Below, in pieces: positions 1 through 64,000 of a stretch of 64,000 nt of DNA (positions are counted from its first letter, which is position 1; every line of letters begins with the position of its first letter). Source of the stretch: Burkholderiaceae bacterium (GTDB lineage: Bacteria > Pseudomonadota > Gammaproteobacteria > Burkholderiales > Burkholderiaceae_D); NCBI GenBank assembly GCA_031291325.1, contig JARLJG010000028.1, positions 1 to 64,000 on the forward strand, given 5' to 3'. The position numbers were made by a program, and so were the translations under genes. Under the pieces are notes generated by a model. It searched no databases. It saw only the letters and a list, made by a program, of their open reading frames with translations, and was not told the DNA's origin.

Positions 1-1
1 C

Positions 2-181
2 ACGGACGTGACCGGCTCGATCGAGTTGCCGAAGGACAAGGAAATGGTCATGCCAGGCGACAACGTCTCGATCACCGTGCTGTTGATCAACCCGATCGCG
101 ATGGAAGAAGGTCTGCGCTTCGCGATTCGCGAAGGCGGCCGTACCGTCGGCGCCGGCGTGGTTGCAAAGATTTTGGATTAA
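2..181 (+). CDS. tuf: Elongation factor Tu, C-terminal end (partial)
   Basis: The 59 codons before the first stop encode the end of EF-Tu domain III, including [27 protein letters not shown] and the terminal [16 protein letters not shown]-Tu is the GTPase that delivers aminoacyl-tRNA to the ribosome. The start lies outside the window. Its position just before rpsJ is the usual str-S10 junction in Betaproteobacteria. The tail VLLINP differs slightly from the commoner VKLI-P form but looks functional. It is too short for the ORF track because the gene is cut at the window edge. Confidence 0.97.
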
Positions 182-197
182 TTTTGTTTTAACATCG

Positions 198-230
198 CCG
201 CAGACGACTAAGCGTCTGCGGTTCGCTCTT
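198..230 (+). terminator. Hairpin between tuf and rpsJ (terminator or attenuator)
   Basis: CCGCAGACG and CGTCTGCGG form a perfect 9-bp stem with a 6-nt loop, followed by the T-rich stretch TTCGCTCTT. The T tract is interrupted, so partial termination is more likely than a full stop. It could lower tuf read-through into the ribosomal protein genes. Confidence 0.65.
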
Positions 231-243
231 TAAAGGAAACATC

Positions 244-561
244 ATGTCAGCACCGAACCAAAAAATCCGCATTCGCCTGAAAGCGTTCGACTATCGTTTG
301 ATCGACCAGTCCGCACTGGAAATCGTCGATACCGCCAAGCGTACCGGCGCCGTCGTCAAAGGCCCAGTGCCGCTGCCGACCCGCATTCAGCGTTTCGACG
401 TATTGCGTTCCCCGCACGTGAACAAGACTTCGCGCGACCAGTTTGAAATTCGCACCCACGTCCGTCTGATGGACATCGTCGATCCGACCGACAAGACGGT
501 TGATGCGTTGATGAAGCTGGACCTGCCAGCTGGCGTGGACGTAGAAATCAAACTGCAGTAA
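244..561 (+). CDS. rpsJ: 30S ribosomal protein S10
   Basis: The 105-residue product has the S10 sequence throughout ([52 protein letters not shown]). S10 belongs to the head of the small subunit and also acts with NusB in transcription antitermination. The ATG follows AAAGGAAACATC, a good ribosome binding site. It is the first gene of the S10 group. Unusually, it is separated from rplC by about 385 bp that hold a repeat and a fresh promoter. Confidence 0.98.
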
Positions 562-610
562 TTAGTTAGTAATTGTTGTTGCGCACCGACGTAAAAATTG
601 CTCGGTTCGT

Positions 611-725
611 TCCCTCCCCCTTGCAGGGGGAGGGCTAGGGTGGGGGTAGGGCGGTCGAGATACATGATGCTGTAATTTTGACGCTCTACCCCCATCCTAA
701 CCTTCCCCCTGCTAGGGGGAAGGGA
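611..725. repeat. REP/BIME-like palindromic doublet
   Basis: Two perfect 10-bp hairpins, CCCTCCCCCT-TGC-AGGGGGAGGG and CCTTCCCCCT-GCT-AGGGGGAAGG, lie in opposite orientation. They are joined by matching inner arms (CTAGGGTGGGGGTAG and CTACCCCCATCCTAA). The whole is a symmetrical element of about 115 bp with roughly 40-bp imperfect inverted arms, the structure of an intergenic REP doublet or small MITE. It lies between rpsJ and rplC, which are usually close together. Confidence 0.8.
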
Positions 726-807
726 CTCGTTCCTGGCATCTTCCAACGCAGTGCGTAACCACAATCAGTAATAAAACGCGCATACCATTTTTTTACAGAT
801 TTTGCTA

Positions 808-836
808 TTGTAAATTAAAAATTTGCGCGTTATAAT
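808..836 (+). promoter_or_regulatory. Sigma-70 promoter for rplC onward
   Basis: A TTGTAA -35 box, an exact 17-bp spacer and a perfect TATAAT -10 box are present. Transcription would begin near 843, leaving a leader of about 100 nt before rplC. It probably allows the rest of the S10 operon to be expressed independently of tuf-rpsJ. Confidence 0.75.
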
Positions 837-850
837 GTTCGGCTTCGGTG

Positions 851-884
851 GGAGTGCGAGGTTTTGTAATTTACCTCTCGCTCC
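851..884 (+). promoter_or_regulatory. Leader hairpin upstream of rplC
   Basis: GGAGTGCGAGG pairs with CCTCTCGCTCC in 10 of 11 positions (one G-T pair, one mismatch) around a 12-nt AT-rich loop. It starts only a few bases after the predicted transcription start. Ribosomal protein operons are often autoregulated through such leaders; here the ligand is unknown and the role is inferred. Confidence 0.5.
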
Positions 885-946
885 TGCACTATTTGAGTAG
901 TACAAACATCAGCCCCGCCCAATCGTAGGTGGGAATGGAGAAAACA

Positions 947-1603
947 ATGAGCCTAGGCCTTGTTGGTCGCAAGGTTGGTATGATGCGCATCTTCACGGAT
1001 GACGGGGATTCGATTCCTGTAACCGTGCTGGACGTGTCGAACAACCGTGTGACACAAATCAAAACGCCTGACACAGATGGTTATTCCGCTGTGCAGGTCG
1101 CATTCGGTCAACGTCGCGCTTCCCGCGTGAACAAAGCCGCTGCCGGTCACCACGCCAAGGCGGGTGTAGAAGCAGGGACCGTCCTGAAAGAATTCCGTAT
1201 CGACGCTGCGAAAGCTGCCGAATTCAAGGCTGGCGACGTCGTCGCTGCAAGCCTGTTCGAAGTCGGTCAGAAAGTGGACGTGCAAGGCGTGTCCATCGGT
1301 AAGGGTTACGCTGGCGTCATCAAGCGTTACCACTTCGGTTCTGGTCGTGCATCGCACGGTAACTCGCGTTCGCATAATGTTCCAGGTTCGATCGGTATGG
1401 CGCAGGATCCGGGTCGTGTTTTCCCTGGTAAGCGCATGACTGGTCACTTGGGCGACGTTACGCGCACCATGCAAAATCTGGAAATCGCCCGCATCGACGC
1501 CGACCGCCAGCTGTTGCTGGTCAAGGGTGCGGTTCCGGGCGCCAAAAACGGTCAAGTGATCGTTTCGCCTGCAGTCAAAATCAAATCCAAGAAGGGAGCC
1601 TAA
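947..1603 (+). CDS. rplC: 50S ribosomal protein L3
   Basis: The product starts [12 protein letters not shown] and carries the L3 signature region ([29 protein letters not shown]). L3 is one of the first proteins to bind 23S rRNA and reaches the peptidyl transferase centre. The ORF track begins at an upstream GTG (929). The ATG at 947 is preferred because it gives the normal N terminus and GGAG lies 6 nt upstream. The gene is 3 nt from rplD. The glutamine in GMAQDPG corresponds to the residue methylated by PrmB in the family. Confidence 0.97.
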
Positions 1604-1606
1604 GCA

Positions 1607-2227
1607 ATGGAACTCAAGCTCCTGAATGACCAAGGTCAAGCTGCATCGAACGTTGCTGCGCCGGACACGATTTTCGGCCGCGACTATAACGAAGCGCTGA
1701 TTCATCAGGTCGTGGTTGCTTACCAGGCCAACGCTCGCAGCGGCAACCGTAAGCAAAAAGATCGTGAAGAAGTGCATCACACGACCAAGAAGCCATGGCG
1801 TCAAAAGGGCACGGGCCGCGCTCGTGCCGGTATGTCGTCGTCGCCGTTGTGGCGTGGGGGTGGTCGTATATTCCCGAATTCGCCTGACGAAAACTTCACG
1901 CACAAGGTCAACAAGAAGATGTATCGCGCAGGTGTCTGCTCGATTCTGTCTCAGTTGGCTCGCGAAGGCCGCTTGTCGGTGATCGAAGACCTGACGGTCG
2001 ACGCGCCGAAGACCAAGCTGTTGTCGCAAAAACTCAAGGGCATGGGCCTGGATTCGGTGTTGGTGATTACCGACAGTCTCGACGAAAATCTGTTGTTGGC
2101 GTCGCGCAATCTGCCTAACGTGCTCATCTGCGAACCGCGCCACGCCGATCCGGTCTCTTTGGTGTTCTACAAAAAGATTTTGATCACCAAGCTGGCATTG
2201 GCCAAGATCGAGGAGATGCTGGCATGA
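1607..2227 (+). CDS. rplD: 50S ribosomal protein L4
   Basis: The 206-residue L4 has the conserved loop [15 protein letters not shown] and [11 protein letters not shown]. The loop lines the exit tunnel and can affect macrolide susceptibility. In enterobacteria L4 is the autogenous repressor of the S10 operon, which makes the hairpin before rplC a possible target, although that is only inference here. Its stop overlaps the rplW start in an ATGA arrangement, suggesting translational coupling. Confidence 0.97.
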
Positions 2228-2538
2228 ACGCGATTGTAAAACATAGCGAAGAGCGCTTGATGAAAGTGCTGTTGGCGCCGGTCATTTCCGAAAAGGCGAC
2301 GTTTGTTGCCGAGAAGAACGAACAAGTCGTTTTCCTCGTCGTGCCGGATGCCACCAAGCTGGAAATCAAGGCGGCAGTCGAACTGCTGTTCAAGGTCCAG
2401 GTTGAATCGGTGCAAGTAGCGAACCGTCAAGGCAAGCAAAAGCGGACTGGCCGTTTCAACGGTCGTCGCAACCACACGCGTCGTGCGTTTGTTTGCCTGA
2501 AGCCCGGTCAAGAAATCAACTTCACCGAGGAGGCATAA
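2224..2538 (+). CDS. rplW: 50S ribosomal protein L23
   Basis: The 104-residue product carries the L23 core ([53 protein letters not shown]). L23 sits at the tunnel exit and is the docking site for trigger factor and the signal recognition particle. It overlaps rplD by 4 nt and is followed after 2 nt by rplB, so these genes are probably translated as a coupled set. Confidence 0.97.
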
Positions 2539-2540
2539 TC

Positions 2541-3368
2541 ATGGCACTCGTTAAAGTCAAGCCGACCTCGCCTGGTCGTCGCGGCATGGTCAAGGTCGTC
2601 ACTGACGACCTGTACAAAGGCCGTCCGTTCGCCGCGCTGGTCGAAAAGAAATCCAAGACCGCTGGTCGTAACAACAACGGTCACATCACCACCCGTCATA
2701 TCGGCGGTGGTCACAAGCAACACTATCGCGTGATCGATTTCCGCCGCACCAAGGACGGGATTCCGGCCAAGGTCGAACGTATCGAATACGATCCGAACCG
2801 CAGCGCGCACATTGCATTGCTGTGCTATGCCGACGGCGAACGTCATTACATCATTGCGACCAAGGGTCTGGCAATCGGCGATCAATTGATGAACGGCGCA
2901 GAAGCCCCGATCAAATCGGGCAACTGCCTGCCGATCCGCAATATTCCAGTCGGCACAGTCATGCATTGCGTCGAAATGTTGCCGGGCAAGGGCGCGCAAA
3001 TGGCGCGTACCGCTGGCGCCGGCGTGGTCTTGATGGCACGCGAAGGCACTTACGCTCAGGTTCGTCTGCGTTCCGGCGAAGTGCGTCGCGTGCATATCGA
3101 ATGCCGCGCAACCGTGGGTGAAGTCGGCAATGCCGAACACAGCCTGCGCAAGATCGGTAAAGCTGGTGCAATGCGTTGGCGCGGTGTTCGTCCTACCGTT
3201 CGCGGTGTGGTCATGAACCCGGTCGACCATCCGCATGGTGGTGGCGAGGGCAAGACCGCAGCCGGCCGTCATCCGGTGTCGCCGTGGGGCCAGCAGACCA
3301 AGGGTAAGAAGACGCGTCGCAACAAGCGCACGACTTCCATGATCGTCTCGCGCCGTGGCAAGAAATAA
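2541..3368 (+). CDS. rplB: 50S ribosomal protein L2
   Basis: The start is set at [14 protein letters not shown], with GAGGAGG just upstream; the ORF track extends further into rplW. The 275-residue protein has the L2 hallmarks [32 protein letters not shown] and [13 protein letters not shown], the last holding the histidine associated with peptidyl transferase function. L2 is needed for subunit association. Confidence 0.98.
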
Positions 3369-3378
3369 GGGGTAACAC

Positions 3379-3654
3379 ATGACACGTTCATTGAAAAAAG
3401 GGCCGTTCTGTGACGCCCACCTGGTGAAAAAAGTCGAGACCGCGCAAGCGATCAAAGACAAGAAGCCGATCAAAACCTGGTCGCGCCGTTCGACGATCAT
3501 GCCGGACTTCATCGGTCTGACCATCGCGGTACACAATGGCAAGCAACACGTGCCGGTGTATGTATCCGAGAACATGGTCGGTCACAAGCTCGGCGAATTC
3601 GCGCTGACCCGCACCTTCAAGGGTCATGCTGCTGATAAGAAAGCTAAGAAATAA
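3379..3654 (+). CDS. rpsS: 30S ribosomal protein S19
   Basis: [37 protein letters not shown] and [15 protein letters not shown] identify S19 at full length (91 residues). It forms a complex with S13 in the head of the small subunit. AAGGGG precedes the ATG. The spacing of 10 nt from rplB and 9 nt to rplV is typical of an operon. Confidence 0.98.
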
Positions 3655-3663
3655 GGTCCGATG

Positions 3664-3993
3664 ATGGAAACTAAAGCTACCCTCCGTGGCGTGCGTCTGT
3701 CGGCCCAAAAGGGCCGTCTGGTCGCCGATCTGATCCGCGGCAAGAAAGTTGATCAAGCGCTCAATATCCTGACCTTCAGCCCGAAAAAGGGCGCGGTCAT
3801 CATCAAGCGTGTGCTGGAGTCCGCCATTGCGAACGCCGAGCACAACGACGGTGCGGATATCGACGAATTGAAAGTCACGACGATTTATGTCGAAAAAGGT
3901 TCGGTCTTGAAGCGCTTCACTGCGCGCGCCAAGGGCCGGGGTGATCGTATCTCGAAGCAATCCTGTCACATTTACGTGACTGTCGGAAACTAA
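3664..3993 (+). CDS. rplV: 50S ribosomal protein L22
   Basis: The sequence has the L22 landmarks [39 protein letters not shown] and [16 protein letters not shown]. The extended loop reaches into the exit tunnel. Two ATG codons occur in tandem (3661 and 3664). The second is chosen because it lies 7 nt from AAGG rather than 4 and gives the usual METKA-type start, but both are possible. Confidence 0.96.
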
Positions 3994-4002
3994 GGAGTCA
4001 CG

Positions 4003-4848
4003 ATGGGACAGAAGATACATCCAACCGGTTTTCGCCTCGCGGTAACGCGTAACTGGGCGTCGCGTTGGTATGCTGGCAATAGCAATTTTGCCACCATGCT
4101 CAACGAAGACTTGAAAGTGCGCGCCTACCTGAAGGCCAAACTGAAGAACGCCTCCGTCGGCCGTGTCGTCATCGAGCGTCCTGCGAAGAACGCGCGCATC
4201 ACGATTTACAGCTCGCGTCCTGGCGTTGTGATCGGCAAGAAGGGCGAAGACATCGAAGTCTTGAAGTCCGCGCTGACCAAGATGATGGGCGTGCCGGTGC
4301 ACGTCAACATCGAAGAAATCCGCAAGCCTGAAACCGATGCGCAACTGATCGCCGATTCGATTGCCCAGCAATTGGAAAAGCGCATCATGTTCCGCCGCGC
4401 GATGAAGCGTGCGATGCAAAATGCAATGCGCCTCGGCGCGCAAGGCATCAAGATCATGTCGTCCGGTCGTTTGAACGGCATCGAAATTGCGCGTAAAGAA
4501 TGGTATCGCGAAGGCCGCGTGCCTCTGCATACGCTGCGCGCAGACATCGACTACGGTTTCGGCGAAGCCAGCACCACCTACGGCATCATCGGCATCAAGG
4601 TTTGGGTCTACAAGGGCGACCGTCTGGCCAGTGGCGAAACGCCAACCGTGGAAGTTGCAACGGATGACGACAAGAAGCGCCGTGGCCCGCGTCGTGACGA
4701 CGGCAAGCCAAGTGGACGCCCACGCACCCCGCGCCCTGAAGGTCAAACCGCTGGCGCGCCTGGCGCACCGGCGAATGCCGCCAAGCGGGTGCGCGCCAAG
4801 AAGCCGGAAGGCGCTGCTGCTGCCCCGGCTGAGAAAGCAGGAGAATAA
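4003..4848 (+). CDS. rpsC: 30S ribosomal protein S3
   Basis: The N-terminal part is standard S3 ([20 protein letters not shown]-domain motif [28 protein letters not shown]). S3 forms part of the mRNA entry site and its helicase activity. At 281 residues it is longer than the roughly 233 of E. coli. The extra C-terminal tail from about residue 210 is rich in Lys, Arg, Pro and Ala and is probably disordered. Similar tails occur in Burkholderiales, so this is lineage-typical rather than a fusion. Confidence 0.97.
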
Positions 4849-4850
4849 TC

Positions 4851-5270
4851 ATGCTGCAACCAGCACGCAGAAAATATCGTAAAGAACAAAAGGGTCGCAA
4901 CAAGGGGATTTCCCATGACCGTGGCACCGCCGTCTCGTTCGGCGAGTTCGGCTTGAAGGCAATTGGCCGCGGTCGTATCACTGCGCGTCAGATCGAAGCG
5001 GCGCGTCGTGCGATGACCCGTCACATCAAGCGCGGTGGCCGTATCTGGATTCGTATTTTCCCGGATAAGCCAATTTCGCAAAAGCCGGCTGAAGTCCGTA
5101 TGGGTAACGGCAAGGGTAATCCAGAGTACTACGTTGCCGAGATTCAACCCGGCAAAATGTTGTACGAGATGGATGGTGTGGATGAAGTCTTGGCGCGTGA
5201 AGCATTCCGCCTGGCTGCAGCTAAACTGCCGTTATTGACTACGTTTGTCGTCCGTCAAGTCGGCCAATAA
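4851..5270 (+). CDS. rplP: 50S ribosomal protein L16
   Basis: Starts [16 protein letters not shown] and contains [20 protein letters not shown] and [20 protein letters not shown], the conserved L16 blocks. L16 organises the A-site tRNA region of the large subunit. The arginine in EVRMG corresponds to the position hydroxylated by RoxA/YcfD in some proteobacteria. The length of 139 residues is normal. It lies 2 nt after rpsC. Confidence 0.97.
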
Positions 5271-5281
5271 GGGGAGTGGAA

Positions 5282-5473
5282 ATGAAAGCATCTGAACTCC
5301 GCGGCAAAGACGAAGCGGCTTTGGCAAAAGAGCTGAATGAGTTGTTGAAGGCGCAATTCGGCCTGCGTATGCAAATCGCAACGCAGCAACTGAACAACAC
5401 CGCGCAACTCAAGAAAGTCCGTCGCGATATCGCACGAGTAAAAACGGTTCTGAATCAGAAGGACGCCAAATAA
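5282..5473 (+). CDS. rpmC: 50S ribosomal protein L29
   Basis: The 63-residue product [18 protein letters not shown]...[12 protein letters not shown] is a helical-hairpin L29. The track begins two codons earlier at a GTG, but the ATG at 5282 gives the normal MKASEL start and follows GGGGAG. L29 sits beside L23 at the tunnel exit. The stop codon shares one base with the rpsQ start (TAATG). Confidence 0.96.
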
Positions 5474-5745
5474 TGAACGATCAAGTGAAACAAGCGCTCA
5501 AGCGCACGCTGATTGGCAAAGTGGTCTCCGACAAAATGGACAAGACCGTTACCGTGCTGATCGAACGCCACGTCAAGCATCCGCTGTACGGGAAAATCAT
5601 TGTGCGCACGAACAAGTATCACGCGCACAACGAAGGCAACCAGGCCAAGGCCGGCGATACGGTCGAAATCCAGGAAGGCCGTCCGATTTCCAAGACTAAA
5701 GCTTGGTCGGTGACCCGTGTGGTGCAAGCTGCACAAATAGTTTGA
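5473..5745 (+). CDS. rpsQ: 30S ribosomal protein S17
   Basis: The 90-residue product has the OB-fold S17 motifs [27 protein letters not shown] and [19 protein letters not shown]17 is a primary 16S rRNA binding protein. It ends the S10 group here; a 258-bp gap with a promoter-like site separates it from rplN. Confidence 0.97.
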
Positions 5746-5764
5746 AAATAGTTGTAGATAGTTG

Positions 5765-5800
5765 TTGCAGGCCCAGCGTTTTGATGTAATAATGCTGGGC
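5765..5800 (+). promoter_or_regulatory. Promoter-like site and hairpin before rplN (spc group)
   Basis: TTGCAG and the -10-like AATAAT are 17 bp apart. The -10 lies in the loop of a perfect 7-bp inverted repeat, GCCCAGC/GCTGGGC. In E. coli the spc operon promoter also lies just before rplN, so a promoter is expected here. Whether the inverted repeat is an operator or an RNA hairpin ending the S10 transcript cannot be told. The remaining 200 bp to rplN hold no gene. Confidence 0.5.
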
Positions 5801-6003
5801 TTCGTTCTTGAATCTCTTTGATTGATTCAACCAGACTCAAGGGCGGCGCTGAAATACCCTGCTTGAAATATCGTCGTAGCAAGAAGTTTTGGAAATCGTC
5901 CACCTAATCAGTCTGTCTTAGCAAAGATGGCCTGACGGGACCAAGACTGACCGGGTGTTCGCATTGTGCGGATTGAACGGGTTAAGTTGGGAAAGAAAAT
6001 ATT

Positions 6004-6372
6004 ATGATTCAAACTGAAAGCCGGCTCGAAGTAGCCGACAACACGGGTGCGCGTGAAGTCATGTGCATCAAGGTGCTGGGTGGTTCCAAGCGCCGTTATG
6101 CGAGCATCGGCGACGTAATCAAGGTTACCGTCAAGGTGGCTCAGCCGCGCGGTCGCGTTAAAAAAGGTGAGATTTACAATGCAGTCGTCGTGCGCAATGC
6201 CAAGGGTGTGCGCCGCCAAGAAGGCTCGTTGGTAAAGTTCCATGGCAATGCCGCAGTTTTGCTGAACGCAAAGCTGGAGCCGATTGGCACACGCATTTTT
6301 GGACCGGTCACGCGCGAACTGCGCACTGAGCGCTTCATGAAGATCGTGTCGCTTGCGCCTGAAGTTCTGTAA
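6004..6372 (+). CDS. rplN: 50S ribosomal protein L14
   Basis: [33 protein letters not shown] and [13 protein letters not shown] identify L14 at the usual 122 residues. L14 forms an intersubunit bridge and is the docking site for the silencing factor RsfS. It opens the spc group after a leader of about 200 nt. Confidence 0.98.
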
Positions 6373-6381
6373 GGAGTCGTC

Positions 6382-6696
6382 ATGGGTAAGATTCTAAAAA
6401 ACGACGAAGTCATCGTCCTGGCTGGTAAAGACAAGGGCAAGCGTGGCGTCGTCAAGCAACGCGTCGATGCTGACTACGTTGTGGTTGAGGGTGTGAATGT
6501 CGCCAAGAAAGCGACCAAGCCGAACCCGATGACCGGTACTACTGGTGGCATCGTCGATAAGTTGATGCCGATTCACGTGTCGAATGTCGCGTTGTTCAAT
6601 GCGGCGACCGGCAAGGCAGATCGCGTTGGTTACAAAGAAGTGGACGGCAAGAAAGTCCGCGTCTTCAAGTCCAACGGCGAAGTCGTTAAGGTTTAA
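6382..6696 (+). CDS. rplX: 50S ribosomal protein L24
   Basis: The KOW motif is clear near the N terminus ([22 protein letters not shown]), followed by [15 protein letters not shown] and a [17 protein letters not shown] block. L24 is an assembly initiator for the large subunit. Its length of 104 residues is normal. It sits 9 nt after rplN and 6 nt before rplE. Confidence 0.97.
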
Positions 6697-6702
6697 GAGA
6701 TC

Positions 6703-7242
6703 ATGTCCCGTCTCCAAGCATTCTATAAAGAAAAGGTCGTTGGCGACCTGAGTACGAAGTTTTCGTACAAATCGCCGATGGAAGTGCCGCGCCTGTTGAA
6801 GATCACCCTGAACATGGGTTTGTCGGAAGCGGTTGCGGACAAGAAGATCATTGAGCACGCAGTAGGCGACTTGACCAAGATCGCCGGCCAGAAGCCGGTC
6901 GTCACCAAGGCGCGCAAGGCGATTGCGGGCTTCAAGATTCGCGAGGGTTACCCGATTGGTTGCATGGTAACTCTGCGTGGCGCGGCCATGTATGAATTTC
7001 TCGATCGTCTGATCACGGTAGCATTGCCGCGCGTGCGCGACTTCCGTGGTGTTTCGGGTCGGGCGTTCGATGGTCGCGGCAACTACAATATCGGCGTGAA
7101 AGAGCAGATCATTTTCCCCGAAATTGAGTATGACAAGATTGACGTGCTGCGCGGTATGAATATCAGCATCACGACAACTGCGAAGACCGACGACGAAGCG
7201 AAAGCGCTCCTCGCCGCATTTAAATTCCCGTTCAGAAACTGA
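6703..7242 (+). CDS. rplE: 50S ribosomal protein L5
   Basis: The product has [34 protein letters not shown] and [21 protein letters not shown], all characteristic of L5. L5 carries 5S rRNA into the large subunit and contacts P-site tRNA. The length of 179 residues matches the family. Confidence 0.98.
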
Positions 7243-7249
7243 GGTTGCC

Positions 7250-7555
7250 ATGGCAAAACTGGCACTGATTAACCGTGAACAAAAGCGTGCAGACCTGGTA
7301 AAGAAATTTGCCGGCAAACGCGCCGAGTTGAAGGCTATCATTGATGACCAATCGAAGTCGGAAGAAGAGCGCTACGAAGCGCGCCTGAAGTTGCAGGCGC
7401 TGCCACGTAACTCGGCGCCGACGCGGCAACGTAACCGTTGCGCATTGACTGGTCGCCCCCGTGGCACTTTCCGCAAGTTCGGTTTGGGCCGTATTAAGCT
7501 CCGTGAAATCGCCATGCGCGGCGAAATCCCGGGCATGACTAAAGCCAGCTGGTAA
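7250..7555 (+). CDS. rpsN: 30S ribosomal protein S14, zinc-free long form
   Basis: The 101-residue product ends [41 protein letters not shown] in pieces matching S14. It is the long form that lacks the paired CxxC zinc knuckle of the short paralogue, so it does not depend on zinc. The ATG follows GAGGTTGCC. Confidence 0.97.
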
Positions 7556-7569
7556 TAGGAGAATAAGCA

Positions 7570-7965
7570 ATGAGTATGAGCGATCCTATCGCCGATATGC
7601 TGACCCGTATCCGCAATGCACAGGTAGTGCAAAAGACCACGGTGTTGATGCCGTCGTCCAAAGTCAAGGTTGCGATTGCTAACGTCCTCAAGGACGAGGG
7701 TTACATCGAAAATTTCGCCGTTACCGAAGCAGATGGTAAGCCGGAATTGAAAATCGGTTTGAAATATTATGCCGGTCGCCCGGTCATCGAGCGCTTGGAG
7801 CGCGTGTCCCGTCCAGGGCTGCGCATCTACAAGGGCAAGGATGATATCCCGAATGTGATGAATGGTTTGGGCGTGGCGATCGTTTCTACACCCAAGGGTG
7901 TGATGACTGACCGCAAAGCGCGCGCAACCGGTGTCGGTGGCGAAGTTATTTGCTACGTCGCCTAA
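7570..7965 (+). CDS. rpsH: 30S ribosomal protein S8
   Basis: [14 protein letters not shown], the central [22 protein letters not shown] and the end [19 protein letters not shown] define S8. S8 binds the central domain of 16S rRNA and, in E. coli, represses the spc operon. The ATG at 7570 is chosen over one two codons later because GGAG lies 8 nt upstream of it. Length 131. Confidence 0.97.
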
Positions 7966-7975
7966 GGAGTGCAAG

Positions 7976-8509
7976 ATGTCTCGTGTAGGTAAAATGCCGA
8001 TTGCACTGCCAAGTGGCGCGGAAGCGACCATTTCTGCAGAGCAGATCACTGTAAAAGGCCCGCTGGGCACCTTGACCCAAAGCCTCAATGGCTTGGTCAA
8101 AGTGGAAAAGACCGACGGCGTACTGAAATTTGAAGCTGCCAACGACAGCCGCGAAGCAAATGCGATGTCGGGCACCTTGCGCGCACTGGTCAATAACATG
8201 ATCAACGGCGTGACCAAGGGTTTCGAGAAGAAACTGAATCTGGTTGGCGTGGGCTATAAGGCGCAAGCGCAAGGCGACAAGCTGAACCTGTCGCTCGGTT
8301 TCTCGCATCCGGTCGTGCATCAAATGCCGCAGGGCGTGAAATGCGAGACGCCGACGGCTACCGAGATCCTGATCAAAGGGATCAGCCGCCAGCAAGTTGG
8401 CCAGGTCGCTGCTGAAGTGCGCGCCTATCGCAGTCCCGAGCCTTACAAGGGCAAGGGCGTTCGCTATGCGGACGAAGTGGTAGTGCTTAAAGAAACCAAG
8501 AAGAAGTAA
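7976..8509 (+). CDS. rplF: 50S ribosomal protein L6
   Basis: Starting at [14 protein letters not shown], with AAGGAG 6 nt upstream, the product is 177 residues. It contains [36 protein letters not shown] and the C-terminal [14 protein letters not shown] signature. The ORF track starts 15 codons too early, inside rpsH. L6 sits near the factor-binding centre. Confidence 0.97.
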
Positions 8510-8521
8510 TAGGGGTTGACG

Positions 8522-8884
8522 ATGGACAAGAAACAATCACGTCTGCGCCGCGCACGTCAAACTCGTGCCAAGATCGCAGAGTTAAAAGTGAACCGCCTGG
8601 CCGTGCATCGTACCAACTTGCACATCTACGCGAGTATCATTGGTCCGGACGCAAAAGTGCTGGCTTCGGCCTCGACGCTGGAAGCGGAAGTGCGCCAGGA
8701 ACTGGCGGGTCAATCCGGCAAGGGCGGCAACACTGCCGCCGCCGCTCTGGTTGGCAAGCGTGTGGCAGAAAAGGCACTGAAAGCAGGAATCGCCGAAGTC
8801 GCGTTCGATCGCTCCGGATTCCGTTATCACGGTCGCGTGAAAGCAGTTGCAGAAGCTGCGCGTGAAGCCGGTCTGAAGATCTAA
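8522..8884 (+). CDS. rplR: 50S ribosomal protein L18
   Basis: The 120-residue product [18 protein letters not shown]... with the C-terminal block [25 protein letters not shown] is L18, which binds 5S rRNA together with L5. The ATG at 8522 follows AGGGG at a normal distance; the TTG start in the track is two codons earlier and less likely. Confidence 0.97.
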
Positions 8885-8896
8885 GGAAAAAGCGTC

Positions 8897-9415
8897 ATGG
8901 CAAAAATGCAATCGAAGATGCAAAGCGACAAGCCGGATGACGGCATGCGCGAAAAAATGATCGCGGTCAACCGTGTGACCAAGGTGGTCAAGGGTGGTCG
9001 TATCATGGGTTTCGCCGCGTTGGCTGTGGTTGGTGATGGCGATGGCCGCATCGGCATGGGCAAGGGCAAGTCGAAGGAAGTGCCGGTCGCCGTGCAAAAG
9101 GCGATGGAAGAAGCGCGTCGCAAGATGATTAAAGTCACCTTGAAGAACGGCACGCTGCAACATACGGTAACGGGCAAGCACGGTGCGTCGTCGGTTCTGA
9201 TGGCGCCGGCGAAAGAAGGTACTGGCGTGATCGCCGGTGGCCCGATGCGCGCGATTTTTGAAGTAATGGGCGTGACGAACGTGGTGGCGAAGTCCAACGG
9301 TTCGACCAATCCTTACAACATGGTTCGTGCCACGCTCGATGGCTTGGCGAAGATGAACACTCCTTCGGAAATCGCTGCCAAACGTGGCAAGTCGATTGAA
9401 GAAATTCTGGGCTAA
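8897..9415 (+). CDS. rpsE: 30S ribosomal protein S5
   Basis: [43 protein letters not shown] and [19 protein letters not shown] mark S5 (172 residues). S5 contributes to the mRNA entry helicase and to decoding accuracy; the loop around VKGGR is the site of spectinomycin resistance changes in the family. No unusual substitution was noticed. Confidence 0.98.
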
Positions 9416-9425
9416 GGTGAATCAC

Positions 9426-9605
9426 ATGGCAAAGACAGTCAAAGTGAAATTGGTCATGGGTTTGATCGGCACGCGCGAATCGCATCGCGCGACGGTGCGC
9501 GGCCTGGGCTTGCGTGGCATCAATTCGGTTCGCGAATTGGAAGACACGCCAGCGGTGCGCGGCATGATCAACAAGGTGTCGTATCTTGTGAAAGTAGTGT
9601 CGTAA
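9426..9605 (+). CDS. rpmD: 50S ribosomal protein L30
   Basis: The 59-residue product [21 protein letters not shown]...[14 protein letters not shown] is L30. The start is the ATG at 9426, 5 nt after AAGGTG; the longer ORF in the track runs back into rpsE. It is the usual neighbour of rplO. Confidence 0.96.
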
Positions 9606-9631
9606 GCCTTGGCTTGCGAACGGAGAACATC

Positions 9632-10063
9632 ATGGAATTGAATACTATCCAGCCAGCAGATGGCGCCAAGCATTACAAGCGGCGCGTTGGCCGTGGCATC
9701 GGTTCCGGCCTGGGCAAGACCGCCGGCCGTGGCCACAAGGGTCAAAAGTCGCGTTCCGGCGGTTTCCATAAAGTCGGTTTTGAAGGCGGTCAGATGCCTC
9801 TGCAACGTCGTTTGCCTAAGCGTGGTTTCAAGTCGCTGGCAACGCCGTACAAGGCAGAAGTTCGTTTGGGCGACCTGCAAGCATTGCCGGTTTCCGATAT
9901 CGACGTGCTGGCGTTGAAACAAGCCGGCCTGGTCGGCGAATTGGCGCGCGTGGTGCGGGTTATTTTGGCCGGCGAGATCAGCAAGAAGATCACCCTGAAG
10001 GGTCTGATTGCCACCAAGGGCGCAAAAGCAGCGATCGAAGCCGCAGGCGGCTCGGTTGCGTAA
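9632..10063 (+). CDS. rplO: 50S ribosomal protein L15
   Basis: The start [22 protein letters not shown] and the glycine-rich arm [23 protein letters not shown] identify L15. The N-terminal arm penetrates 23S rRNA. The ATG at 9632 follows CGGAGAACATC; the track start at 9614 lies before this ribosome binding site. Length 143. Confidence 0.97.
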
Positions 10064-10088
10064 GCAGACAGTTTAACCGGGGTACACA

Positions 10089-11423
10089 TTGGCGACTACT
10101 CCTAAACTTGCTAAAAGTGCAGCCAGCGGATTCCCCTGGAATCGCTTGTGGTTTTTGCTGGGTGCATTAGTGGTCTATCGGATCGGGGCGCATATCCCCG
10201 TTCCGGGTATCGATCCGACGAAGTTGGCGGACTTTTACAAGCAGAATCAAAGCGGCTTTTTGGGGATGTTCAACATGTTTTCCGGCGGTGCATTGTCGAA
10301 GCTGACAATCTTCGCGGTCGGGATCATGCCGTACATCTCGTCGTCGATCATCATGCAATTGCTGTCGATCGTGTCGCCGCAGTTGGAGGCGCTGAAAAAA
10401 GAAGGTGAAAGCGGTCGTCGCAAGATTACCCAATACACACGCTACGGCACCCTGGTGTTGGCGATGTTTTACGGAATCGGCATTGCGCTCGGCTTGGAAA
10501 AGCAAGCCGGCATGGTGTTGGACCCCGGTCTGGCGTTCCGCTTCACGACGATCGTGACGCTGACCACCGGAACCATGTTTTTGATGTGGCTGGGCGAGCA
10601 GATTACCGAGCGCGGCTTGGGCAACGGCATCTCGATCATTATTTTCGGCGGGATTGCTGCAGGTTTGCCGAATGCGTTAGGCAATTTGTTTGGTTTGGTC
10701 AGTTCGGGTTCGATGGAATGGTTCTCGGCGATCCTGATTTGCCTGATCGCAGCCGGCGTGACTTACGGCGTGGTGTTTATCGAACGCGGCCAGCGCAAGA
10801 TTCTGGTGAATTATGCGAAGCGTCAGGTCGGTAACAAGATTTACGGCGGGCAAAGCAGCCATTTGCCTTTGAAGCTGAATATGGCGGGTGTGATTCCTCC
10901 GATCTTCGCTTCGTCGATCACCTTGTTCCCGGCGACCATCGCAGGATGGTTCACCGCAGGCGGCGATATCACGAATCCGGTGGTGCGTTTCGTAAAAGAT
11001 GTGGCGGCGTCGCTGGCGCCGGGTGAAGCGGTGCACGCGTTGTTTTATTCTGCCGCGATTGTTTTCTTTTGCTTCTTTTATACCGCACTGGTATTCAACA
11101 GCAAGGAAACCGCGGATAACCTGAAGAAGAGCGGCGCATTTGTGCCGGGTATTCGCCCAGGTGAACAGACTTCGCGCTACATCGACAAGATTTTGATGCG
11201 TTTGACCTTGGCGGGTGCGCTGTATATCACGCTGGTCTGTTTGTTGCCGGAATTTTTGATTGCTAGGTGGAAAGTCCCGTTTTACTTCGGTGGAACGTCT
11301 CTGTTGATTATCGTGGTGGTGACTATGGATTTCATGGCCCAGGTGCAAAACTACGTGATGTCACAGCAATATGATTCGCTGTTGCGCAAGGCGAATTTCA
11401 AGGGCGGAATTCCTTCGCGATAA
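10089..11423 (+). CDS. secY: Protein translocase subunit SecY
   Basis: The 444-residue product has ten predicted membrane segments and the SecY motifs [13 protein letters not shown] (segment 1), the plug region [27 protein letters not shown], and [21 protein letters not shown]. SecY forms the protein-conducting channel with SecE and SecG in the inner membrane. The only plausible start is a TTG with a weak GGGG upstream, giving [14 protein letters not shown]; weak initiation may limit expression relative to the ribosomal proteins. Confidence 0.97.
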
Positions 11424-11447
11424 GCGCCCGGGAGAACGACAGATCGC

Positions 11448-11666
11448 ATGGCAAAAGACGACGTTATCCAGATGCAGGGCGAGATTCTAGAGAATCTCCC
11501 AAATGCAACGTTTCGAGTTAAGTTGGAAAATGGACATGTAGTGCTTGGTCATATTTCCGGCAAGATGCGCATGAACTATATTCGCATCCTGCCCGGTGAC
11601 AAGGTGACGGTTGAATTGACACCTTATGATCTAAGTCGCGCACGTATCGTGTTCCGTACCAAGTAA
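11448..11666 (+). CDS. infA: Translation initiation factor IF-1
   Basis: The 72-residue OB-fold protein [30 protein letters not shown]...[13 protein letters not shown] is IF-1, which occupies the A site during initiation. Infa lies between secY and rpmJ, as in many Betaproteobacteria and Gram-positive bacteria but not in E. coli. Confidence 0.97.
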
Positions 11667-11707
11667 GCTTTACCAGTCAATTTAGAACTGAAAGAAAGAG
11701 GGCAAAA

Positions 11708-11821
11708 ATGAAAGTGCTCGCATCAGTTAAGCGGATTTGCCGCAACTGTAAGATCATCAAGCGCAAGGGCGTGGTTCGTGTCATCTGCACGGAGCCGCGT
11801 CATAAGCAGCGCCAAGGTTAA
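11708..11821 (+). CDS. rpmJ: 50S ribosomal protein L36, zinc-binding form
   Basis: This 37-codon gene is missing from the ORF track because of its size. ATG AAA GTG opens a product [15 protein letters not shown] ending EPRHKQRQG. Cys11, Cys14, Cys27 and His32 form the zinc ribbon of the C+ type of L36. AAAGAGGGCAAAA precedes the start. It lies between infA and rpsM as expected. Confidence 0.96.
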
Positions 11822-11849
11822 TTTAACGTTATTGATCGAGGAATAACGA

Positions 11850-12215
11850 ATGGCACGTATCGCAGGGGTTAATATCCCCAATCATCAGCACACTGTTATC
11901 GGCCTCACGGCGATTTATGGTGTTGGCCGCCCGCGTGCAGAGAAGATCTGCGTAGCGACGGGTGTTTCGACCACCAAAAAGGTCAAGGATCTGGACGACA
12001 GCGAGTTGGAAAAGCTGCGCGAAGAGATCGGCAAGTTCGTCGTTGAAGGCGATCTGCGTCGCGAAGTGTCGATGAACATCAAGCGTTTGATGGATCTCGG
12101 CTGCTATCGCGGTTTGCGTCATCGCAAGGGCTTGCCGTGCCGTGGACAACGCACACGCACCAACGCACGCACCCGCAAGGGCCCGCGCAAGGCAGCGCAA
12201 TCGTTGAAGAAATAA
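11850..12215 (+). CDS. rpsM: 30S ribosomal protein S13
   Basis: [34 protein letters not shown] and the C-terminal [20 protein letters not shown] type sequence (here [16 protein letters not shown]) identify S13. It bridges to the large subunit and contacts P-site tRNA with its basic tail. GAGGAATAACG precedes the ATG. It starts the alpha group. Confidence 0.97.
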
Positions 12216-12270
12216 TCCACTGCTGAATTGATAGAAGTTTGATTCGTCGTCGGGATTCAAGGAAATAATC

Positions 12271-12675
12271 ATGGCAAAAGCACCAAATAACGCCGCCGCA
12301 GCACGCGTGCGTAAGAAAGTCAAAAAGAACGTTGCCGAAGGCATCGCGCACATCCACGCGTCCTTCAACAACACCATCATCACCATTACCGATCGTCAGG
12401 GTAACGCGCTGTCTTGGGCGACTTCCGGCGGTGCAGGCTTCAAGGGTTCGCGTAAATCGACCCCGTTTGCGGCCCAGGTCGCAGCTGAAGCTGCAGGCAA
12501 GGTGGCGGTTGAATGCGGTGTGAAGAATCTCGAAGTTCGCATCAAGGGCCCAGGCCCGGGACGTGAGTCGGCGGTTCGCGCGCTCAACAACCTCGGCATC
12601 AAGATTACGCAAATCCAGGACGTGACCCCGGTTCCGCACAACGGCTGCCGTCCTCCGAAGCGTCGTCGCATCTAA
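12271..12675 (+). CDS. rpsK: 30S ribosomal protein S11
   Basis: The product has [44 protein letters not shown] and the end [13 protein letters not shown], the S11 hallmarks. S11 lies on the platform next to the E site and near the mRNA. It is followed by a terminator-like hairpin before rpsD. Confidence 0.98.
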
Positions 12676-12713
12676 CCTTTCCGGTTATTTGCTGTTGTAG
12701 TTGCAGTAAATCG

Positions 12714-12744
12714 CCCGCCAACGACCTTGGCGGGTTTTGTTCTT
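12714..12744 (+). terminator. Terminator or attenuator between rpsK and rpsD
   Basis: CCCGCCAA and TTGGCGGG form a perfect 8-bp stem over a 5-nt loop, followed by TTTTGTTCTT. The shape is that of an intrinsic terminator, but it lies inside the alpha group, so partial termination is more likely. Confidence 0.75.
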
Positions 12745-12843
12745 AAGACCACCGTTCGATTGCAGGCAGATCGGACTAGCGCCTAGGCATTCGGCTGTTT
12801 TTTGACCGTCTCCATCGGGGCGTCATACTTAAAGGAAATTCTC

Positions 12844-13467
12844 GTGGCACGTTATATTGGACCAAAAGCAAAACTATCCCGCCGTGAAGGCACCGACCTG
12901 TTCCTCAAGAGCGCCCGCCGCTCGCTGGACTCCAAGTGCAAACTGGACTCCAAGCCGGGTCAACATGGCCGCACTTCCGGCGCCCGCACTTCCGACTACG
13001 GCAACCAATTGCGCGAAAAGCAAAAGGTCAAGCGTATGTACGGTATTCTTGAGCGCCAATTCCGCCGCTATTTTGCCGAAGCCGACCGTCGCAAGGGCAA
13101 TACCGGCGAAAATCTGTTGAAGCTGCTCGAATCCCGTCTGGACAACGTCGTCTATCGCATGGGCTTCGGCTCGACGCGCGCTGAAGGCCGTCAGTTGGTC
13201 AGCCACAAGGCATTCACCGTCAACGGCGGCGTGGTCAATATCGCTTCCTACCAAGTCAAGACCGGCGACGTGATCGCCGTGCGTGAAAAGTCGAAGAAGC
13301 AAGTGCGTATCGTCGAAGCGCTGTCGCTGGCTGAACAAATCGGCCTGCCGAGCTGGGTTTCGGTTGACTCGAAGAAGATGGAAGGCACGTTCAAGAGCTT
13401 GCCGGATCGTAGCGAAATCGCTAACGATGTCAACGAATCCTTGATCGTTGAATTGTATTCCCGTTAA
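12844..13467 (+). CDS. rpsD: 30S ribosomal protein S4
   Basis: From the GTG at 12844 the product is a 207-residue S4 ([37 protein letters not shown]4 RNA-binding domain [28 protein letters not shown]). AAAGGAA lies 8 nt upstream of the GTG; the longer track ORF adds 14 residues with no family match. S4 nucleates small-subunit assembly and in E. coli represses the alpha operon. Hairpins on both sides of the gene could be sites of such control. Confidence 0.96.
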
Positions 13468-13479
13468 TATTTAGTGTCG

Positions 13480-13518
13480 CTAGCGTTATTAACAATTAAT
13501 AACGCTAGTTTGTTATTT
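13480..13518 (+). terminator. Intrinsic terminator after rpsD
   Basis: CTAGCGTTATTA and TAATAACGCTAG pair perfectly over 12 bp with a 5-nt loop (ACAAT), followed by TTTGTTATTT. The stem is AT-rich but long. It separates rpsD from rpoA. Confidence 0.75.
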
Positions 13519-13567
13519 GGCTAGTTGTATCGCTCATTAAGATTTAGCCAGGAAGTAATTTAAACCG

Positions 13568-13591
13568 CGCCTGCATCGAAAGATGCGGGCG
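13568..13591 (+). promoter_or_regulatory. GNRA-capped hairpin in the rpoA leader
   Basis: CGCCTGCATC and GATGCGGGCG pair over 10 bp (one G-T pair) and are closed by the tetraloop GAAA. There is no T tract, so it is not a terminator. It lies 60 nt before the rpoA start and may be an mRNA-stability or protein-binding element of the rpoA leader. Confidence 0.55.
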
Positions 13592-13651
13592 TTCCGACAT
13601 GCCATCAGCCTTATCGGTGTAACGAGCCGAGGGTATTGAAAAGGACATTTC

Positions 13652-14629
13652 ATGCAAAGCAGCTTGTTGAAACCCCGTATTATCGAAGTCGAAGCACTGG
13701 GCGCCGGTCACGCCAAAGTCGTGATGGAACCGTTTGAACGCGGTTACGGCCACACCCTGGGCAATGCATTGCGCCGCGTCTTGTTGTCGTCGATGGTCGG
13801 CTATGCGCCGACCGAAGTGACCATCGCCGGTGTCGTTCACGAATATTCGTCGCTCGACGGCGTGCAGGAAGACGTGGTTGACCTGTTGTTGAACCTGAAG
13901 GGCGTCGTCTTCAAGTTGCATAACCGCGACGACGTGACCTTGACCCTGAAGAAGGAAGGCGAAGGCTCGGTCCTCGCTTCCGATATCGATCTGCCGCATG
14001 ACGTCGAGCTGGTCAATCCCGATCACGTAATCGCCCACTTGACCGCTGGCGGCAAGCTGGACATGCAGATCAAGGTCGAAAAAGGCCGTGGCTATGTGCC
14101 GGGCAATGTGCGTCGTCTGTCCGAAGATGCCAACAAGACCATTGGCCGCATCATTCTGGACGCATCGTTTTCGCCGGTGCGTCGCGTATCCTACTTCGTC
14201 GAGTCCGCGCGCGTCGAACAACGCACCGACCTGGACAAGCTGATCATCAATATCGAAACCAACGGCGTGATTTCGCCGGAAGAAGCGATCCGTCAATCGG
14301 CGCGCGTCCTGGTCGATCAATTGAATGTGTTTGCCGCGCTGGAAGGCACGGAAGCGACTGCAGAAACGCCATCGCGCGCACCGTCGGTCGATCCTATCCT
14401 GTTGCGTCCGGTCGACGACCTGGAACTGACCGTGCGTTCGGCCAACTGCCTGAAGGCCGAAAACATCTACTACATCGGCGACTTGATCCAACGCAGCGAA
14501 AACGAATTGCTGAAGACGCCGAACCTGGGCCGCAAGTCCTTGAATGAAATCAAGGAAGTGTTGGCATCGCGCGGTTTGACGCTCGGCATGAAGCTGGAAA
14601 ACTGGCCGCCTGCCGGACTTGAAAAATAA
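13652..14629 (+). CDS. rpoA: RNA polymerase alpha subunit
   Basis: The N-terminal assembly domain ([43 protein letters not shown]) and the C-terminal DNA- and activator-binding domain ([39 protein letters not shown]) are both complete in 325 residues. The alpha dimer nucleates RNA polymerase assembly and its C-terminal domain reads UP elements and contacts activators. A terminator follows it directly. Confidence 0.98.
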
Positions 14630-14637
14630 TTGAACCG

Positions 14638-14676
14638 GGACTGGAGAATTGCTGTATCCTCCAGTCCTTCGTTTTT
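14638..14676 (+). terminator. Terminator or attenuator after rpoA
   Basis: GGACTGGAG pairs perfectly with CTCCAGTCC over a 12-nt loop and is followed by TTCGTTTTT. It lies between rpoA and rplQ; rplQ is nevertheless the normal last gene of the operon. Confidence 0.75.
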
Positions 14677-14785
14677 GCACGTGTATTATCCATAACGCCT
14701 TATTAATTTAGTACCGGTCCGCGATGCACGCGAAGTGCAATCGATAGAAGAACTGGGCACAAACTGAAAACCGAAAGGAATTACC

Positions 14786-15181
14786 ATGCGTCACCGTCAC
14801 GGCCTCCGTAAATTAAATCGTACTTCGTCCCATCGTCTGGCAATGCTGCGCAACATGACCGTCTCGTTGCTGCGCCACGAAGCCATCAAGACCACCTTGC
14901 CGAAAGCCAAGGAATTGCGCCGCGTCGTCGAGCCTATCCTGACTCTGGGCAAAACCGACAGCCTGGCCAACAAGCGCCTCGCGTTCAACCGTCTGCGCGA
15001 CCGCGAAATCGTCGTCAAGCTGTTCGCCGAACTCGGCCCGCGTTACGCCAACCGCAACGGCGGCTACCTGCGCATCTTGAAGATGGGTTTCCGCGTTGGC
15101 GACAATGCACCGATGGCCTTCATCGAATTGCTCGACCGCCCGGAAATCACCGAAGCAGTCGAAGTCGACAGCGCCGAATAA
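14786..15181 (+). CDS. rplQ: 50S ribosomal protein L17
   Basis: [32 protein letters not shown]-type sequence (here [20 protein letters not shown]) and [23 protein letters not shown] identify L17 (131 residues), a large-subunit protein near the tunnel exit. GAAAGGAATTACC precedes the ATG. It ends the ribosomal cluster; a strong terminator follows 30 nt later. Confidence 0.98.
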
Positions 15182-15210
15182 CAGCGTAAAGTTCGCGTTG
15201 AAAAGCTAGA

Positions 15211-15236
15211 AAAAAGCCAGGCATTGCCTGGCTTTT
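15211..15236 (+). terminator. Terminator of the ribosomal cluster
   Basis: GCCAGGC-ATT-GCCTGGC is a perfect hairpin flanked by five A and four T residues (AAAAA before, TTTT after). It lies just after rplQ and before cutA. Confidence 0.88.
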
Positions 15237-15272
15237 GCATTGTGCGCCGAGGAAAAGAGCAAAGAGGCAAGC

Positions 15273-15605
15273 ATGGAACAGGCATTGTTGGTGATGACGA
15301 ATGTGCCGGATATGGCTTGCGCTGAACTAATTGCCCGCTATTTGCTCCAAAACAAGTTGGCCGCCTGCGTAAATTGCCTGCCTGGTGTAAAGTCTTTATA
15401 TCGGTGGCAAGGTGCAATCGAAGAGGCTTCCGAAGTCAGCTTGTCGATCAAGACCAGCGCGCATCGCTACCCCGAACTGGAGGCGGCGATCAAGTCTCTG
15501 CATCCGTACCAGGTGCCGGAAATTATCGCCTTTCCGGTCGCCGATGGATGGCAGCCTTACCTGCGCTGGATAGCTGAAGAAACAAAAAAGGATAGGCATG
15601 TTTAA
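15273..15605 (+). CDS. cutA: Divalent-cation tolerance protein CutA
   Basis: The 110-residue product has the CutA1 fold motifs ALLVMTNVPDMACAELIARYLL, LAACVNCLPGVKSLYRWQGAIEEASEVSLSIKT and HPYQVPEIIAFPV in order. CutA1 forms very stable trimers; its link to copper tolerance in E. coli is partly due to the neighbouring dsbD. The ATG at 15273 with AGAGG upstream is preferred to the GTG start in the track. It overlaps dsbD by 8 nt, the same pairing as in E. coli. Confidence 0.92.
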   Translation: MEQALLVMTNVPDMACAELIARYLLQNKLAACVNCLPGVKSLYRWQGAIEEASEVSLSIKTSAHRYPELEAAIKSLHPYQVPEIIAFPVADGWQPYLRWIAEETKKDRHV

Positions 15606-17577
15606 CTCGTTTGTGCAATTCGTCGCCAGGTATCGCGTCGGCCAGGTGTCGCTCCAGATCAAGGCCGCGTTGCTCTTCATTACATTGCTGGTGGCAATGC
15701 CGTGGGCGCACGCGGACGACTTCCTCGATCCCGAAGCTGCCTTCAAATTCTCGGCGAAGATGCTCGATGCCAAAACCGCCGAAGTGACCTACTCGATTGC
15801 CGACGGCTACTACATGTACCGCGAGCATTTCAAATTCCGCGTCGAAGCGGCGAAGCTCGGCACGCCCGTCTATCCTGCCGGCGTCGTCCATTTTGACGAG
15901 ACTTTTCAAAAGAATGTCGAAACCTATCGCCGTACCGTGAGCGTGCGCCTGCCAGTCGACGCCGCCGGCGCCTTTACGCTCTATTCGACCGGGCAGGGCT
16001 GCGCCGACAAGGGCTTGTGCTATCCGCCGCAGGAATCGAAAATCAAATTGACGCCGCCGGCGAGTGGCGCGGCGGCAGGTTCGACCGATACGCAAAAGAC
16101 CAGCGGCGGCGGCGCAAAGCAGGCCGAAGCTGGAGCAGCCCCTGCGGTGTCGGTCGCGCCCTCCGGCGCATCGATTGTGACCGTGCCGCCGGTGAACACC
16201 GCAGAAATCCGGGCGCTGCCGGCGGCGGTTGCGCCAGTGCCGGTAGCGGCGGCGGCTCCGCAATCGGACACGGGCGTATTTGAATCCGCGATCAAGGGCG
16301 GCAACCTGCTGGTCATCTTGCCCTTGTTTTTCCTCGGCGGCCTGGCGTTGTCGCTGACGCCGTGCGTCTTGCCGATGGTGCCGATCCTGTCTTCGATCAT
16401 CGTCGGCGAAGGCGCCACCGTCACGCGCACGCGTGGATTCACGCTGTCCGTCACCTATTCGCTGGGCATGGCAATCGTCTATACCGCGCTGGGCATTACC
16501 GCCGGCTGGATCGGCGAGGGGCTGGCCGCGAGCTTCCAGAACCCGTGGGTGCTGGGTGCGTTCGGCGCATTGATTGCGATCCTGGCCTTGTCGATGTTCG
16601 ATGTCTATCAATTGCAAATGCCGCCGGCAATCCAGCAGCGCTTGATGAAGGCCTCCGATAAGCAGGCAGCGGGAAAACTGGCCGGCGTCTTCGTCATGGG
16701 CGCGTTGTCCGGCCTGATTATCGGCCCCTGCGTCGCCGCGCCTTTGATCGGCGTCTTGGTTTTTATCAGCCAAACCCATAACGCCGCGCTGGGCGGCAGC
16801 GCCTTGTTCGCCACCGCAGTCGGCATGAGCATGCCGCTGTTGCTGGTTGGCGTGTCGGCTGGTTGGCTGTTGCCGCGCGCCGGCGTCTGGATGGAGGCAA
16901 TCAAACGCTTCTTCGGCGTGCTGCTGCTGGGCGTCGCCTTGTGGATGGTATCGCCGGTGATTCCGGTGACTATGCAAATGTTCGGCTGGGCCGCCATCGG
17001 CGTGTGTTACGGCGCGTATTTGCTGTTCTCCAAGCGCTGGGGCGCGCTGTCGAAGGGGTTTGGCGTTGCCTTCGCGCTGTTTGGCGCGGTGCAGTTGGTC
17101 GGCGCGACGACCGGCGCGCAAGGCGTGTTGTCGCCGTTGGCCGGCCTGACCGGCAAAGCAGAGAGCAAGACCGCTTTCGTGCGCGTCAAATCGGTGGCGG
17201 AACTGGATGCCGCGCTGGCCAAGGCGCCGGGCAAGACGGCGATGCTCGATTTTTACGCCGACTGGTGCGTATCGTGCAAGGAGATGGAAAAGCAGACCTT
17301 TACAGACCCGCACATCCAGGCGCAATTTTCCAATATCGTGTTGTTGCAAGCGGATGTCACTGCCAATGACGATGAAGACAAGGCGCTGTTGAAGCGCTTC
17401 AACCTGTTTGGGCCGCCCGGCATCATTTTCTTCGACAAGAGCGGACGCGAAATCGAAGGCGGGCGCGTGATCGGCTACCAGGACGCGGACAAATTCGGCT
17501 CGTCGTTGGCGCGTATTGCGACCGCCAGCGACGAGCTGTGTTGCAACGCAAGCACCGACCCGCATAAGGCACTGTAA
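15598..17577 (+). CDS. dsbD: Thiol:disulfide interchange protein DsbD
   Basis: DsbD passes electrons from cytoplasmic thioredoxin across the inner membrane to periplasmic DsbC, DsbG and CcmG-type partners. The 659-residue product has an N-terminal signal peptide cleaved after AHA (about residue 39), an alpha domain with Cys135 and Cys141 (GQGCADKGLCYPP), about eight membrane helices with LTPCVLP and GPCVAAPL cysteines, and a C-terminal thioredoxin-like domain with DWCVSCK. A Pro/Ala-rich linker follows the alpha domain. The last residues add a CC pair (ELCCNAS) that is not part of the known mechanism. Confidence 0.95.
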   Translation: MFNSFVQFVARYRVGQVSLQIKAALLFITLLVAMPWAHADDFLDPEAAFKFSAKMLDAKTAEVTYSIADGYYMYREHFKFRVEAAKLGTPVYPAGVVHFDETFQKNVETYRRTVSVRLPVDAAGAFTLYSTGQGCADKGLCYPPQESKIKLTPPASGAAAGSTDTQKTSGGGAKQAEAGAAPAVSVAPSGASIVTVPPVNTAEIRALPAAVAPVPVAAAAPQSDTGVFESAIKGGNLLVILPLFFLGGLALSLTPCVLPMVPILSSIIVGEGATVTRTRGFTLSVTYSLGMAIVYTALGITAGWIGEGLAASFQNPWVLGAFGALIAILALSMFDVYQLQMPPAIQQRLMKASDKQAAGKLAGVFVMGALSGLIIGPCVAAPLIGVLVFISQTHNAALGGSALFATAVGMSMPLLLVGVSAGWLLPRAGVWMEAIKRFFGVLLLGVALWMVSPVIPVTMQMFGWAAIGVCYGAYLLFSKRWGALSKGFGVAFALFGAVQLVGATTGAQGVLSPLAGLTGKAESKTAFVRVKSVAELDAALAKAPGKTAMLDFYADWCVSCKEMEKQTFTDPHIQAQFSNIVLLQADVTANDDEDKALLKRFNLFGPPGIIFFDKSGREIEGGRVIGYQDADKFGSSLARIATASDELCCNASTDPHKAL

Positions 17578-17587
17578 GCCGTAAAAT

Positions 17588-17620
17588 AAAAAAGCGCCCT
17601 GAGTTCCGGGCGCTTTTTTT
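17588..17620. terminator. Bidirectional terminator between dsbD and hemB
   Basis: AAAAAAGCGCCC, loop TGAGTTCC, GGGCGCTTTTTTT: a perfect stem with A and T tracts on either side, so it can stop transcripts from dsbD on the + strand and from hemB on the - strand. The two genes converge here. Confidence 0.92.
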
Positions 17621-17638
17621 CAGGCTAAACCGGATTCT

Positions 17639-18691
<1,053 letters not shown>

Positions 18692-18715
18692 TTAATGAAA
18701 CTTTTTCCTGGCAAT

Positions 18716-18838
18716 CCTATCTGACGTATAGGTGATCACTCACCTCCCGCTTCTCCTCCCTGAGCGGGGCCGTATCGCCCAATGAACGATAAGGCATTCC
18801 TACCCTGGAGATACTCCCCTTTCTCCAGGGTTTTTTTT
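18716..18838 (+). ncRNA. Candidate small RNA with multiple hairpins and intrinsic terminator
   Basis: Five inverted repeats follow each other with almost no gap: CCTAT/ATAGG; GGTGA/TCACC; CCCGCT/AGCGGG; an 8-bp stem with one mismatch (GCCGTATCG/CGATAAGGC); and CCCTGGAGA/TCTCCAGGG followed by eight T. The third hairpin exposes the loop TCTCCTCCCTG, which is complementary to Shine-Dalgarno sequences, a common sRNA seed. No + strand gene lies immediately upstream that would need this terminator. The first two stems share bases, so they are alternatives. No convincing promoter was identified. It lies convergent to engB, as Spot 42 does in E. coli and ErsA in Pseudomonas, but no sequence similarity to them is claimed. 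Confidence 0.6.
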
Positions 18839-18839
18839 C

Positions 18840-18959
18840 GGGCATCTCTCAAAACTGCCAAAAGCACCCAATTTCAAGCCTGCGGTGCTCAATGTACTTG
18901 CGTACATTTCCGCTCCTCGGCTCGAACTTGGGCGCTTTTGACAATTTTTAGAGATGCCC
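18840..18959. repeat. 120-bp imperfect palindrome next to engB
   Basis: The ends GGGCATCTCT and AGAGATGCCC are perfect 10-bp inverted repeats. Pairing continues through most of about 42 bp on each side (for example AAAAGCACCCAA against TTGGGCGCTTTT). The tip is AATGTAC-TTGC-GTACATT. It is an extrapolated full-length cruciform or long hairpin. It begins two bases after the T tract of the candidate sRNA and ends at the engB stop codon. The form suggests a nonautonomous mobile repeat; it could also end the engB transcript. Confidence 0.8.
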
Positions 18960-18960
18960 T

Positions 18961-19674
18961 TTATCCTTTATCTCTTTCCGTTTCGACCGCTTCGCTGTCG
19001 ACCTGTGCAGGTCGATTCAAACCCAGCAACTCGATAATCTTGTCGTTTGCTTCTTCCAAGCCCGTCCTTTTCAACGCGGAAAACAGTTGTGCGGTAAACG
19101 GGAAGGGCTTGCCCGCTTCGTCCACATAGCTGCTTAACAGCGTCTGCGCTTGCCGCAACGCATTGGTCGAGTCGTTGCGGTTGAGCTTGTCGGCTTTGGT
19201 CAAAATGCAATGTATTGGCTTGCCGGTGGGCGCAAACCAATTCAGCATCTGGATATCCAGGTCGGTAAACGGACGCCGGCAATCGACGATCAAGATCAGC
19301 GCGGCCAATTGCTCGCGGTGCTGCACATAGTCGCCCAGCAACTCTTGCCAATGCAATTTGGCCGTGCCGGACACTTCCGCGTAACCGTAACCCGGCAAGT
19401 CGACCAGTAGCGCGCGGATCTCATCGACCTTGGTTTCATCCTTGCGATGCTGCCCGACATGCGCGCCGCCAATCGAAAAATAATTGATATGCTGGGTGCG
19501 TCCCGGGGTTTTCGAGGCGAATGCCAGCTTTTTCTGGTTGCATAAAATGTTGATGGCGGTCGATTTGCCGGCGTTGGAACGGCCCGCAAACGCAATCTCG
19601 GGAACTTGCGTATTTGGCAAGTCGCGAAGATGATTGACCGTTGTAAAAAAACGGGCTTGCCAAAGTTGTGACAT
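18961..19674 (-). CDS. engB: Ribosome biogenesis GTP-binding protein EngB/YihA
   Basis: All five GTPase motifs are present: GRSNAGKST (G1), TPGRTQ (G2), DLPGYGYA (G3), TKADKL (G4) and FSALK (G5). EngB is a small GTPase required for late assembly of the large ribosomal subunit. The 237-residue length is typical of Betaproteobacteria, with a short acidic C-terminal tail. It is divergent from the cytochrome c4 gene across a 161-bp region that must hold both promoters. Confidence 0.95.
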
Positions 19675-19835
19675 AGGGTGTGCGAAAAAGCAGCAAAAGA
19701 GGCAAAAATGCCGGAAAGCTATTGTACAATAAGGGGTTATGTACTGTGCTGCAACAAATGCTATGACGCGCTAATTTGGCGTTCAAATTGCAGTGTAAGT
19801 GCTCAATTCCAATTATTCCGTCTCAGGGTGTGTGA

Positions 19836-20501
19836 ATGAATCGTGCGTTCTTACCAGTTGTGAAGTCTATGTTGGTCGCGATGCTGGCTGCTTCCTCCGT
19901 CGCAATCGTGACAATCGGCACTGCGCAGGCGGCTGCAGCAGGCGATCCTGCCAAGGGCGCAACATTGTACGCTACCGGCGACGCCGCCCGCGCAATTCCG
20001 CCCTGCGTGTCGTGCCACGGCCCGGATGGCAATTCCGTCATTACGCAAAATCCCAAATTGGCCGCCCAACACGCCGCGTATATCGTCAAGCAACTCGCCA
20101 ACTTCAAAAGCGGCGAGCGCAATAACCCGGTCATGGGCATGTTCGCCAAGGCCTTGACCGAGGAAGAAGCGCGCAACGTCGCGGCCTACCTGAGCGCCCA
20201 AAGCCAGGCGCCGGGCGCAGCGAAAAATAAAGATACCCTCGATTTCGGCAAGAAAATTTATCGTGCCGGCATCGCCGAAAAGGGTGTGCCGGCTTGCGCC
20301 GGTTGCCACGGGCCTGCGGGCGCCGGCATCCCCGCCAAATTCGCCCGCATCGGCGGCCAGCATCAGGATTACACGATTGCCCAGTTGACCAACTTCAACA
20401 ATGGCACGCGCAACAACAATCCGATCATGACGACCGTTGCCAAGCGTTTGTCGCCGGAAGAAATCCAGGCTGTTGCCGACTATGTGGCAGGCTTGAAATA
20501 A
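19836..20501 (+). CDS. Diheme cytochrome c4
   Basis: The 221-residue protein starts with a signal peptide ending near AQAAAAG and has two similar halves, each with one haem site (CVSCHG and CAGCHG) and a methionine ligand region (NPVMGMF and NPIMTTV). Cytochrome c4 is a periplasmic electron carrier, usually feeding terminal oxidases. In many Burkholderiales the cytochrome c maturation genes resB and ccsA follow it; here a terminator and msrP follow instead. Confidence 0.93.
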   Translation: MNRAFLPVVKSMLVAMLAASSVAIVTIGTAQAAAAGDPAKGATLYATGDAARAIPPCVSCHGPDGNSVITQNPKLAAQHAAYIVKQLANFKSGERNNPVMGMFAKALTEEEARNVAAYLSAQSQAPGAAKNKDTLDFGKKIYRAGIAEKGVPACAGCHGPAGAGIPAKFARIGGQHQDYTIAQLTNFNNGTRNNNPIMTTVAKRLSPEEIQAVADYVAGLK

Positions 20502-20533
20502 TAATCGACTGCGGGCGACCGCAACAGGTTTGG

Positions 20534-20566
20534 AAAAGGGCGACTGCGGTCGCCCTTTTTGATTTT
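20534..20566 (+). terminator. Terminator after cytochrome c4
   Basis: AAAAGGGCGAC-TGCG-GTCGCCCTTTTT forms a long perfect stem with a T-rich tail (TTTTGATTTTT). It isolates the cytochrome gene from msrP. Confidence 0.9.
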
Positions 20567-20658
20567 TCAGGGCAACAACGGTAATTGCGGAACTGGTGTA
20601 AGGTTGGCGGCGTCTATCTGACTAACTGTCACCTAACTTTTTACCGAATGGAGTTGCC

Positions 20659-21639
20659 ATGTCGACCAAACACCGTCCGCACGGAACCGATGTTCCCTTG
20701 GCATCGGAAATCACGCCACGCGCAGTTTTCGAGGGGCGTCGCAGCTTTATCCGCCAAATGGCGCTTGGGACCATTGCCGGCAGCGCGCTGATCGAGCTGG
20801 CCAGCCGCCAGGCGTTCGCGCAAAGCAGCAGTGCGCAAAAATTGGCGGCCAAGCCCAATCCCGCCTATGTCGTCATGGATAAGCCGACCTCGTACCAGGA
20901 CGTCACCACCTATAACAACTTCTACGAATTCGGCACCGATAAATCCGAGCCGGCGCGCAACGCCCGCACCTTGCAAACGCACCCGTGGCAGGTGTCGATC
21001 GAGGGCGAGGTGAAAAAGCCGCTTGTGCTGGACCTGGACAGCCTGCTGAAACTGGCGCCGCTGGAAGAGCGCATCTACCGGCTGCGCTGCGTGGAAGGCT
21101 GGTCGATGGTGATCCCGTGGATCGGCTACTCGTTGTCGGCCCTGATCAAGAAGGTGGAGCCGACCTCGAACGCCAAATATGTCGAATTCACTTCGCTGGC
21201 CGACAAGAAGCAAATGCCCGGCGTGCGCGATCCGGTGCTGGAATGGCCTTACGTCGAGGGTTTGCGCATCGACGAGGCAAATCATCCGTTGACCCTGTTG
21301 ACGCTGGGCTTGTATGGCGAAGTGCTGCCGAACCAGAACGGCGCCCCGGTGCGGATAGCGGTGCCTTGGAAGTATGGCTTCAAGTCGGCCAAATCGATCG
21401 TCAAGATCCGTTTCACCAGGGATCAGCCGCGCACTGCCTGGAATCTGGCTGCGCCGCAGGAATACGGCTTTTATTCGAACGTCAACCCGGAAGTCGATCA
21501 CCCGCGCTGGTCGCAGGCGAGCGAGCGCAGGATTGGTGAAGATGGATTATTCGCCCGGAAGCGCAAGACCCTGATGTTCAACGGCTATAGCGAAGTAGCG
21601 TCGCTGTATACCGGCATGGACTTGAAAAAATACTTTTAA
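20659..21639 (+). CDS. msrP: Protein-methionine-sulfoxide reductase, molybdopterin catalytic subunit MsrP
   Basis: MsrP (formerly YedY) repairs oxidised methionines in periplasmic proteins. The N terminus has a Tat signal with the twin arginine at residues 27-28 ([11 protein letters not shown]) and a cleavage region around AFAQ. The molybdenum-binding cysteine is in [18 protein letters not shown], and [16 protein letters not shown] lies downstream as in the sulfite oxidase fold. At 326 residues it is full length. GGAGTTGCC precedes the ATG. msrQ follows after 6 nt. Confidence 0.96.
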
Positions 21640-21645
21640 CCGATC

Positions 21646-22287
21646 ATGTTCAATCCAAACCCAAAGCAATTCCGGGCCATCAAAGCGCTGTTATTCGTGC
21701 TGGCGCTGCTGCCCTTGGTCCGCCTGATTGCATTCACGGCGCTGGATCGCCTGGGCGCCAATCCGGTGGAATTCATCACCCGCAATACCGGCGATTGGAC
21801 CTTGTATTTTCTATGCTTCACCTTGAGCGTGACGCCGCTGCGGCGTATCGCTGGTTGGAACTGGCTGTTGAAATTGCGCCGCATGATCGGGCTGTATGCA
21901 TTTTTCTATGCGCTGTTGCATTTCACCACCTTCCTCTGGTTCGACCATTTTTTCGATTTCGGCGAGATGTGGAAAGACGTGCTCAAGCGGCCCTTCATCA
22001 CCGTTGGCTTCATCGCATTTTTATTGCTGATTCCGTTGGCGCTGACCAGCACCAACGGCATGATAAAGCGCCTGGGCGGCAAGCGCTGGCAGTGGTTGCA
22101 TCGCGCGATCTACGTGATCGCGCCGCTGGGAATCCTGCATTTTTGGTGGATGAAGGCGGGCAAGCACGATTTCGCGCAACCGATCGTATTCGGCGCAATC
22201 GTCGCCGTCTTGCTGTTGGCTAGGGTGTATTGGCGTTCCGCCAAAACGGGTAGCCGCGCCGAGGCAGTCAATCCCAAGCCGGTCTAG
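21646..22287 (+). CDS. msrQ: MsrPQ haem-binding membrane subunit MsrQ
   Basis: MsrQ (YedZ) is the inner-membrane cytochrome b-type partner that hands electrons to MsrP. The 213-residue product has about six membrane helices and conserved histidines in YALLHFTTFLWFDH, WQWLHRAIYV and LGILHFWWM, candidates for haem ligation. The motif RRMIGLYAFFYALLHF is typical of the ferric reductase-like domain. It is in an operon with msrP. Confidence 0.95.
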   Translation: MFNPNPKQFRAIKALLFVLALLPLVRLIAFTALDRLGANPVEFITRNTGDWTLYFLCFTLSVTPLRRIAGWNWLLKLRRMIGLYAFFYALLHFTTFLWFDHFFDFGEMWKDVLKRPFITVGFIAFLLLIPLALTSTNGMIKRLGGKRWQWLHRAIYVIAPLGILHFWWMKAGKHDFAQPIVFGAIVAVLLLARVYWRSAKTGSRAEAVNPKPV

Positions 22288-22347
22288 AGGAGCGGAAAAG
22301 AGGGTGTTGGAAATTGCATTCGGTTAACTTTAACCGGATAATAAGCA

Positions 22348-22962
22348 ATGTCCGATTTTCTTCTCACCCCCGGAAAGTTGCCGCACCGTTCGCAGCGCTG
22401 GGCTTTGCGCACGCTGGCCTTGTTTGGCTGGCATGTGCATTTTGCGCCGCTGCCTGGCCCGCGCGGCGTGGTCATCGTCTATCCGCATACGTCGAACTGG
22501 GATTTTCCGATCGGGATACTGGCGAAATCGGCGGTCGGTGTGCCGATCCATTGGCTCGGCAAGGAAGCGCTGTTCAAAGGCTCCTGCGGGCTGCTGCTGG
22601 GCCGCTTGTTCCGCCGCATGGGTGGCGAGCCGATTGAGCGGCGCGCGTCGACTGGCGCTATCGAGCGGCTTGGACAGCATATCCGCGCTGCCGACTGGTA
22701 TTGGCTGGCGTTGGCGCCGGAAGGGACGCGCAACTATCGGCCCTATTGGCGCAGCGGCTTCTATCATATTGCGATGGCGGCCAAGGTGCCGTTGGCGCTG
22801 GCCTACATCGACTATGCGACCCGCACGGTGGGAGTGATCGATTACGTGGACTTGACGGGCGACATAGAACGCGATTTGGAGCGCATACGGGCGGCCTATG
22901 CCGGACGGTGCGGACTGCACCCGGAAATGGCCGCGCCGATCAAGCTGGCACCGCCAAAGTAA
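22348..22962 (+). CDS. Lysophospholipid acyltransferase family protein (PlsC-like)
   Basis: The 204-residue protein has the acyltransferase block HTSNWD (HX4D catalytic motif), a second block GGEPIERR and the third block LAPEGTR. Such enzymes transfer acyl chains to lysophospholipids or related acceptors at the inner membrane. The exact substrate cannot be read from the sequence. It starts 60 nt after msrQ. It converges with lptM, occupying the place where lysA is found in related genomes. Confidence 0.85.
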   Translation: MSDFLLTPGKLPHRSQRWALRTLALFGWHVHFAPLPGPRGVVIVYPHTSNWDFPIGILAKSAVGVPIHWLGKEALFKGSCGLLLGRLFRRMGGEPIERRASTGAIERLGQHIRAADWYWLALAPEGTRNYRPYWRSGFYHIAMAAKVPLALAYIDYATRTVGVIDYVDLTGDIERDLERIRAAYAGRCGLHPEMAAPIKLAPPK

Positions 22963-22965
22963 CTC

Positions 22966-23172
22966 CTACTTCGTCGAATTGGCGTCCGAAGCAGCTGCCG
23001 GTGTATTCGTCTGTGGCGCCGCAGGCGGGCTGACTGGCTTGGCGGGCGCGCTACTTGCTTGCGGAACGGGCAGATACAACGGGCCGCGTTGCCCGCATGC
23101 CGCCAACGAGCAAAATATCGCCAAGCTCAAGCAGAGGCGCGCAAAACGGGATACATTGAAAGCGGCGTTCAC
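22966..23172 (-). CDS. lptM: LPS translocon maturation chaperone LptM (YifL-like lipoprotein)
   Basis: A 68-residue lipoprotein with the lipobox SLAAC followed at once by GQRGPLYLP, the diagnostic LptM/YifL motif, then a Pro/Ala-rich tail. LptM assists disulfide rearrangement and assembly of the outer-membrane LptD-LptE translocon. In many proteobacteria it precedes lysA; here no lysA follows. It is divergent from cyaY with 39 nt between the starts. Confidence 0.88.
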   Translation of the reverse strand: MNAAFNVSRFARLCLSLAIFCSLAACGQRGPLYLPVPQASSAPAKPVSPPAAPQTNTPAAASDANSTK

Positions 23173-23211
23173 GATTAAAATCTCAGTTTGACGAATGAAA
23201 TGGAGTGTAGC

Positions 23212-23547
23212 ATGACCGAATCGGAATTTCTGGCTTTGGCGGATTCCACGTTAAAGGCCATCGAGGCGGGGCTGGAACAGATCGCCAACGAGAGCGATCT
23301 CGACGTCGAGTGCAGCCGCAGCGGCAATGTGCTGGAAATCGAGTTTGTCGACAACGGTTCCAAGATCATCGTCAACAGCCAGGCGCCGATGCAGGAAATG
23401 TGGGTCGCGGCCAAGGCCGGCGGTTTTCATTACCGCCGTGTAGGCGAAGAGTGGCGCAATACCCGCGACGGCACGGAATTGTTCAGCGCGCTGTCGGGTT
23501 TGGCGAGCGGACAAGCAGGGCAGCCGGTTTCCTTGTCCGCGCGATAG
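23212..23547 (+). CDS. cyaY: Iron donor protein CyaY (frataxin)
   Basis: The product starts MTESEFLALADSTLKAIEAGLEQ with the acidic first helix typical of frataxins, followed by VLEIEFVDNGSKIIVNSQAPMQEMWVAAKAGGFHYR. CyaY binds iron and modulates Fe-S cluster assembly with IscS. The ATG at 23212 follows GGAG by 6 nt; the track start 8 codons earlier is less likely. Length 111. Confidence 0.94.
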   Translation: MTESEFLALADSTLKAIEAGLEQIANESDLDVECSRSGNVLEIEFVDNGSKIIVNSQAPMQEMWVAAKAGGFHYRRVGEEWRNTRDGTELFSALSGLASGQAGQPVSLSAR

Positions 23548-23554
23548 GAGCCCT

Positions 23555-25903
23555 CTAAAACAGCTCGTTCTTTACCGCATCCTTGGTCTTTTCCTCTTCC
23601 ACCGGCACTTTGTCCTCCAGGCCCAGCGAGCGCACGCCGGTGCCGGGAGGATTCTCCGCGTAGTAGTAATCGCCGCCCGCTTGTATCACGCCTTGCGGGA
23701 CGGTTCGGTCGACGTTCGGCACGTCCTTCAAGGTTTTTTGCATGTAGCCGAGCCAGATCGGCAGCGCCAGCCCGCCACCGGTCTCGCGGTTGCCCAGGTT
23801 TTTGGGTTGGTCGAAGCCGACCCAGGCGATGCCGACGATTTTCGGTTGGTAGCCGGCGAACCAGGCGTCGAACGAATCGTTGGTGGTGCCGGTCTTGCCG
23901 GCGATATCGGTGCGCTTCAAAGCCAGCGCCTTGACGGCAGTGCCGTACCGGACCACGTCTTTCAACATGCTATCCATCAGGAAGGCGTTGCGTTCGTCGA
24001 TGATCCGGTTGGCTTGGTCGCCAGCCTTGTCCGGCTTGACTTGCGACAGTATCTTGCCATCGGCGTCGGTCACTTTGGTAATCAGGTAGGGATTGGTCTT
24101 GTAGCCGCCGTTGGCGAACACCGAATAGGCGCCGACCATCTGCCACGGCGTCACCGCGCCGGAGCCCAGCGCCAGCGTCAGGAACGGCGGATTGCGCTCG
24201 CTATCGAAGCCGAAACGGGTCGCGTATTCCTGCCCATATTTCGCGCCGATCTTTTGCAGGATGCGAATCGAAATCATGTTCTTCGATTTGGTCAAGCCGC
24301 GCCGCATGGTCATTGGGCCTTCGTACTTGCCGTCGTAGTTCTTCGGCTCCCAGGCTTGTCCGCCGGTCTGCTCGGCGGAAAAACTGATCGGCGCGTCGTT
24401 GACGATGGTCGCCGGCGAGAGCCCCTTTTCCAGGGATGCCGAATAGATGAACGGCTTGAACGAGGAACCCGGCTGGCGGTAGGCTTGCGTGACGTGGTTG
24501 AATTTATTCAGGTTGTAATCGAAGCCGCCGACCAACGCACGGATCGAGCCGTCCTCGCTATTGGCGGCGACAAAAGCGGACTGCACTTCCGGCAACTGCG
24601 TAATCGACCACGCCGGGCCGTCGAGGAAGACGCGGATGATCGCGCCGCGTTGCACGCGCTTGTTGGGCGGCGCTTTGTCGCTGAGCAGGTTGGCGGCGAA
24701 CGCCAATCCCGGGCCGTTGATGTTGATTTCGTCGCCGCTGGATAAAACCGCGCGCACGTTCTTGGGCGAGGCTTCCAGCACGACGGCGGCCACGATGTCG
24801 TCGCTGTCGGGATGGTCGGCCAGTTCGGTCTCGATGACATCGTCCGCTTCTTCTTTCTTGGCGGGGATTTCCATATAGCCTTCCGGGCCGCGATAACCGT
24901 GCTTCTTCTCGTAGTCGAGCACGCCACGGCGCAAGGCGATGTAGGCCGCGTCCTGGTCGGCCTTGGTGATCGTGGTAAACACGTTCAAGCCGCGCGAATA
25001 CGCATCTTCCTTGAATTGCTCATACACCAGTTGGCGCGTCATTTCGGCGACGTATTCGGCGTGCATGCCGAATTCGTTGGCGTCGGTTTTCACGTGCAGC
25101 GGCTCGTTTTGCGCTTGCTGGAATTGCGCATCGTCGATGTAATGCAAATCGTGCATGCGTTCAAGGATGTACTGCTGACGCGCTTTTGCGCGCTTCGGAT
25201 TGACCACCGGATTGTAAGCCGATGGCGCTTTCGGCAAACCTGCCAGCATGGCCGCCTCGGCCACCGTGATTTCAGACAATTGCTTGCCGAAATAGATTTG
25301 TGCGGCCGACGAGAAGCCGTACGCGCGCTGACCCAGATAAATCTGGTTCATATAGACTTCCAGAATCTGGTCCTTGGTCAAATTCTGCTCGATTTTCCAC
25401 GCCAGCAAGACTTCATACACTTTGCGCTTGAGCGTTTGTTCGCTGGAAAGGAAGAAATTGCGCGCAACTTGCTGGGTGATGGTGGACGCCCCTTGTTTGG
25501 CGCCGCCGCCGGCGTTATGGACGGCGGCGCGCAAAATGCCTTGGTAGTCGACGCCGCCGTGTTCATAGAAACGGTCGTCTTCGATTGCCAGGACGGCTTT
25601 CTTCATGATATCCGGCACGTCCTTGATGCGCACCAGGTTGCGGCGCTCTTCGCCGAATTCGCCGATCAACACATTGTCGGCCGAAAAAATACGCAGCGGA
25701 ATTTTCGGCCGATAGTCGGTCAGGGAGTCGAGCGCGGGCAGATTCGGGTAGGCTAAAGCCAGCACGAAGCCGACCAGCAGACCCGCGATCAGAAAGATGC
25801 TTGCCAGCAAGCCGATCACGTACAATGCCAATCGTGCTGGCAGACTCAGATGGCGCTTGGGTGTTGCGGAAGGCGTTGCTGGAGCAGGTTGGCTAGAGCT
25901 CAT
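23555..25903 (-). CDS. mrcA: Penicillin-binding protein 1A
   Basis: This class A enzyme polymerises and cross-links peptidoglycan in the periplasm. The 782-residue product has one N-terminal membrane anchor (about residues 25-50), the GT51 glycosyltransferase domain (EDDRFYEHGGVD, GASTITQQVARNFFL, KRKVYEVLLAWKIE), an OB-like insert typical of PBP1A, and the transpeptidase domain with PGSSFKPF (catalytic Ser), SKN and KTGTT. It is divergent from pilM, the common arrangement in Beta- and Gammaproteobacteria. Confidence 0.96.
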   Translation of the reverse strand: MSSSQPAPATPSATPKRHLSLPARLALYVIGLLASIFLIAGLLVGFVLALAYPNLPALDSLTDYRPKIPLRIFSADNVLIGEFGEERRNLVRIKDVPDIMKKAVLAIEDDRFYEHGGVDYQGILRAAVHNAGGGAKQGASTITQQVARNFFLSSEQTLKRKVYEVLLAWKIEQNLTKDQILEVYMNQIYLGQRAYGFSSAAQIYFGKQLSEITVAEAAMLAGLPKAPSAYNPVVNPKRAKARQQYILERMHDLHYIDDAQFQQAQNEPLHVKTDANEFGMHAEYVAEMTRQLVYEQFKEDAYSRGLNVFTTITKADQDAAYIALRRGVLDYEKKHGYRGPEGYMEIPAKKEEADDVIETELADHPDSDDIVAAVVLEASPKNVRAVLSSGDEININGPGLAFAANLLSDKAPPNKRVQRGAIIRVFLDGPAWSITQLPEVQSAFVAANSEDGSIRALVGGFDYNLNKFNHVTQAYRQPGSSFKPFIYSASLEKGLSPATIVNDAPISFSAEQTGGQAWEPKNYDGKYEGPMTMRRGLTKSKNMISIRILQKIGAKYGQEYATRFGFDSERNPPFLTLALGSGAVTPWQMVGAYSVFANGGYKTNPYLITKVTDADGKILSQVKPDKAGDQANRIIDERNAFLMDSMLKDVVRYGTAVKALALKRTDIAGKTGTTNDSFDAWFAGYQPKIVGIAWVGFDQPKNLGNRETGGGLALPIWLGYMQKTLKDVPNVDRTVPQGVIQAGGDYYYAENPPGTGVRSLGLEDKVPVEEEKTKDAVKNELF

Positions 25904-26057
25904 GCGGTGAGGGATTCGAGAATGGTGTATCGGCGGGATTATAGCCGGCAGTGGCCTTTGAACCCGTTTGCGCCTGCAAAACAGGCAATATTATGCACCG
26001 AACTAAAAAAAAGTGGGGTTTTGGCAACGCATTTGCAAATTACTATGCGGAAAGTGC

Positions 26058-26087
26058 TTTACACTTCTGGACGCTTATTGCTACGAT
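26058..26087 (+). promoter_or_regulatory. Candidate promoter of the pilMNOPQ operon
   Basis: TTTACA and TACGAT are separated by 18 bp in the 324-bp gap between mrcA and pilM. Both boxes match the consensus in at least four of six positions. The leader to pilM would be about 135 nt. No other gene was seen in this gap. Confidence 0.45.
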
Positions 26088-26227
26088 TTAATGTAATCTT
26101 TGATAAATGTCACCTAAACGCTGGTTTTTAAACGAAATTTTTTGTCTGGAAGCATTTTTTCGCTAGTTAGACCTGCCTTTTGGCGGTGAGTTCACACGGA
26201 AAATCATGTTTTTGGGGGGAGCTGCCC

Positions 26228-27310
26228 TTGGTTTTTGATCTCGGATCATTACTTGGAAACAAGAATCCACCGCTAGTCGGCCTGGATATCAGCACGTCGG
26301 GCGTAAAACTCGTTGAATTGACCCAAATCGGCAAAAATGAGCTGTGCCTGGAACGATTTGCGTCGGAAAGTTTGCCGCGCGGCGCTGTGGTGGACGGCAA
26401 TATCGAGAATATCGAGCAGGTCTCGGACGCCGTGCGTCGGGTTTTGAAGAAGAGCGGCACGCGCGCCAAATATGTGGCGCTGGGCATGCCGCCGGCCTCC
26501 GTCATTACCAAGAAAATCATCCTGCCGGGTGGCATGTCGGAAGAGGAACTTGAGCTGCAGGTGGAAACCGAAGCCAGCCAATATATTCCATTTGCCCTCG
26601 ATGAAGTCAGTCTCGATTTCGACGTGGTCGGACCGGTTGCGAATTCGCCCGAAGACGTCGAAGTGCTGTTGGCGGCAACCCGGAAAGAGAAAGTCGAAGA
26701 CCGCGTCGCGGTGGCCGAAGCTGCCGGTTTGACGCCGCTGAAGATGGATATCGAGTCGTACGCCGCGCGGGCCGCGATCGACCGCATCATTGCCCAGCTT
26801 CCCAAGGGCGGCCAGGGGCAAATCGTGGCACTGTTCCAGATCGGCGCGCAGGTCACCCATGTTTCGGTGTTGATGGACGGGCAAGTCATCTATGAGCGCG
26901 AACAGCCATTCGGCGGAAATCAATTGACGCAGGACATTGTGCGTGCCTACGGCTTGTCCTACGAAGAAGCGGAAACGAAAAAGCGCGCAGGCGATCTGCC
27001 GGAAGGTTACGAGCGCGAATTGCTCGAACCGTTCCTTGAAAACGTGGCGCTGGAAGTCACGCGCGCGATCCAGTTCTTCTTCACCTCGACCCCCTATACG
27101 CGTATCGACCAGATATTTTTGGCCGGAGGTTGCGCGATCATCTCGGGTCTGGTCGAAGTGGTCGCCGACCGCACCAAGATATCGGCGGCCGTCGTCAGCC
27201 CATTCAAGGGCATGCAATTGGCGCCAAACGTGCGGGAAAAGCAGTTGCGCGTTGAGGCGCCTGCGTTCCTGGTGGCTTGCGGACTCGCCATGCGGAGATT
27301 TGACCGATGA
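26228..27310 (+). CDS. pilM: Type IV pilus assembly protein PilM
   Basis: PilM is an actin-like cytoplasmic protein that binds the N-terminal tail of PilN and links the pilus machine to the inner membrane. The 360-residue product starts VFDLGSLLGNKNPPLVGLDIS and has the ATPase-type blocks LDISTSGVKLVEL, FQIGAQVTHVSVLMDG and FLAGGCAIISGL. The start is set at the TTG at 26228, which lies 6-7 nt after GGGGGAG; the track start 16 codons earlier lacks family similarity. It overlaps pilN by 4 nt. Confidence 0.94.
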   Translation: MVFDLGSLLGNKNPPLVGLDISTSGVKLVELTQIGKNELCLERFASESLPRGAVVDGNIENIEQVSDAVRRVLKKSGTRAKYVALGMPPASVITKKIILPGGMSEEELELQVETEASQYIPFALDEVSLDFDVVGPVANSPEDVEVLLAATRKEKVEDRVAVAEAAGLTPLKMDIESYAARAAIDRIIAQLPKGGQGQIVALFQIGAQVTHVSVLMDGQVIYEREQPFGGNQLTQDIVRAYGLSYEEAETKKRAGDLPEGYERELLEPFLENVALEVTRAIQFFFTSTPYTRIDQIFLAGGCAIISGLVEVVADRTKISAAVVSPFKGMQLAPNVREKQLRVEAPAFLVACGLAMRRFDR

Positions 27311-28161
27311 TCAGAATTAATCTTCTCCCCCATCGCGAAGCAAAACGCAAACAAAACAAGAACGCGTTTTATCGACTGTTGGTGCTGTCCGGGGTTTTCG
27401 GCGCTGCGGTCGTGTTCGCCGTTGCCGCTTTCATCGAAACGAAAATTGCCGAGCAGGATCAGCGCAATACCTTTTTCAAGGCCGAAAACAAGAAGCTGGA
27501 CGAGCAGATTGTGGAAATCGGCACGCTTGAAGAAGACATCAAAGCATTGAAGGCGCGCCAGGCGGCGGTGGAGGATTTGCAAAGCGACCGCAATCAGCCC
27601 GTCTATCTGCTCGACGAACTGGTCAAGCAGGTGCCGGAAGGCATATTTTTGCGCAATTTTAAACAAGAGGGGCAAAAAGTAACGATGGCGGGCGTGGCGC
27701 AATCGAACGAGCGGGTATCGGAATTGCTGCACAATTTCAGCAACAATTCGCAGTGGCTCGAGCGGCCGGAATTGGGCGAGAGTAAAGCTGCCACCATCGG
27801 GCAGGGGCGAGACGCCAAGAAGGTATTTGAATTCACGATGACGGTGAGCATCCGGCGTTTGCGTGACAAAGAGAACGCCGCTGCCGCCAGTGCGACAGAT
27901 AAGGCCGGCAAAGATAAATCGACTGCGCCAACTGCTAAACCTGGCGACACGGCGGCGCTGCCGGTCGAAAAGCCTGTCGATAAGCCCACCGATAAGGCTG
28001 CCGCCGACAAGTCTGTGAATAAGCCGGACGCCAAGCCGGACGCCAAGCCCGCAGCGCCCGCCGATAAATCTGCGGCAGCGGGCGACAAGGCGGCAACCGC
28101 AAAAGACGCAGCCGATGCCGGCGCAAACGGCGCGCCAGGCAATGCGCCGAAGAAACCGTAG
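27307..28161 (+). CDS. pilN: Type IV pilus assembly protein PilN with long C-terminal tail
   Basis: MIRINLLPHREAKRKQNKN is the canonical cytoplasmic PilN tail that docks into PilM; one membrane helix follows (about residues 25-45) and then a coiled coil and ferredoxin-like periplasmic domain. PilN pairs with PilO in the alignment complex. The family is normally about 180-210 residues. Here the protein continues to 284 residues with a low-complexity Lys/Ala/Pro/Asp tail from about residue 195, likely disordered. Confidence 0.93.
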   Translation: MIRINLLPHREAKRKQNKNAFYRLLVLSGVFGAAVVFAVAAFIETKIAEQDQRNTFFKAENKKLDEQIVEIGTLEEDIKALKARQAAVEDLQSDRNQPVYLLDELVKQVPEGIFLRNFKQEGQKVTMAGVAQSNERVSELLHNFSNNSQWLERPELGESKAATIGQGRDAKKVFEFTMTVSIRRLRDKENAAAASATDKAGKDKSTAPTAKPGDTAALPVEKPVDKPTDKAAADKSVNKPDAKPDAKPAAPADKSAAAGDKAATAKDAADAGANGAPGNAPKKP

Positions 28162-28176
28162 AAGGAAAGGCACGCG

Positions 28177-28818
28177 ATGGCGGATTTAAATGAAGTTGGA
28201 AACGCAGTTGCCGCGCAATTTCGCGGACTGAATGGCCGGCATCCGGGGCAGTGGCCGATCGTGCCGAGGGTAATGTGTGCGATCGGCGTATTTGTCGCGG
28301 TTCTGATCCTGGCATGGTTCGGCTACTGGAGCTCGCAATTGGACGAATTGGACGCCGGCGAGAAGGAAGAGGCGAAACAGCGCGAAGCCTTTACGGAAAA
28401 GATCCATAAGGCAATCAATCTGGACGCGTTGATAAAGCAAAAGCTGCAGGTCCAGGAATATGTGTCCACGCTAGAGAAAGCTTTGCCCAGCAAGGCGGAA
28501 ATGGACGCTCTTTTGTCGGACATCAATCATGCAGGTTTGGGGCGTGGATTGCAGTTTGAGCTTTTCAAGCCGGACCAGCCTGTGGTCAAGGATTATTATG
28601 CCGAACAGCCTATTCACATCATGGTGACCGGGACCTATCATGACATCGGCGCATTTTCCAGCGATATCGCCAACTTGCCGCGTATCGTGACGCTAAACAA
28701 CTTGAATTTGACGTCCAAGGATGGAACGCTGACGCTGGACGCGATCGCCAAGACGTTTCGCTATCTCGATCAGAAGGAAGTATCGGAGCAGAAAAGCGCG
28801 AAAGGAGCGAAGAAATGA
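28177..28818 (+). CDS. pilO: Type IV pilus assembly protein PilO
   Basis: PilO forms a periplasmic complex with PilN that connects the inner-membrane platform to PilP and the secretin. The 213-residue product has a cytoplasmic N terminus, one membrane helix (about residues 27-50, VPRVMCAIGVFVAVLILAWFGYW), a coiled coil and a C-terminal domain with YHDIGAFSSDIANLPRIVTL. It overlaps pilP by 4 nt (ATGA). Confidence 0.94.
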   Translation: MADLNEVGNAVAAQFRGLNGRHPGQWPIVPRVMCAIGVFVAVLILAWFGYWSSQLDELDAGEKEEAKQREAFTEKIHKAINLDALIKQKLQVQEYVSTLEKALPSKAEMDALLSDINHAGLGRGLQFELFKPDQPVVKDYYAEQPIHIMVTGTYHDIGAFSSDIANLPRIVTLNNLNLTSKDGTLTLDAIAKTFRYLDQKEVSEQKSAKGAKK

Positions 28819-29354
28819 GGCTATCGCGTATCGCAGCTTGCGCGTCGATCATCATGTTGCTGTCTTCGCTTTCCGCATGCGGGGACGGTGGGATGACGGG
28901 AGTCAAGCAGTGGATGGCGCAGACCAAGGCGGAAACCAGGATTACCGTGCCAAAACTGGTGGAACCCAAAAAATTCGCGCCCTATTTGTATGCGGACCAG
29001 GATGCGGTCGATCCGTTCAATCAAAGCAAATTGACGGTTGTGTTCCAGAAGATGCAAGCGAACACGCATAGCAAGCTGGCGCCGGATCCAAACCGGCGGC
29101 ATGGGCCTTTGGAAAGCTTTCCGCTGGACGCCATTACGATGGTCGGTTCGATCAACAAGGGCGGACCCCATGCGGTATTGCAGGTGGACAAAACCGTGTA
29201 CGACGTCAAGGTCGGCGATTATCTTGGCCAGAACGATGGCAAGATCGAGGCAATTACCGATAGCGACGTGAAAATCAGCGAACGTGTTCAAGATGCGAGC
29301 GGCGAATGGGTCGAGCGCAAGACTTCTTTAGAGTTGCAGGAGACGAAGAAATGA
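28815..29354 (+). CDS. pilP: Type IV pilus assembly lipoprotein PilP
   Basis: The 179-residue protein has a lipoprotein signal (LSSLSAC) and the PilP core DPFNQSKL, LESFPLDAITMVGSINKGG, AVLQVDKTVYDVKVGDYLGQNDGKI. PilP is inner-membrane anchored and bridges PilNO to the N0 domain of PilQ. It overlaps both neighbours by 4 nt, so translation of pilO, pilP and pilQ is probably coupled. Confidence 0.95.
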   Translation: MRLSRIAACASIIMLLSSLSACGDGGMTGVKQWMAQTKAETRITVPKLVEPKKFAPYLYADQDAVDPFNQSKLTVVFQKMQANTHSKLAPDPNRRHGPLESFPLDAITMVGSINKGGPHAVLQVDKTVYDVKVGDYLGQNDGKIEAITDSDVKISERVQDASGEWVERKTSLELQETKK

Positions 29355-31525
29355 TCGTATTGAAAAAGCCAACCCCGCTCTGGGGCGCAGTCGTGCAGAG
29401 GATGTGGCGCAAGCTGGCAATGATTTTTGCCATCGCGCTATGCGGCACGGCATTTGCGCAAGAGAATGCGATCGAGTCGGTCACTGCGAACCAGCAGGGT
29501 TCAAACGTGATCGTCAAGATAAAGCTGAAGAACGCGATAAGCAAAGCTCCGCTCGATTTCAAAATCACCAGTCCCGCGCGTATCGTGCTCGATTTTCCTG
29601 AAACCGCCAGCGACGCCGGAAAAACGACGCAAGAGCTCGGGGTCGGCGACGTGCGCAGTGTCAACGTCGTGCAAGACAAAGACAAGAACCGCACGCGCGT
29701 GGTTTTGAATCTGGCGCGCACCTTGAACTATGCGACGAACGTCGACGGCAATACCCTGGTTTTGACCTTGGGTAACCCAGGCAGTGCCGTGGTAGCGGTA
29801 AGTTCGACCGGAATGCCGGTGGCGAAAGCGGCGCCGGAGCCGGGTCGCCAAGCATTGCGCGACATCGACTTTCGGCACGGCTCGGCCGGCGAAGGACGCA
29901 TCGTAGTCGATCTGCCGAATAGCCAGATGACAGTCGATGCAAAGCAGCAAGGCCAAACCATTGTCGTCAATTTCTTGAAAGCCAGTTTGCCGGACGTGTT
30001 GCGGCGCCGGCTCGATGTGACCGATTTCGGCACGCCGGTGCAGACGATTACGACCACGCCGGAGGGTGAAAACGTGCGCATGGTGATCGAGCCCAAAGGC
30101 TTGTGGGAACATAGCGTTTATCAAAGCGACCGGCAGTTGGTCATCGAAGTGCGGCCGATCAAGGAAGACCCGAACAAACTGACCCAAGGCACACAGGGCT
30201 ATCGTGGTGAAAAAATATCGTTCAACTTTCAGGACGTCGATGTGCGCGCCGTGCTGGGGATTATTGCCGACGAATCCAATTTGAACATACTCGCCAGCGA
30301 CAGCGTAAGTGGCAAACTGACGCTTAAGGTGAAGGATATTCCGTGGGATCAGGCGCTCGATGTCGTCATGCGCGTCAAAGGCCTGGATATGCGCAAGACG
30401 GGGACCGTGATTTGGGTTGCGCCGAAAGACGAATTGTTGAGTAAAGAGAAGCTGGAACTGGAGCAAAAATCGCAAATCGCCGAGCTGGAGCCTCTGAAGA
30501 CAGAAAGTTTTCAGTTGAATTATGAAAAGGCTGAAGCCTTCAAAAAGGTGTTCGGCGTCGATGGCGCAGGAGCGGGTGCAAATAAGAAGAGCATGCTCTC
30601 AGCGCGGGGAAGCGCAACCATCGACGAACGCTCCAATCAAGTGTTTGTCACCGATATCCCGTCGAAACTGGAGGATATTCGCAATTTGATTTTGAAAGTT
30701 GACATTCCAACGCGGCAGGTGCAAATTGAAGCGCGCCTGGTACAAGCGAACGACAGTTTCAGCAGGAATCTGGGTGCGCAACTTGGTGTGACCGATAATC
30801 GCAACCAGAATGGCGGTACCGCTGGGTACTCGATAGGCGGTGGCAACAGCGTGTCGATTACCGGAACCTATTCAGGCGTACAAGTGCAAACGGGCCAAGT
30901 TTCCGGCACCAACGGCGGCACGGCCAATCAATCGGTCGATTTGCCAGCGGCGACGATTAACGGATTTAATCCGACTACGGTCGGCATCAGTTTGTTCTCT
31001 GCAGCGGCAAACCGTTTTTTGAATTTGGAATTGTCCGCCTTGGAAGCGGATGGAAAGGGTAAGATCATTTCCAGCCCGCGCGTGCTGACGGCGGATTCGG
31101 CGAAGGCATTGATTGAGCAGGGCGTGGAACTTCCTTACCTTTCGGCGAGCAGCAGCGGGGCAACCACAGTTTCTTTTTCAAAAGCGAATTTGAGTTTGGC
31201 TGTGACGCCGCAAATCACACCTGATGGCAATGTTATTCTTGATGTCGAGGTCAACAATGATTCGGTCGGGCAATCGACTACGGCTGGTTATGCAATCAAC
31301 ACGCAGCATGTGAAAACGCAAGTTTTGGTGGAAAATGGCGGAACTGTCGCGTTGGGCGGCATATTTACGCAGGACGTTCAGGATAACGTGACGAAGACAC
31401 CGCTTCTTGGCGATATACCTATCCTTGGGAATTTGTTTAAGAATACAGCTAAATCGGATACCCGGACTGAATTGCTGATTTTCATCACCCCCAAAATCAT
31501 GACGGACAAATTGTCGACTCGTTAA
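29351..31525 (+). CDS. pilQ: Type IV pilus secretin PilQ
   Basis: PilQ is the outer-membrane channel through which the pilus passes. The 724-residue product has a signal peptide (cleavage near AFAQ), two AMIN peptidoglycan-binding domains (about residues 40-145 and 165-265), the secretin N0/STN region (GEKISFNFQDVDVRAVLGIIADE), an N1 domain and the secretin barrel ending in VENGGTVALGGIF and TPLLGDIPILGNLFK. The start MIVLKKPTPLWG at 29351 overlaps the pilP stop; the track start lies upstream inside pilP. Confidence 0.96.
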   Translation: MIVLKKPTPLWGAVVQRMWRKLAMIFAIALCGTAFAQENAIESVTANQQGSNVIVKIKLKNAISKAPLDFKITSPARIVLDFPETASDAGKTTQELGVGDVRSVNVVQDKDKNRTRVVLNLARTLNYATNVDGNTLVLTLGNPGSAVVAVSSTGMPVAKAAPEPGRQALRDIDFRHGSAGEGRIVVDLPNSQMTVDAKQQGQTIVVNFLKASLPDVLRRRLDVTDFGTPVQTITTTPEGENVRMVIEPKGLWEHSVYQSDRQLVIEVRPIKEDPNKLTQGTQGYRGEKISFNFQDVDVRAVLGIIADESNLNILASDSVSGKLTLKVKDIPWDQALDVVMRVKGLDMRKTGTVIWVAPKDELLSKEKLELEQKSQIAELEPLKTESFQLNYEKAEAFKKVFGVDGAGAGANKKSMLSARGSATIDERSNQVFVTDIPSKLEDIRNLILKVDIPTRQVQIEARLVQANDSFSRNLGAQLGVTDNRNQNGGTAGYSIGGGNSVSITGTYSGVQVQTGQVSGTNGGTANQSVDLPAATINGFNPTTVGISLFSAAANRFLNLELSALEADGKGKIISSPRVLTADSAKALIEQGVELPYLSASSSGATTVSFSKANLSLAVTPQITPDGNVILDVEVNNDSVGQSTTAGYAINTQHVKTQVLVENGGTVALGGIFTQDVQDNVTKTPLLGDIPILGNLFKNTAKSDTRTELLIFITPKIMTDKLSTR

Positions 31526-31553
31526 TTGCAAAAGTAAATCTAGGACAGCGAAA

Positions 31554-33875
31554 ATGGTATTCATAGACAGAAATACTTCACTTAGTAAAATTATCCTTCT
31601 TGCTTTGAGCATGGCGATGGCCTTGTTGTTGAGCGCTTGCGGTGGCGGGGGGGGATCCGCAGGCACCGCGACGGGCGGATCGACGACGACCACCACCCCG
31701 ACAATTACATTGAAGTTGGTAAATTCGAGCGGTGTGGCGACCAACGTGGTGACTGAAAGTGCTCCGCTCACCGGGGAGGCAACAGTGCTGGATGCAACCG
31801 GTGCGCCGATTGCCAATACAGTGGTGACTTTTTCGACCGGCAAGAATTACACAACGCTGACGCCTTCTTCCGCCACCGCCCTGACCAACTCGAAAGGGGT
31901 CGCAACGATCACGCTGACGATAGCCAGTGCGGCGATTGCGCAAACCGAGGGTGGAACCGCCGATGTACTCACTGCCAGCGCTACGCCGTCGAAGACGACC
32001 ATCACTGCCACCGCTGCATTTGCGCTGGGGCCGGATACAAGTACTGCCGTGCCGACAATGACGTTGACGCTGGCAAATTCTAGCGGCACGGCCAGCAACC
32101 TGGTGACCACTTCCAGTCCGCTCACGGCAACGGCAACGGTGCTGGATGCGTCGGGCAATCCGCTTTCCAATGTCTTGGTCAACTTCAAGACTGGGCAAAG
32201 CTATACTACGCTGACGCCTTCTTCGGCTTCCATCCTGACCAATTCGTCGGGAGTGGCAACGATCACATTGTCGGTGGCCAGTCTGTTGGTTGCGGAAACA
32301 GAGGGTGGCACCGGCGATGTGCTCACCGCTAATGCCACATCGGGATCGTCGGTGCTGACTGCGACTGCGCCATTCACACTGGGTTCGACGGCGGTGACGC
32401 TGAGTCTGGCGTCGACCAATGGGGTCACGCTCAACGCTTACGGATCTACCTCGATCAAGGTGAACGTCTCGGCAAACGGTGCGCTCTACACGGCAACGCC
32501 GGTGACCGTCAATTTCAGTTCGGCATGTGTGACCTCCGGCAAGGCAGTAATGGCATCCTCGGCAAACACAGTGAATGGGGTAGCGCAAGTCACCTATACC
32601 GATAATGGATGTAGTTCGACCGATCTTGTCACCATTTCGGTCTCCGGGGCAACCTCCATCACGGATTCCGTGACGGATCAGCAACCGATTTCAGCGTCGA
32701 TCGAATTCTTGTCTGCAACGCCGTCAGACAAAGCGATTGTGATTCAAGGAGCCGGTGGCGTGACCCGTGTGCAAACCGCAACACTGGTTTTCGAGGTACT
32801 GGATACTTACGGCAATCCATTGCCGAACACAACGGTCAATTTCAGCTTATATCCGACTACTGCCGGATTGACTTTGGGGGCGGCTTCTGCCGTGACGGGC
32901 GCCGATGGCAAGGTGACCGTCTCGGTGACTTCCGGTTCGGTGGCAACCTCGTTTAACGTGATTGCCACCCTCGCCCAGACGCCGACAATAACGACAATAT
33001 CAGACACCATCTTGGTGACTACCGGGCCGACGAGTGTATACTCGATTTCGCTGTCGGCATCGCCCAGCCATAACATTGAAGGCTGGGGGTATGACAATGT
33101 TCAAACGACACTGACCATTTTACTTGCCGACCAAAATGGCAACCCCGTTGCGGATGGCACGCCAGTAGTATTTGCGACCGACAGCGGTGCGGTCGGCAGT
33201 TCTGCGGAAGGTGGATGTGTTACTGCCAACGGCGGATGCTCGGTCGTCTTCCGTAGTCAAAATCCGAGATATGCCGTCGGCAACTCTGCGGGGAAAAGGG
33301 CTGGCTTGGCGACAGTGAGTGTATCGACTACTTCCGAGAAGTCTACCTTCACGGGCGCAATGGGAGTGTACTTGAGCGGAAGTGCCGCAACGACTAATTC
33401 TGTGTTAACAGATCAGTCTGGCAATGTCTATAGTCTAACGGGGAGCGGCCCCAGTCTGACAAACGCTACGGTAATTCCGTTGTCGACCTGCGCCGAGACG
33501 TATTTCACGTTGCAACTCAATGACTTGAATAACAATCCGCTGCCGGCTACCACCACCGTAGCCGCTGCGCCGAGTTCGCAAGGAACGACGCCGACGGCAG
33601 TCATGGCGGCGAACAATCCTATCTTCCCAGCCACGGTGACGGATCGGGGTCCGCCCAATAGCACTACTTCCACCCTGGCTACCGTGTCGGGTGCTCAGGG
33701 AAGCGTGCATACCTTTCAATTTTCGCCCGGCGGAACCAGTGGCTCAACGACCGCTTGCAAGACCGTCCTGAATGGGGGCACCGCTGGTGCTGGCACGGGT
33801 CAGATTCAGGTGACTATAACGACGCCAAAAGGTATTGTGAGCCTAATCAATGTTAATTTTACTTACCCTATGTAA
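31554..33875 (+). CDS. Large Ig-like (Big-1 type) repeat lipoprotein
   Basis: The 773-residue product has a lipoprotein signal (LLLSAC, Cys29) and a Gly/Ser/Thr spacer, then bacterial Ig-like repeats of the invasin/Big-1 sort. The first two (about residues 50-155 and 165-270) are nearly duplicates, sharing NYTTLTPSSA/SYTTLTPSSA, TNS-GVATITL and AETEGGT-like blocks. Later domains retain DTYGNPLPNTTVNFSL and DQNGNPVADGTPVVF, typical Big-1 strands. It probably forms a surface or periplasmic rod. It starts 28 nt after pilQ, so it may be co-expressed with the pilus, but its role is not established. Confidence 0.8.
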   Translation: MVFIDRNTSLSKIILLALSMAMALLLSACGGGGGSAGTATGGSTTTTTPTITLKLVNSSGVATNVVTESAPLTGEATVLDATGAPIANTVVTFSTGKNYTTLTPSSATALTNSKGVATITLTIASAAIAQTEGGTADVLTASATPSKTTITATAAFALGPDTSTAVPTMTLTLANSSGTASNLVTTSSPLTATATVLDASGNPLSNVLVNFKTGQSYTTLTPSSASILTNSSGVATITLSVASLLVAETEGGTGDVLTANATSGSSVLTATAPFTLGSTAVTLSLASTNGVTLNAYGSTSIKVNVSANGALYTATPVTVNFSSACVTSGKAVMASSANTVNGVAQVTYTDNGCSSTDLVTISVSGATSITDSVTDQQPISASIEFLSATPSDKAIVIQGAGGVTRVQTATLVFEVLDTYGNPLPNTTVNFSLYPTTAGLTLGAASAVTGADGKVTVSVTSGSVATSFNVIATLAQTPTITTISDTILVTTGPTSVYSISLSASPSHNIEGWGYDNVQTTLTILLADQNGNPVADGTPVVFATDSGAVGSSAEGGCVTANGGCSVVFRSQNPRYAVGNSAGKRAGLATVSVSTTSEKSTFTGAMGVYLSGSAATTNSVLTDQSGNVYSLTGSGPSLTNATVIPLSTCAETYFTLQLNDLNNNPLPATTTVAAAPSSQGTTPTAVMAANNPIFPATVTDRGPPNSTTSTLATVSGAQGSVHTFQFSPGGTSGSTTACKTVLNGGTAGAGTGQIQVTITTPKGIVSLINVNFTYPM

Positions 33876-33903
33876 TCAGGTCCCAAAATAGAATGCGCCG
33901 GAA

Positions 33904-35577
33904 TTGAATGCACAGGAAAACATTTTTTTGGTAGGTCTGATGGGCGCGGGCAAGACCACGGTCGGGCGCGCGCTGGCAAAGAAGCTTGACAAGCGGTTTA
34001 TCGATTCCGATCACGAGATCGAGGCGCGCACCGGCGCTTCGATCCCGTTGATTTTTGAAATCGAGGGCGAGGCCAGCTTTCGTCAGCGTGAGGCCGAAGT
34101 CATCCACGATTTGACCGCGCAGCAAGGGATCGTGCTGGCGACCGGCGGCGGCGCGGTATTGCGCAAGGAAAACCGCGACGCGCTCAAGGCGCACGGCACG
34201 GTCATTTATCTGCGTGCCAGCGTCAACCATATTCTGCAACGCACCGGCCGCGACAAAAATCGGCCTTTGCTGCAAACCGCCGATCCGCGCCGGCGCCTGG
34301 AAGAACTGACGCTGGAGCGTGAACCCTTATATAGCGAAGTGGCGGATATCGTCGTCGAAACCGGTCGACCCAATATCGCGGTGCTGGTGCAAACCATACT
34401 CGCGCAGTTGGAGAATCTGGAACAACGCGCGCCCAAGTCAAACACATTGAATACCGTTATGGCGAACGACTTATCGAAGAAAGAAATGGCGCCGCCGCGC
34501 ACGATCGAAGTCGCGCTGGGCGAGCGCAGCTACCCGATTAGCATCGGCCCAGGCTTGCTGTCCGACCCGAGCCTGTGCGCTCGCCACATTGCCGGCAGCC
34601 GCGTTGCCGTCGTTACCAACACCACGGTCGGGCCCTTGTATTTGGCGCAATTGACCGAGACCCTGCAGAGCGCCGGCAAGCAGGTGACGGCGATCGTCTT
34701 GCCGGACGGCGAAGAGGAAAAAAACTGGGCCGGCTTGATGTTGATTTTCGATGCCCTGTTGCGCGAACAATGCGACCGCAAGACCACTCTGGTGGCGTTG
34801 GGCGGCGGCGTGGTCGGCGACATGACCGGTTTTGCCGCCGCCAGCTATATGCGCGGCGTGCCGTTCATCCAGGTGCCGACGACTTTGCTGGCGCAAGTCG
34901 ATTCCTCGGTCGGCGGCAAGACCGGCATCAACCATCCGCTCGGCAAGAACATGATCGGCGCGTTTTACCAGCCGCAGGCAGTGATCGCCGATACCGCCAC
35001 GCTCGATACGCTGCCTGCGCGCGAATTGGCGGCGGGCCTGGCGGAAGTCATCAAGCACGGCGCGATCATCGATGCCGAATTTTTCACCTGGATCGAGGCC
35101 AATATCGCGCAACTGGTTGCCAGGGAACCGCAGGCGATCGCGCATGCGATCCAACGCTCGTGCGAGATCAAGGCCGACGTGGTGCGCCAGGACGAGCGCG
35201 AAGGCGGCTTGCGGGCCATCCTCAACTTCGGCCACACCTTCGCCCACGCAATCGAATCCGGGATGGGTTACGGCGTCTGGCTGCATGGCGAAGCGGTCGG
35301 CTGCGGGATGGTCATGGCCGCCGATTTGTCGCAGCGTCTGGGTTTCATCGATGCGGCGACCAAGGAGCGGGTGCGCGCGCTGGTGCAAGCCGCCGGCTTG
35401 CCGGTGGTAGCACCCGATCTGGGCGAGGCGCGCTGGCTGGAATTGATGCAAGTCGATAAAAAGAATGAAGGCGGGCAGATCAAGTTCATCCTGCTCAAGC
35501 CGCTCGGCACTGCGCTCATCACCACTGTCGCGCCAGAGGTATTGCGCGAAACCCTGCAAGCCTGCATTCTGCCCTAG
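33904..35577 (+). CDS. aroKB: Fused shikimate kinase / 3-dehydroquinate synthase (AroK-AroB)
   Basis: One uninterrupted 557-codon frame contains both enzymes. Residues 1-175 are shikimate kinase (P-loop [40 protein letters not shown]). Residues about 197-557 are 3-dehydroquinate synthase ([60 protein letters not shown]). They catalyse steps 5 and 2 of the shikimate pathway. Related bacteria have two adjacent genes. The linker holds in-frame ATGs at 34459 and 34486, so separate translation of AroB is also possible. The start is a TTG at 33904; a stop lies just upstream and the next ATG is inside the P-loop. Confidence 0.9.
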
Positions 35578-35584
35578 CGCCACG

Positions 35585-36721
35585 ATGAATCTGGAAGCCT
35601 ATCTCGCCCCCTACGCCGCGCATTCGGCAGACACACGGGGGCGGCGGTTTCCCGAGGCGGCGCCGGCGTCGCGCAGCGAGTTTCAGCGCGACCGCGACCG
35701 CATCGTCCACTCCACCGCCTTTCGCCGGCTCGAATACAAGACCCAGGTATTCGTCAACCATGAAGGCGACCTGTTTCGCACGCGCCTGACGCACAGCATC
35801 GAGGTCGCGCAAATCGCCCGCTCGGCGGCGCGCAACCTGCGCCTGAACGAAGACTTGGTGGAGGCGATTTCGCTGGCGCACGACCTCGGACATACGCCTT
35901 TCGGCCACGCCGGGCAAGATGCGCTCAATGCCTGCATGAAAGAATACGGCGGCTTCGAGCACAACCTTCAGAGCCTGCGCGTAGTCGATGCGCTAGAGGA
36001 GCGCTATGGCGCGTTCGATGGTTTGAACCTGGTGTTCGAGACGCGCGAAGGCATCCTCAAGCATTGCTCGCTGGCCAATGCCGCCAAGCTCGGCGATGTC
36101 GGCCAGCGCTTCATCGACAAGACGCAGCCGTCGCTGGAGGCGCAACTGGCCAATCTGGCCGACGAGATCGCCTACAACAATCACGACATCGACGATGGAT
36201 TAAGGTCGGGCTTGCTCAGTACCGAGCAACTCGATCAGATCGACTTTTACGGTCGCCATCGGCGCCAGGTGGAGATCGCCTATCCGGGCATCGGCGGGCG
36301 GCGCGCGATTCATGAAACGATACGCGGCATGATCAATGCGCTGATCGTCGATCTGATTACCACCTCGGAACAGCATATCGAAGCCGCGCATCTGCAAACG
36401 ATCGACGATGTCAGGCAGGCCGGGCCGCTGATTCGTTTTTCAGACGCGATGGCGGCGGATGCGGCCTTGTTGAAACGCTTCCTGTACGAAAATCTGTATC
36501 GGCACTATCAAGTCAATCGCATGACCAGCAAGGCGCGCCGCATCGTCAGCGAGTTATTTACCGCCTTCATGCAGGAACCCAAGCTGTTGGCGCCGAATTA
36601 TCTGGATGCGTCAGGCAACCCGGCGCAACAGGCGCGCAAGATCGCCGACTACATCGCCGGCATGACCGATCGCTACGCGATCCGCGAACACCGGCGCTTG
36701 TTTCTGGTCGACGAAATTTAG
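35585..36721 (+). CDS. dgt: Deoxyguanosinetriphosphate triphosphohydrolase-like protein
   Basis: The 378-residue product is an HD-domain dNTPase: [33 protein letters not shown], the HD pair [18 protein letters not shown], and [18 protein letters not shown]. Members hydrolyse dNTPs to nucleosides and triphosphate. The start is [22 protein letters not shown] at 35585, 7 nt after aroKB; the track ORF begins within aroKB. The group aroK-aroB-dgt is a stable Burkholderiales arrangement. Confidence 0.93.
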
Positions 36722-36722
36722 C

Positions 36723-37814
36723 TCAATTCAGATCGCGCAGCGGATGCGCATGCGCCGGCCAGGGCGGTGCAAAGAACGACGCCACCAATTCGTCGCTCAC
36801 ATCGGCCAGTTGCGCCGGATTCCATTGCGGCGCGTTATCCTTGTCGATCACCAGTGCGCGCACGCCTTCGAGGATTTCGCGCTGCTCGAAACAGCGCCGC
36901 ACCACGCCGCGTTCCAGGCGCAGGCAATCGGCGACCTGCAGCGTGCTGCCGCGCTTCAACAATTCCAGTGTCACACACATCATCAGCGGCGAGCGCTTGT
37001 GTTGCGCCGCCAGGATTTTCTGCGCAAACGGCGCGCTGTCGGCGCTCAGCGAGGCAATGATCGCCGGCACCGACGCGTGCGCAAAATGCCGATCGATCGC
37101 CGCGCGATTCTTTGCCAATGCGCAGTTGGCAACGTCGATCTCGGTTTGAAACGCTGCCGCAAAATTCAGAATCGCCTGCCGTAGCCCATTCCCGACATGA
37201 TCTGCGATCAATGCATTCAATGCCGAAATTTGCGCGGACGGAATATAAATATCCGCCAAGCCGGCATGGATCGCATCGGCAGCGCCTATCGTGTCGCCGA
37301 TAATGCCGAGATAATTGCCGATCTGGCCGGGCGTGCGCGGCAGGAAATAGCTGCCGCCGACATCGGGAAACAAGCCGATATTGACCTCCGGCATCGCCAT
37401 CTTGGTGCGCTCGGTGACGATGCGCAATTGCGTGCCATTGCCGCTTTGGGAAATGCCCATGCCGCCGCCCATCACCACGCCATCCATCAACGCAATATAC
37501 GGCTTGGGGAAATGATGGATCAAATGATTCAGTGCGTACTCTTCGCTAAAGAAATCTTCCAAAAGGGCGCTGCCGCCCGCCGGGGTCGCCTGCCCGGCAT
37601 CATAGAAAAAGCGGATATCGCCGCCGGCGCAAAACGCCTTTTCGCTGCTGCTGCGGATGACGACGGCATCGATGGCCGCATCGGCGCGCCAGGACAGCAA
37701 TGTGCGCGTCAGCTCCCTGATCATTTGCAGCGACAACGAATTGAGCGCTTTCGGGCGGTCCAGCGTCAGGATGCCGGTATGGTGGACGATTTCGCTGCGG
37801 ATGTAGTCGGTCAT
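36723..37814 (-). CDS. Enoyl-CoA hydratase/isomerase family protein, 3-hydroxyisobutyryl-CoA hydrolase-like
   Basis: The 363-residue length and motifs KAFCAGGDIRFFYDAG, DGVVMGGGMGIS and MAMPEVNIGLFPDVGGSYFLPR match the hydrolase branch of the crotonase family (valine degradation enzyme HIBCH) rather than short hydratases. The Glu in MPE and the Asp in FPD are the usual hydrolase residues. Without other valine genes nearby the substrate stays uncertain. It converges with dgt; the two stop codons are one base apart. Confidence 0.85.
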   Translation of the reverse strand: MTDYIRSEIVHHTGILTLDRPKALNSLSLQMIRELTRTLLSWRADAAIDAVVIRSSSEKAFCAGGDIRFFYDAGQATPAGGSALLEDFFSEEYALNHLIHHFPKPYIALMDGVVMGGGMGISQSGNGTQLRIVTERTKMAMPEVNIGLFPDVGGSYFLPRTPGQIGNYLGIIGDTIGAADAIHAGLADIYIPSAQISALNALIADHVGNGLRQAILNFAAAFQTEIDVANCALAKNRAAIDRHFAHASVPAIIASLSADSAPFAQKILAAQHKRSPLMMCVTLELLKRGSTLQVADCLRLERGVVRRCFEQREILEGVRALVIDKDNAPQWNPAQLADVSDELVASFFAPPWPAHAHPLRDLN

Positions 37815-37869
37815 GGTGCGATTGGGCTGAAAGGGAAATCAGCATTTTAACGGTTAACCGTCGGCAATG

Positions 37870-37967
37870 AAAAAGGGCGCATGGAGAATGCGCCCTGTGT
37901 CCCTGCCGGGACGAGTGCCCGCTTGCAATCGGGCACCGGTGCAACGGGAATCGATGCATTGCTTCCC
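37870..37967 (-). ncRNA. Structured 3' region of hpf with intrinsic terminator (possible sRNA)
   Basis: Read on the minus strand, four perfect hairpins follow one another: GGGAA/TTCCC, GTGCCCG/CGGGCAC, GTCCC/GGGAC, and the terminator AGGGCGCAT/ATGCGCCCT followed by TTTTT. The terminator at 37870-37896 is convincing and closes the kdsD-hpf transcription unit. The other hairpins exceed what a terminator needs, so the 3' region may be a stable RNA released from the mRNA or a separately made sRNA. No promoter was recognised. Confidence 0.5.
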
Positions 37968-38014
37968 TGTCACACCTGGCAATCACGCGCCGAGTTGTTC
38001 GGCAAACACGCAGA

Positions 38015-38371
38015 TCAAGTAGCGACGGCCGCCACTACTGGCTCAGGCATGTGTTTGATTGCTTCGTGTTGATGATCCTGGATTTTGCTTTTGTGCTTGA
38101 CGACTTGCCTGTCAAGCTTATCGATCAGGCTATCGATGGCGGCGTACAAATCCTCCGCAATGCTTTCTGCGTGCAAATCCTTTCCTCTAATATGCAGGTT
38201 GATTTCCGCTTTTTGTCGCTTCTCTTTCTCGGGGAGCTTATCGACGGTCAGGATGACCGCAATATCAATGACATGATCGAAGTGGCGTTTGATGCGTACC
38301 AGCTTGCTTTCTACGTATTCACGGATGGCTGGAGTCAATTCGAGGTGATGTCCACTGATGGTGAGATTCAT
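38015..38371 (-). CDS. hpf: Ribosome hibernation-promoting factor, short form
   Basis: [41 protein letters not shown] is the HPF/YfiA N-terminal fold. At 118 residues it is the short type lacking the dimerisation domain of long HPF. It binds the decoding centre in resting cells and promotes 100S formation. The start at 38371 follows AAAGGAG; the track ORF is 29 codons longer. It lies downstream of rpoN as usual. ptsN and hprK, which normally follow in Burkholderiales, are absent. Confidence 0.94.
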
Positions 38372-38461
38372 ACGCGCTCCTTTGGATTGCGTTACTGGAG
38401 GTTCGCAACAGCGCTTTAAAATTTGCCTGCCGAGAACACAGCAACAAATACACTGCAAAAA

Positions 38462-39928
38462 CTACAAAGCCTTACGCAGACTGACCGGCGGGATTTTCAG
38501 CGCTTCCCGGTATTTGGCAACGGTGCGTCGTGCCACCACCATGCCTTGTTCCGCCAACATGTCCGCTATCTTGCTGTCAGAGAATGGATTTTTCGAGTCT
38601 TCCGCTCCTATCAGTTGTTTAATCAGCGCCCGTATCGCCGTCGACGATGCTTCGCCGCCCGCTTCGGTGGCGACATGGCTGCCGAAAAAATACTTCAATT
38701 CAAACATGCCGTGCGGGGTCAGCATGTATTTCTGCGTGGTGACACGAGAAATGGTGCTTTCGTGTAATCCTAGTGTATCAGCTATTTCGCGCAAGACAAG
38801 TGGGCGCATGGCGACCGCCCCATGCGAGAAAAAATTTCGTTGCCGTTCAACAATCGCTTGTGCAACGCGCAAAATCGTGTCGAAGCGTTGCCGCATGTTC
38901 TTGATCAGCCATTTCGCCTCTTGCAACTGCGAAGTGAGCGAACCTTCGCCTTTGCTTTGCTTCAAGATATTGGCATACATGGCATTGACCCGCAGACGCG
39001 GCATCACATCGTGATTCAACATCACTTGCCAGCCATTCTTTGTTTTTTTAACAATAACATCGGGCACCACATAATCCGACGTGCCGCTGCCGAATTCAGC
39101 GCCCGGATGCGGATTGCATAGGCGAATCACCGCTTGCGCCTCGCGCAAGTCTTCGTCGTCGCAATTGAATGCCTTCTTCAGCTTGTTGAAATCGCGCTGG
39201 GCGAACAGCGTCAAATGCTGCTCGACGATCTGCAAGGCCAGGCGGCGCGTCACCATGGGGATTTTCGGCAGGCGTTTGACTTGCAGCGCCAGGCATTCGA
39301 CGGCATTGCGGGCGCCCACGCCGGGCGGATCGAAGTTTTGCAGTAGCGCCAGCGCAATCGACAATTCGTCGATGTCGATTTCCAACTCTTCGGGCAGGCG
39401 CGCGTGGATTTCTTCCAGCGATTCGGTCAGGTAACCGTTGTCGTCCAACGCATCGATGACCAACTCCAGCAAGGCACGGTCGCGCGGCTCGCGCACGGTG
39501 ACCCGCATCTGTTCCAGCAAATGCTCGCGCAGCGTGGTTTCATGCGCGCCCAACTGCGGTCGGCCGTCGTCGTCGTCCGGGCTTTTCGACGAGCGCGGGA
39601 CGTCGTCGAAGGTCCAATCGGACTGTTCGCCTTCGCCTGCCGGCGCAGCGTCGGTGGTTTCAAAACTTTCCTCGCTGGCTGGCGCCGGTGTCTCGGCGAC
39701 CGTGCCTTCGGAGGGAGTGCCGGCGGCGCCGAGCGCGCCGTCGGCCAACAGCCGCACCGAATGATCGAGCGGGTCGTCCAGCCGTTCAAGCAGCGGATTG
39801 TCGGACAGGATCTGTTCGAGCTCCTGGTGCAATTCCAGCGTCGACAATTGCAGCAGACGGATCGATTGCTGCAATTGCGGGGTCAGCGCCAGGTGCTGGG
39901 AAATGCGAAGTTGGAGGCTTTGTTTCAT
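38462..39928 (-). CDS. rpoN: RNA polymerase sigma-54 factor
   Basis: The 488-residue product has the Gln/Leu-rich region I ([33 protein letters not shown]), an acidic region II (about residues 60-125), the core-binding region, and the DNA-binding end with the RpoN box [10 protein letters not shown]. Sigma-54 needs an AAA+ activator to open promoters and serves nitrogen, motility and stress genes. It lies between lptB and hpf in the conserved order. Confidence 0.97.
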
Positions 39929-39946
39929 AGGGATAGTGTGCGTCCG

Positions 39947-40687
39947 CTACATGCGGAAGTGCTCTCCCAGGTAAACGCGCCGCACCGACTCGTTGGCGAT
40001 GATGTCGTCGGGACGGCCACTGGCCAGCACCGAGCCTTGATTGATGATGTAGGCGCGGTCGCAGATGCCCAGCGTCTCGCGCACGTTGTGGTCGGTAATC
40101 AACACACCGATGCCGCGCTCCTTCAAGAAGCGCACGATGCGCTGGATCTCGATCACCGCAATCGGGTCGACCCCTGCGAACGGCTCGTCGAGCAGCACGA
40201 AGCGCGGATTGGTTGCTAGAGCACGTGCAATCTCGACGCGCCGCCGCTCGCCGCCGGACAAGGACAAGGCCTGGTTTTCGCGCAATTTTTCGATTTGCAA
40301 ATCCGCCAGCAAGGTATCGAGGCGCTCGTTCAGGCGTGCCTTGGTCAGCGGCTTGCCGTCTTCGCGCTGCAATTCCAATACCGCGCGGATGTTGTCCTCG
40401 ACCGTCAGCTTGCGAAATACCGACGCTTCCTGCGGCAGGTAGGACAAGCCTAATACCGCGCGCCGGTGGATAGGCAGGCGCGAAATGCCGACGCCGTCGA
40501 GCGTGATTTCGCCGCCGTCCGACGGCACCAGGCCGACGATCATGTAAAACGACGTGGTCTTGCCGGCGCCGTTCGGCCCCAGCAAGCCGACCACCTCGCC
40601 GCTTGCCACGTCCAGCGATACGTCATGCACGACTTGGCGCGCGCCATAGGTCTTTTGCAGGCCGCGAACGATCAGAGTGCTGCCCAT
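39947..40687 (-). CDS. lptB: LPS export ABC transporter ATP-binding protein LptB
   Basis: The 246-residue ATPase has Walker A GPNGAGKTTSF, the Q-loop region YLPQEASVF, signature LSGGERRR, Walker B FVLLDEPFAGVDPIA and the H-loop ITDHNVRE. LptB powers lipopolysaccharide extraction from the inner membrane with LptF, LptG and LptC. Its start directly follows the lptA stop codon. Confidence 0.97.
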   Translation of the reverse strand: MGSTLIVRGLQKTYGARQVVHDVSLDVASGEVVGLLGPNGAGKTTSFYMIVGLVPSDGGEITLDGVGISRLPIHRRAVLGLSYLPQEASVFRKLTVEDNIRAVLELQREDGKPLTKARLNERLDTLLADLQIEKLRENQALSLSGGERRRVEIARALATNPRFVLLDEPFAGVDPIAVIEIQRIVRFLKERGIGVLITDHNVRETLGICDRAYIINQGSVLASGRPDDIIANESVRRVYLGEHFRM

Positions 40688-41254
40688 CTATTTATTGTCC
40701 TTGGCGTCAGGATGATTGTGCGGTTGAATCACGACTTTCACGCGGCCTTCGCCGGGCTTGCTTTCGCCGCTCTCGTTATTGGCGCCGGTAATCACTTCGC
40801 TTTGGCCGTTGTAGGAAAGGTAAGCGCCGGTGGCGTCGTCGGTGATTTTGGTGCCGGTCAGGCGCCGCACCTTGGCATTCGAGAAAAGCTTCGATACCGA
40901 GGTCTTTTGATCGTAGGTAATCTTGTCGCTGGCCTCGCCCTCCATCCACAGGTCGGGCCCGCCGTCGCGCTTTTGCCGCATCGTTGCCAAGCCGCCCGCT
41001 GGCGCGTACAGGGTGGCGAATTCCCAGCCGTCGGGCGAGGTGGTCACAACCAGCTTGGTTCCCTTCAGGATCAAGGTTCCCTGGATCAGGACGACGTTGC
41101 CGGTAAACGTCTTGATTTGCTTGATGTCGTCATCTTCGCTCTTGATGGCGGAGATTTCGATTTGTTTTTCCGAATCCGCTTTCTCGGCGTACGCATTGCC
41201 GGCCAGCAGAAGGTGAAGCGCGATCGATATGCAGAAGGTAAGCCGATATTTCAT
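40688..41254 (-). CDS. lptA: LPS periplasmic transport protein LptA
   Basis: LptA polymerises into a bridge carrying LPS across the periplasm. From the ATG at 41254 the product is 188 residues with a signal peptide (MKYRLTFCISIALHLLLAG, cleaved near AYA) and the beta-jellyroll pattern FTGNVVLIQGTLILKGTKLVV and AKVRRLTGTKITDDATGAYLSY. The longer track ORF starts at a TTG overlapping the lptC stop and would place 19 residues before the signal peptide, which is less plausible. Confidence 0.9.
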   Translation of the reverse strand: MKYRLTFCISIALHLLLAGNAYAEKADSEKQIEISAIKSEDDDIKQIKTFTGNVVLIQGTLILKGTKLVVTTSPDGWEFATLYAPAGGLATMRQKRDGGPDLWMEGEASDKITYDQKTSVSKLFSNAKVRRLTGTKITDDATGAYLSYNGQSEVITGANNESGESKPGEGRVKVVIQPHNHPDAKDNK

Positions 41255-41307
41255 GTTTGGACTCTTTGATAATGAGTGGCTAAACGTTCGAGTTAAGGTT
41301 TCCAGGT

Positions 41308-41904
41308 TCAATGCTTATGTGCTTGAATGACGATGTGGGAGTTGCGCGCCAACGTCGACATCATGGTCGCATTGTTGGCATAAAAATCCTCGCCGGTCAG
41401 CACCGTCGTGCCTTGCGTGATGACCACCGGACGGTCGGTGCGCATGATGTCGTCGTCGGGGAAGAAGCGCATGTACTCCGACGTCAAATGAAAATGCGGC
41501 GCGAATTTCGATTCGGGACGATCGGCTTGCACGTCGTCGTACATCTGCACGTCGCTGGCGTCGCTATTGGCGGTGCCGCGCTGCGCGCGCATCGTCATCG
41601 CAGGCCGATCGACGCTCAGGGTCTTGACCACGGGCAGATCGATCAGGTAACTGTCTTCCTTCGGAAAATGCGTAAGCTTCACGCCGGTAATCGAATAGCG
41701 CGCCTGCCCGGTCACAGCGGTGCGCACGAAGTTGAAATTCTCCACGAAATAGTCCGGGTCGGAACGCGCCGTATCCGACGCCCCATGATTTATCCCGTGC
41801 CGCAACACATCGCGCAGCCATAGCGCGCTGCCGGAAGCCAGGGCCAGCGACAACAACATCAACGCCACCAGGCGTAGCCGGCCTGACGAGAGCATGTCGT
41901 TCAT
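41308..41904 (-). CDS. lptC: LPS export protein LptC
   Basis: LptC is a bitopic inner-membrane protein that passes LPS from LptBFG to LptA. The 198-residue product starts MNDMLSSGRLRLVALMLLSLALASGSALWL (membrane helix) followed by DPDYFVENFNFVRTAVTGQARYSITGVKLTHFPKEDS, the LptC signature. The start at 41904 overlaps the kdsC stop by 4 nt; the track ORF extends another 70 residues into kdsC in the wrong frame. Confidence 0.93.
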   Translation of the reverse strand: MNDMLSSGRLRLVALMLLSLALASGSALWLRDVLRHGINHGASDTARSDPDYFVENFNFVRTAVTGQARYSITGVKLTHFPKEDSYLIDLPVVKTLSVDRPAMTMRAQRGTANSDASDVQMYDDVQADRPESKFAPHFHLTSEYMRFFPDDDIMRTDRPVVITQGTTVLTGEDFYANNATMMSTLARNSHIVIQAHKH

Positions 41905-42440
41905 CGCAGATACGGCGCCAGCGCCGCCTCGTAGTTGCCCTGCGCGCGCAAGATGAAGTCGCACAGTTCGCGCACCGCGCCGCCGCCGCCGCCGGCTGCC
42001 GTCACGTAGTGGACCCGCGTGCGCACCTCGGGGTGCGCATTCGGCACGCTGGCGGCAAAGCCGACCTGCGTCAAGACCGGCAGATCGATCCAGTCGTCGC
42101 CGACAAAACCGCACTCTGCTGCCGCTATCCCCGTGCGCGCCAGCAAATCCTCGAAGCCCGTGCGCTTGTCATGCACACCTTGCAACACGTGTTCGATACC
42201 GAGCTCGGCTGCGCGCCGGGCGACGATCTCCGATTTACGCGCAGTGACGATGGCAGTGCCGACGCCGGATTGCTGCAGCAACCTGATGCCGAGGCCGTCC
42301 AGCACGTTGAAGCTCTTGACGACCTCACCTTCGGCGCCGTATTGCAGGCTGCCGTCGGTCAGGATGCCGTCGACATCGAAGATCATCAGGCGGATACGCG
42401 CAGCGCGGGCGCGGGCATCGGCTCGCATCGCGTCGCTCAT
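41901..42440 (-). CDS. kdsC: 3-deoxy-D-manno-octulosonate 8-phosphate phosphatase KdsC
   Basis: This HAD-family enzyme removes phosphate from Kdo-8-P. Motif I is IFDVDGILTDG (nucleophile Asp and acid/base Asp), motif II/III regions are AIVTARKSEIV and ERCAD-like VGDDWIDLPVL. The 179-residue length is normal. The ATG at 42440 shares one base with the kdsD stop (TGATG); the TTG one codon earlier in the track is not needed. Confidence 0.95.
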   Translation of the reverse strand: MSDAMRADARARAARIRLMIFDVDGILTDGSLQYGAEGEVVKSFNVLDGLGIRLLQQSGVGTAIVTARKSEIVARRAAELGIEHVLQGVHDKRTGFEDLLARTGIAAAECGFVGDDWIDLPVLTQVGFAASVPNAHPEVRTRVHYVTAAGGGGGAVRELCDFILRAQGNYEAALAPYLR

Positions 42441-43468
42441 CAAATCACCTTGGCGCGTGTCAGGTCGTGGATATGCAGCGCGCCGACCAATTTGCCGCTG
42501 TCATCGGCCACCAGCAACTGGTTGATGCGGAATTCTTCCATGATATGCACGGCATCGACGGCGAGCTGATCGGGGCCGATGGTGCGCGGATTCGCATGCA
42601 TCACGTCGGCAATCTTCAACTTGCTGAAGTCTTGCACTTCCTCGATCAGGCGGCGCAGGTCGCCGTCGGTAAACACGCCGACGGCATGAAAATCCTGGTC
42701 GACCACCGCCGTCATCGCCATGCCTTTTTTCGTGATTTCCAGCAAGGCGGCGGACAAGGAAGTGTCGGCAGTGACTGCCGGGATCGCGTCGCCGCTGCGC
42801 ATGATGTCGCGCACATGTGTCAACAGGCGGCGGCCCAGCGCACCGCCGGGGTGCGAGCGGGCAAAATCCTCTTCCTTGAAGCCGTGCGCGTCGAGCAGGG
42901 CGACTGCAAGCGCATCGCCCACCGCCAGCGTCGCGGTGGTGCTGGCGGTCGGCGCCAGATTGAGCGGGCAAGCTTCCTTGTCGACGCTGACATCCAGATG
43001 CACGTTGGCCAATTGCGCCAGGCTCGATGCCGGATTGCCGGTCATCGCAATCAATTTTGCGCCCATGCGCTTGATGATCGGCACGATCGCCAGCAATTCA
43101 GCGGTTTCGCCGGAATTGGAAATGGCGACAAAGGCATCGCGCTCGGTCACCATGCCAAGATCGCCGTGCGCTGCTTCGGCTGGATGCACGAATAGCGCCG
43201 GGGTGCCGGTCGAAGCCAGCGTGGCGGCGATCTTGCGCGCGATATGGCCGGACTTGCCGATCCCGGAGACGACCACGCGGCCATCGCACTGCAGCAATAA
43301 CGCGATGGCCTGCGCGAAAGTCTGATCCTGGCTGCGCGCCAGCCTTTGCTTGATCGCTAAGATCGCATCGGCTTCGATTTGCAAGGTCTGCAGCGCGAGT
43401 TCGACCGCGCGCGCAGCGTGTTTGCCGTCAAAAAGATTGGGCGTGAAATTTGCATGGGGTACACTCAT
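42440..43468 (-). CDS. kdsD: Arabinose-5-phosphate isomerase KdsD
   Basis: KdsD converts ribulose-5-phosphate to arabinose-5-phosphate, the first step to Kdo. The 342-residue product has a SIS domain (VVVSGIGKSGHIARKIAATLASTGTP, HPAEAAHGDLGM, SNSGETAEL) and two CBS domains (DIMRSGDAIP and DVMHANPRTI regions). The start is set at MSVPHANFTPNLFDG (43468), 10 codons after the track start. It heads the kdsD-kdsC-lptC-lptA-lptB-rpoN-hpf run. Confidence 0.95.
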   Translation of the reverse strand: MSVPHANFTPNLFDGKHAARAVELALQTLQIEADAILAIKQRLARSQDQTFAQAIALLLQCDGRVVVSGIGKSGHIARKIAATLASTGTPALFVHPAEAAHGDLGMVTERDAFVAISNSGETAELLAIVPIIKRMGAKLIAMTGNPASSLAQLANVHLDVSVDKEACPLNLAPTASTTATLAVGDALAVALLDAHGFKEEDFARSHPGGALGRRLLTHVRDIMRSGDAIPAVTADTSLSAALLEITKKGMAMTAVVDQDFHAVGVFTDGDLRRLIEEVQDFSKLKIADVMHANPRTIGPDQLAVDAVHIMEEFRINQLLVADDSGKLVGALHIHDLTRAKVI

Positions 43469-43585
43469 GCCCAAAGTATAAACGAAAACCCCGATCAAAA
43501 AAATGACAAAGCAAAAAACTTGCCAGATGCTATATTATTGTTTTTTGGAAAGATGCAAAAATATTATTTGAAAGATTGAGTACAC

Positions 43586-45565
43586 ATGTTCTCGCCTCTT
43601 GAACTCACGCTATTGTTATTGGGCGCCGCAGTCCTCGGGGTGGTGGCCTTCCGCATGCTGCATCTGCCGCCGATGTTGGGTTATCTGGTGGTCGGCGTGT
43701 TGATCGGCCCGTTCGGCTTCGGCTTGGCGCAAGACAATCAAACCACGCACACGCTGGCCGAATTCGGCATCGTGTTCCTGATGTTTTCGATCGGGCTGGA
43801 ATTTTCGCTGCCCAAGCTGTCGTCGATGCGGCGCACCGTGTTCGGCCTGGGCATGGCGCAGGTGGTCGTCACGCTGGTGGCGACCATGCTGTTCGGCTGG
43901 GCCTTGGCCTACCTGTTGCCCAGCGTAACCGATATCAGTTGGCAAGCCGCGTTCGCACTGGGCGGCGCGATGGCCATGTCGTCCACTGCGATCGTGTCGA
44001 AACTGCTGACCGAGCGCATGGAACTCGAAAGCGAGCACGGACGGCGCATCATCGGCATTTTGCTGTTCCAGGATTTGGCGCTGGTGCCATTGCTGATCGT
44101 GGTGCCGGCGCTCGCGCACCCGCACGGCACGCTGGCCGTCGATCTGGCGTGGGCGGCGTTGAAGGCGGTCCTTGTGCTGGTGCTCTTGCTGTATCTCGGA
44201 CAAAAGCTGATACGCGGCTGGCTCAACATCGTGGTGCGCCGCCGCTCGCAGGAATTGTTCATGCTCAACCTGCTGTTGATTACCCTGGGCGCCGCCTGGA
44301 TCACCGAACGCGCCGGCCTGTCGCTGGCCTTGGGCGCGTTCGTGGCCGGCATGCTGATCTCGGAAACCGAATACAAGCACCAGGTGGAAGAAGATATCAA
44401 GTCCTTCCGCGATGTCTTGCTGGGCCTGTTTTTCATCACCATCGGCATGTTGCTCAACGCCGCCATGGTGGCGCAGCACTGGTGGCTGATCCTGTTGCTG
44501 GTGGCCGGGCCGATCTTGCTGAAATTTGCGGTCATCACGGCGCTCGCCAAATTGTTCGGCGCTTCCACCGGGATCGCCTTGCGCACCGGCTTGGCGCTGG
44601 CGCAGGCCGGCGAATTCGGCTTCGTGCTGATGAACCAGATGGGCGGCTTGAAAATGATCGACCCGCTGCTGATGCAACTGGTGTTGGCCTCGATGGTGAT
44701 CTCGATGCTGCTGGCGCCGTTCATCATCGCCAAGTCGGACGCCATCGTGCTCAAGCTATCGGCCAACGAATGGATGATGCAATCGCTGGCCTTGACGCAG
44801 ATCGCCACGCGCACCATGTCGACCCAGAAGCATGTAATTATCGCCGGCTTCGGACGCAGCGGCCAAAACCTGGCGAAGCTTCTGGAAGAAGAGGGCATCG
44901 CCTACCAGGCGCTCGACCTCGACCCGGATCGCGTGCGCAGCGCGCAGGCGGCGGGCGCCCAGGTTTCCTACGGCGACGCCGCCCGGCGCGAGAGCCTGAA
45001 GGCCGCCGGCATCCATCGCGCAGCGGCGATGGTGATTACCTATGCCGACACGCAAGCAGCGGTAAAGACGCTGCATTTCGCGCATGAAATCGCGCCGTCG
45101 CTGCCGGTAATCGTGCGCAGCCACGACGACAGCGATCTCGACAAGTTGCGCAAGGCCGGCGCCACCGAGGTCGTGCCGGAAGCCCTCGAAGGCGGCCTGA
45201 TGCTGGCCTCGCACGCGCTGGTGATGATGGGCGTGCCGTTGCGGCGCGTGGTGCATCGCGTGCAAGAGGCGCGTGACGAACGCTACGCATCCTTGCGCGG
45301 CTATTTTCACGGCGTCGGCGATGCCGATGACGACGAAGAGCAAACCCGTCTGCTTTCGGTGCCGGTCAACGAAGCGGCCAAAGCGGTCGGCAAAACGCTC
45401 GCCGCGCTGCGCCTGGAAGAGCTTGGCGCAGAAGCGATTGCGATCCGGCGCGGCAAGGCCAGTATCGAAGCGAGCGCCGCAACAACCTTGCAAGCCGGCG
45501 ATATCGTCGTGCTGCGCGGGCCGACCGAGGCGGTGGCGCGGGCGGAGGCGCGGTTGCTCAAGTGA
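43586..45565 (+). CDS. CPA2-family monovalent cation:proton antiporter with TrkA-type domains (KefB/KefC/YbaL-like)
   Basis: The 659-residue protein has an N-terminal sodium/proton exchanger domain of about twelve helices (LGYLVVGVLIGPFGFGL, LFSIGLEF-like LMFSIGLEFSLPKLSSMRR, GGAMAMSSTAIVSKLL), a RCK/TrkA-N domain with the dinucleotide-binding start HVIIAGFGRSGQNLAKLLEEEG (residues about 413-530) and a TrkA-C domain near the C terminus. It is divergent from kdsD, the usual Burkholderiales arrangement. Potassium or sodium as the substrate cannot be decided. Confidence 0.88.
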   Translation: MFSPLELTLLLLGAAVLGVVAFRMLHLPPMLGYLVVGVLIGPFGFGLAQDNQTTHTLAEFGIVFLMFSIGLEFSLPKLSSMRRTVFGLGMAQVVVTLVATMLFGWALAYLLPSVTDISWQAAFALGGAMAMSSTAIVSKLLTERMELESEHGRRIIGILLFQDLALVPLLIVVPALAHPHGTLAVDLAWAALKAVLVLVLLLYLGQKLIRGWLNIVVRRRSQELFMLNLLLITLGAAWITERAGLSLALGAFVAGMLISETEYKHQVEEDIKSFRDVLLGLFFITIGMLLNAAMVAQHWWLILLLVAGPILLKFAVITALAKLFGASTGIALRTGLALAQAGEFGFVLMNQMGGLKMIDPLLMQLVLASMVISMLLAPFIIAKSDAIVLKLSANEWMMQSLALTQIATRTMSTQKHVIIAGFGRSGQNLAKLLEEEGIAYQALDLDPDRVRSAQAAGAQVSYGDAARRESLKAAGIHRAAAMVITYADTQAAVKTLHFAHEIAPSLPVIVRSHDDSDLDKLRKAGATEVVPEALEGGLMLASHALVMMGVPLRRVVHRVQEARDERYASLRGYFHGVGDADDDEEQTRLLSVPVNEAAKAVGKTLAALRLEELGAEAIAIRRGKASIEASAATTLQAGDIVVLRGPTEAVARAEARLLK

Positions 45566-45582
45566 CGGTGAGAATCAGTACG

Positions 45583-45614
45583 TTGGGCACATAGGCGTGT
45601 CCACCCAAAACTAG
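45583..45614. repeat. Palindromic repeat, copy 1
   Basis: TTGGGCACATAGGCGTGTCCACCCAAAACTAG carries an inverted repeat TGGGCAC/GTGTCCA with one mismatch and matches the copy at 46282-46314 in most positions. Its conserved end AAACTAG contains the stop codon (TAG read on the minus strand) of the DUF4145-like gene. Confidence 0.65.
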
Positions 45615-46204
45615 GAAGCGGCTTTTTTACGTGCCACATATCGTTCGTATTTCTCTGATAGAGTGTATACGTAGTCGAAAATGGCGATCGTAAAGTCGAT
45701 GATGTCTTGCGCATTTTCCTTGGTCGTCTCTTCCTCGGACGCATGAGCACCGATGTTTCGTTCTTTCCTCAGGGCTTCCGCCCAATCGAACAAACGTTCA
45801 TCGATAATTGCCTTCGCTTTTAACTCGGCAATACCTTTGCCGATCATGTGATTGCCAGTTTTTTCCTTTATTAGATGTTCCAGTGCCTTACCGCAAAGAA
45901 CCGCAGCGGCAGAATAGATGCCGTGCGATAGGCATTTCTGAGCATCTTTAATATCGCGGCGCGCTGCCTGAGGAATTGCGGCACTTATGTCGGTAGCAGT
46001 TGGTGTAGGCCAGATACGCTCGGCAGTAGACCATCCCCAATTATTGAGTTCGTCCAGATATGGTTCGGACGAACCGAAAAGGGGATTATGGCATGACGGA
46101 CATTCGACAAGGAAGAACGCCGGCTCACCATTTACCCATGAATTTACTTTCGCCTTGACCCTGACAACACAGTGTGGACAGTCGATGACAATTTCGTGGG
46201 CCAT
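45611..46204 (-). CDS. DUF4145-like protein with zinc ribbon
   Basis: The 197-residue product begins with a CPHC...CPSC zinc-ribbon (residues about 9-38) and ends in a helical domain with RKERNIGAHASEEETTKENAQDIIDFTIAIFDYVYTL, the pattern of DUF4145 (a domain often seen in mobile and defence-associated genes). The function is unknown. No strong ribosome binding site is visible. Codon use is less GC-rich than its neighbours, suggesting acquisition. It is the first of two accessory genes between the antiporter and acyP. Confidence 0.75.
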   Translation of the reverse strand: MAHEIVIDCPHCVVRVKAKVNSWVNGEPAFFLVECPSCHNPLFGSSEPYLDELNNWGWSTAERIWPTPTATDISAAIPQAARRDIKDAQKCLSHGIYSAAAVLCGKALEHLIKEKTGNHMIGKGIAELKAKAIIDERLFDWAEALRKERNIGAHASEEETTKENAQDIIDFTIAIFDYVYTLSEKYERYVARKKAAS

Positions 46205-46281
46205 AATAAGTTCGCTGGTGGCAGCTAACTAATAGGTAAATGGTGAACATGCTGCCACGATAACTCGTTCAGAGTTTGTAG

Positions 46282-46314
46282 AGTGGGCACAAACGCGTGC
46301 CCACCTGAAACTAG
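46282..46314. repeat. Palindromic repeat, copy 2
   Basis: GTGGGCAC-AAACGC-GTGCCCAC is a perfect 8-bp inverted repeat followed by CTGAAACTAG. It is in the same orientation as copy 1, about 700 bp away, and again its AAACTAG end supplies the stop codon of the minus-strand gene next to it. A weaker third copy may lie at 46583-46611, next to the acyP stop. Confidence 0.7.
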
Positions 46315-46514
46315 CCCGCCAGAGTACGGGCAGCATTCTCGCGGCGTTTTTGATCGATAACGGCTTGAATTTCAGCCATCACTTGGTCATGGGGAATTAG
46401 TGGGCTATCGTCGACCAAAGATTCTTGAACCTTGGCGCGAAACCAACGGTCATACGATTCCGCTTGCTCGACAGTATCGAATTCGGAAACTATTGGAGAG
46501 AGTGCAGTAGTCAT
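46311..46514 (-). CDS. Small antitoxin-like protein without a toxin partner
   Basis: The 67-residue product contains AESYDRWFRAKVQESLVDDSPLIPHDQVMAEIQAVIDQKR. The stretch HDQVMAEIQAVID resembles the C-terminal part of RelB/StbD-type antitoxins, which bind DNA and neutralise a RelE/ParE toxin. No toxin ORF is found on either side: the region to the DUF4145 gene is 106 bp and holds only the repeat. It may be a solitary antitoxin or a remnant. No clear ribosome binding site. Confidence 0.55.
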   Translation of the reverse strand: MTTALSPIVSEFDTVEQAESYDRWFRAKVQESLVDDSPLIPHDQVMAEIQAVIDQKRRENAARTLAG

Positions 46515-46617
46515 GCTGTGTAGATTAGCATAATTTTCCGTGACACATAACGGAAATTGAAATAGACAAAAGCTATCGAAAAGTGTGGCAGAGATACGCG
46601 CTTATGCCCACTTTCGA

Positions 46618-46896
46618 TTAATGCGTTTCCAAAATCACGAATTGCCGTTGCGCAGAAAAATCCTCATCCGATTCGACAATGCTGACGCGCTCGACGCGGG
46701 CGGCAGGCGGCCCGCGCTTGGCCCAGGTCACGATGGCGTCGATTGCTTCGACCTCGCCATGCACGCATGCCTCCACCGCGCCATTGCGCAAGTTGCGCAC
46801 CCAGCCGGTCAGGCCAAGCGCGCTGGCCGCTTCGGCGAACGAATAGCGGTAGCCGACACCCTGCACCCGCCCTTCGATGGTCAAGCGTTTAGCCAT
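46618..46896 (-). CDS. acyP: Acylphosphatase
   Basis: The 92-residue product has RLTIEGRVQGVGYRYSFAEAASALGLTGWVRNLRNGAVEA, including the phosphate-binding loop and catalytic arginine (VQGVGYR) and the asparagine in VRNLRNG. It hydrolyses acyl phosphates such as acetyl phosphate. It follows uvrA by 13 nt on the same strand. Confidence 0.93.
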   Translation of the reverse strand: MAKRLTIEGRVQGVGYRYSFAEAASALGLTGWVRNLRNGAVEACVHGEVEAIDAIVTWAKRGPPAARVERVSIVESDEDFSAQRQFVILETH

Positions 46897-46909
46897 GTTA
46901 GTCTCGCAA

Positions 46910-49762
46910 TCAAGCAGACTTCAGCAGCGGCGCCAGATATTTTCCAGTCACGCTCTTCGGGTTCTTGGCAACCTGTTCCGGCGTCCCGGTCGCAATGATC
47001 TGGCCGCCGCCGGCGCCGCCTTCCGGGCCGAGGTCGATCAGCCAGTCGGCGGTTTTGATGACGTCCAGGTTATGCTCGATGATGACCACCGTATTGCCCT
47101 GGTCACGCAGGCGGTGGATCACCGTCAGCAGCAAGTCGATATCGTGGAAATGCAAGCCGGTGGTCGGTTCGTCGAGGATGTACAAGGTGCGGCCGGTATC
47201 GCGCTTGGATAGCTCCAGCGACAATTTCACCCGCTGCGCTTCGCCGCCGGAGAGCGTGGTCGCGCTTTGGCCGAGGCGGATATAGCCGAGGCCGACGTCC
47301 AGCAGCGTGTGCAGCTTGCGCGCGATGACGGGAACGGGCTTGAAGAATTCGTGCGCTTCTTCGACTGTCATCTCCAATACTTCGGTGATGTTCTTGCCCT
47401 TGTACAGCACTTCCAGGGTTTCGCGGTTGTAGCGCTTGCCGTGGCAGACGTCGCACGGCACGTAGACATCCGGCAAAAAGTGCATTTCCACCTTGATGAC
47501 GCCGTCGCCCTGGCAGGCTTCGCAGCGTCCGCCCTTGACGTTGAAGGAGAAACGGCCGGCGCTGTAGCCGCGCTCCTTGGCGGTCGGCACGGTGGAAAAC
47601 AAATCGCGGATCGGCGTAAACAAGCCGGTGTAGGTGGCGGGATTGGAGCGCGGCGTGCGGCCGATCGGCGCCTGGTCGACCGAAATGACTTTGTCGAAAT
47701 GTTCGAGGCCGCTGATCGAATCGTACGCCGCCGGCTCCGCTTGCGAGCCGTACAGGTGGCGCGCGGCGGCGTGATACAGCGTGTCATTGACCAGCGTCGA
47801 TTTGCCCGAGCCGGAAACGCCGGTCACGCAGGTCAGCAAGCCGACCGGCAATTCCAGCGTGACGTGCTTCAAGTTGTTGCCGCTGGCGCCGGTAATGACG
47901 AACTTGCGTTCCGGCGCGAAGGCGACGCGCTTCTTCGGCAGCGCAATCTTCAGCGTGCCGTTCAGGTATTGCGCGGTCAGCGATTTCTTGTTTTTCAAGA
48001 TATCCTTGAGCGTGCCCTGGGCAATGATTTCGCCGCCATGCACGCCCGCGCCCAGCCCCATGTCGACCACGAAATCGGCGCAGCGGATCGCGTCTTCGTC
48101 ATGCTCGACCACCAGCACGCTATTGCCGATGTCGCGCAAATGCTTCAAGGTGGTAATCAGGCGGTCGTTGTCGCGCTGGTGCAAGCCGATGGAAGGCTCA
48201 TCCAGCACATACATCACGCCGGTCAAGCCGGAGCCGATTTGCGACGCCAGCCGGATGCGCTGCGCCTCGCCGCCCGACAAGGTGTCGGCGCTGCGGTCGA
48301 GCGACAGGTAATCGAGGCCGACGTTGTTCAGGAACTTCAGGCGCGAGACGATTTCCTTGACGATGCGGTCGGCAATTTCGCGCTTGGCGCCGGTCAACTT
48401 CAAGGTCTCGAAAAAGCGCAGCGTCTCGCGCAAGGGCGTGGCCGCGACTTCGTAAATCGCGCGCTCCTGCGTGCCGCTGCCGACCTTGACGAAGCGCGCC
48501 TCGATGCGCAGGCGGTTGCCCTGGCAGGACGGGCATTCCTTCTTGTTGATGAACTTCGCCAACTCTTCCTTGACCGCGATGGAATCGGTTTCGCGGTAGC
48601 GGCGCTGCAGGTTATTCACCACACCTTCGAACGTATGTTCGCGCACCACCGCACGGCCGCGTTCGTTGATATAGGTAAACGGAATGGTTTGCCGGCCCGA
48701 GCCGAACAACACCGCGTCCTGCGCCTTCGCAGGCAGTTTTTCAAACGGCTGGTCGAGGTCGAACTGATAAAACTCGGCCAGATTCGTCAACATCTGGAAA
48801 TAGAATTGATTGCGCCGGTCCCAGCCCTTGACCGCGCCGCTGGCCAGCGACAAATTGGGGAAGGCGACCACCCGTTTCGGGTCGAAGAATTCGATATGGC
48901 CGAGGCCGTCGCATTCCGGGCAGGCGCCCATCGGATTGTTGAACGAAAACAGGCGCGGCTCCAATTCCTGCAACGAATAGCCGCAAATCGGGCAGGCGAA
49001 TTTATTGGAGAACAAGTGTTCGGTGCCGCTATCCATTTCCACCGCGATTGCCCGCCCTTCGGCCAGGCGCAGGCACGTCTCGAAGCTTTCCGCCAGGCGT
49101 TGCTTCATGTCGGCCTTGACCTTCAAGCGGTCGACCACGACATCGATGGTGTGTTTTTCGGTCTTCTTGAGTTTCGGCAAATCGTCGGCTTCGACGATGC
49201 GCGCCTTGGCCGTGCCGCTTTGCACGCGGAAGCGAATAAATCCCTGCGCCTGCATATGCTCGAACAAATCGACATGCTCGCCCTTGCGATTGGCTACCAC
49301 CGGCGCCAGGATCATCAACTTGGTCTCATCCGGCAGCGCCAGCGCCGCATCCACCATTTGCGAAACCGATTGCGCGGCCAGCGGATTTTCCGGGTGATCC
49401 GGGCAGTACGGCGTGCCGACCCGCGCATATAGCAAGCGCAGGTAATCGTGGATTTCGGTCACCGTGCCGACCGTCGAGCGCGGATTGTGCGAAGTCGCCT
49501 TTTGCTCGATGGAAATGGCGGGCGACAAGCCTTCGATCAAATCGACATCCGGCTTTTCCATCAATTGCAGGAACTGGCGCGCATAGGACGACAGCGATTC
49601 GACATAACGCCGCTGCCCTTCCGCATACAAGGTATCGAACGCCAGCGAAGACTTGCCGGAGCCGGACAACCCGGTAATGACCACCAGCTTGTTGCGCGGC
49701 AAATCCAGATTGATGTTCTTGAGGTTGTGCGTGCGCGCACCGCGAATTCGAATTTCTTCCAT
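46910..49762 (-). CDS. uvrA: Excinuclease ABC subunit A
   Basis: UvrA recognises bulky DNA lesions and loads UvrB. The 950-residue product has two ABC ATPase modules (Walker [15 protein letters not shown] and [14 protein letters not shown]; signatures LSGGEAQRI and LSGGEAQRV; Walker [13 protein letters not shown] and [12 protein letters not shown]) and paired zinc motifs ([32 protein letters not shown] and [14 protein letters not shown]). The start [16 protein letters not shown] is canonical. It is divergent from ssb. Confidence 0.97.
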
Positions 49763-49784
49763 GAACTGCTTTCAGCGTAATCTT

Positions 49785-49813
49785 TTGCGCAATTTTTTGC
49801 GCAATTTTTGCGA
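49785..49813. repeat. Tandem TTGCGCAA palindromes before uvrA
   Basis: TTGCGCAA occurs at 49785 and 49797 (12-bp period), with a partial third unit TTGCGA at 49808. The array lies 23-51 nt upstream of the uvrA start codon. The spacing is close to one helical turn, as in a regulator binding array. The remaining 370 bp up to ssb holds no gene; a TATAAT at 50094 is a probable ssb -10 box. Confidence 0.5.
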
Positions 49814-50188
49814 CATTGTGAGTTTGTTGCCGGGCCGCGCAGTCCGCAAGGATTGGAGCAAGCGGCGTTGTCGGAAACGTCATTTGACGTCGCCGACGGG
49901 TCAACCTGCTACTATAGCGGCTTTTGCGGCTTGCCGTGTCGTTGTCGAACGCCGAGCGGCAATTGCGGACGCGATTCCGCGTTCGTTTGTTGCTGGATGG
50001 AATGTATCGTGGCATGAATGCCAACTTCCAATTTCGGCGAAAAATAATCCGGCAGGCGACGGTCCATGCGTCATTGCGGCGGGTATGCTGTCATATAATT
50101 GCGGCTAATGTAAAAAATCCAGCGTACAAGAAAGTCGGCGCGTCGCGGCCAGGACAAGGCTGCCGTAGTTCAATAGGAGAAAACAGGA

Positions 50189-50677
50189 ATGGCATCGGTC
50201 AACAAAGTAATTATCGTCGGCAATCTCGGACGCGACCCCGAAACGCGCTATATGCCCAATGGCGAGGCGGTTACCAACATCGCGGTCGCCACGACCGAAA
50301 GCTGGAAAGACAAGTCCACCGGCGAGAAAAAAGAGATCACCGAATGGCATCGCATCACGTTTTACCGGAAATTGGCCGAGATTGCCGGCCAGTATCTGAA
50401 AAAAGGCTCGCAAGTCTACGTCGAGGGACGTTTGCAGACCCGCAAATGGACCGACAAGGAAAATATCGAGCGCTACACCACCGAAATCATCGCCGATACC
50501 ATGCAAATGCTGGGTAGCCGTCAAGGCATGGGCGGCGGCAATGTCGGCCCGGACGACGATTACGGCAACGGCGGCAATGCGCCCGCGCCACGCCAGAGCG
50601 CGGCGCCGGCAGCACGTCCGGCGCCATCCAAGCCGGCGCCGAACTTCAGCGATATGGATGACGATATTCCATTCTGA
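50189..50677 (+). CDS. ssb: Single-stranded DNA-binding protein
   Basis: The OB-fold domain occupies residues 1-110 ([41 protein letters not shown] in pieces, [36 protein letters not shown]), followed by a Gly/Pro/Ala-rich linker and the acidic tip MDDDIPF that recruits replication and repair partners. Length 162. TAGGAGAAAACAGGA precedes the ATG. An MFS transporter gene often lies between uvrA and ssb in Burkholderia; none is present here. Confidence 0.97.
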
Positions 50678-50712
50678 GAGCCACCAACGAGAAAATTGTT
50701 GCGTTTCCCTCC

Positions 50713-50738
50713 AAAACCCGCATGCGTGCGGGTTTTTT
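50713..50738 (+). terminator. Terminator after ssb
   Basis: AAAACCCGCA-TGCG-TGCGGGTTTTTT is a perfect stem with flanking A and T tracts. Confidence 0.9.
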
Positions 50739-50785
50739 CATTTTTGGCACCATCAAAAAAGTGGTAATTTGGCAAATTCCAACTG

Positions 50786-50974
50786 GGTATCGAAGCGTTG
50801 TACAAAAAGCCCAACACCAGCAAGCGGCATCCGGCTCATGCGATCTACCCCTGCTTGCTGCGCAACACCAATATGAACCGGCCCAACCAAGTGTTCGCGG
50901 CGGATATTACCTCTATCCCGATGAAGCGAGGCTCCGTCTACCTTCGCATCGTGTTTTGTTTCAGCAGCGCATAA
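50786..50974 (+). pseudogene. IS3-family transposase (OrfB) remnant
   Basis: A frame without a start codon encodes ALYKKPNTSKRHPAHAIYPCLLRN and NRPNQVFAADITSIPMKRGSVYLRIV. These match the OrfB region just before and including the first catalytic Asp of the DDE domain in IS3-family elements (usual form RPNQVWAMDITYIPM). The rest of the transposase, the other catalytic residues and the terminal repeats are missing, and the frame ends in TAA after FCFSSA. It marks an old insertion next to ssb and the start of accessory DNA. Confidence 0.8.
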
Positions 50975-51011
50975 CCATGAATTCAAAAATCCAGTTCTCA
51001 TGGACTAGGGT

Positions 51012-52514
51012 CTAGCGAACACATGTCACGAAGAGGGAGAAAGTTGCGCCGTTGAACGCGTTGACGTAGTCGTCGCTCAGGTGGACGTTGTAGTAGTTGC
51101 CGCCACCAGCGTACGTCGACGACCAAGTGTAGCTCCTCCACCAACCCTGACCGTTCAACGCCCCCGAGTTATACAAGGCATCCATTTCGGCTTCCGTCGG
51201 CAGCCTCAAACCCATGCCGCTACAAAACGTGTTCGCGTCCGGCCATGTATATAGGCTGCTCCACGACCACACCGGCGTCCAGATCAGCCCACCTTCATTA
51301 ACGTACCCGCTTGCTTGTGTAACGGCTATGCGGCCCTCGTTGTTCAATATAGAGAATGTGCTGCCGCCGACGTATTGAAGCTCGATGGCATCGTATTGTC
51401 CGCCGCTTAACGTGCCGGCCGTCCAGGCCCAAGGGCTGCCGCCAATGTTTGCCGTGATGATGGATTGCTGGTAGGGCGAGGAGTTCAAGGCAATTGTCCA
51501 GCCCCCCGATCCGACACCGTTGACCTGGATGATATCCCCTACGGCGGGCGAGCTTGGTAGCGTGATCGTGACCATGGAGGAGTTGTCCGCCATATATCCT
51601 GTGTTCGATACGGCCTGCACTGATGTGGACTGCACGTCCACCCAGGTAATTCCAGGCCCGGCGGGCCCGGTTGCTCCCGTGGCGCCGTTGCAAACGTAGG
51701 TTGTGAAGGTGACTTCACTCGGATCAAGCACGCCGTTGCTATTGGTGTCGAGGCCGGAGGTAACCTTGATGCCGCCGTACGTGCAGTTCGCTCCTGCCGG
51801 TTCGGAAACAATGGACTCGAGCGTGTTAATCCCATTAGTACCGGTTGCTCCGGTTGACCCCGTGGCTCCGGTTGCCCCGGTCGCCCCCGTTGCTCCAGTT
51901 GCGCCGGTTGACCCCGTTGCTCCGGTCGCCCCCGTTGCGCCGGTTGCCCCGGCCGCTCCCGTTGCTCCCGTTGCTCCCGTTGCTCCGGCGGGGCCGGTTG
52001 CCCCAGTGGCGCCGTTGCAGATGTAGGTAGACGAAGTCACTTCGGAATTGTCGAGAATGCCGTTGCCGTTCGTATCCAACCCCGCGCTCACTTTCTCGCC
52101 GCCAGCGGCGCAGTTCGCCCCCGGCGCTTCGGTCGTAACGGCTACCAGCGCGTTGAGGCCGCCAGATCCGCTGGCGCCCTTGGCTCCGTTCGTGCCGTTG
52201 GTTCCATTTGCGCCGTTGCAGACATACTGCGTGTTGCTAACCTCCGAGGGATCAAGGACGCCGTTGCCATTGGTGTCTACGCCAGACTCTACGGTGATGC
52301 CGCCGTTCGGACAGGAAGCGCTCGGCGCACTATTGAGCGTTAGGAACACGACCGAATTCTTGGCAGTCCCTGCGATGCTCCCGGAAGAAGGCGTCGTCAC
52401 CGAGCCGCTGCTCGCAGTTGTGCTTCCGCCTCCGCACGCGCCTAACAACGTTGCGACCGCGATCGTCGCAAGCAGATCCCAGATGCAAACGAAAAGGCAA
52501 CGTCTGAAGTTCAT
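51012..52514 (-). CDS. Collagen-like lipoprotein with EF-hand-type loops and DUF1566-like C terminus
   Basis: The start is [15 protein letters not shown] at 52514 (GGAG upstream; 14 codons after the track start). It has a lipobox LLGAC (Cys27), then three similar modules with two Cys each and a 12-residue loop of EF-hand form: [12 protein letters not shown] (80-91), [12 protein letters not shown] (147-158), [12 protein letters not shown] (256-267). Each module is followed by Gly-X-Y runs; the longest (about 168-228) is mostly Gly-Ala-Thr. The last 90 residues ([40 protein letters not shown]) resemble DUF1566, a lectin-like fold. It is probably a surface adhesin-type fibre; calcium binding and triple-helix formation are inferred. 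Confidence 0.8.
51838..52018. repeat. 9-bp-period repeat encoding Gly-Ala-Thr
   Basis: Within the collagen-like gene the unit CCGGTTGCT and close variants repeats about twenty times (encoding Gly-X-Thr on the minus strand). Variation at third positions shows it is not newly amplified, but such arrays change length easily. Confidence 0.85.
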
Positions 52515-52976
52515 TTCATTGCTCCAAAATATCAAATTGATTGTGCCAGTTACCAATTCCGAACTTGCATTCCCGCGTCGTTATCAAGGGTCGCCATATC
52601 ACTTTTTTTGTCTTGCCCGCCGCACTTTTCCGCCTCGTGGCAACATTGGAAAACCAATTCATTGGAGGACATTTCCTTTGTGTCGAAGGATGTCTGTGTT
52701 GCTTGAAAGAGTAGAACGAATCATCACCTATTCGAGTTTAAGCGTCCCCCTCCTAAAGTTAGGTTTTTATTTCACATTGTGAAAGGTTGAGGTAATCGGG
52801 CGAAAATTAAGATCGGTATCCAGCCTACCTACCCGGACTTGCTAGACTTCAAACAGCACTCGAGAAAAACAGGGAGAGTTGCGACGCGGCCAGTCCCGCC
52901 ATGTCGACCGGTTGAACGCGCTGGCTCGTCTTCGTTTTCAGACAATGGCTTACGCTTGCCAAAGGAATCTGGGACA
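52515..52976. promoter_or_regulatory. Divergent control region with two palindromes
   Basis: The region between the collagen-like gene and the LuxR-type regulator holds no gene. Two operator-like sequences stand out: ATTGG-AAAA-CCAAT-TC-ATTGG at 52645-52665, and the perfect palindrome TTTCACA-T-TGTGAAA at 52770-52784. Both are candidates for binding the adjacent regulator. A related TTCAC-N5-GTGAA lies at 56136-56150 downstream of the regulator gene. Confidence 0.5.
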
Positions 52977-55808
52977 ATGCGGGAGACTATTCGGGAATTT
53001 ACGCTCATGACGCATAAAAATACTTCTGCTGTAGTGAGTTTTCCCGAACGACGCACACTCCGCGACGCTGCTCGGGCACTAGACGACAGCAAGTTCGCGA
53101 TCCCGCACGTCGCGCCCGATCTGCTGCCTCTTCCTCGCCTGGAAGACAGCTTCGATGTCACGGCGCTGCCCCGACTGGTCGTCTTCGATTCTGCCGCCGG
53201 GTATGGGAAAACAACGATGCTGATCAAACTGCGCGTCGACGCGGAATCGAAAGGCATTCAAACCGGCTGGTTGAACCTGGGAAGTGAAGACAATAGCTCG
53301 ATTCGCTTTCTTCAATGCATCGTTGCCGCAGTGAAGTTTGAACTGCCCGCAGCTAGGATAGTCCCGTTTGCGCAGACGGAAAAAAACACCAGGGCAACAA
53401 CCGACGGCATGCTAACTGCGTTCTGCAGCGATGTGTCCCAGATCGAGGGGCAAGTGCTCTTGTTTCTGGATGACTACCACTTGATCGACCATGCCGACGT
53501 GCATGAGATGATGAACTGGCTGATTTCCCGCGCGCCAGGCAATTTGAAATTTGTTGTCGCATCGCGCGAAAGACTGCCTCTCAAGTTAGGCAAGCTTCGC
53601 CTGGCTCAGGATATCCGGGAAATACATGCGGAACAGCTCAGCCTGGGGCTTGAAGAGTCGCATGCCTTCGTTAGCGCCATCAGCGGACGACAGCTATGTC
53701 CTGAAGAAATGAACCTCTTGCATCAACGCACTGAAGGCTGGGTGGCGGGCTTGCAGCTTGCCTCACTGGCGTTGCGCGATATCGACGATGTGTCGAATTT
53801 CCTCGACACCTTTTCAGGGACTGACCGAGACATCACAGCGTATCTGGCTGAAATCGTATTATCTCATCTGCCCGACGACCTGGCGCGATTCATCATGAGA
53901 ACCGCGCTGTTGGAGAGGTTTTCCGTGGCGTTATGCAGAGATGTGCTGAAGCAGGAAGCCGCTTTTGAAATGGTCGGCGCGGTGAGAGGTAAGAACCTGT
54001 TTCTGATGTCGCTTGACCGCCAGGATACGTGGTTCCGCTATCATCACCTTTTTGCCGATTATTTGAGAAATAGCTACCTCGCTTCCAATCCGGCGGAAGC
54101 GCATGAAGTGTATGCGGCAGCGAGCGTGTGGTTCGAAAACGACGGCGCGCTTAACGAGGCGATTCGGTACGCCATCGCTGCCAAACAATTTGAACGAGCG
54201 GCGAATATTATTGCCCGTTGCGCGCATGACATGGTGACCCTGCGCGGCGAACATGCAATGTTTTTGGGATGGATCGATGCGTTGCCGCGCGATTTCGTGA
54301 TGCAGCGACCCCCATTGCGGCTGGCACAGATATCTTCACTCATGCGCACGCATCGTTATTCGGATGCCGATCAACAACTGTGCGCAATGGAGCAAGATAT
54401 TGAATCTGCCAATGCCGACGATACGGGACTGCAGATCGACAGTAATTCGCCTATCGGGGCCTGGGCACGCAAAGTCGAATTAATGCGCCTTACCTATCTA
54501 TCGCTATCGTTGAACACCGCGCTTGCGGGAAAGCGCGGCATCGAATGGCTTGCCGCATCGGGGCAAAGCGACCAAGCTGCGGAAATCGGCAATGCGCTCA
54601 ATGTCGTCGGATACGATGCTTTCTTTCGCCACGACTACGACGGTGCGCTGCAATATTTTTCCGACGCCAAAAAGAGCTATGAGAAAGGAAATGCCTATTA
54701 CGGCGTCGCATACGCCGAGACATTGCGTTGCATGGTCGAACTGGAACGTGGCAACGTGAACGTAGCTGATCGCATCCTGAGCGACGCCGATATCGTGGTC
54801 GCCAAAGAGCTGGGGCCCTGTTCGTACGGCGGATCGGTGCTATGGGTGCCGCGCGTCCGCGTAAGTTACGAACAAAACAAAATACAGGAAGCTGAGCAGA
54901 CGCTCGACAACTTGTTTCTACTAATGAATCGCCGCAGCTGCAGTTATCCCTTTATGATCAAAGCCCGGATACTTTCTCTGCAGCAGCAGTTTGACGATGC
55001 CGACGCTATCCTGCAGCATGGCATATCCCATATGGAGAAAATGGAGGTATTGTCGATGCTGCCTAGTCTCCACGCGGAACGAATTCATTTGATGCTGAAG
55101 AGGGGGCTGACTATGCAGGCTTTGGCGGTTGCCGAATCGATCGACCTATTCGAGAAGAAAGCAAGATCGTCGATCAAGCCGTCGAATGGCGATCTGGCAT
55201 TGCGACTGTGCGTCGTCAGGCTGAAATTGGCGACTGGACAGGGAGCGGTGCTGGATTTGTTAAACGGCCTCATTGCGGAAGCACGCCGCTACGGTCGCAA
55301 CATGTGGCTGGTCAAGTTGTTTTGCGTCAAGGCCGCCGCCTATATCGAAAGAGGCCAGCGCGACGAGGCGGTGAGACAGATTTATGAAGCGATGACGATC
55401 AGCGCTCAAGGCGGGTTGTGTCGCAGTCTGGTCGATGAAGGGGAGCACGTGCGCGATCTGGTGACCGAGATCGCCGGGCGGCGCGGACAATTGAAGAGTG
55501 AGCCTGCCGGACTTGTTCCGACAGACTATCTGATCAATTTGCAACACGCTTTCCATCACGGATCGGCAATCGGTCCGCAACCATCCGACGCCATCGTCCC
55601 GACCAATTCGCAAAAGGCCGGACTCACGGCACGCGAATTGCAAATACTTAAACTGGTTAACGCCGGCTTGAGCAACCGCGATCTGGCAACACAGCTATTT
55701 TTATCTGAAGGAACCGTTAAATGGCATCTTCGGAACATTTTCGACAAACTCGACGTTGTGAATCGCACCGGCGCAATTGGGGCGGCGCGCGCGCTTTCCA
55801 TTTTGTGA
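52977..55808 (+). CDS. MalT/LAL-type LuxR-family transcriptional regulator
   Basis: A large ATP-dependent regulator of about 943 residues. Near the N terminus is Walker A DSAAGYGKTTML and, about 85 residues later, Walker B VLLFLDDYHLID; the middle is helical repeats of the TPR kind; the C terminus is a LuxR helix-turn-helix (LTARELQILKLVNAGLSNRDLATQLFLSEGTVKWHLRNIFDKL). Such STAND regulators switch on genes when bound by a small inducer. Two ATGs (52977, 53007) are possible starts; the track start at 52839 lacks support. Its divergent neighbour, the collagen-like lipoprotein, is a likely target. Confidence 0.85.
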   Translation: MRETIREFTLMTHKNTSAVVSFPERRTLRDAARALDDSKFAIPHVAPDLLPLPRLEDSFDVTALPRLVVFDSAAGYGKTTMLIKLRVDAESKGIQTGWLNLGSEDNSSIRFLQCIVAAVKFELPAARIVPFAQTEKNTRATTDGMLTAFCSDVSQIEGQVLLFLDDYHLIDHADVHEMMNWLISRAPGNLKFVVASRERLPLKLGKLRLAQDIREIHAEQLSLGLEESHAFVSAISGRQLCPEEMNLLHQRTEGWVAGLQLASLALRDIDDVSNFLDTFSGTDRDITAYLAEIVLSHLPDDLARFIMRTALLERFSVALCRDVLKQEAAFEMVGAVRGKNLFLMSLDRQDTWFRYHHLFADYLRNSYLASNPAEAHEVYAAASVWFENDGALNEAIRYAIAAKQFERAANIIARCAHDMVTLRGEHAMFLGWIDALPRDFVMQRPPLRLAQISSLMRTHRYSDADQQLCAMEQDIESANADDTGLQIDSNSPIGAWARKVELMRLTYLSLSLNTALAGKRGIEWLAASGQSDQAAEIGNALNVVGYDAFFRHDYDGALQYFSDAKKSYEKGNAYYGVAYAETLRCMVELERGNVNVADRILSDADIVVAKELGPCSYGGSVLWVPRVRVSYEQNKIQEAEQTLDNLFLLMNRRSCSYPFMIKARILSLQQQFDDADAILQHGISHMEKMEVLSMLPSLHAERIHLMLKRGLTMQALAVAESIDLFEKKARSSIKPSNGDLALRLCVVRLKLATGQGAVLDLLNGLIAEARRYGRNMWLVKLFCVKAAAYIERGQRDEAVRQIYEAMTISAQGGLCRSLVDEGEHVRDLVTEIAGRRGQLKSEPAGLVPTDYLINLQHAFHHGSAIGPQPSDAIVPTNSQKAGLTARELQILKLVNAGLSNRDLATQLFLSEGTVKWHLRNIFDKLDVVNRTGAIGAARALSIL

Positions 55809-56738
55809 TAATGCTCTCAAAGCCCGTTTGATAGTGCCGACACGCTAGCCCGGTCACCTAGGACGTCCGCTTTGTGGCAGCGAATTACTTCGCTCAAAGG
55901 CGGCAATGGGTCGTTCTGGATCAGTCGGCGTTTTCGAGCAATATATGGCTGGCGCTATTATTGTTGTGCGCAGCGAAATACACTTTCATGCGGGAAAAAT
56001 TTGACTGCATTCACCTATCTGCAAGCCGATGGCAATAATGAAATGCGAAGAGATGGCAAGATCCTCATGCAAACGAGTGGCAAGATCGATGCGAATATGT
56101 ACAAATGTTAATAATTTTGAATCAAATTTTAAAACTTCACGATCTGTGAATATATGCTTGCACGCCCAAGGAAAGGTCGCCCATGTTTCAATCACATAAG
56201 CGACACATTTGAACTAATTGGTGGTTACCGTTACGTTGCAAACCGTTGTTGCGAACGGGATTATGGCGGTTAACGCGGGGCAGTCACAGACACAGCACGA
56301 CCCGATTGCATCCATTCGCGTGGGATTGACGCTGGCTTGGGACGCTGGCGTTCTCCACTCGTGCGCAATCGATCGGTTTGCCGGGCAATTTGCTGGCACT
56401 TGACCCGACCGAAACAGCACTGCCAGGCCTGCCGACAGCGGGGCGCTCTTTGTATAGCCGCGAAGCCAAGCTCGCTGTTGCTTCTGAGTGCTTGAAGGAA
56501 ATAATTTTGGCTGGTGTTTTTTCCATGAGTAGAACTGGATTAGAATCGGAAAGAAAAAAATCAACAAAGTCTGCTGGTAATTCGATTTGAATTTGTTAAT
56601 ATTGGTTGTGGAGAAACAGGTTTGGGGGATGGTGTTCCGCATTGTTTCGGGATCCGGCATTTGAAATGACTGCGGATCGGGCTTGGTGCGGGGCTTTATT
56701 TTGATGCATACCTTAGACGAATTGATAAGCTTTCCACG
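55809..56738. other. 930-bp gap without a recognised gene
   Basis: Short ORFs occur on both strands but none has a ribosome binding site or recognisable sequence. The region has a TTCAC-GATCT-GTGAA inverted repeat at 56136-56150 and a pair of TGGCAAGATC direct repeats at 56054 and 56078. The promoter of the GGDEF-EAL gene should lie at its right end. It may hold decayed sequence. Confidence 0.5.
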
Positions 56739-58466
56739 ATGTTCTCCCTACGCACCGAACAGTTACACGCGCCCAACGGACTTTCCATGGAAAGTCTGCT
56801 GGAGCTGGCCGGCGACGCCGTATTCCGCTTGGATCGGAGCGGCAATATCTTTTTTGGCAGCCGGCGCGCGCATCTGCTTCTCGACGGGGCAGACGCTGTA
56901 CCGGGCGCGCATCTCACCAGGTATATTGCGCCGGAAGACGTGGCAGCGGTCGAGGCCGGACTAGTCGAGGCCACCGAATCCGATACTACCGCGCGGATCA
57001 ATGCGCGCATGAGCTTGCGCGACGGCGCGCACTGGTTCGAGCTGCAAATTACGCGCTGCGCAAGCGAGGACCGGCAGTATGAATTTCTGGTTGTTGCGCG
57101 CGATATCGCCGAGCAGCATGCGACCGAAGAGCGCTTGCGACATCTGGCCACGCATGACGATTTGACCGGCTTGCCCAACCGTGCATTGCTCTCCGACCGC
57201 TTGCGCATGGCGTTGGCGCAAGCGCGCCGCGTCGGCATCGGATTTTCGGTGCTGGCCCTCGATCTGGACGGCTTCAAGAAAGTCAACGACGCATTGGGCC
57301 ATGCGGTGGGCGACGCGCTGCTGCGGGTTGCCGGCGCGCGCTTTCGCACCGTGCTGCGCAATGTCGACACCCTGGCGCGCGTCGGCGGCGACGAGTTCGT
57401 CGCCGTGCTGCCGGCCGCAGTCGATGTCGAAGAGTTGCAAATCGTCGCCAGGCGCATGATTTCCACTACCCAGTTGCCGTTTGAAATCGATGGCCAGGTC
57501 TTGTATGTCGGCGCTTCGATCGGCGCCGCAACCTATCCGCAGCACGGCGACAACGAAGTCAAATTGCTGGCGCACGCCGACACGGCGCTGTATCGCGCCA
57601 AGGAAACCGGGAAGTCGCGCTGCGTCATCTACGACGCCGCCAAATTCACCTTGCCGGAGCACGATGTGTCGATGGAGGCGGCCATGTACGAGGCCGTGCG
57701 CAACGGCGAATTCCGCTTGTACTACCAACCGATACTCGATGCCCACAGCCGCCAGATCGTCGGATTCGAGGCGCTGATGCGCTGGATGCATCCCGAGTTG
57801 GGATCGATTTCGCCGGTGCAGTTCATTCCGATGGCCGAGGCAAATGGCTTGATCAACTTGTTGGGCGCCTGGGCATTGAAGGCCGCCTGCGTTCAAATCC
57901 AGCATTTCGAGCAGGCCGCCGGGCGCAGCCTGTATGTGTCGGTCAACGTCAGCCCGCGCCAGTTCCGCAACGATCAATTTCTGCAAGTGATGGACGATGC
58001 GATGAAATTGTCGGGGCTGCAAGGGCGTCAACTGCTGCTGGAAATCACCGAAGGCATTTTGATGTCGGACCCGGAGCACGCGGAAAACCTGTTGAATGAA
58101 ATCGCCACGCGCAACGTGCGCATCGCCATCGACGACTTCGGCACCGGCTATTCTTCGCTGGCCTATTTGAAGCGTTTTCCGATTGCAGCGCTGAAAATCG
58201 ATCGCGCGTTCATCAAGGATTTGCCGGAATCGGTCAAGGATGCGGCGATTTGCAACGTGGTATTGAGCCTGGCCAGCCATTTGAACCTGACCACCATCGC
58301 CGAAGGGGTCGAAAACGAGCAGCAGTTAAGCTTCTTGTCGAAGCAGGGATGCGCAATGATTCAAGGGTTTTTGACCGGACGGCCGTTGCCGCCTGAAGAA
58401 GCAATCGAAGCGCTCAGATCCGGCGTCTTGCCCGCGCTCATTCTGGAAAGCGAAAGAACGGTATGA
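56739..58466 (+). CDS. PAS-GGDEF-EAL protein (c-di-GMP turnover)
   Basis: The 575-residue cytoplasmic protein has a PAS domain (about residues 17-130), a GGDEF diguanylate cyclase domain (DDLTGLPNRALLSDRL, active motif RVGGDEFVAVL) and an EAL phosphodiesterase domain (FEALMRWMHPELG, DDFGTGYSSLAYLKRFPIAALKIDR, EGVEN). Both catalytic motifs look intact, so the net direction of activity cannot be predicted. No membrane segment is present. An ATG at 56787 (MESLLEL) is an alternative start. The stop overlaps the HDOD gene by 4 nt. Confidence 0.92.
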   Translation: MFSLRTEQLHAPNGLSMESLLELAGDAVFRLDRSGNIFFGSRRAHLLLDGADAVPGAHLTRYIAPEDVAAVEAGLVEATESDTTARINARMSLRDGAHWFELQITRCASEDRQYEFLVVARDIAEQHATEERLRHLATHDDLTGLPNRALLSDRLRMALAQARRVGIGFSVLALDLDGFKKVNDALGHAVGDALLRVAGARFRTVLRNVDTLARVGGDEFVAVLPAAVDVEELQIVARRMISTTQLPFEIDGQVLYVGASIGAATYPQHGDNEVKLLAHADTALYRAKETGKSRCVIYDAAKFTLPEHDVSMEAAMYEAVRNGEFRLYYQPILDAHSRQIVGFEALMRWMHPELGSISPVQFIPMAEANGLINLLGAWALKAACVQIQHFEQAAGRSLYVSVNVSPRQFRNDQFLQVMDDAMKLSGLQGRQLLLEITEGILMSDPEHAENLLNEIATRNVRIAIDDFGTGYSSLAYLKRFPIAALKIDRAFIKDLPESVKDAAICNVVLSLASHLNLTTIAEGVENEQQLSFLSKQGCAMIQGFLTGRPLPPEEAIEALRSGVLPALILESERTV

Positions 58467-59974
58467 GCAGCGCCGTCCTCGATCCCCAAGCGGCGGAAAA
58501 GACACTCGAACTGCTGTGGGCCAGGGTGCGGTTGCGCGGCGATTTGCCTGGGTTTGCCAAGGTGGTCAACTCCATCATCGGCGCGATGCGCGGCGATAAC
58601 GATGCCGAATTCAACATGACCAAGACCGTGCTGTCCGACCCGGCGCTGACGCAGCGCGTGCTGCGCCTGGCCAATAGCGCGATGTATTCGGTATTCGGCA
58701 TGGGCATCAATACCGTTTCAAAGGCCGTCATCGTGCTCGGCACCGAATCGATCGGCCATCTGGCGTTGGGCTTGAAACTCATCGATGGCTTGACCAATAC
58801 GATGGCGGATGCGCCGGCGACCCGGACCGAGTTGGAAAAGGCGGTTCTGGCCGGACATATCGGACGCCAGGTGGCGTCCTCGGCCAGCACGCGCGATGTC
58901 GAGGAGGCGGTGGTCTGCTCGATGCTGCACAGTCTAGGGCGCATGATGCTGACCTTCTATCTGCCGGAGTCGTGGGCAGCGATACAAGCCTGTTGCGCCG
59001 ATAGCCACGTGTCCGAGGCGGATGCATCGCGCGAGTTGCTGGGCCTGAACCTGGAAGAGATCGGGCGTGCAATCGCCAAGCGCTGGGGCTTCCCGAGCAG
59101 CTTGATCGATAGCATGACCTATGTCCACCCGGAAGCGACCGGCGAGCCGATCGATCATGCGCAATGGCTGGCCACGGTTTCGACGGTATCGTCGCGCTGC
59201 GCCGATGTAATCTGCCGCAGCGATGGCGCCGACACCGCCGAATTGTCGCGCATCGTCGGCAATTATTCCGACATGCTCGGCTTGGAACCTGAGCAGATTC
59301 TGGCTGCGGTCGATGCCGCATTGCAGTCGGTCGAGGACGAAGCCGTCATCAGCCGTCCGATCAAGTTGACCGAAGACGCCGTGACGATAGAGGCGGAACC
59401 TGGCGCCGAGCTGGGCAAGCCGGCCAACGCGGCGCAACTGCTCACGCGTGGTGTGATCGACATGCGCGGCGCCGTGCAAAGCGCCAGCAGCGCGCAGTTG
59501 CTGGCGATGGCGCTGGAAACCGTATTCAAGGGATTGGGATTGAGCCGCGCGATCGCCTTCATGCGCAATAACGAGCGCCACCAATATGCGGCGCGCATGT
59601 GCTTCGGCGAGGGTGCGCAAGACCTGCTCGACAAGCTATCCTTCCCGGACGCGTATCAACCCGATGTGTTCCACGCGGCCTTGGCGAACGACAAGATGAT
59701 TTTCATCGAAAATGCGCACGCCCCGGCATTTTCCAGCAAATTGCCGCGCTGGTGGAAGGGCGCGCTATTCGACGCGCGCAGTTTCATGGTGCTGCCGTTG
59801 ACCGTCAATCGCAATCCGATCGGATTCATCTACGGCGATTGGGACTTGACTTTGCCCGCCGCCAAGGTCGACTCGTCTGAAGTGGAGCCGCTCAACGACT
59901 TGCGCGGCCTGTTGGTGAGCGTGATCGAACAGCGGCGGCATCAGAATACCTCTTCGGGTAAATCGATTTTTTGA
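58463..59974 (+). CDS. HDOD-domain protein with C-terminal GAF-like domain
   Basis: The 503-residue product has an HDOD domain (about residues 25-230: LPGFAKVVNSIIGAM, VLSDPALTQRVLRLANSAMYS, TVSKAVIVLGTESIGHLALGL, SMLHSLGRMML) and a GAF-like domain from about residue 340 (ALETVFKGLGLSRAIAFMRN, FMVLPLTVNRNPIGFIYGDWD). HDOD proteins are noncatalytic relatives of HD phosphohydrolases used in signalling. The 4-nt overlap with the GGDEF-EAL gene suggests the two act together. Confidence 0.87.
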   Translation: MSSAVLDPQAAEKTLELLWARVRLRGDLPGFAKVVNSIIGAMRGDNDAEFNMTKTVLSDPALTQRVLRLANSAMYSVFGMGINTVSKAVIVLGTESIGHLALGLKLIDGLTNTMADAPATRTELEKAVLAGHIGRQVASSASTRDVEEAVVCSMLHSLGRMMLTFYLPESWAAIQACCADSHVSEADASRELLGLNLEEIGRAIAKRWGFPSSLIDSMTYVHPEATGEPIDHAQWLATVSTVSSRCADVICRSDGADTAELSRIVGNYSDMLGLEPEQILAAVDAALQSVEDEAVISRPIKLTEDAVTIEAEPGAELGKPANAAQLLTRGVIDMRGAVQSASSAQLLAMALETVFKGLGLSRAIAFMRNNERHQYAARMCFGEGAQDLLDKLSFPDAYQPDVFHAALANDKMIFIENAHAPAFSSKLPRWWKGALFDARSFMVLPLTVNRNPIGFIYGDWDLTLPAAKVDSSEVEPLNDLRGLLVSVIEQRRHQNTSSGKSIF

Positions 59975-60602
59975 CGCTGCTGCCATTTGCATCGGGTGCA
60001 TGGGGTGCCGCGTCAATGTTCGATGAAAGGAACAACGATAAGCATGCGCCCGCTCACGGCAGCCAAGAAACGCACCGTTTCAATCCCGTGATGGTAATAA
60101 TCGTCCAAAATGGTGCAAAATCGCACCCATAATCCGCACTTGTTTGAAACGTCGCCACTTTCTGGTTTTTAAGCATTTTTACGACTTTTTTACACTCAAC
60201 ATCGCGCTTTTTTCAATATTTTTACATTCTTCCTGTTATGTTCGTCGTCCTTGAGTTCACCAATAGCGACATTTAATTCAACCTGGTTCGTATTTTTGCT
60301 TGGATCAGGAACGACCATCGATAAAAAGTCTCAGTTACTTTCTTTCTTTTTCTCCCTTGAAAATGGTTTGTGGCATGAATCATGCTGTTAGGGTGCAAAA
60401 GCCTTTTATAAAAAATGGCTGAATGCACCAAAACTGGGAGTAAATTAGTAGGGTTGACCTTATCCAGGTTTTTGACCCTATCCAGAAAGCGCTCTGGCTA
60501 CCCGTGTGGTCACGTGGAGATTTCTAAAAGGGGATGCGTTTCTCCGATGATTTTTCCATACGACGTTTTAATATTTTAATCATTTCCCCAAAAAAGCCTG
60601 CC
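59975..60602. other. 628-bp upstream region of the RND operon
   Basis: No gene is seen. The left half is AT-rich with many T tracts and a GGTGC-AAAATC-GCACC inverted repeat near 60110. The right half holds the direct repeat at 60454. The length is generous for one promoter region and suggests control by distant sites or lost sequence. Confidence 0.5.
60454..60485 (+). promoter_or_regulatory. Direct repeat TTGACCYTATCCAG upstream of the RND operon
   Basis: TTGACCTTATCCAG and TTGACCCTATCCAG differ at one base and start 18 bp apart. The pair also gives a promoter-like TTGACC, 19-bp spacer, TATCCA. Tandem sites of this kind are bound by response regulators; a 19-bp spacer is seen in MerR-controlled metal promoters. 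No regulator gene is next to it. Confidence 0.5.
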
Positions 60603-61862
60603 ATGACCATAGAACGAATAACTCATCTTCCCACCAAGACTAAAGCGCGCCTGCTTGCAGGGATTGCCGCCTTGATCGGCGGCGGCGTGTTGATCGGCCA
60701 TTTCGCGAGCGGCAAAGCCAACGCCGAGACTGCCCCGAGCGCGCAGCCGGCAGCGGTCGCGCCGGGAAGCTTTCGTCCCGCCAAGGGCCAACTCGAAGCG
60801 CTGAAAATCGTTGCGGTGCAGGCGCAAAGCTTTCGTACAGAGCAAATCACCGATGGCAGCATTGCTACCAACGACGATACGACAACCCAGGTGTTTTCGC
60901 CGTACACCGGGCATGTGACCAAGTTGTTCGCCAAACTGGGCGATGCGGTGCAGAAGGGCACGCCGCTGATGGCGGTGGAGGCGTCGGAATTCGTGCAAGG
61001 GCAAAACGACTTGATCGCTGCAGCGGCAGCGCTTGGTACCGCCACTGCCCAGGTCAAACTGACCGAGGCGGCGGAAAAACGCCAGCACGAAATGTTGTTG
61101 TCCAAAGCGGGAGCGCAGAAGGACTGGTTGCAAAGCCAGGCCGATCTGGCTACTGCGCAGGGGAATTTGCGCAGCGCCGAAATCGCGCTGGCCGCAGTGC
61201 GCAACCGCTTGCGCATCCTCGGCAAGACCGATGAGGAAATTGCTGCGCTGGAAGCCGTGCCGGTGTTGCAGCGGACCAGCCCGGAAGCGGTGGTGCGCGC
61301 TCCGATTGCCGGCACGGTCATCTTGCGCCAGGTCGGCATCGGCCAGAATATTCAAAGCGCGGCAGCCGGTTCTTCCAATCCGGTGTATGCGATCGCCAAC
61401 CTGTCGAGCGTCTGGCTGATCGGCAACGTGCGCGAAACCGACGCGCCACTGATGAAGCTGGGTGCGCCGGTCGAAGTGCAGGTGCCGGCCTGGCCGGAGC
61501 GCGTGTTCAAGGCCAAGCTGACCTGGATTTCGGCGTCGGTCGATCCGAATACGCGGCGCGTCCCGGTGCGCGCGGAAGTCGAGAACCACGACGGCGCATT
61601 GAAGCCGCAGATGTTCGCCACCTTCCACATCGCGACCGGCGACACGGTGACTTCGCCCGGCGTGCCCAACAGCGCGGTAGTGTATGAGGGTTCCGACGCC
61701 CACGTATTCGTCGCCCTTGCCGACGGCGCGCTGGCATTGCGGTCGATCAAGGTCGGACGCATCAACGGCAATATGGTGGAAGTGACCGACGGCTTGAAAG
61801 CCGGCGAAAAAATCGTCACCAGCGGCGCACTGTTCATCGATCGTCTGGCGCAAGGCAACTGA
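60603..61862 (+). CDS. RND efflux periplasmic adaptor subunit (CzcB/CusB-like)
   Basis: The 419-residue adaptor starts at MTIERITHL (60603), 23 codons after the track start. It has an N-terminal membrane or signal segment (LLAGIAALIGGGVLIGHFASG), a lipoyl-like half (VFSPYTGHVTKLFAKLGDAVQKGTPLMAVEA), an alpha-helical hairpin (about residues 130-200), the second lipoyl half (VRAPIAGTVILRQVGIGQNIQ) and beta-barrel and membrane-proximal domains. It links the inner-membrane pump to the outer-membrane channel. No metal-binding His/Met-rich tail is seen. Confidence 0.9.
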   Translation: MTIERITHLPTKTKARLLAGIAALIGGGVLIGHFASGKANAETAPSAQPAAVAPGSFRPAKGQLEALKIVAVQAQSFRTEQITDGSIATNDDTTTQVFSPYTGHVTKLFAKLGDAVQKGTPLMAVEASEFVQGQNDLIAAAAALGTATAQVKLTEAAEKRQHEMLLSKAGAQKDWLQSQADLATAQGNLRSAEIALAAVRNRLRILGKTDEEIAALEAVPVLQRTSPEAVVRAPIAGTVILRQVGIGQNIQSAAAGSSNPVYAIANLSSVWLIGNVRETDAPLMKLGAPVEVQVPAWPERVFKAKLTWISASVDPNTRRVPVRAEVENHDGALKPQMFATFHIATGDTVTSPGVPNSAVVYEGSDAHVFVALADGALALRSIKVGRINGNMVEVTDGLKAGEKIVTSGALFIDRLAQGN

Positions 61863-61864
61863 CC

Positions 61865-63388
61865 ATGAACAATATCGTCGCAATATCACTCCGGCGGCAC
61901 TGGTTTAAGGCATCGCTGCCGGCCGCCCTGCTCGCGCTCGCCGGCTGCGCCGCAGGCCCCGATTTCTCCCGACCCGCCGCGCCGCCGGTGACCAGTTATA
62001 CCGCCGAACCGCTGGCGACACAAACGGCGTCGGCCCCTGTGGCCGGCGGCGAGGCGCAGCGTTTCGTCGCCACCGCAGACATTCCGCGCCAGTGGTGGAC
62101 CTTGTTTCATTCGCCGGCTTTGAACAGCCTGATCGAGCAGGCGTTGAAGAACAATCCGAATTTGCAGCAAGCCGAAGCCGCGTTGCGCGTCGCCCAGGAA
62201 AACGTGGCCGCGCAAGTCGGCGCTTATTACCCGAGCGTCAGCGCAAATTTCACGCCGAGCCGGCAAAAGCAGGCGCTGGGCACGGTCTCGTCGAACGCCG
62301 CTTCCGGTGCGGCACTGTACAACTTGCATACCGCGCAACTGAATATTTCGTATGTGCCGGACGTCTTCGGCGGCAATCGGCGGCAGGTGGAAAGCTTGCA
62401 GGCGCAGGCCGATTCGCAGCGTTTCCAACTGGAAGCCGCCTACCTGACGCTGACTTCGAACGTGGTCGCCGCAGCGGTGCAGGAAGCATCGTTGCGCGCG
62501 CAAATCGCCGCCACCGAAGCGATGGTCAAGATCGAGCAAGAGCAACTGGATTTGTTCCGCCGCCAACTGGCCTTGGGCGCGGTGCCTGAAGCCAACGTGG
62601 TGGCCCAGGTGGCAACGCTGGCGCAGACCAAAGCCTTGCTGCCGCCGCTGCAAAAGCAACTGGCGCAGCAGCGCGATTTGCTGGCCGCGCTGGCGGGACG
62701 TTACCCGAGCGACGCCGCGCCGGAACAGTTTGAACTCGCGGCGCTGCAATTGCCGCAGGAATTGCCGCTGACGCTGCCGTCCAAGCTGATCGAGCAACGT
62801 CCCGACGTGCGTTCGGCCGAAGAGCAATTGCATGCGGCCAGCGCGCAGATCGGCGTCGCCAAGGCCAACATGCTGCCGCAGTTCTCGCTCAGTGCCGACG
62901 GCGGCAGCATGGCATCCGTGGTCAGCCAACTGTTCAAGTCCGGCAACGGCTTTTGGACTGTGGCCGGCGGCATCACCCAACCGCTGTTCCAGGGCGGCAC
63001 GTTGCTGCACAAGAAGCGCGCCGCGGAAGCCGCGTACGACGAAGCTGCGGCCCAGTACCGCAGCACCGTGCTGGCTGCTTTCCAGAACGTGGCCGACACG
63101 TTGCAAGCCTTGCAGTCCGACGCCGATGCGTTGCAGGCGGCAGCGGTTGCCGAACGCGCGACCGCCGACAGCCTGGCGATTGCCAAGCGCCAGGTGGAAC
63201 TCGGCGATATCGGCTACGTGGCGCTGCTGGCGTCCGAGCAGGCTTACCAGCAGGCACGGACGAATCTGGTGCAGGCGCAAGCCAACCGCTACGCCGATAC
63301 TGCCGCGCTGTTCCAGGCGTTGGGCGGCGGCTGGTGGAATCGCACCGAGCTTGCGGTTGCGGCGCCGTCGGGCGACAAGCAGCCATAA
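61865..63388 (+). CDS. Outer-membrane efflux lipoprotein, NodT/TolC family
   Basis: The 507-residue protein has a lipoprotein signal (LLALAGC, Cys about 27) followed by AAGPDFSRPAAPP, the typical NodT start, and two OEP repeats (FHSPALNSLIEQALKNNPNLQQAEAALRVAQENV and LIEQRPDVRSAEEQLHAASAQIGVAKANMLPQFSLS). It forms the trimeric exit duct. It lies 2 nt after the adaptor gene and 124 nt before the pump gene. Confidence 0.92.
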   Translation: MNNIVAISLRRHWFKASLPAALLALAGCAAGPDFSRPAAPPVTSYTAEPLATQTASAPVAGGEAQRFVATADIPRQWWTLFHSPALNSLIEQALKNNPNLQQAEAALRVAQENVAAQVGAYYPSVSANFTPSRQKQALGTVSSNAASGAALYNLHTAQLNISYVPDVFGGNRRQVESLQAQADSQRFQLEAAYLTLTSNVVAAAVQEASLRAQIAATEAMVKIEQEQLDLFRRQLALGAVPEANVVAQVATLAQTKALLPPLQKQLAQQRDLLAALAGRYPSDAAPEQFELAALQLPQELPLTLPSKLIEQRPDVRSAEEQLHAASAQIGVAKANMLPQFSLSADGGSMASVVSQLFKSGNGFWTVAGGITQPLFQGGTLLHKKRAAEAAYDEAAAQYRSTVLAAFQNVADTLQALQSDADALQAAAVAERATADSLAIAKRQVELGDIGYVALLASEQAYQQARTNLVQAQANRYADTAALFQALGGGWWNRTELAVAAPSGDKQP

Positions 63389-63512
63389 TCTTCGTCGATT
63401 GCTGCATCGTTTCGCGCCGGTTGTCAGAACCCGATTGCCTGATCGAGGCAACCAGTCTGGAATTCGCAGCTTTCGTCACGCAATAAGAAACAATTTCACA
63501 AGGAAGTAATTT

Positions 63513-64000
63513 ATGAATGGGGTCATCGAGTTTGCACTTAGACAGCGCTTCCTGATGGTTATCCTGTTGATCGCCATGTTCGGCGTCGGGATAGCGAGTT
63601 TCATGAAACTCAATATCGAGGCCTATCCCGATCCGGTGCCGCCGCTGATCGATATCGTCACCCAGAGTTCCGGGCAGTCGGCTGAAGAAATCGAGCGCTA
63701 TATCACCATCCCGATCGAAATCGGCATGGCCGGCATCCCGCATGTGAACGTGGTGCGAACCATTTCGATGTTCGGCCTGTCGGATGTCAAGGTCCAGTTC
63801 ACCTACGACTTCACCTATGAAGAAGCGCAGCAATGGGTCATCAACCGCCTGGCGCAAATGCCGCCTTTGCCCAATGGCGCGCAGGCGTCGATTTCACCGA
63901 CCAGCCCGACCGGCGAAATCTACCGCTATCGCGTAATGGGGCCGCCCGGCTATTCGGTGACCGACCTCAAAACGCTGGAAGACTGGGTGCTCGAACGACG
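63513..64000 (+). CDS. RND efflux pump, CzcA/CusA-type permease (partial, cut by window end)
   Basis: The ATG at 63513, after AAGGAAG, opens a frame that stays open to the window end: MNGVIEFALRQRFLMVILL (first membrane helix), LNIEAYPDPVPPLIDIVTQSSG, EEIERYITIPIEIGMAGIPHV and GLSDVKVQF. This is the start of a heavy-metal-efflux type RND pump. Only about 162 of roughly 1030 residues are visible, so the charged residues that separate zinc/cobalt from copper/silver pumps cannot be checked. It is missing from the ORF track. Confidence 0.88.
   Translation, partial: MNGVIEFALRQRFLMVILLIAMFGVGIASFMKLNIEAYPDPVPPLIDIVTQSSGQSAEEIERYITIPIEIGMAGIPHVNVVRTISMFGLSDVKVQFTYDFTYEEAQQWVINRLAQMPPLPNGAQASISPTSPTGEIYRYRVMGPPGYSVTDLKTLEDWVLER

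Follow-up and report, generated by a model that had tools for sequence, protein, structure and literature searches.

The segment at 18730-18838 (+) of the window (the whole 64,000-nt stretch of DNA analysed here) encodes, by sequence comparison, the local member of the catalogued anti-hemB small RNA (sRNA) family RF02837, and this RNA is probably a sigma-E-induced, Hfq-bound, trans-acting regulator with CU-rich loops that would cover ribosome-binding sites. The Rfam model matches 18743-18838 (+) with 57.5 bits, above its gathering score of 49.5 (E = 8.5e-11), which confirms the candidate small RNA of the initial annotation as anti-hemB, a family with a transcript already on record in Burkholderia. 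The sRNA is not new in itself because the Burkholderia cenocepacia member, ncS04, has been published; new with respect to the published record that we searched are the 5' hairpin that completes the structure, a sigma-E-type promoter pointing to RpoE as the probable regulator, a class-wide range together with engB and a probable kinship with ErsA of Pseudomonas. The features of the locus are collected in Table 1.

Table 1. Features of the sRNA locus and its flanking genes in the window.
Feature	Position	Strand	Basis or remark
anti-hemB sRNA, predicted 109 nt	18730..18838	+	start inferred from promoter and 5' hairpin
-35 element GAAACTT	18697..18703	+	match GAAACTTTT..TCTGA at 18697-18724; consensus comparison, matrix
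-10 element TCTGA	18720..18724	+	16 nt after the -35 element
Hairpin 1, AGGUGA/UCACCU	18730..18745	+	covaries in 41 dereplicated relatives; absent from the Rfam model
Hairpin 2, CCCGCU/AGCGGG	18746..18768	+	near-invariant loop UCUCCUCCCUG at 18752-18762; main anti-Shine-Dalgarno site
Hairpin 3, GCC.UAUCG/CGAUA.GGC	18769..18795	+	8 bp with one mismatch; fold; relatives refold with different sequence
Hairpin 4, intrinsic terminator ACCCUGGAGA/UCUCCAGGGU plus eight T	18802..18838	+	fold and class alignment
Second CU-rich loop UACUCCCCUU	18812-18821	+	within hairpin 4; 98% unpaired
hemB, porphobilinogen synthase	17639..18655	-	NCBIfam NF006762, 512.7 bits; divergent neighbour in Betaproteobacteria
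engB (yihA/ysxC), ribosome-biogenesis GTPase	18961..19674	-	TIGR03598, 203 bits; convergent with the sRNA; neighbour kept across Gammaproteobacteria

The predicted RNA folds on its own into four hairpins, almost free of spacers and closed by an intrinsic terminator, with a fold energy of -44.3 kcal/mol, whereas dinucleotide-shuffled sequences average -26.3 +/- 3.3 (z = -5.4; none of the 200 shuffles did as well). The four consecutive stems and eight T described in the initial annotation were all recovered, and of its span, 18716-18838, the end stands, while 18716 falls within the promoter, the RNA being predicted to start at about 18730. Both features of anti-hemB RNAs, the hairpin carrying the UCUCCUCCCUG loop and the intrinsic terminator, are present, and the two CU-rich loops, both complementary to Shine-Dalgarno (SD) sequences, have predicted unpaired probabilities of 0.79 (UCUCCUCCCUG) and 0.98 (UACUCCCCUU). 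A covariance model built class-wide, R1, matches 18727-18838 with 76.8 bits, the window sequence being among those from which the model was built. That the locus holds just a terminator, or stems formed by chance, as one could argue given that even the terminator was absent from the output of a pattern scan, has next to no probability in view of the z-score of -5.4, the covariation described below and the Rfam match, and the transcript of the published relative already refutes it.

The sRNA gene lies between hemB and engB, in the order <- -> <- that characterizes anti-hemB loci. With both neighbours on the - strand, as NCBIfam confirms, there is no + strand protein gene in need of a terminator, in agreement with the initial annotation; a + strand open reading frame at 18782-19129 matched no Pfam family. 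Downstream of the sRNA terminator, a 120-nt inverted-repeat element (18840-18959; 41-nt arms, 85% complementary) takes up the whole interval as far as the engB stop codon and may act as the engB terminator. At least 8 other pieces of the same genome match this element partly or fully (1.59 Mb examined), the longer matches being ~74-87% identical, with none in PLSDB plasmids, and the element resembles a dispersed MITE- or REP-like repeat.

The member ncS04 of B. cenocepacia J2315 is described as a 105-nt RNA (chromosome 1, 292949-293053) in the gene order <- -> <-, flanked by BCAL0264/BCAL0265, with the 5' end mapped by dRNA-seq, the 3' end by RACE and a signal on Northern blots; it co-purified with Hfq, and its level by qPCR was steady in seven J2315 conditions, including osmotic stress and low pH (PMC5688073, PMC4603805). 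The window sRNA resembles ncS04 and the anti-hemB family in gene order, orientation, length, hairpins 2-4 and the CU-rich loop, whereas hairpin 1 is left out of the Rfam model. The ~105-nt Hfq-binding transcript is published for J2315 only, the window member being a predicted RNA of 109 nt (median predicted length over 135 loci, 104 nt). In the accessible portions of the non-subscription literature that uses the names "anti-hemB" or RF02837, we found no function or regulator reported and saw no range beyond Burkholderia-like bacteria.

Within Betaproteobacteria, RF02837 exceeded its threshold in 81 of the 146 family genomes and in 86 of the 120 order genomes. Of 30 family loci, 29 have the RNA flanked by hemB and engB (the thirtieth, a shorter locus, yielded no engB), as do 97 of 119 hairpin-pattern loci spread over Rhodocyclaceae, Thiobacillus, Methylophilales and others. 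Across 52 loci, comprising the window and the Rfam-model loci, hairpin 2 reads CCCGCTTC[T/A]CCTCCCTGAGCGGG and is invariant save for one position, a figure somewhat biased by having been read out with a looser form of the same pattern; the hairpin-pattern loci, selected by the hairpin 2 sequence itself, were left out of this count. Hairpin 1 covaries according to a permutation of its arms: the mean paired run among 41 dereplicated relatives is 6.59 bp, compared to 4.97 +/- 0.17 bp when 3' arms are swapped between species (500 permutations, maximum 5.44 bp). The stems are thus kept in relatives with compensatory changes, and a homologous transcript is known from one of them, the two points on which the initial annotation had staked its proposal. 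The window's genome has a single anti-hemB locus, three weaker RF02837 matches coinciding with double-hairpin loci of RF02278. Some other genomes carry the sRNA in two to four copies arranged in tandem ~200 bp apart (L273, L271, L262 in G351, L268 in G371; G176:C12, G219:C54), and at L271 and L273 (G391:C5, G413:C33) there are two sigma-E-type promoters in tandem.

Five to six nucleotides 5' of hairpin 1, the family shares the promoter consensus GGAACTTTT-N16-TCTtA, more generally GGAACTTTT-N16-TCTNA, which is the sigma-E (RpoE) promoter consensus. At least 9 of the 11 consensus letters were found in 80 of 122 dereplicated loci, compared to 0.4 expected from shuffles, with a spacer of 16 dominant; the window promoter scores 22.9 with the corresponding weight matrix. 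This matrix was derived from sRNA promoters alone, with no prior rpoE matrix, and nevertheless reached a score of at least 12 upstream of rpoE in 21 of 30 order genomes, while no in-gene control among 30 did so (Wilcoxon p = 3e-6). Since rpoE genes usually transcribe themselves and the matrix finds their promoters, the sRNA and rpoE promoters appear to belong to one sigma factor. The window's genome has an rpoE-rseA-rseB cluster preceded by TGAACTATT-N16-GTCAATA, so that the features looked for in a sigma-E-dependent sRNA, the GAACTT-N16-TCTNA promoter, RpoE with RseA/RseB and an rpoE promoter of the same type, are found together. Among 60 genomes of the order, the sRNA is missing in 5 of 6 without RpoE and in 11 of 54 with it (Fisher p = 0.004), a co-occurrence that is only supportive because it is uncorrected for relatedness. 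From these comparisons we infer RpoE as the regulator of the anti-hemB sRNA.

In 1.59 Mb of the genome, the sRNA promoter is the best matrix site (22.0; next 18.3). The same scan gave no excess over the backward control (15 versus 37 sites), so the matrix by itself defines no regulon, and the exact pattern GAACTT-N15-17-TCTGA occurs at 3 sites in this genome against 2 in the backward control and misses the local sRNA, which has AAACTT. Two other high-scoring sigma-E-type sites of the window's genome lie 61 nt before a gene for a small secreted protein (L353, ~417, +) and 111 nt before that of a cyclopropane-fatty-acid synthase, putative on sequence grounds (L395, ~11294, +).

Alternatively, the housekeeping sigma factor could drive constitutive transcription of the same sRNA, and the GAACTT-TCTNA pattern would be incidental. 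The steady level of ncS04 under seven conditions is in line with this, and strong constitutive expression of ncS04 would weaken a stress role; to our knowledge, none of the seven is a classical sigma-E inducer. We consider such constitutive control improbable, given that the motif and its spacing are conserved across Betaproteobacteria and other Gammaproteobacteria and that it matches rpoE promoters. A sigma-70 scan of 18000-19500 detected no site ahead of the sRNA, and a housekeeping promoter was rejected on this basis.

The same four-hairpin RNA and its promoter occur far outside Betaproteobacteria, convergent to engB. Among 184 spread Gammaproteobacteria genomes, 92 match RF02837 at E <= 0.001 and 11 score above the Rfam threshold; single weak hits mean little, because the control genomes of E. 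coli, Caulobacter and Deinobacterium also give them. At 50 of the matching loci, all from other orders, engB is downstream and convergent in at least 31, with no engB detectable in 16 more, which are short pieces, and the promoter matrix reaches 12 or more in 40, a score attained by 0.3% of shuffles. In a class-wide alignment made by MAFFT and not fitted to the structure, both sides have changed in 13 of 14 pairs of hairpin 2 and the terminator, including 8 of the 9 terminator stem pairs changed somewhere in the class, and compensatory cells number 85 compared to 20 +/- 5.5 after shuffling, a signal that breaks down once the partners are displaced by one column.

This distribution bears on the Rfam name, which would have the RNA regulate hemB in cis, as an antisense or through promoter interference. 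The sRNA promoter runs on the strand opposite to hemB, ~40 nt upstream of the start codon of this gene, and hemB adjoins the sRNA in Betaproteobacteria; yet the hemB coding sequence lies wholly outside the RNA, whose constrained parts are loops suited to pairing in trans, and hemB was found beside it at 0 of the 50 loci outside Burkholderiales, where the RNA, the promoter and engB remain. Regulation of hemB in cis is therefore very unlikely, and its antisense form was rejected because the RNA stays with engB outside Burkholderiales with hemB not found alongside. "Anti-hemB" is accordingly a misnomer, the constant neighbour being engB.

The initial annotation had pointed out that the position is that of Spot 42 and ErsA, which is borne out by the convergence to engB, and had claimed homology with neither. 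This caution holds for Spot 42 (E. coli spf), which shares the position convergent to yihA/engB but shows no similarity above baseline and no sigma-E-type promoter: kinship was rejected at 15.7 bits, the level of double-hairpin RNAs, and a best promoter matrix score of -1.3. For ErsA it proved too strict, in view of the link through promoter, position and class-wide model. The 132-nt ErsA is encoded between polA and engB and strictly requires sigma22, which is functionally homologous to sigma-E (PMC8575079, PMC7565897). In the Pseudomonas family, identified by its PrrF RNA, the promoter matrix reached 12 or more at 17 of 30 engB loci, preceding an RNA of ~131 nt that we call ErsA by position and length rather than by comparison with the P. 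aeruginosa sequence. The class-wide covariance model, which knowingly includes no Pseudomonas-family sequence, picked the same 17 loci independently (19-33 bits, 16 of them at E <= 4e-4), compared to 13-18 bits for Spot 42 and double-hairpin RNAs.

Like anti-hemB, ErsA is convergent to engB and has a sigma-E-type promoter (sigma22), a 5' hairpin, a CCCC-type hairpin 3, a CU-rich terminator loop and a long U tail. Unlike anti-hemB, it lacks the CUCCUCCC hairpin and has a U-rich, unstructured pairing region between the first two stem-loops, where the window sRNA has hairpin 2 with its CU-rich loop; on the other side, ErsA is flanked by polA and the window sRNA by hemB. We lean towards the descent of both from one ancestral sigma-E-controlled, engB-adjacent sRNA present throughout Gammaproteobacteria (Betaproteobacteria included), with Pseudomonas swapping the CUCCUCCC hairpin for the U-rich region. 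Such descent is likely rather than proven, because that hairpin is missing and the score stems partly from the terminator. Convergence, by which a sigma-E sRNA of separate origin would have arisen at a favourable site beside engB, is a less probable though quite conceivable origin: it would account for ErsA pairing through a U-rich region in place of the CUCCUCCC hairpin and for scores of 19-33 bits that rest largely on the terminator and hairpin 3 and lie not far from the 13-18 bits of Spot 42 and double-hairpin RNAs, but it would have to produce the coincidence of position, orientation, promoter type, 5' hairpin, CCCC-type hairpin 3 and CU-rich terminator loop.

In the mechanism that we propose, RNA polymerase with RpoE would transcribe the sRNA from GAAACTT-N16-TCTGA, from about 18730 to the terminator at 18838, and the resulting 109-nt, four-hairpin RNA would expose the loops UCUCCUCCCUG and UACUCCCCUU. 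With Hfq, as may be extrapolated from J2315, these loops would pair with the SD regions of several mRNAs, blocking the translation of selected proteins under envelope stress; the sRNA would thus act in trans and not as an antisense regulator of hemB. The initial annotation had suggested that a CU-rich loop could pair with ribosome-binding sites, and the predicted accessibility of both loops supports this. The near-absolute conservation of UCUCCUCCCUG in spite of different mRNAs fits pairing with a part shared by many ribosome-binding sites. CU-rich anti-SD action would have parallels in Neisseria, where the NmsR RNAs act through anti-SD sequences (PMC5362039), and probably in Bordetella, where the sites at which S17 anneals to a target that it represses should keep ribosomes from binding (PMC11722255). 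Outer-membrane proteins were examined as candidate targets: preferential pairing with their start regions gave p = 0.08, or 0.02 when corrected for SD strength, in an underpowered comparison of just 9 candidates resembling such proteins among 1392 genes, a third of the genome, predicted with a crude gene caller.

Anti-SD loops also occur in other RNA families. The double-hairpin RNAs of RF02278 (ncS27, toxic sRNAs) and Bordetella S17 share with anti-hemB the CU-rich anti-SD regions and a strong terminator but are shorter, with another fold and another locus. A relationship with the RF02278/ncS27 RNAs, which tune carbon and amino-acid metabolism, with no envelope-stress role for the window sRNA, is suggested by the CU-rich anti-SD stretches of both, by weak cross-matches of the two Rfam models and by the slower growth on ncS27 overexpression; we regard it as rather unlikely, since RF02278 scores the window sRNA below threshold (15.1 bits, the gathering score being 50), the number of hairpins differs and the GAACTT-TCTNA pattern was not seen by eye upstream of the local RF02278 loci. 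The window's genome contains four RF02278 RNAs above threshold and one just below (L004-L008: contig 34:7474, contig 29:14358 and 14627, ~270 bp apart, contig 67:22335 and contig 68:32706). The alphaproteobacterial ar14/cuckoo RNAs (NfeR1) likewise carry the anti-SD motif in hairpin loops, but their model gives the window sRNA 25.7 bits against a threshold of 58.8, and they have three copies of CCUCCUCCC (PMC10746234) where the window sRNA has one near-copy.

The analysis corrects the Rfam model, which misses the 5' hairpin and recognizes few members outside Betaproteobacteria (the 11 of 184 class genomes above threshold), and where the Rfam name suggests hemB regulation, the conserved RpoE-type promoter gives the family a testable physiological role. 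If the RNA is the counterpart of ErsA, the findings on ErsA and the work on RpoE-dependent sRNAs of E. coli would guide the study of an envelope-stress RNA of many Betaproteobacteria, among them Burkholderia, Noviherbaspirillum, Thiobacillus and Dechloromonas, and of many uncultured Gammaproteobacteria, and, given descent from one ancestor, anti-hemB and ErsA together would rank among the most widely conserved envelope-stress RNAs.
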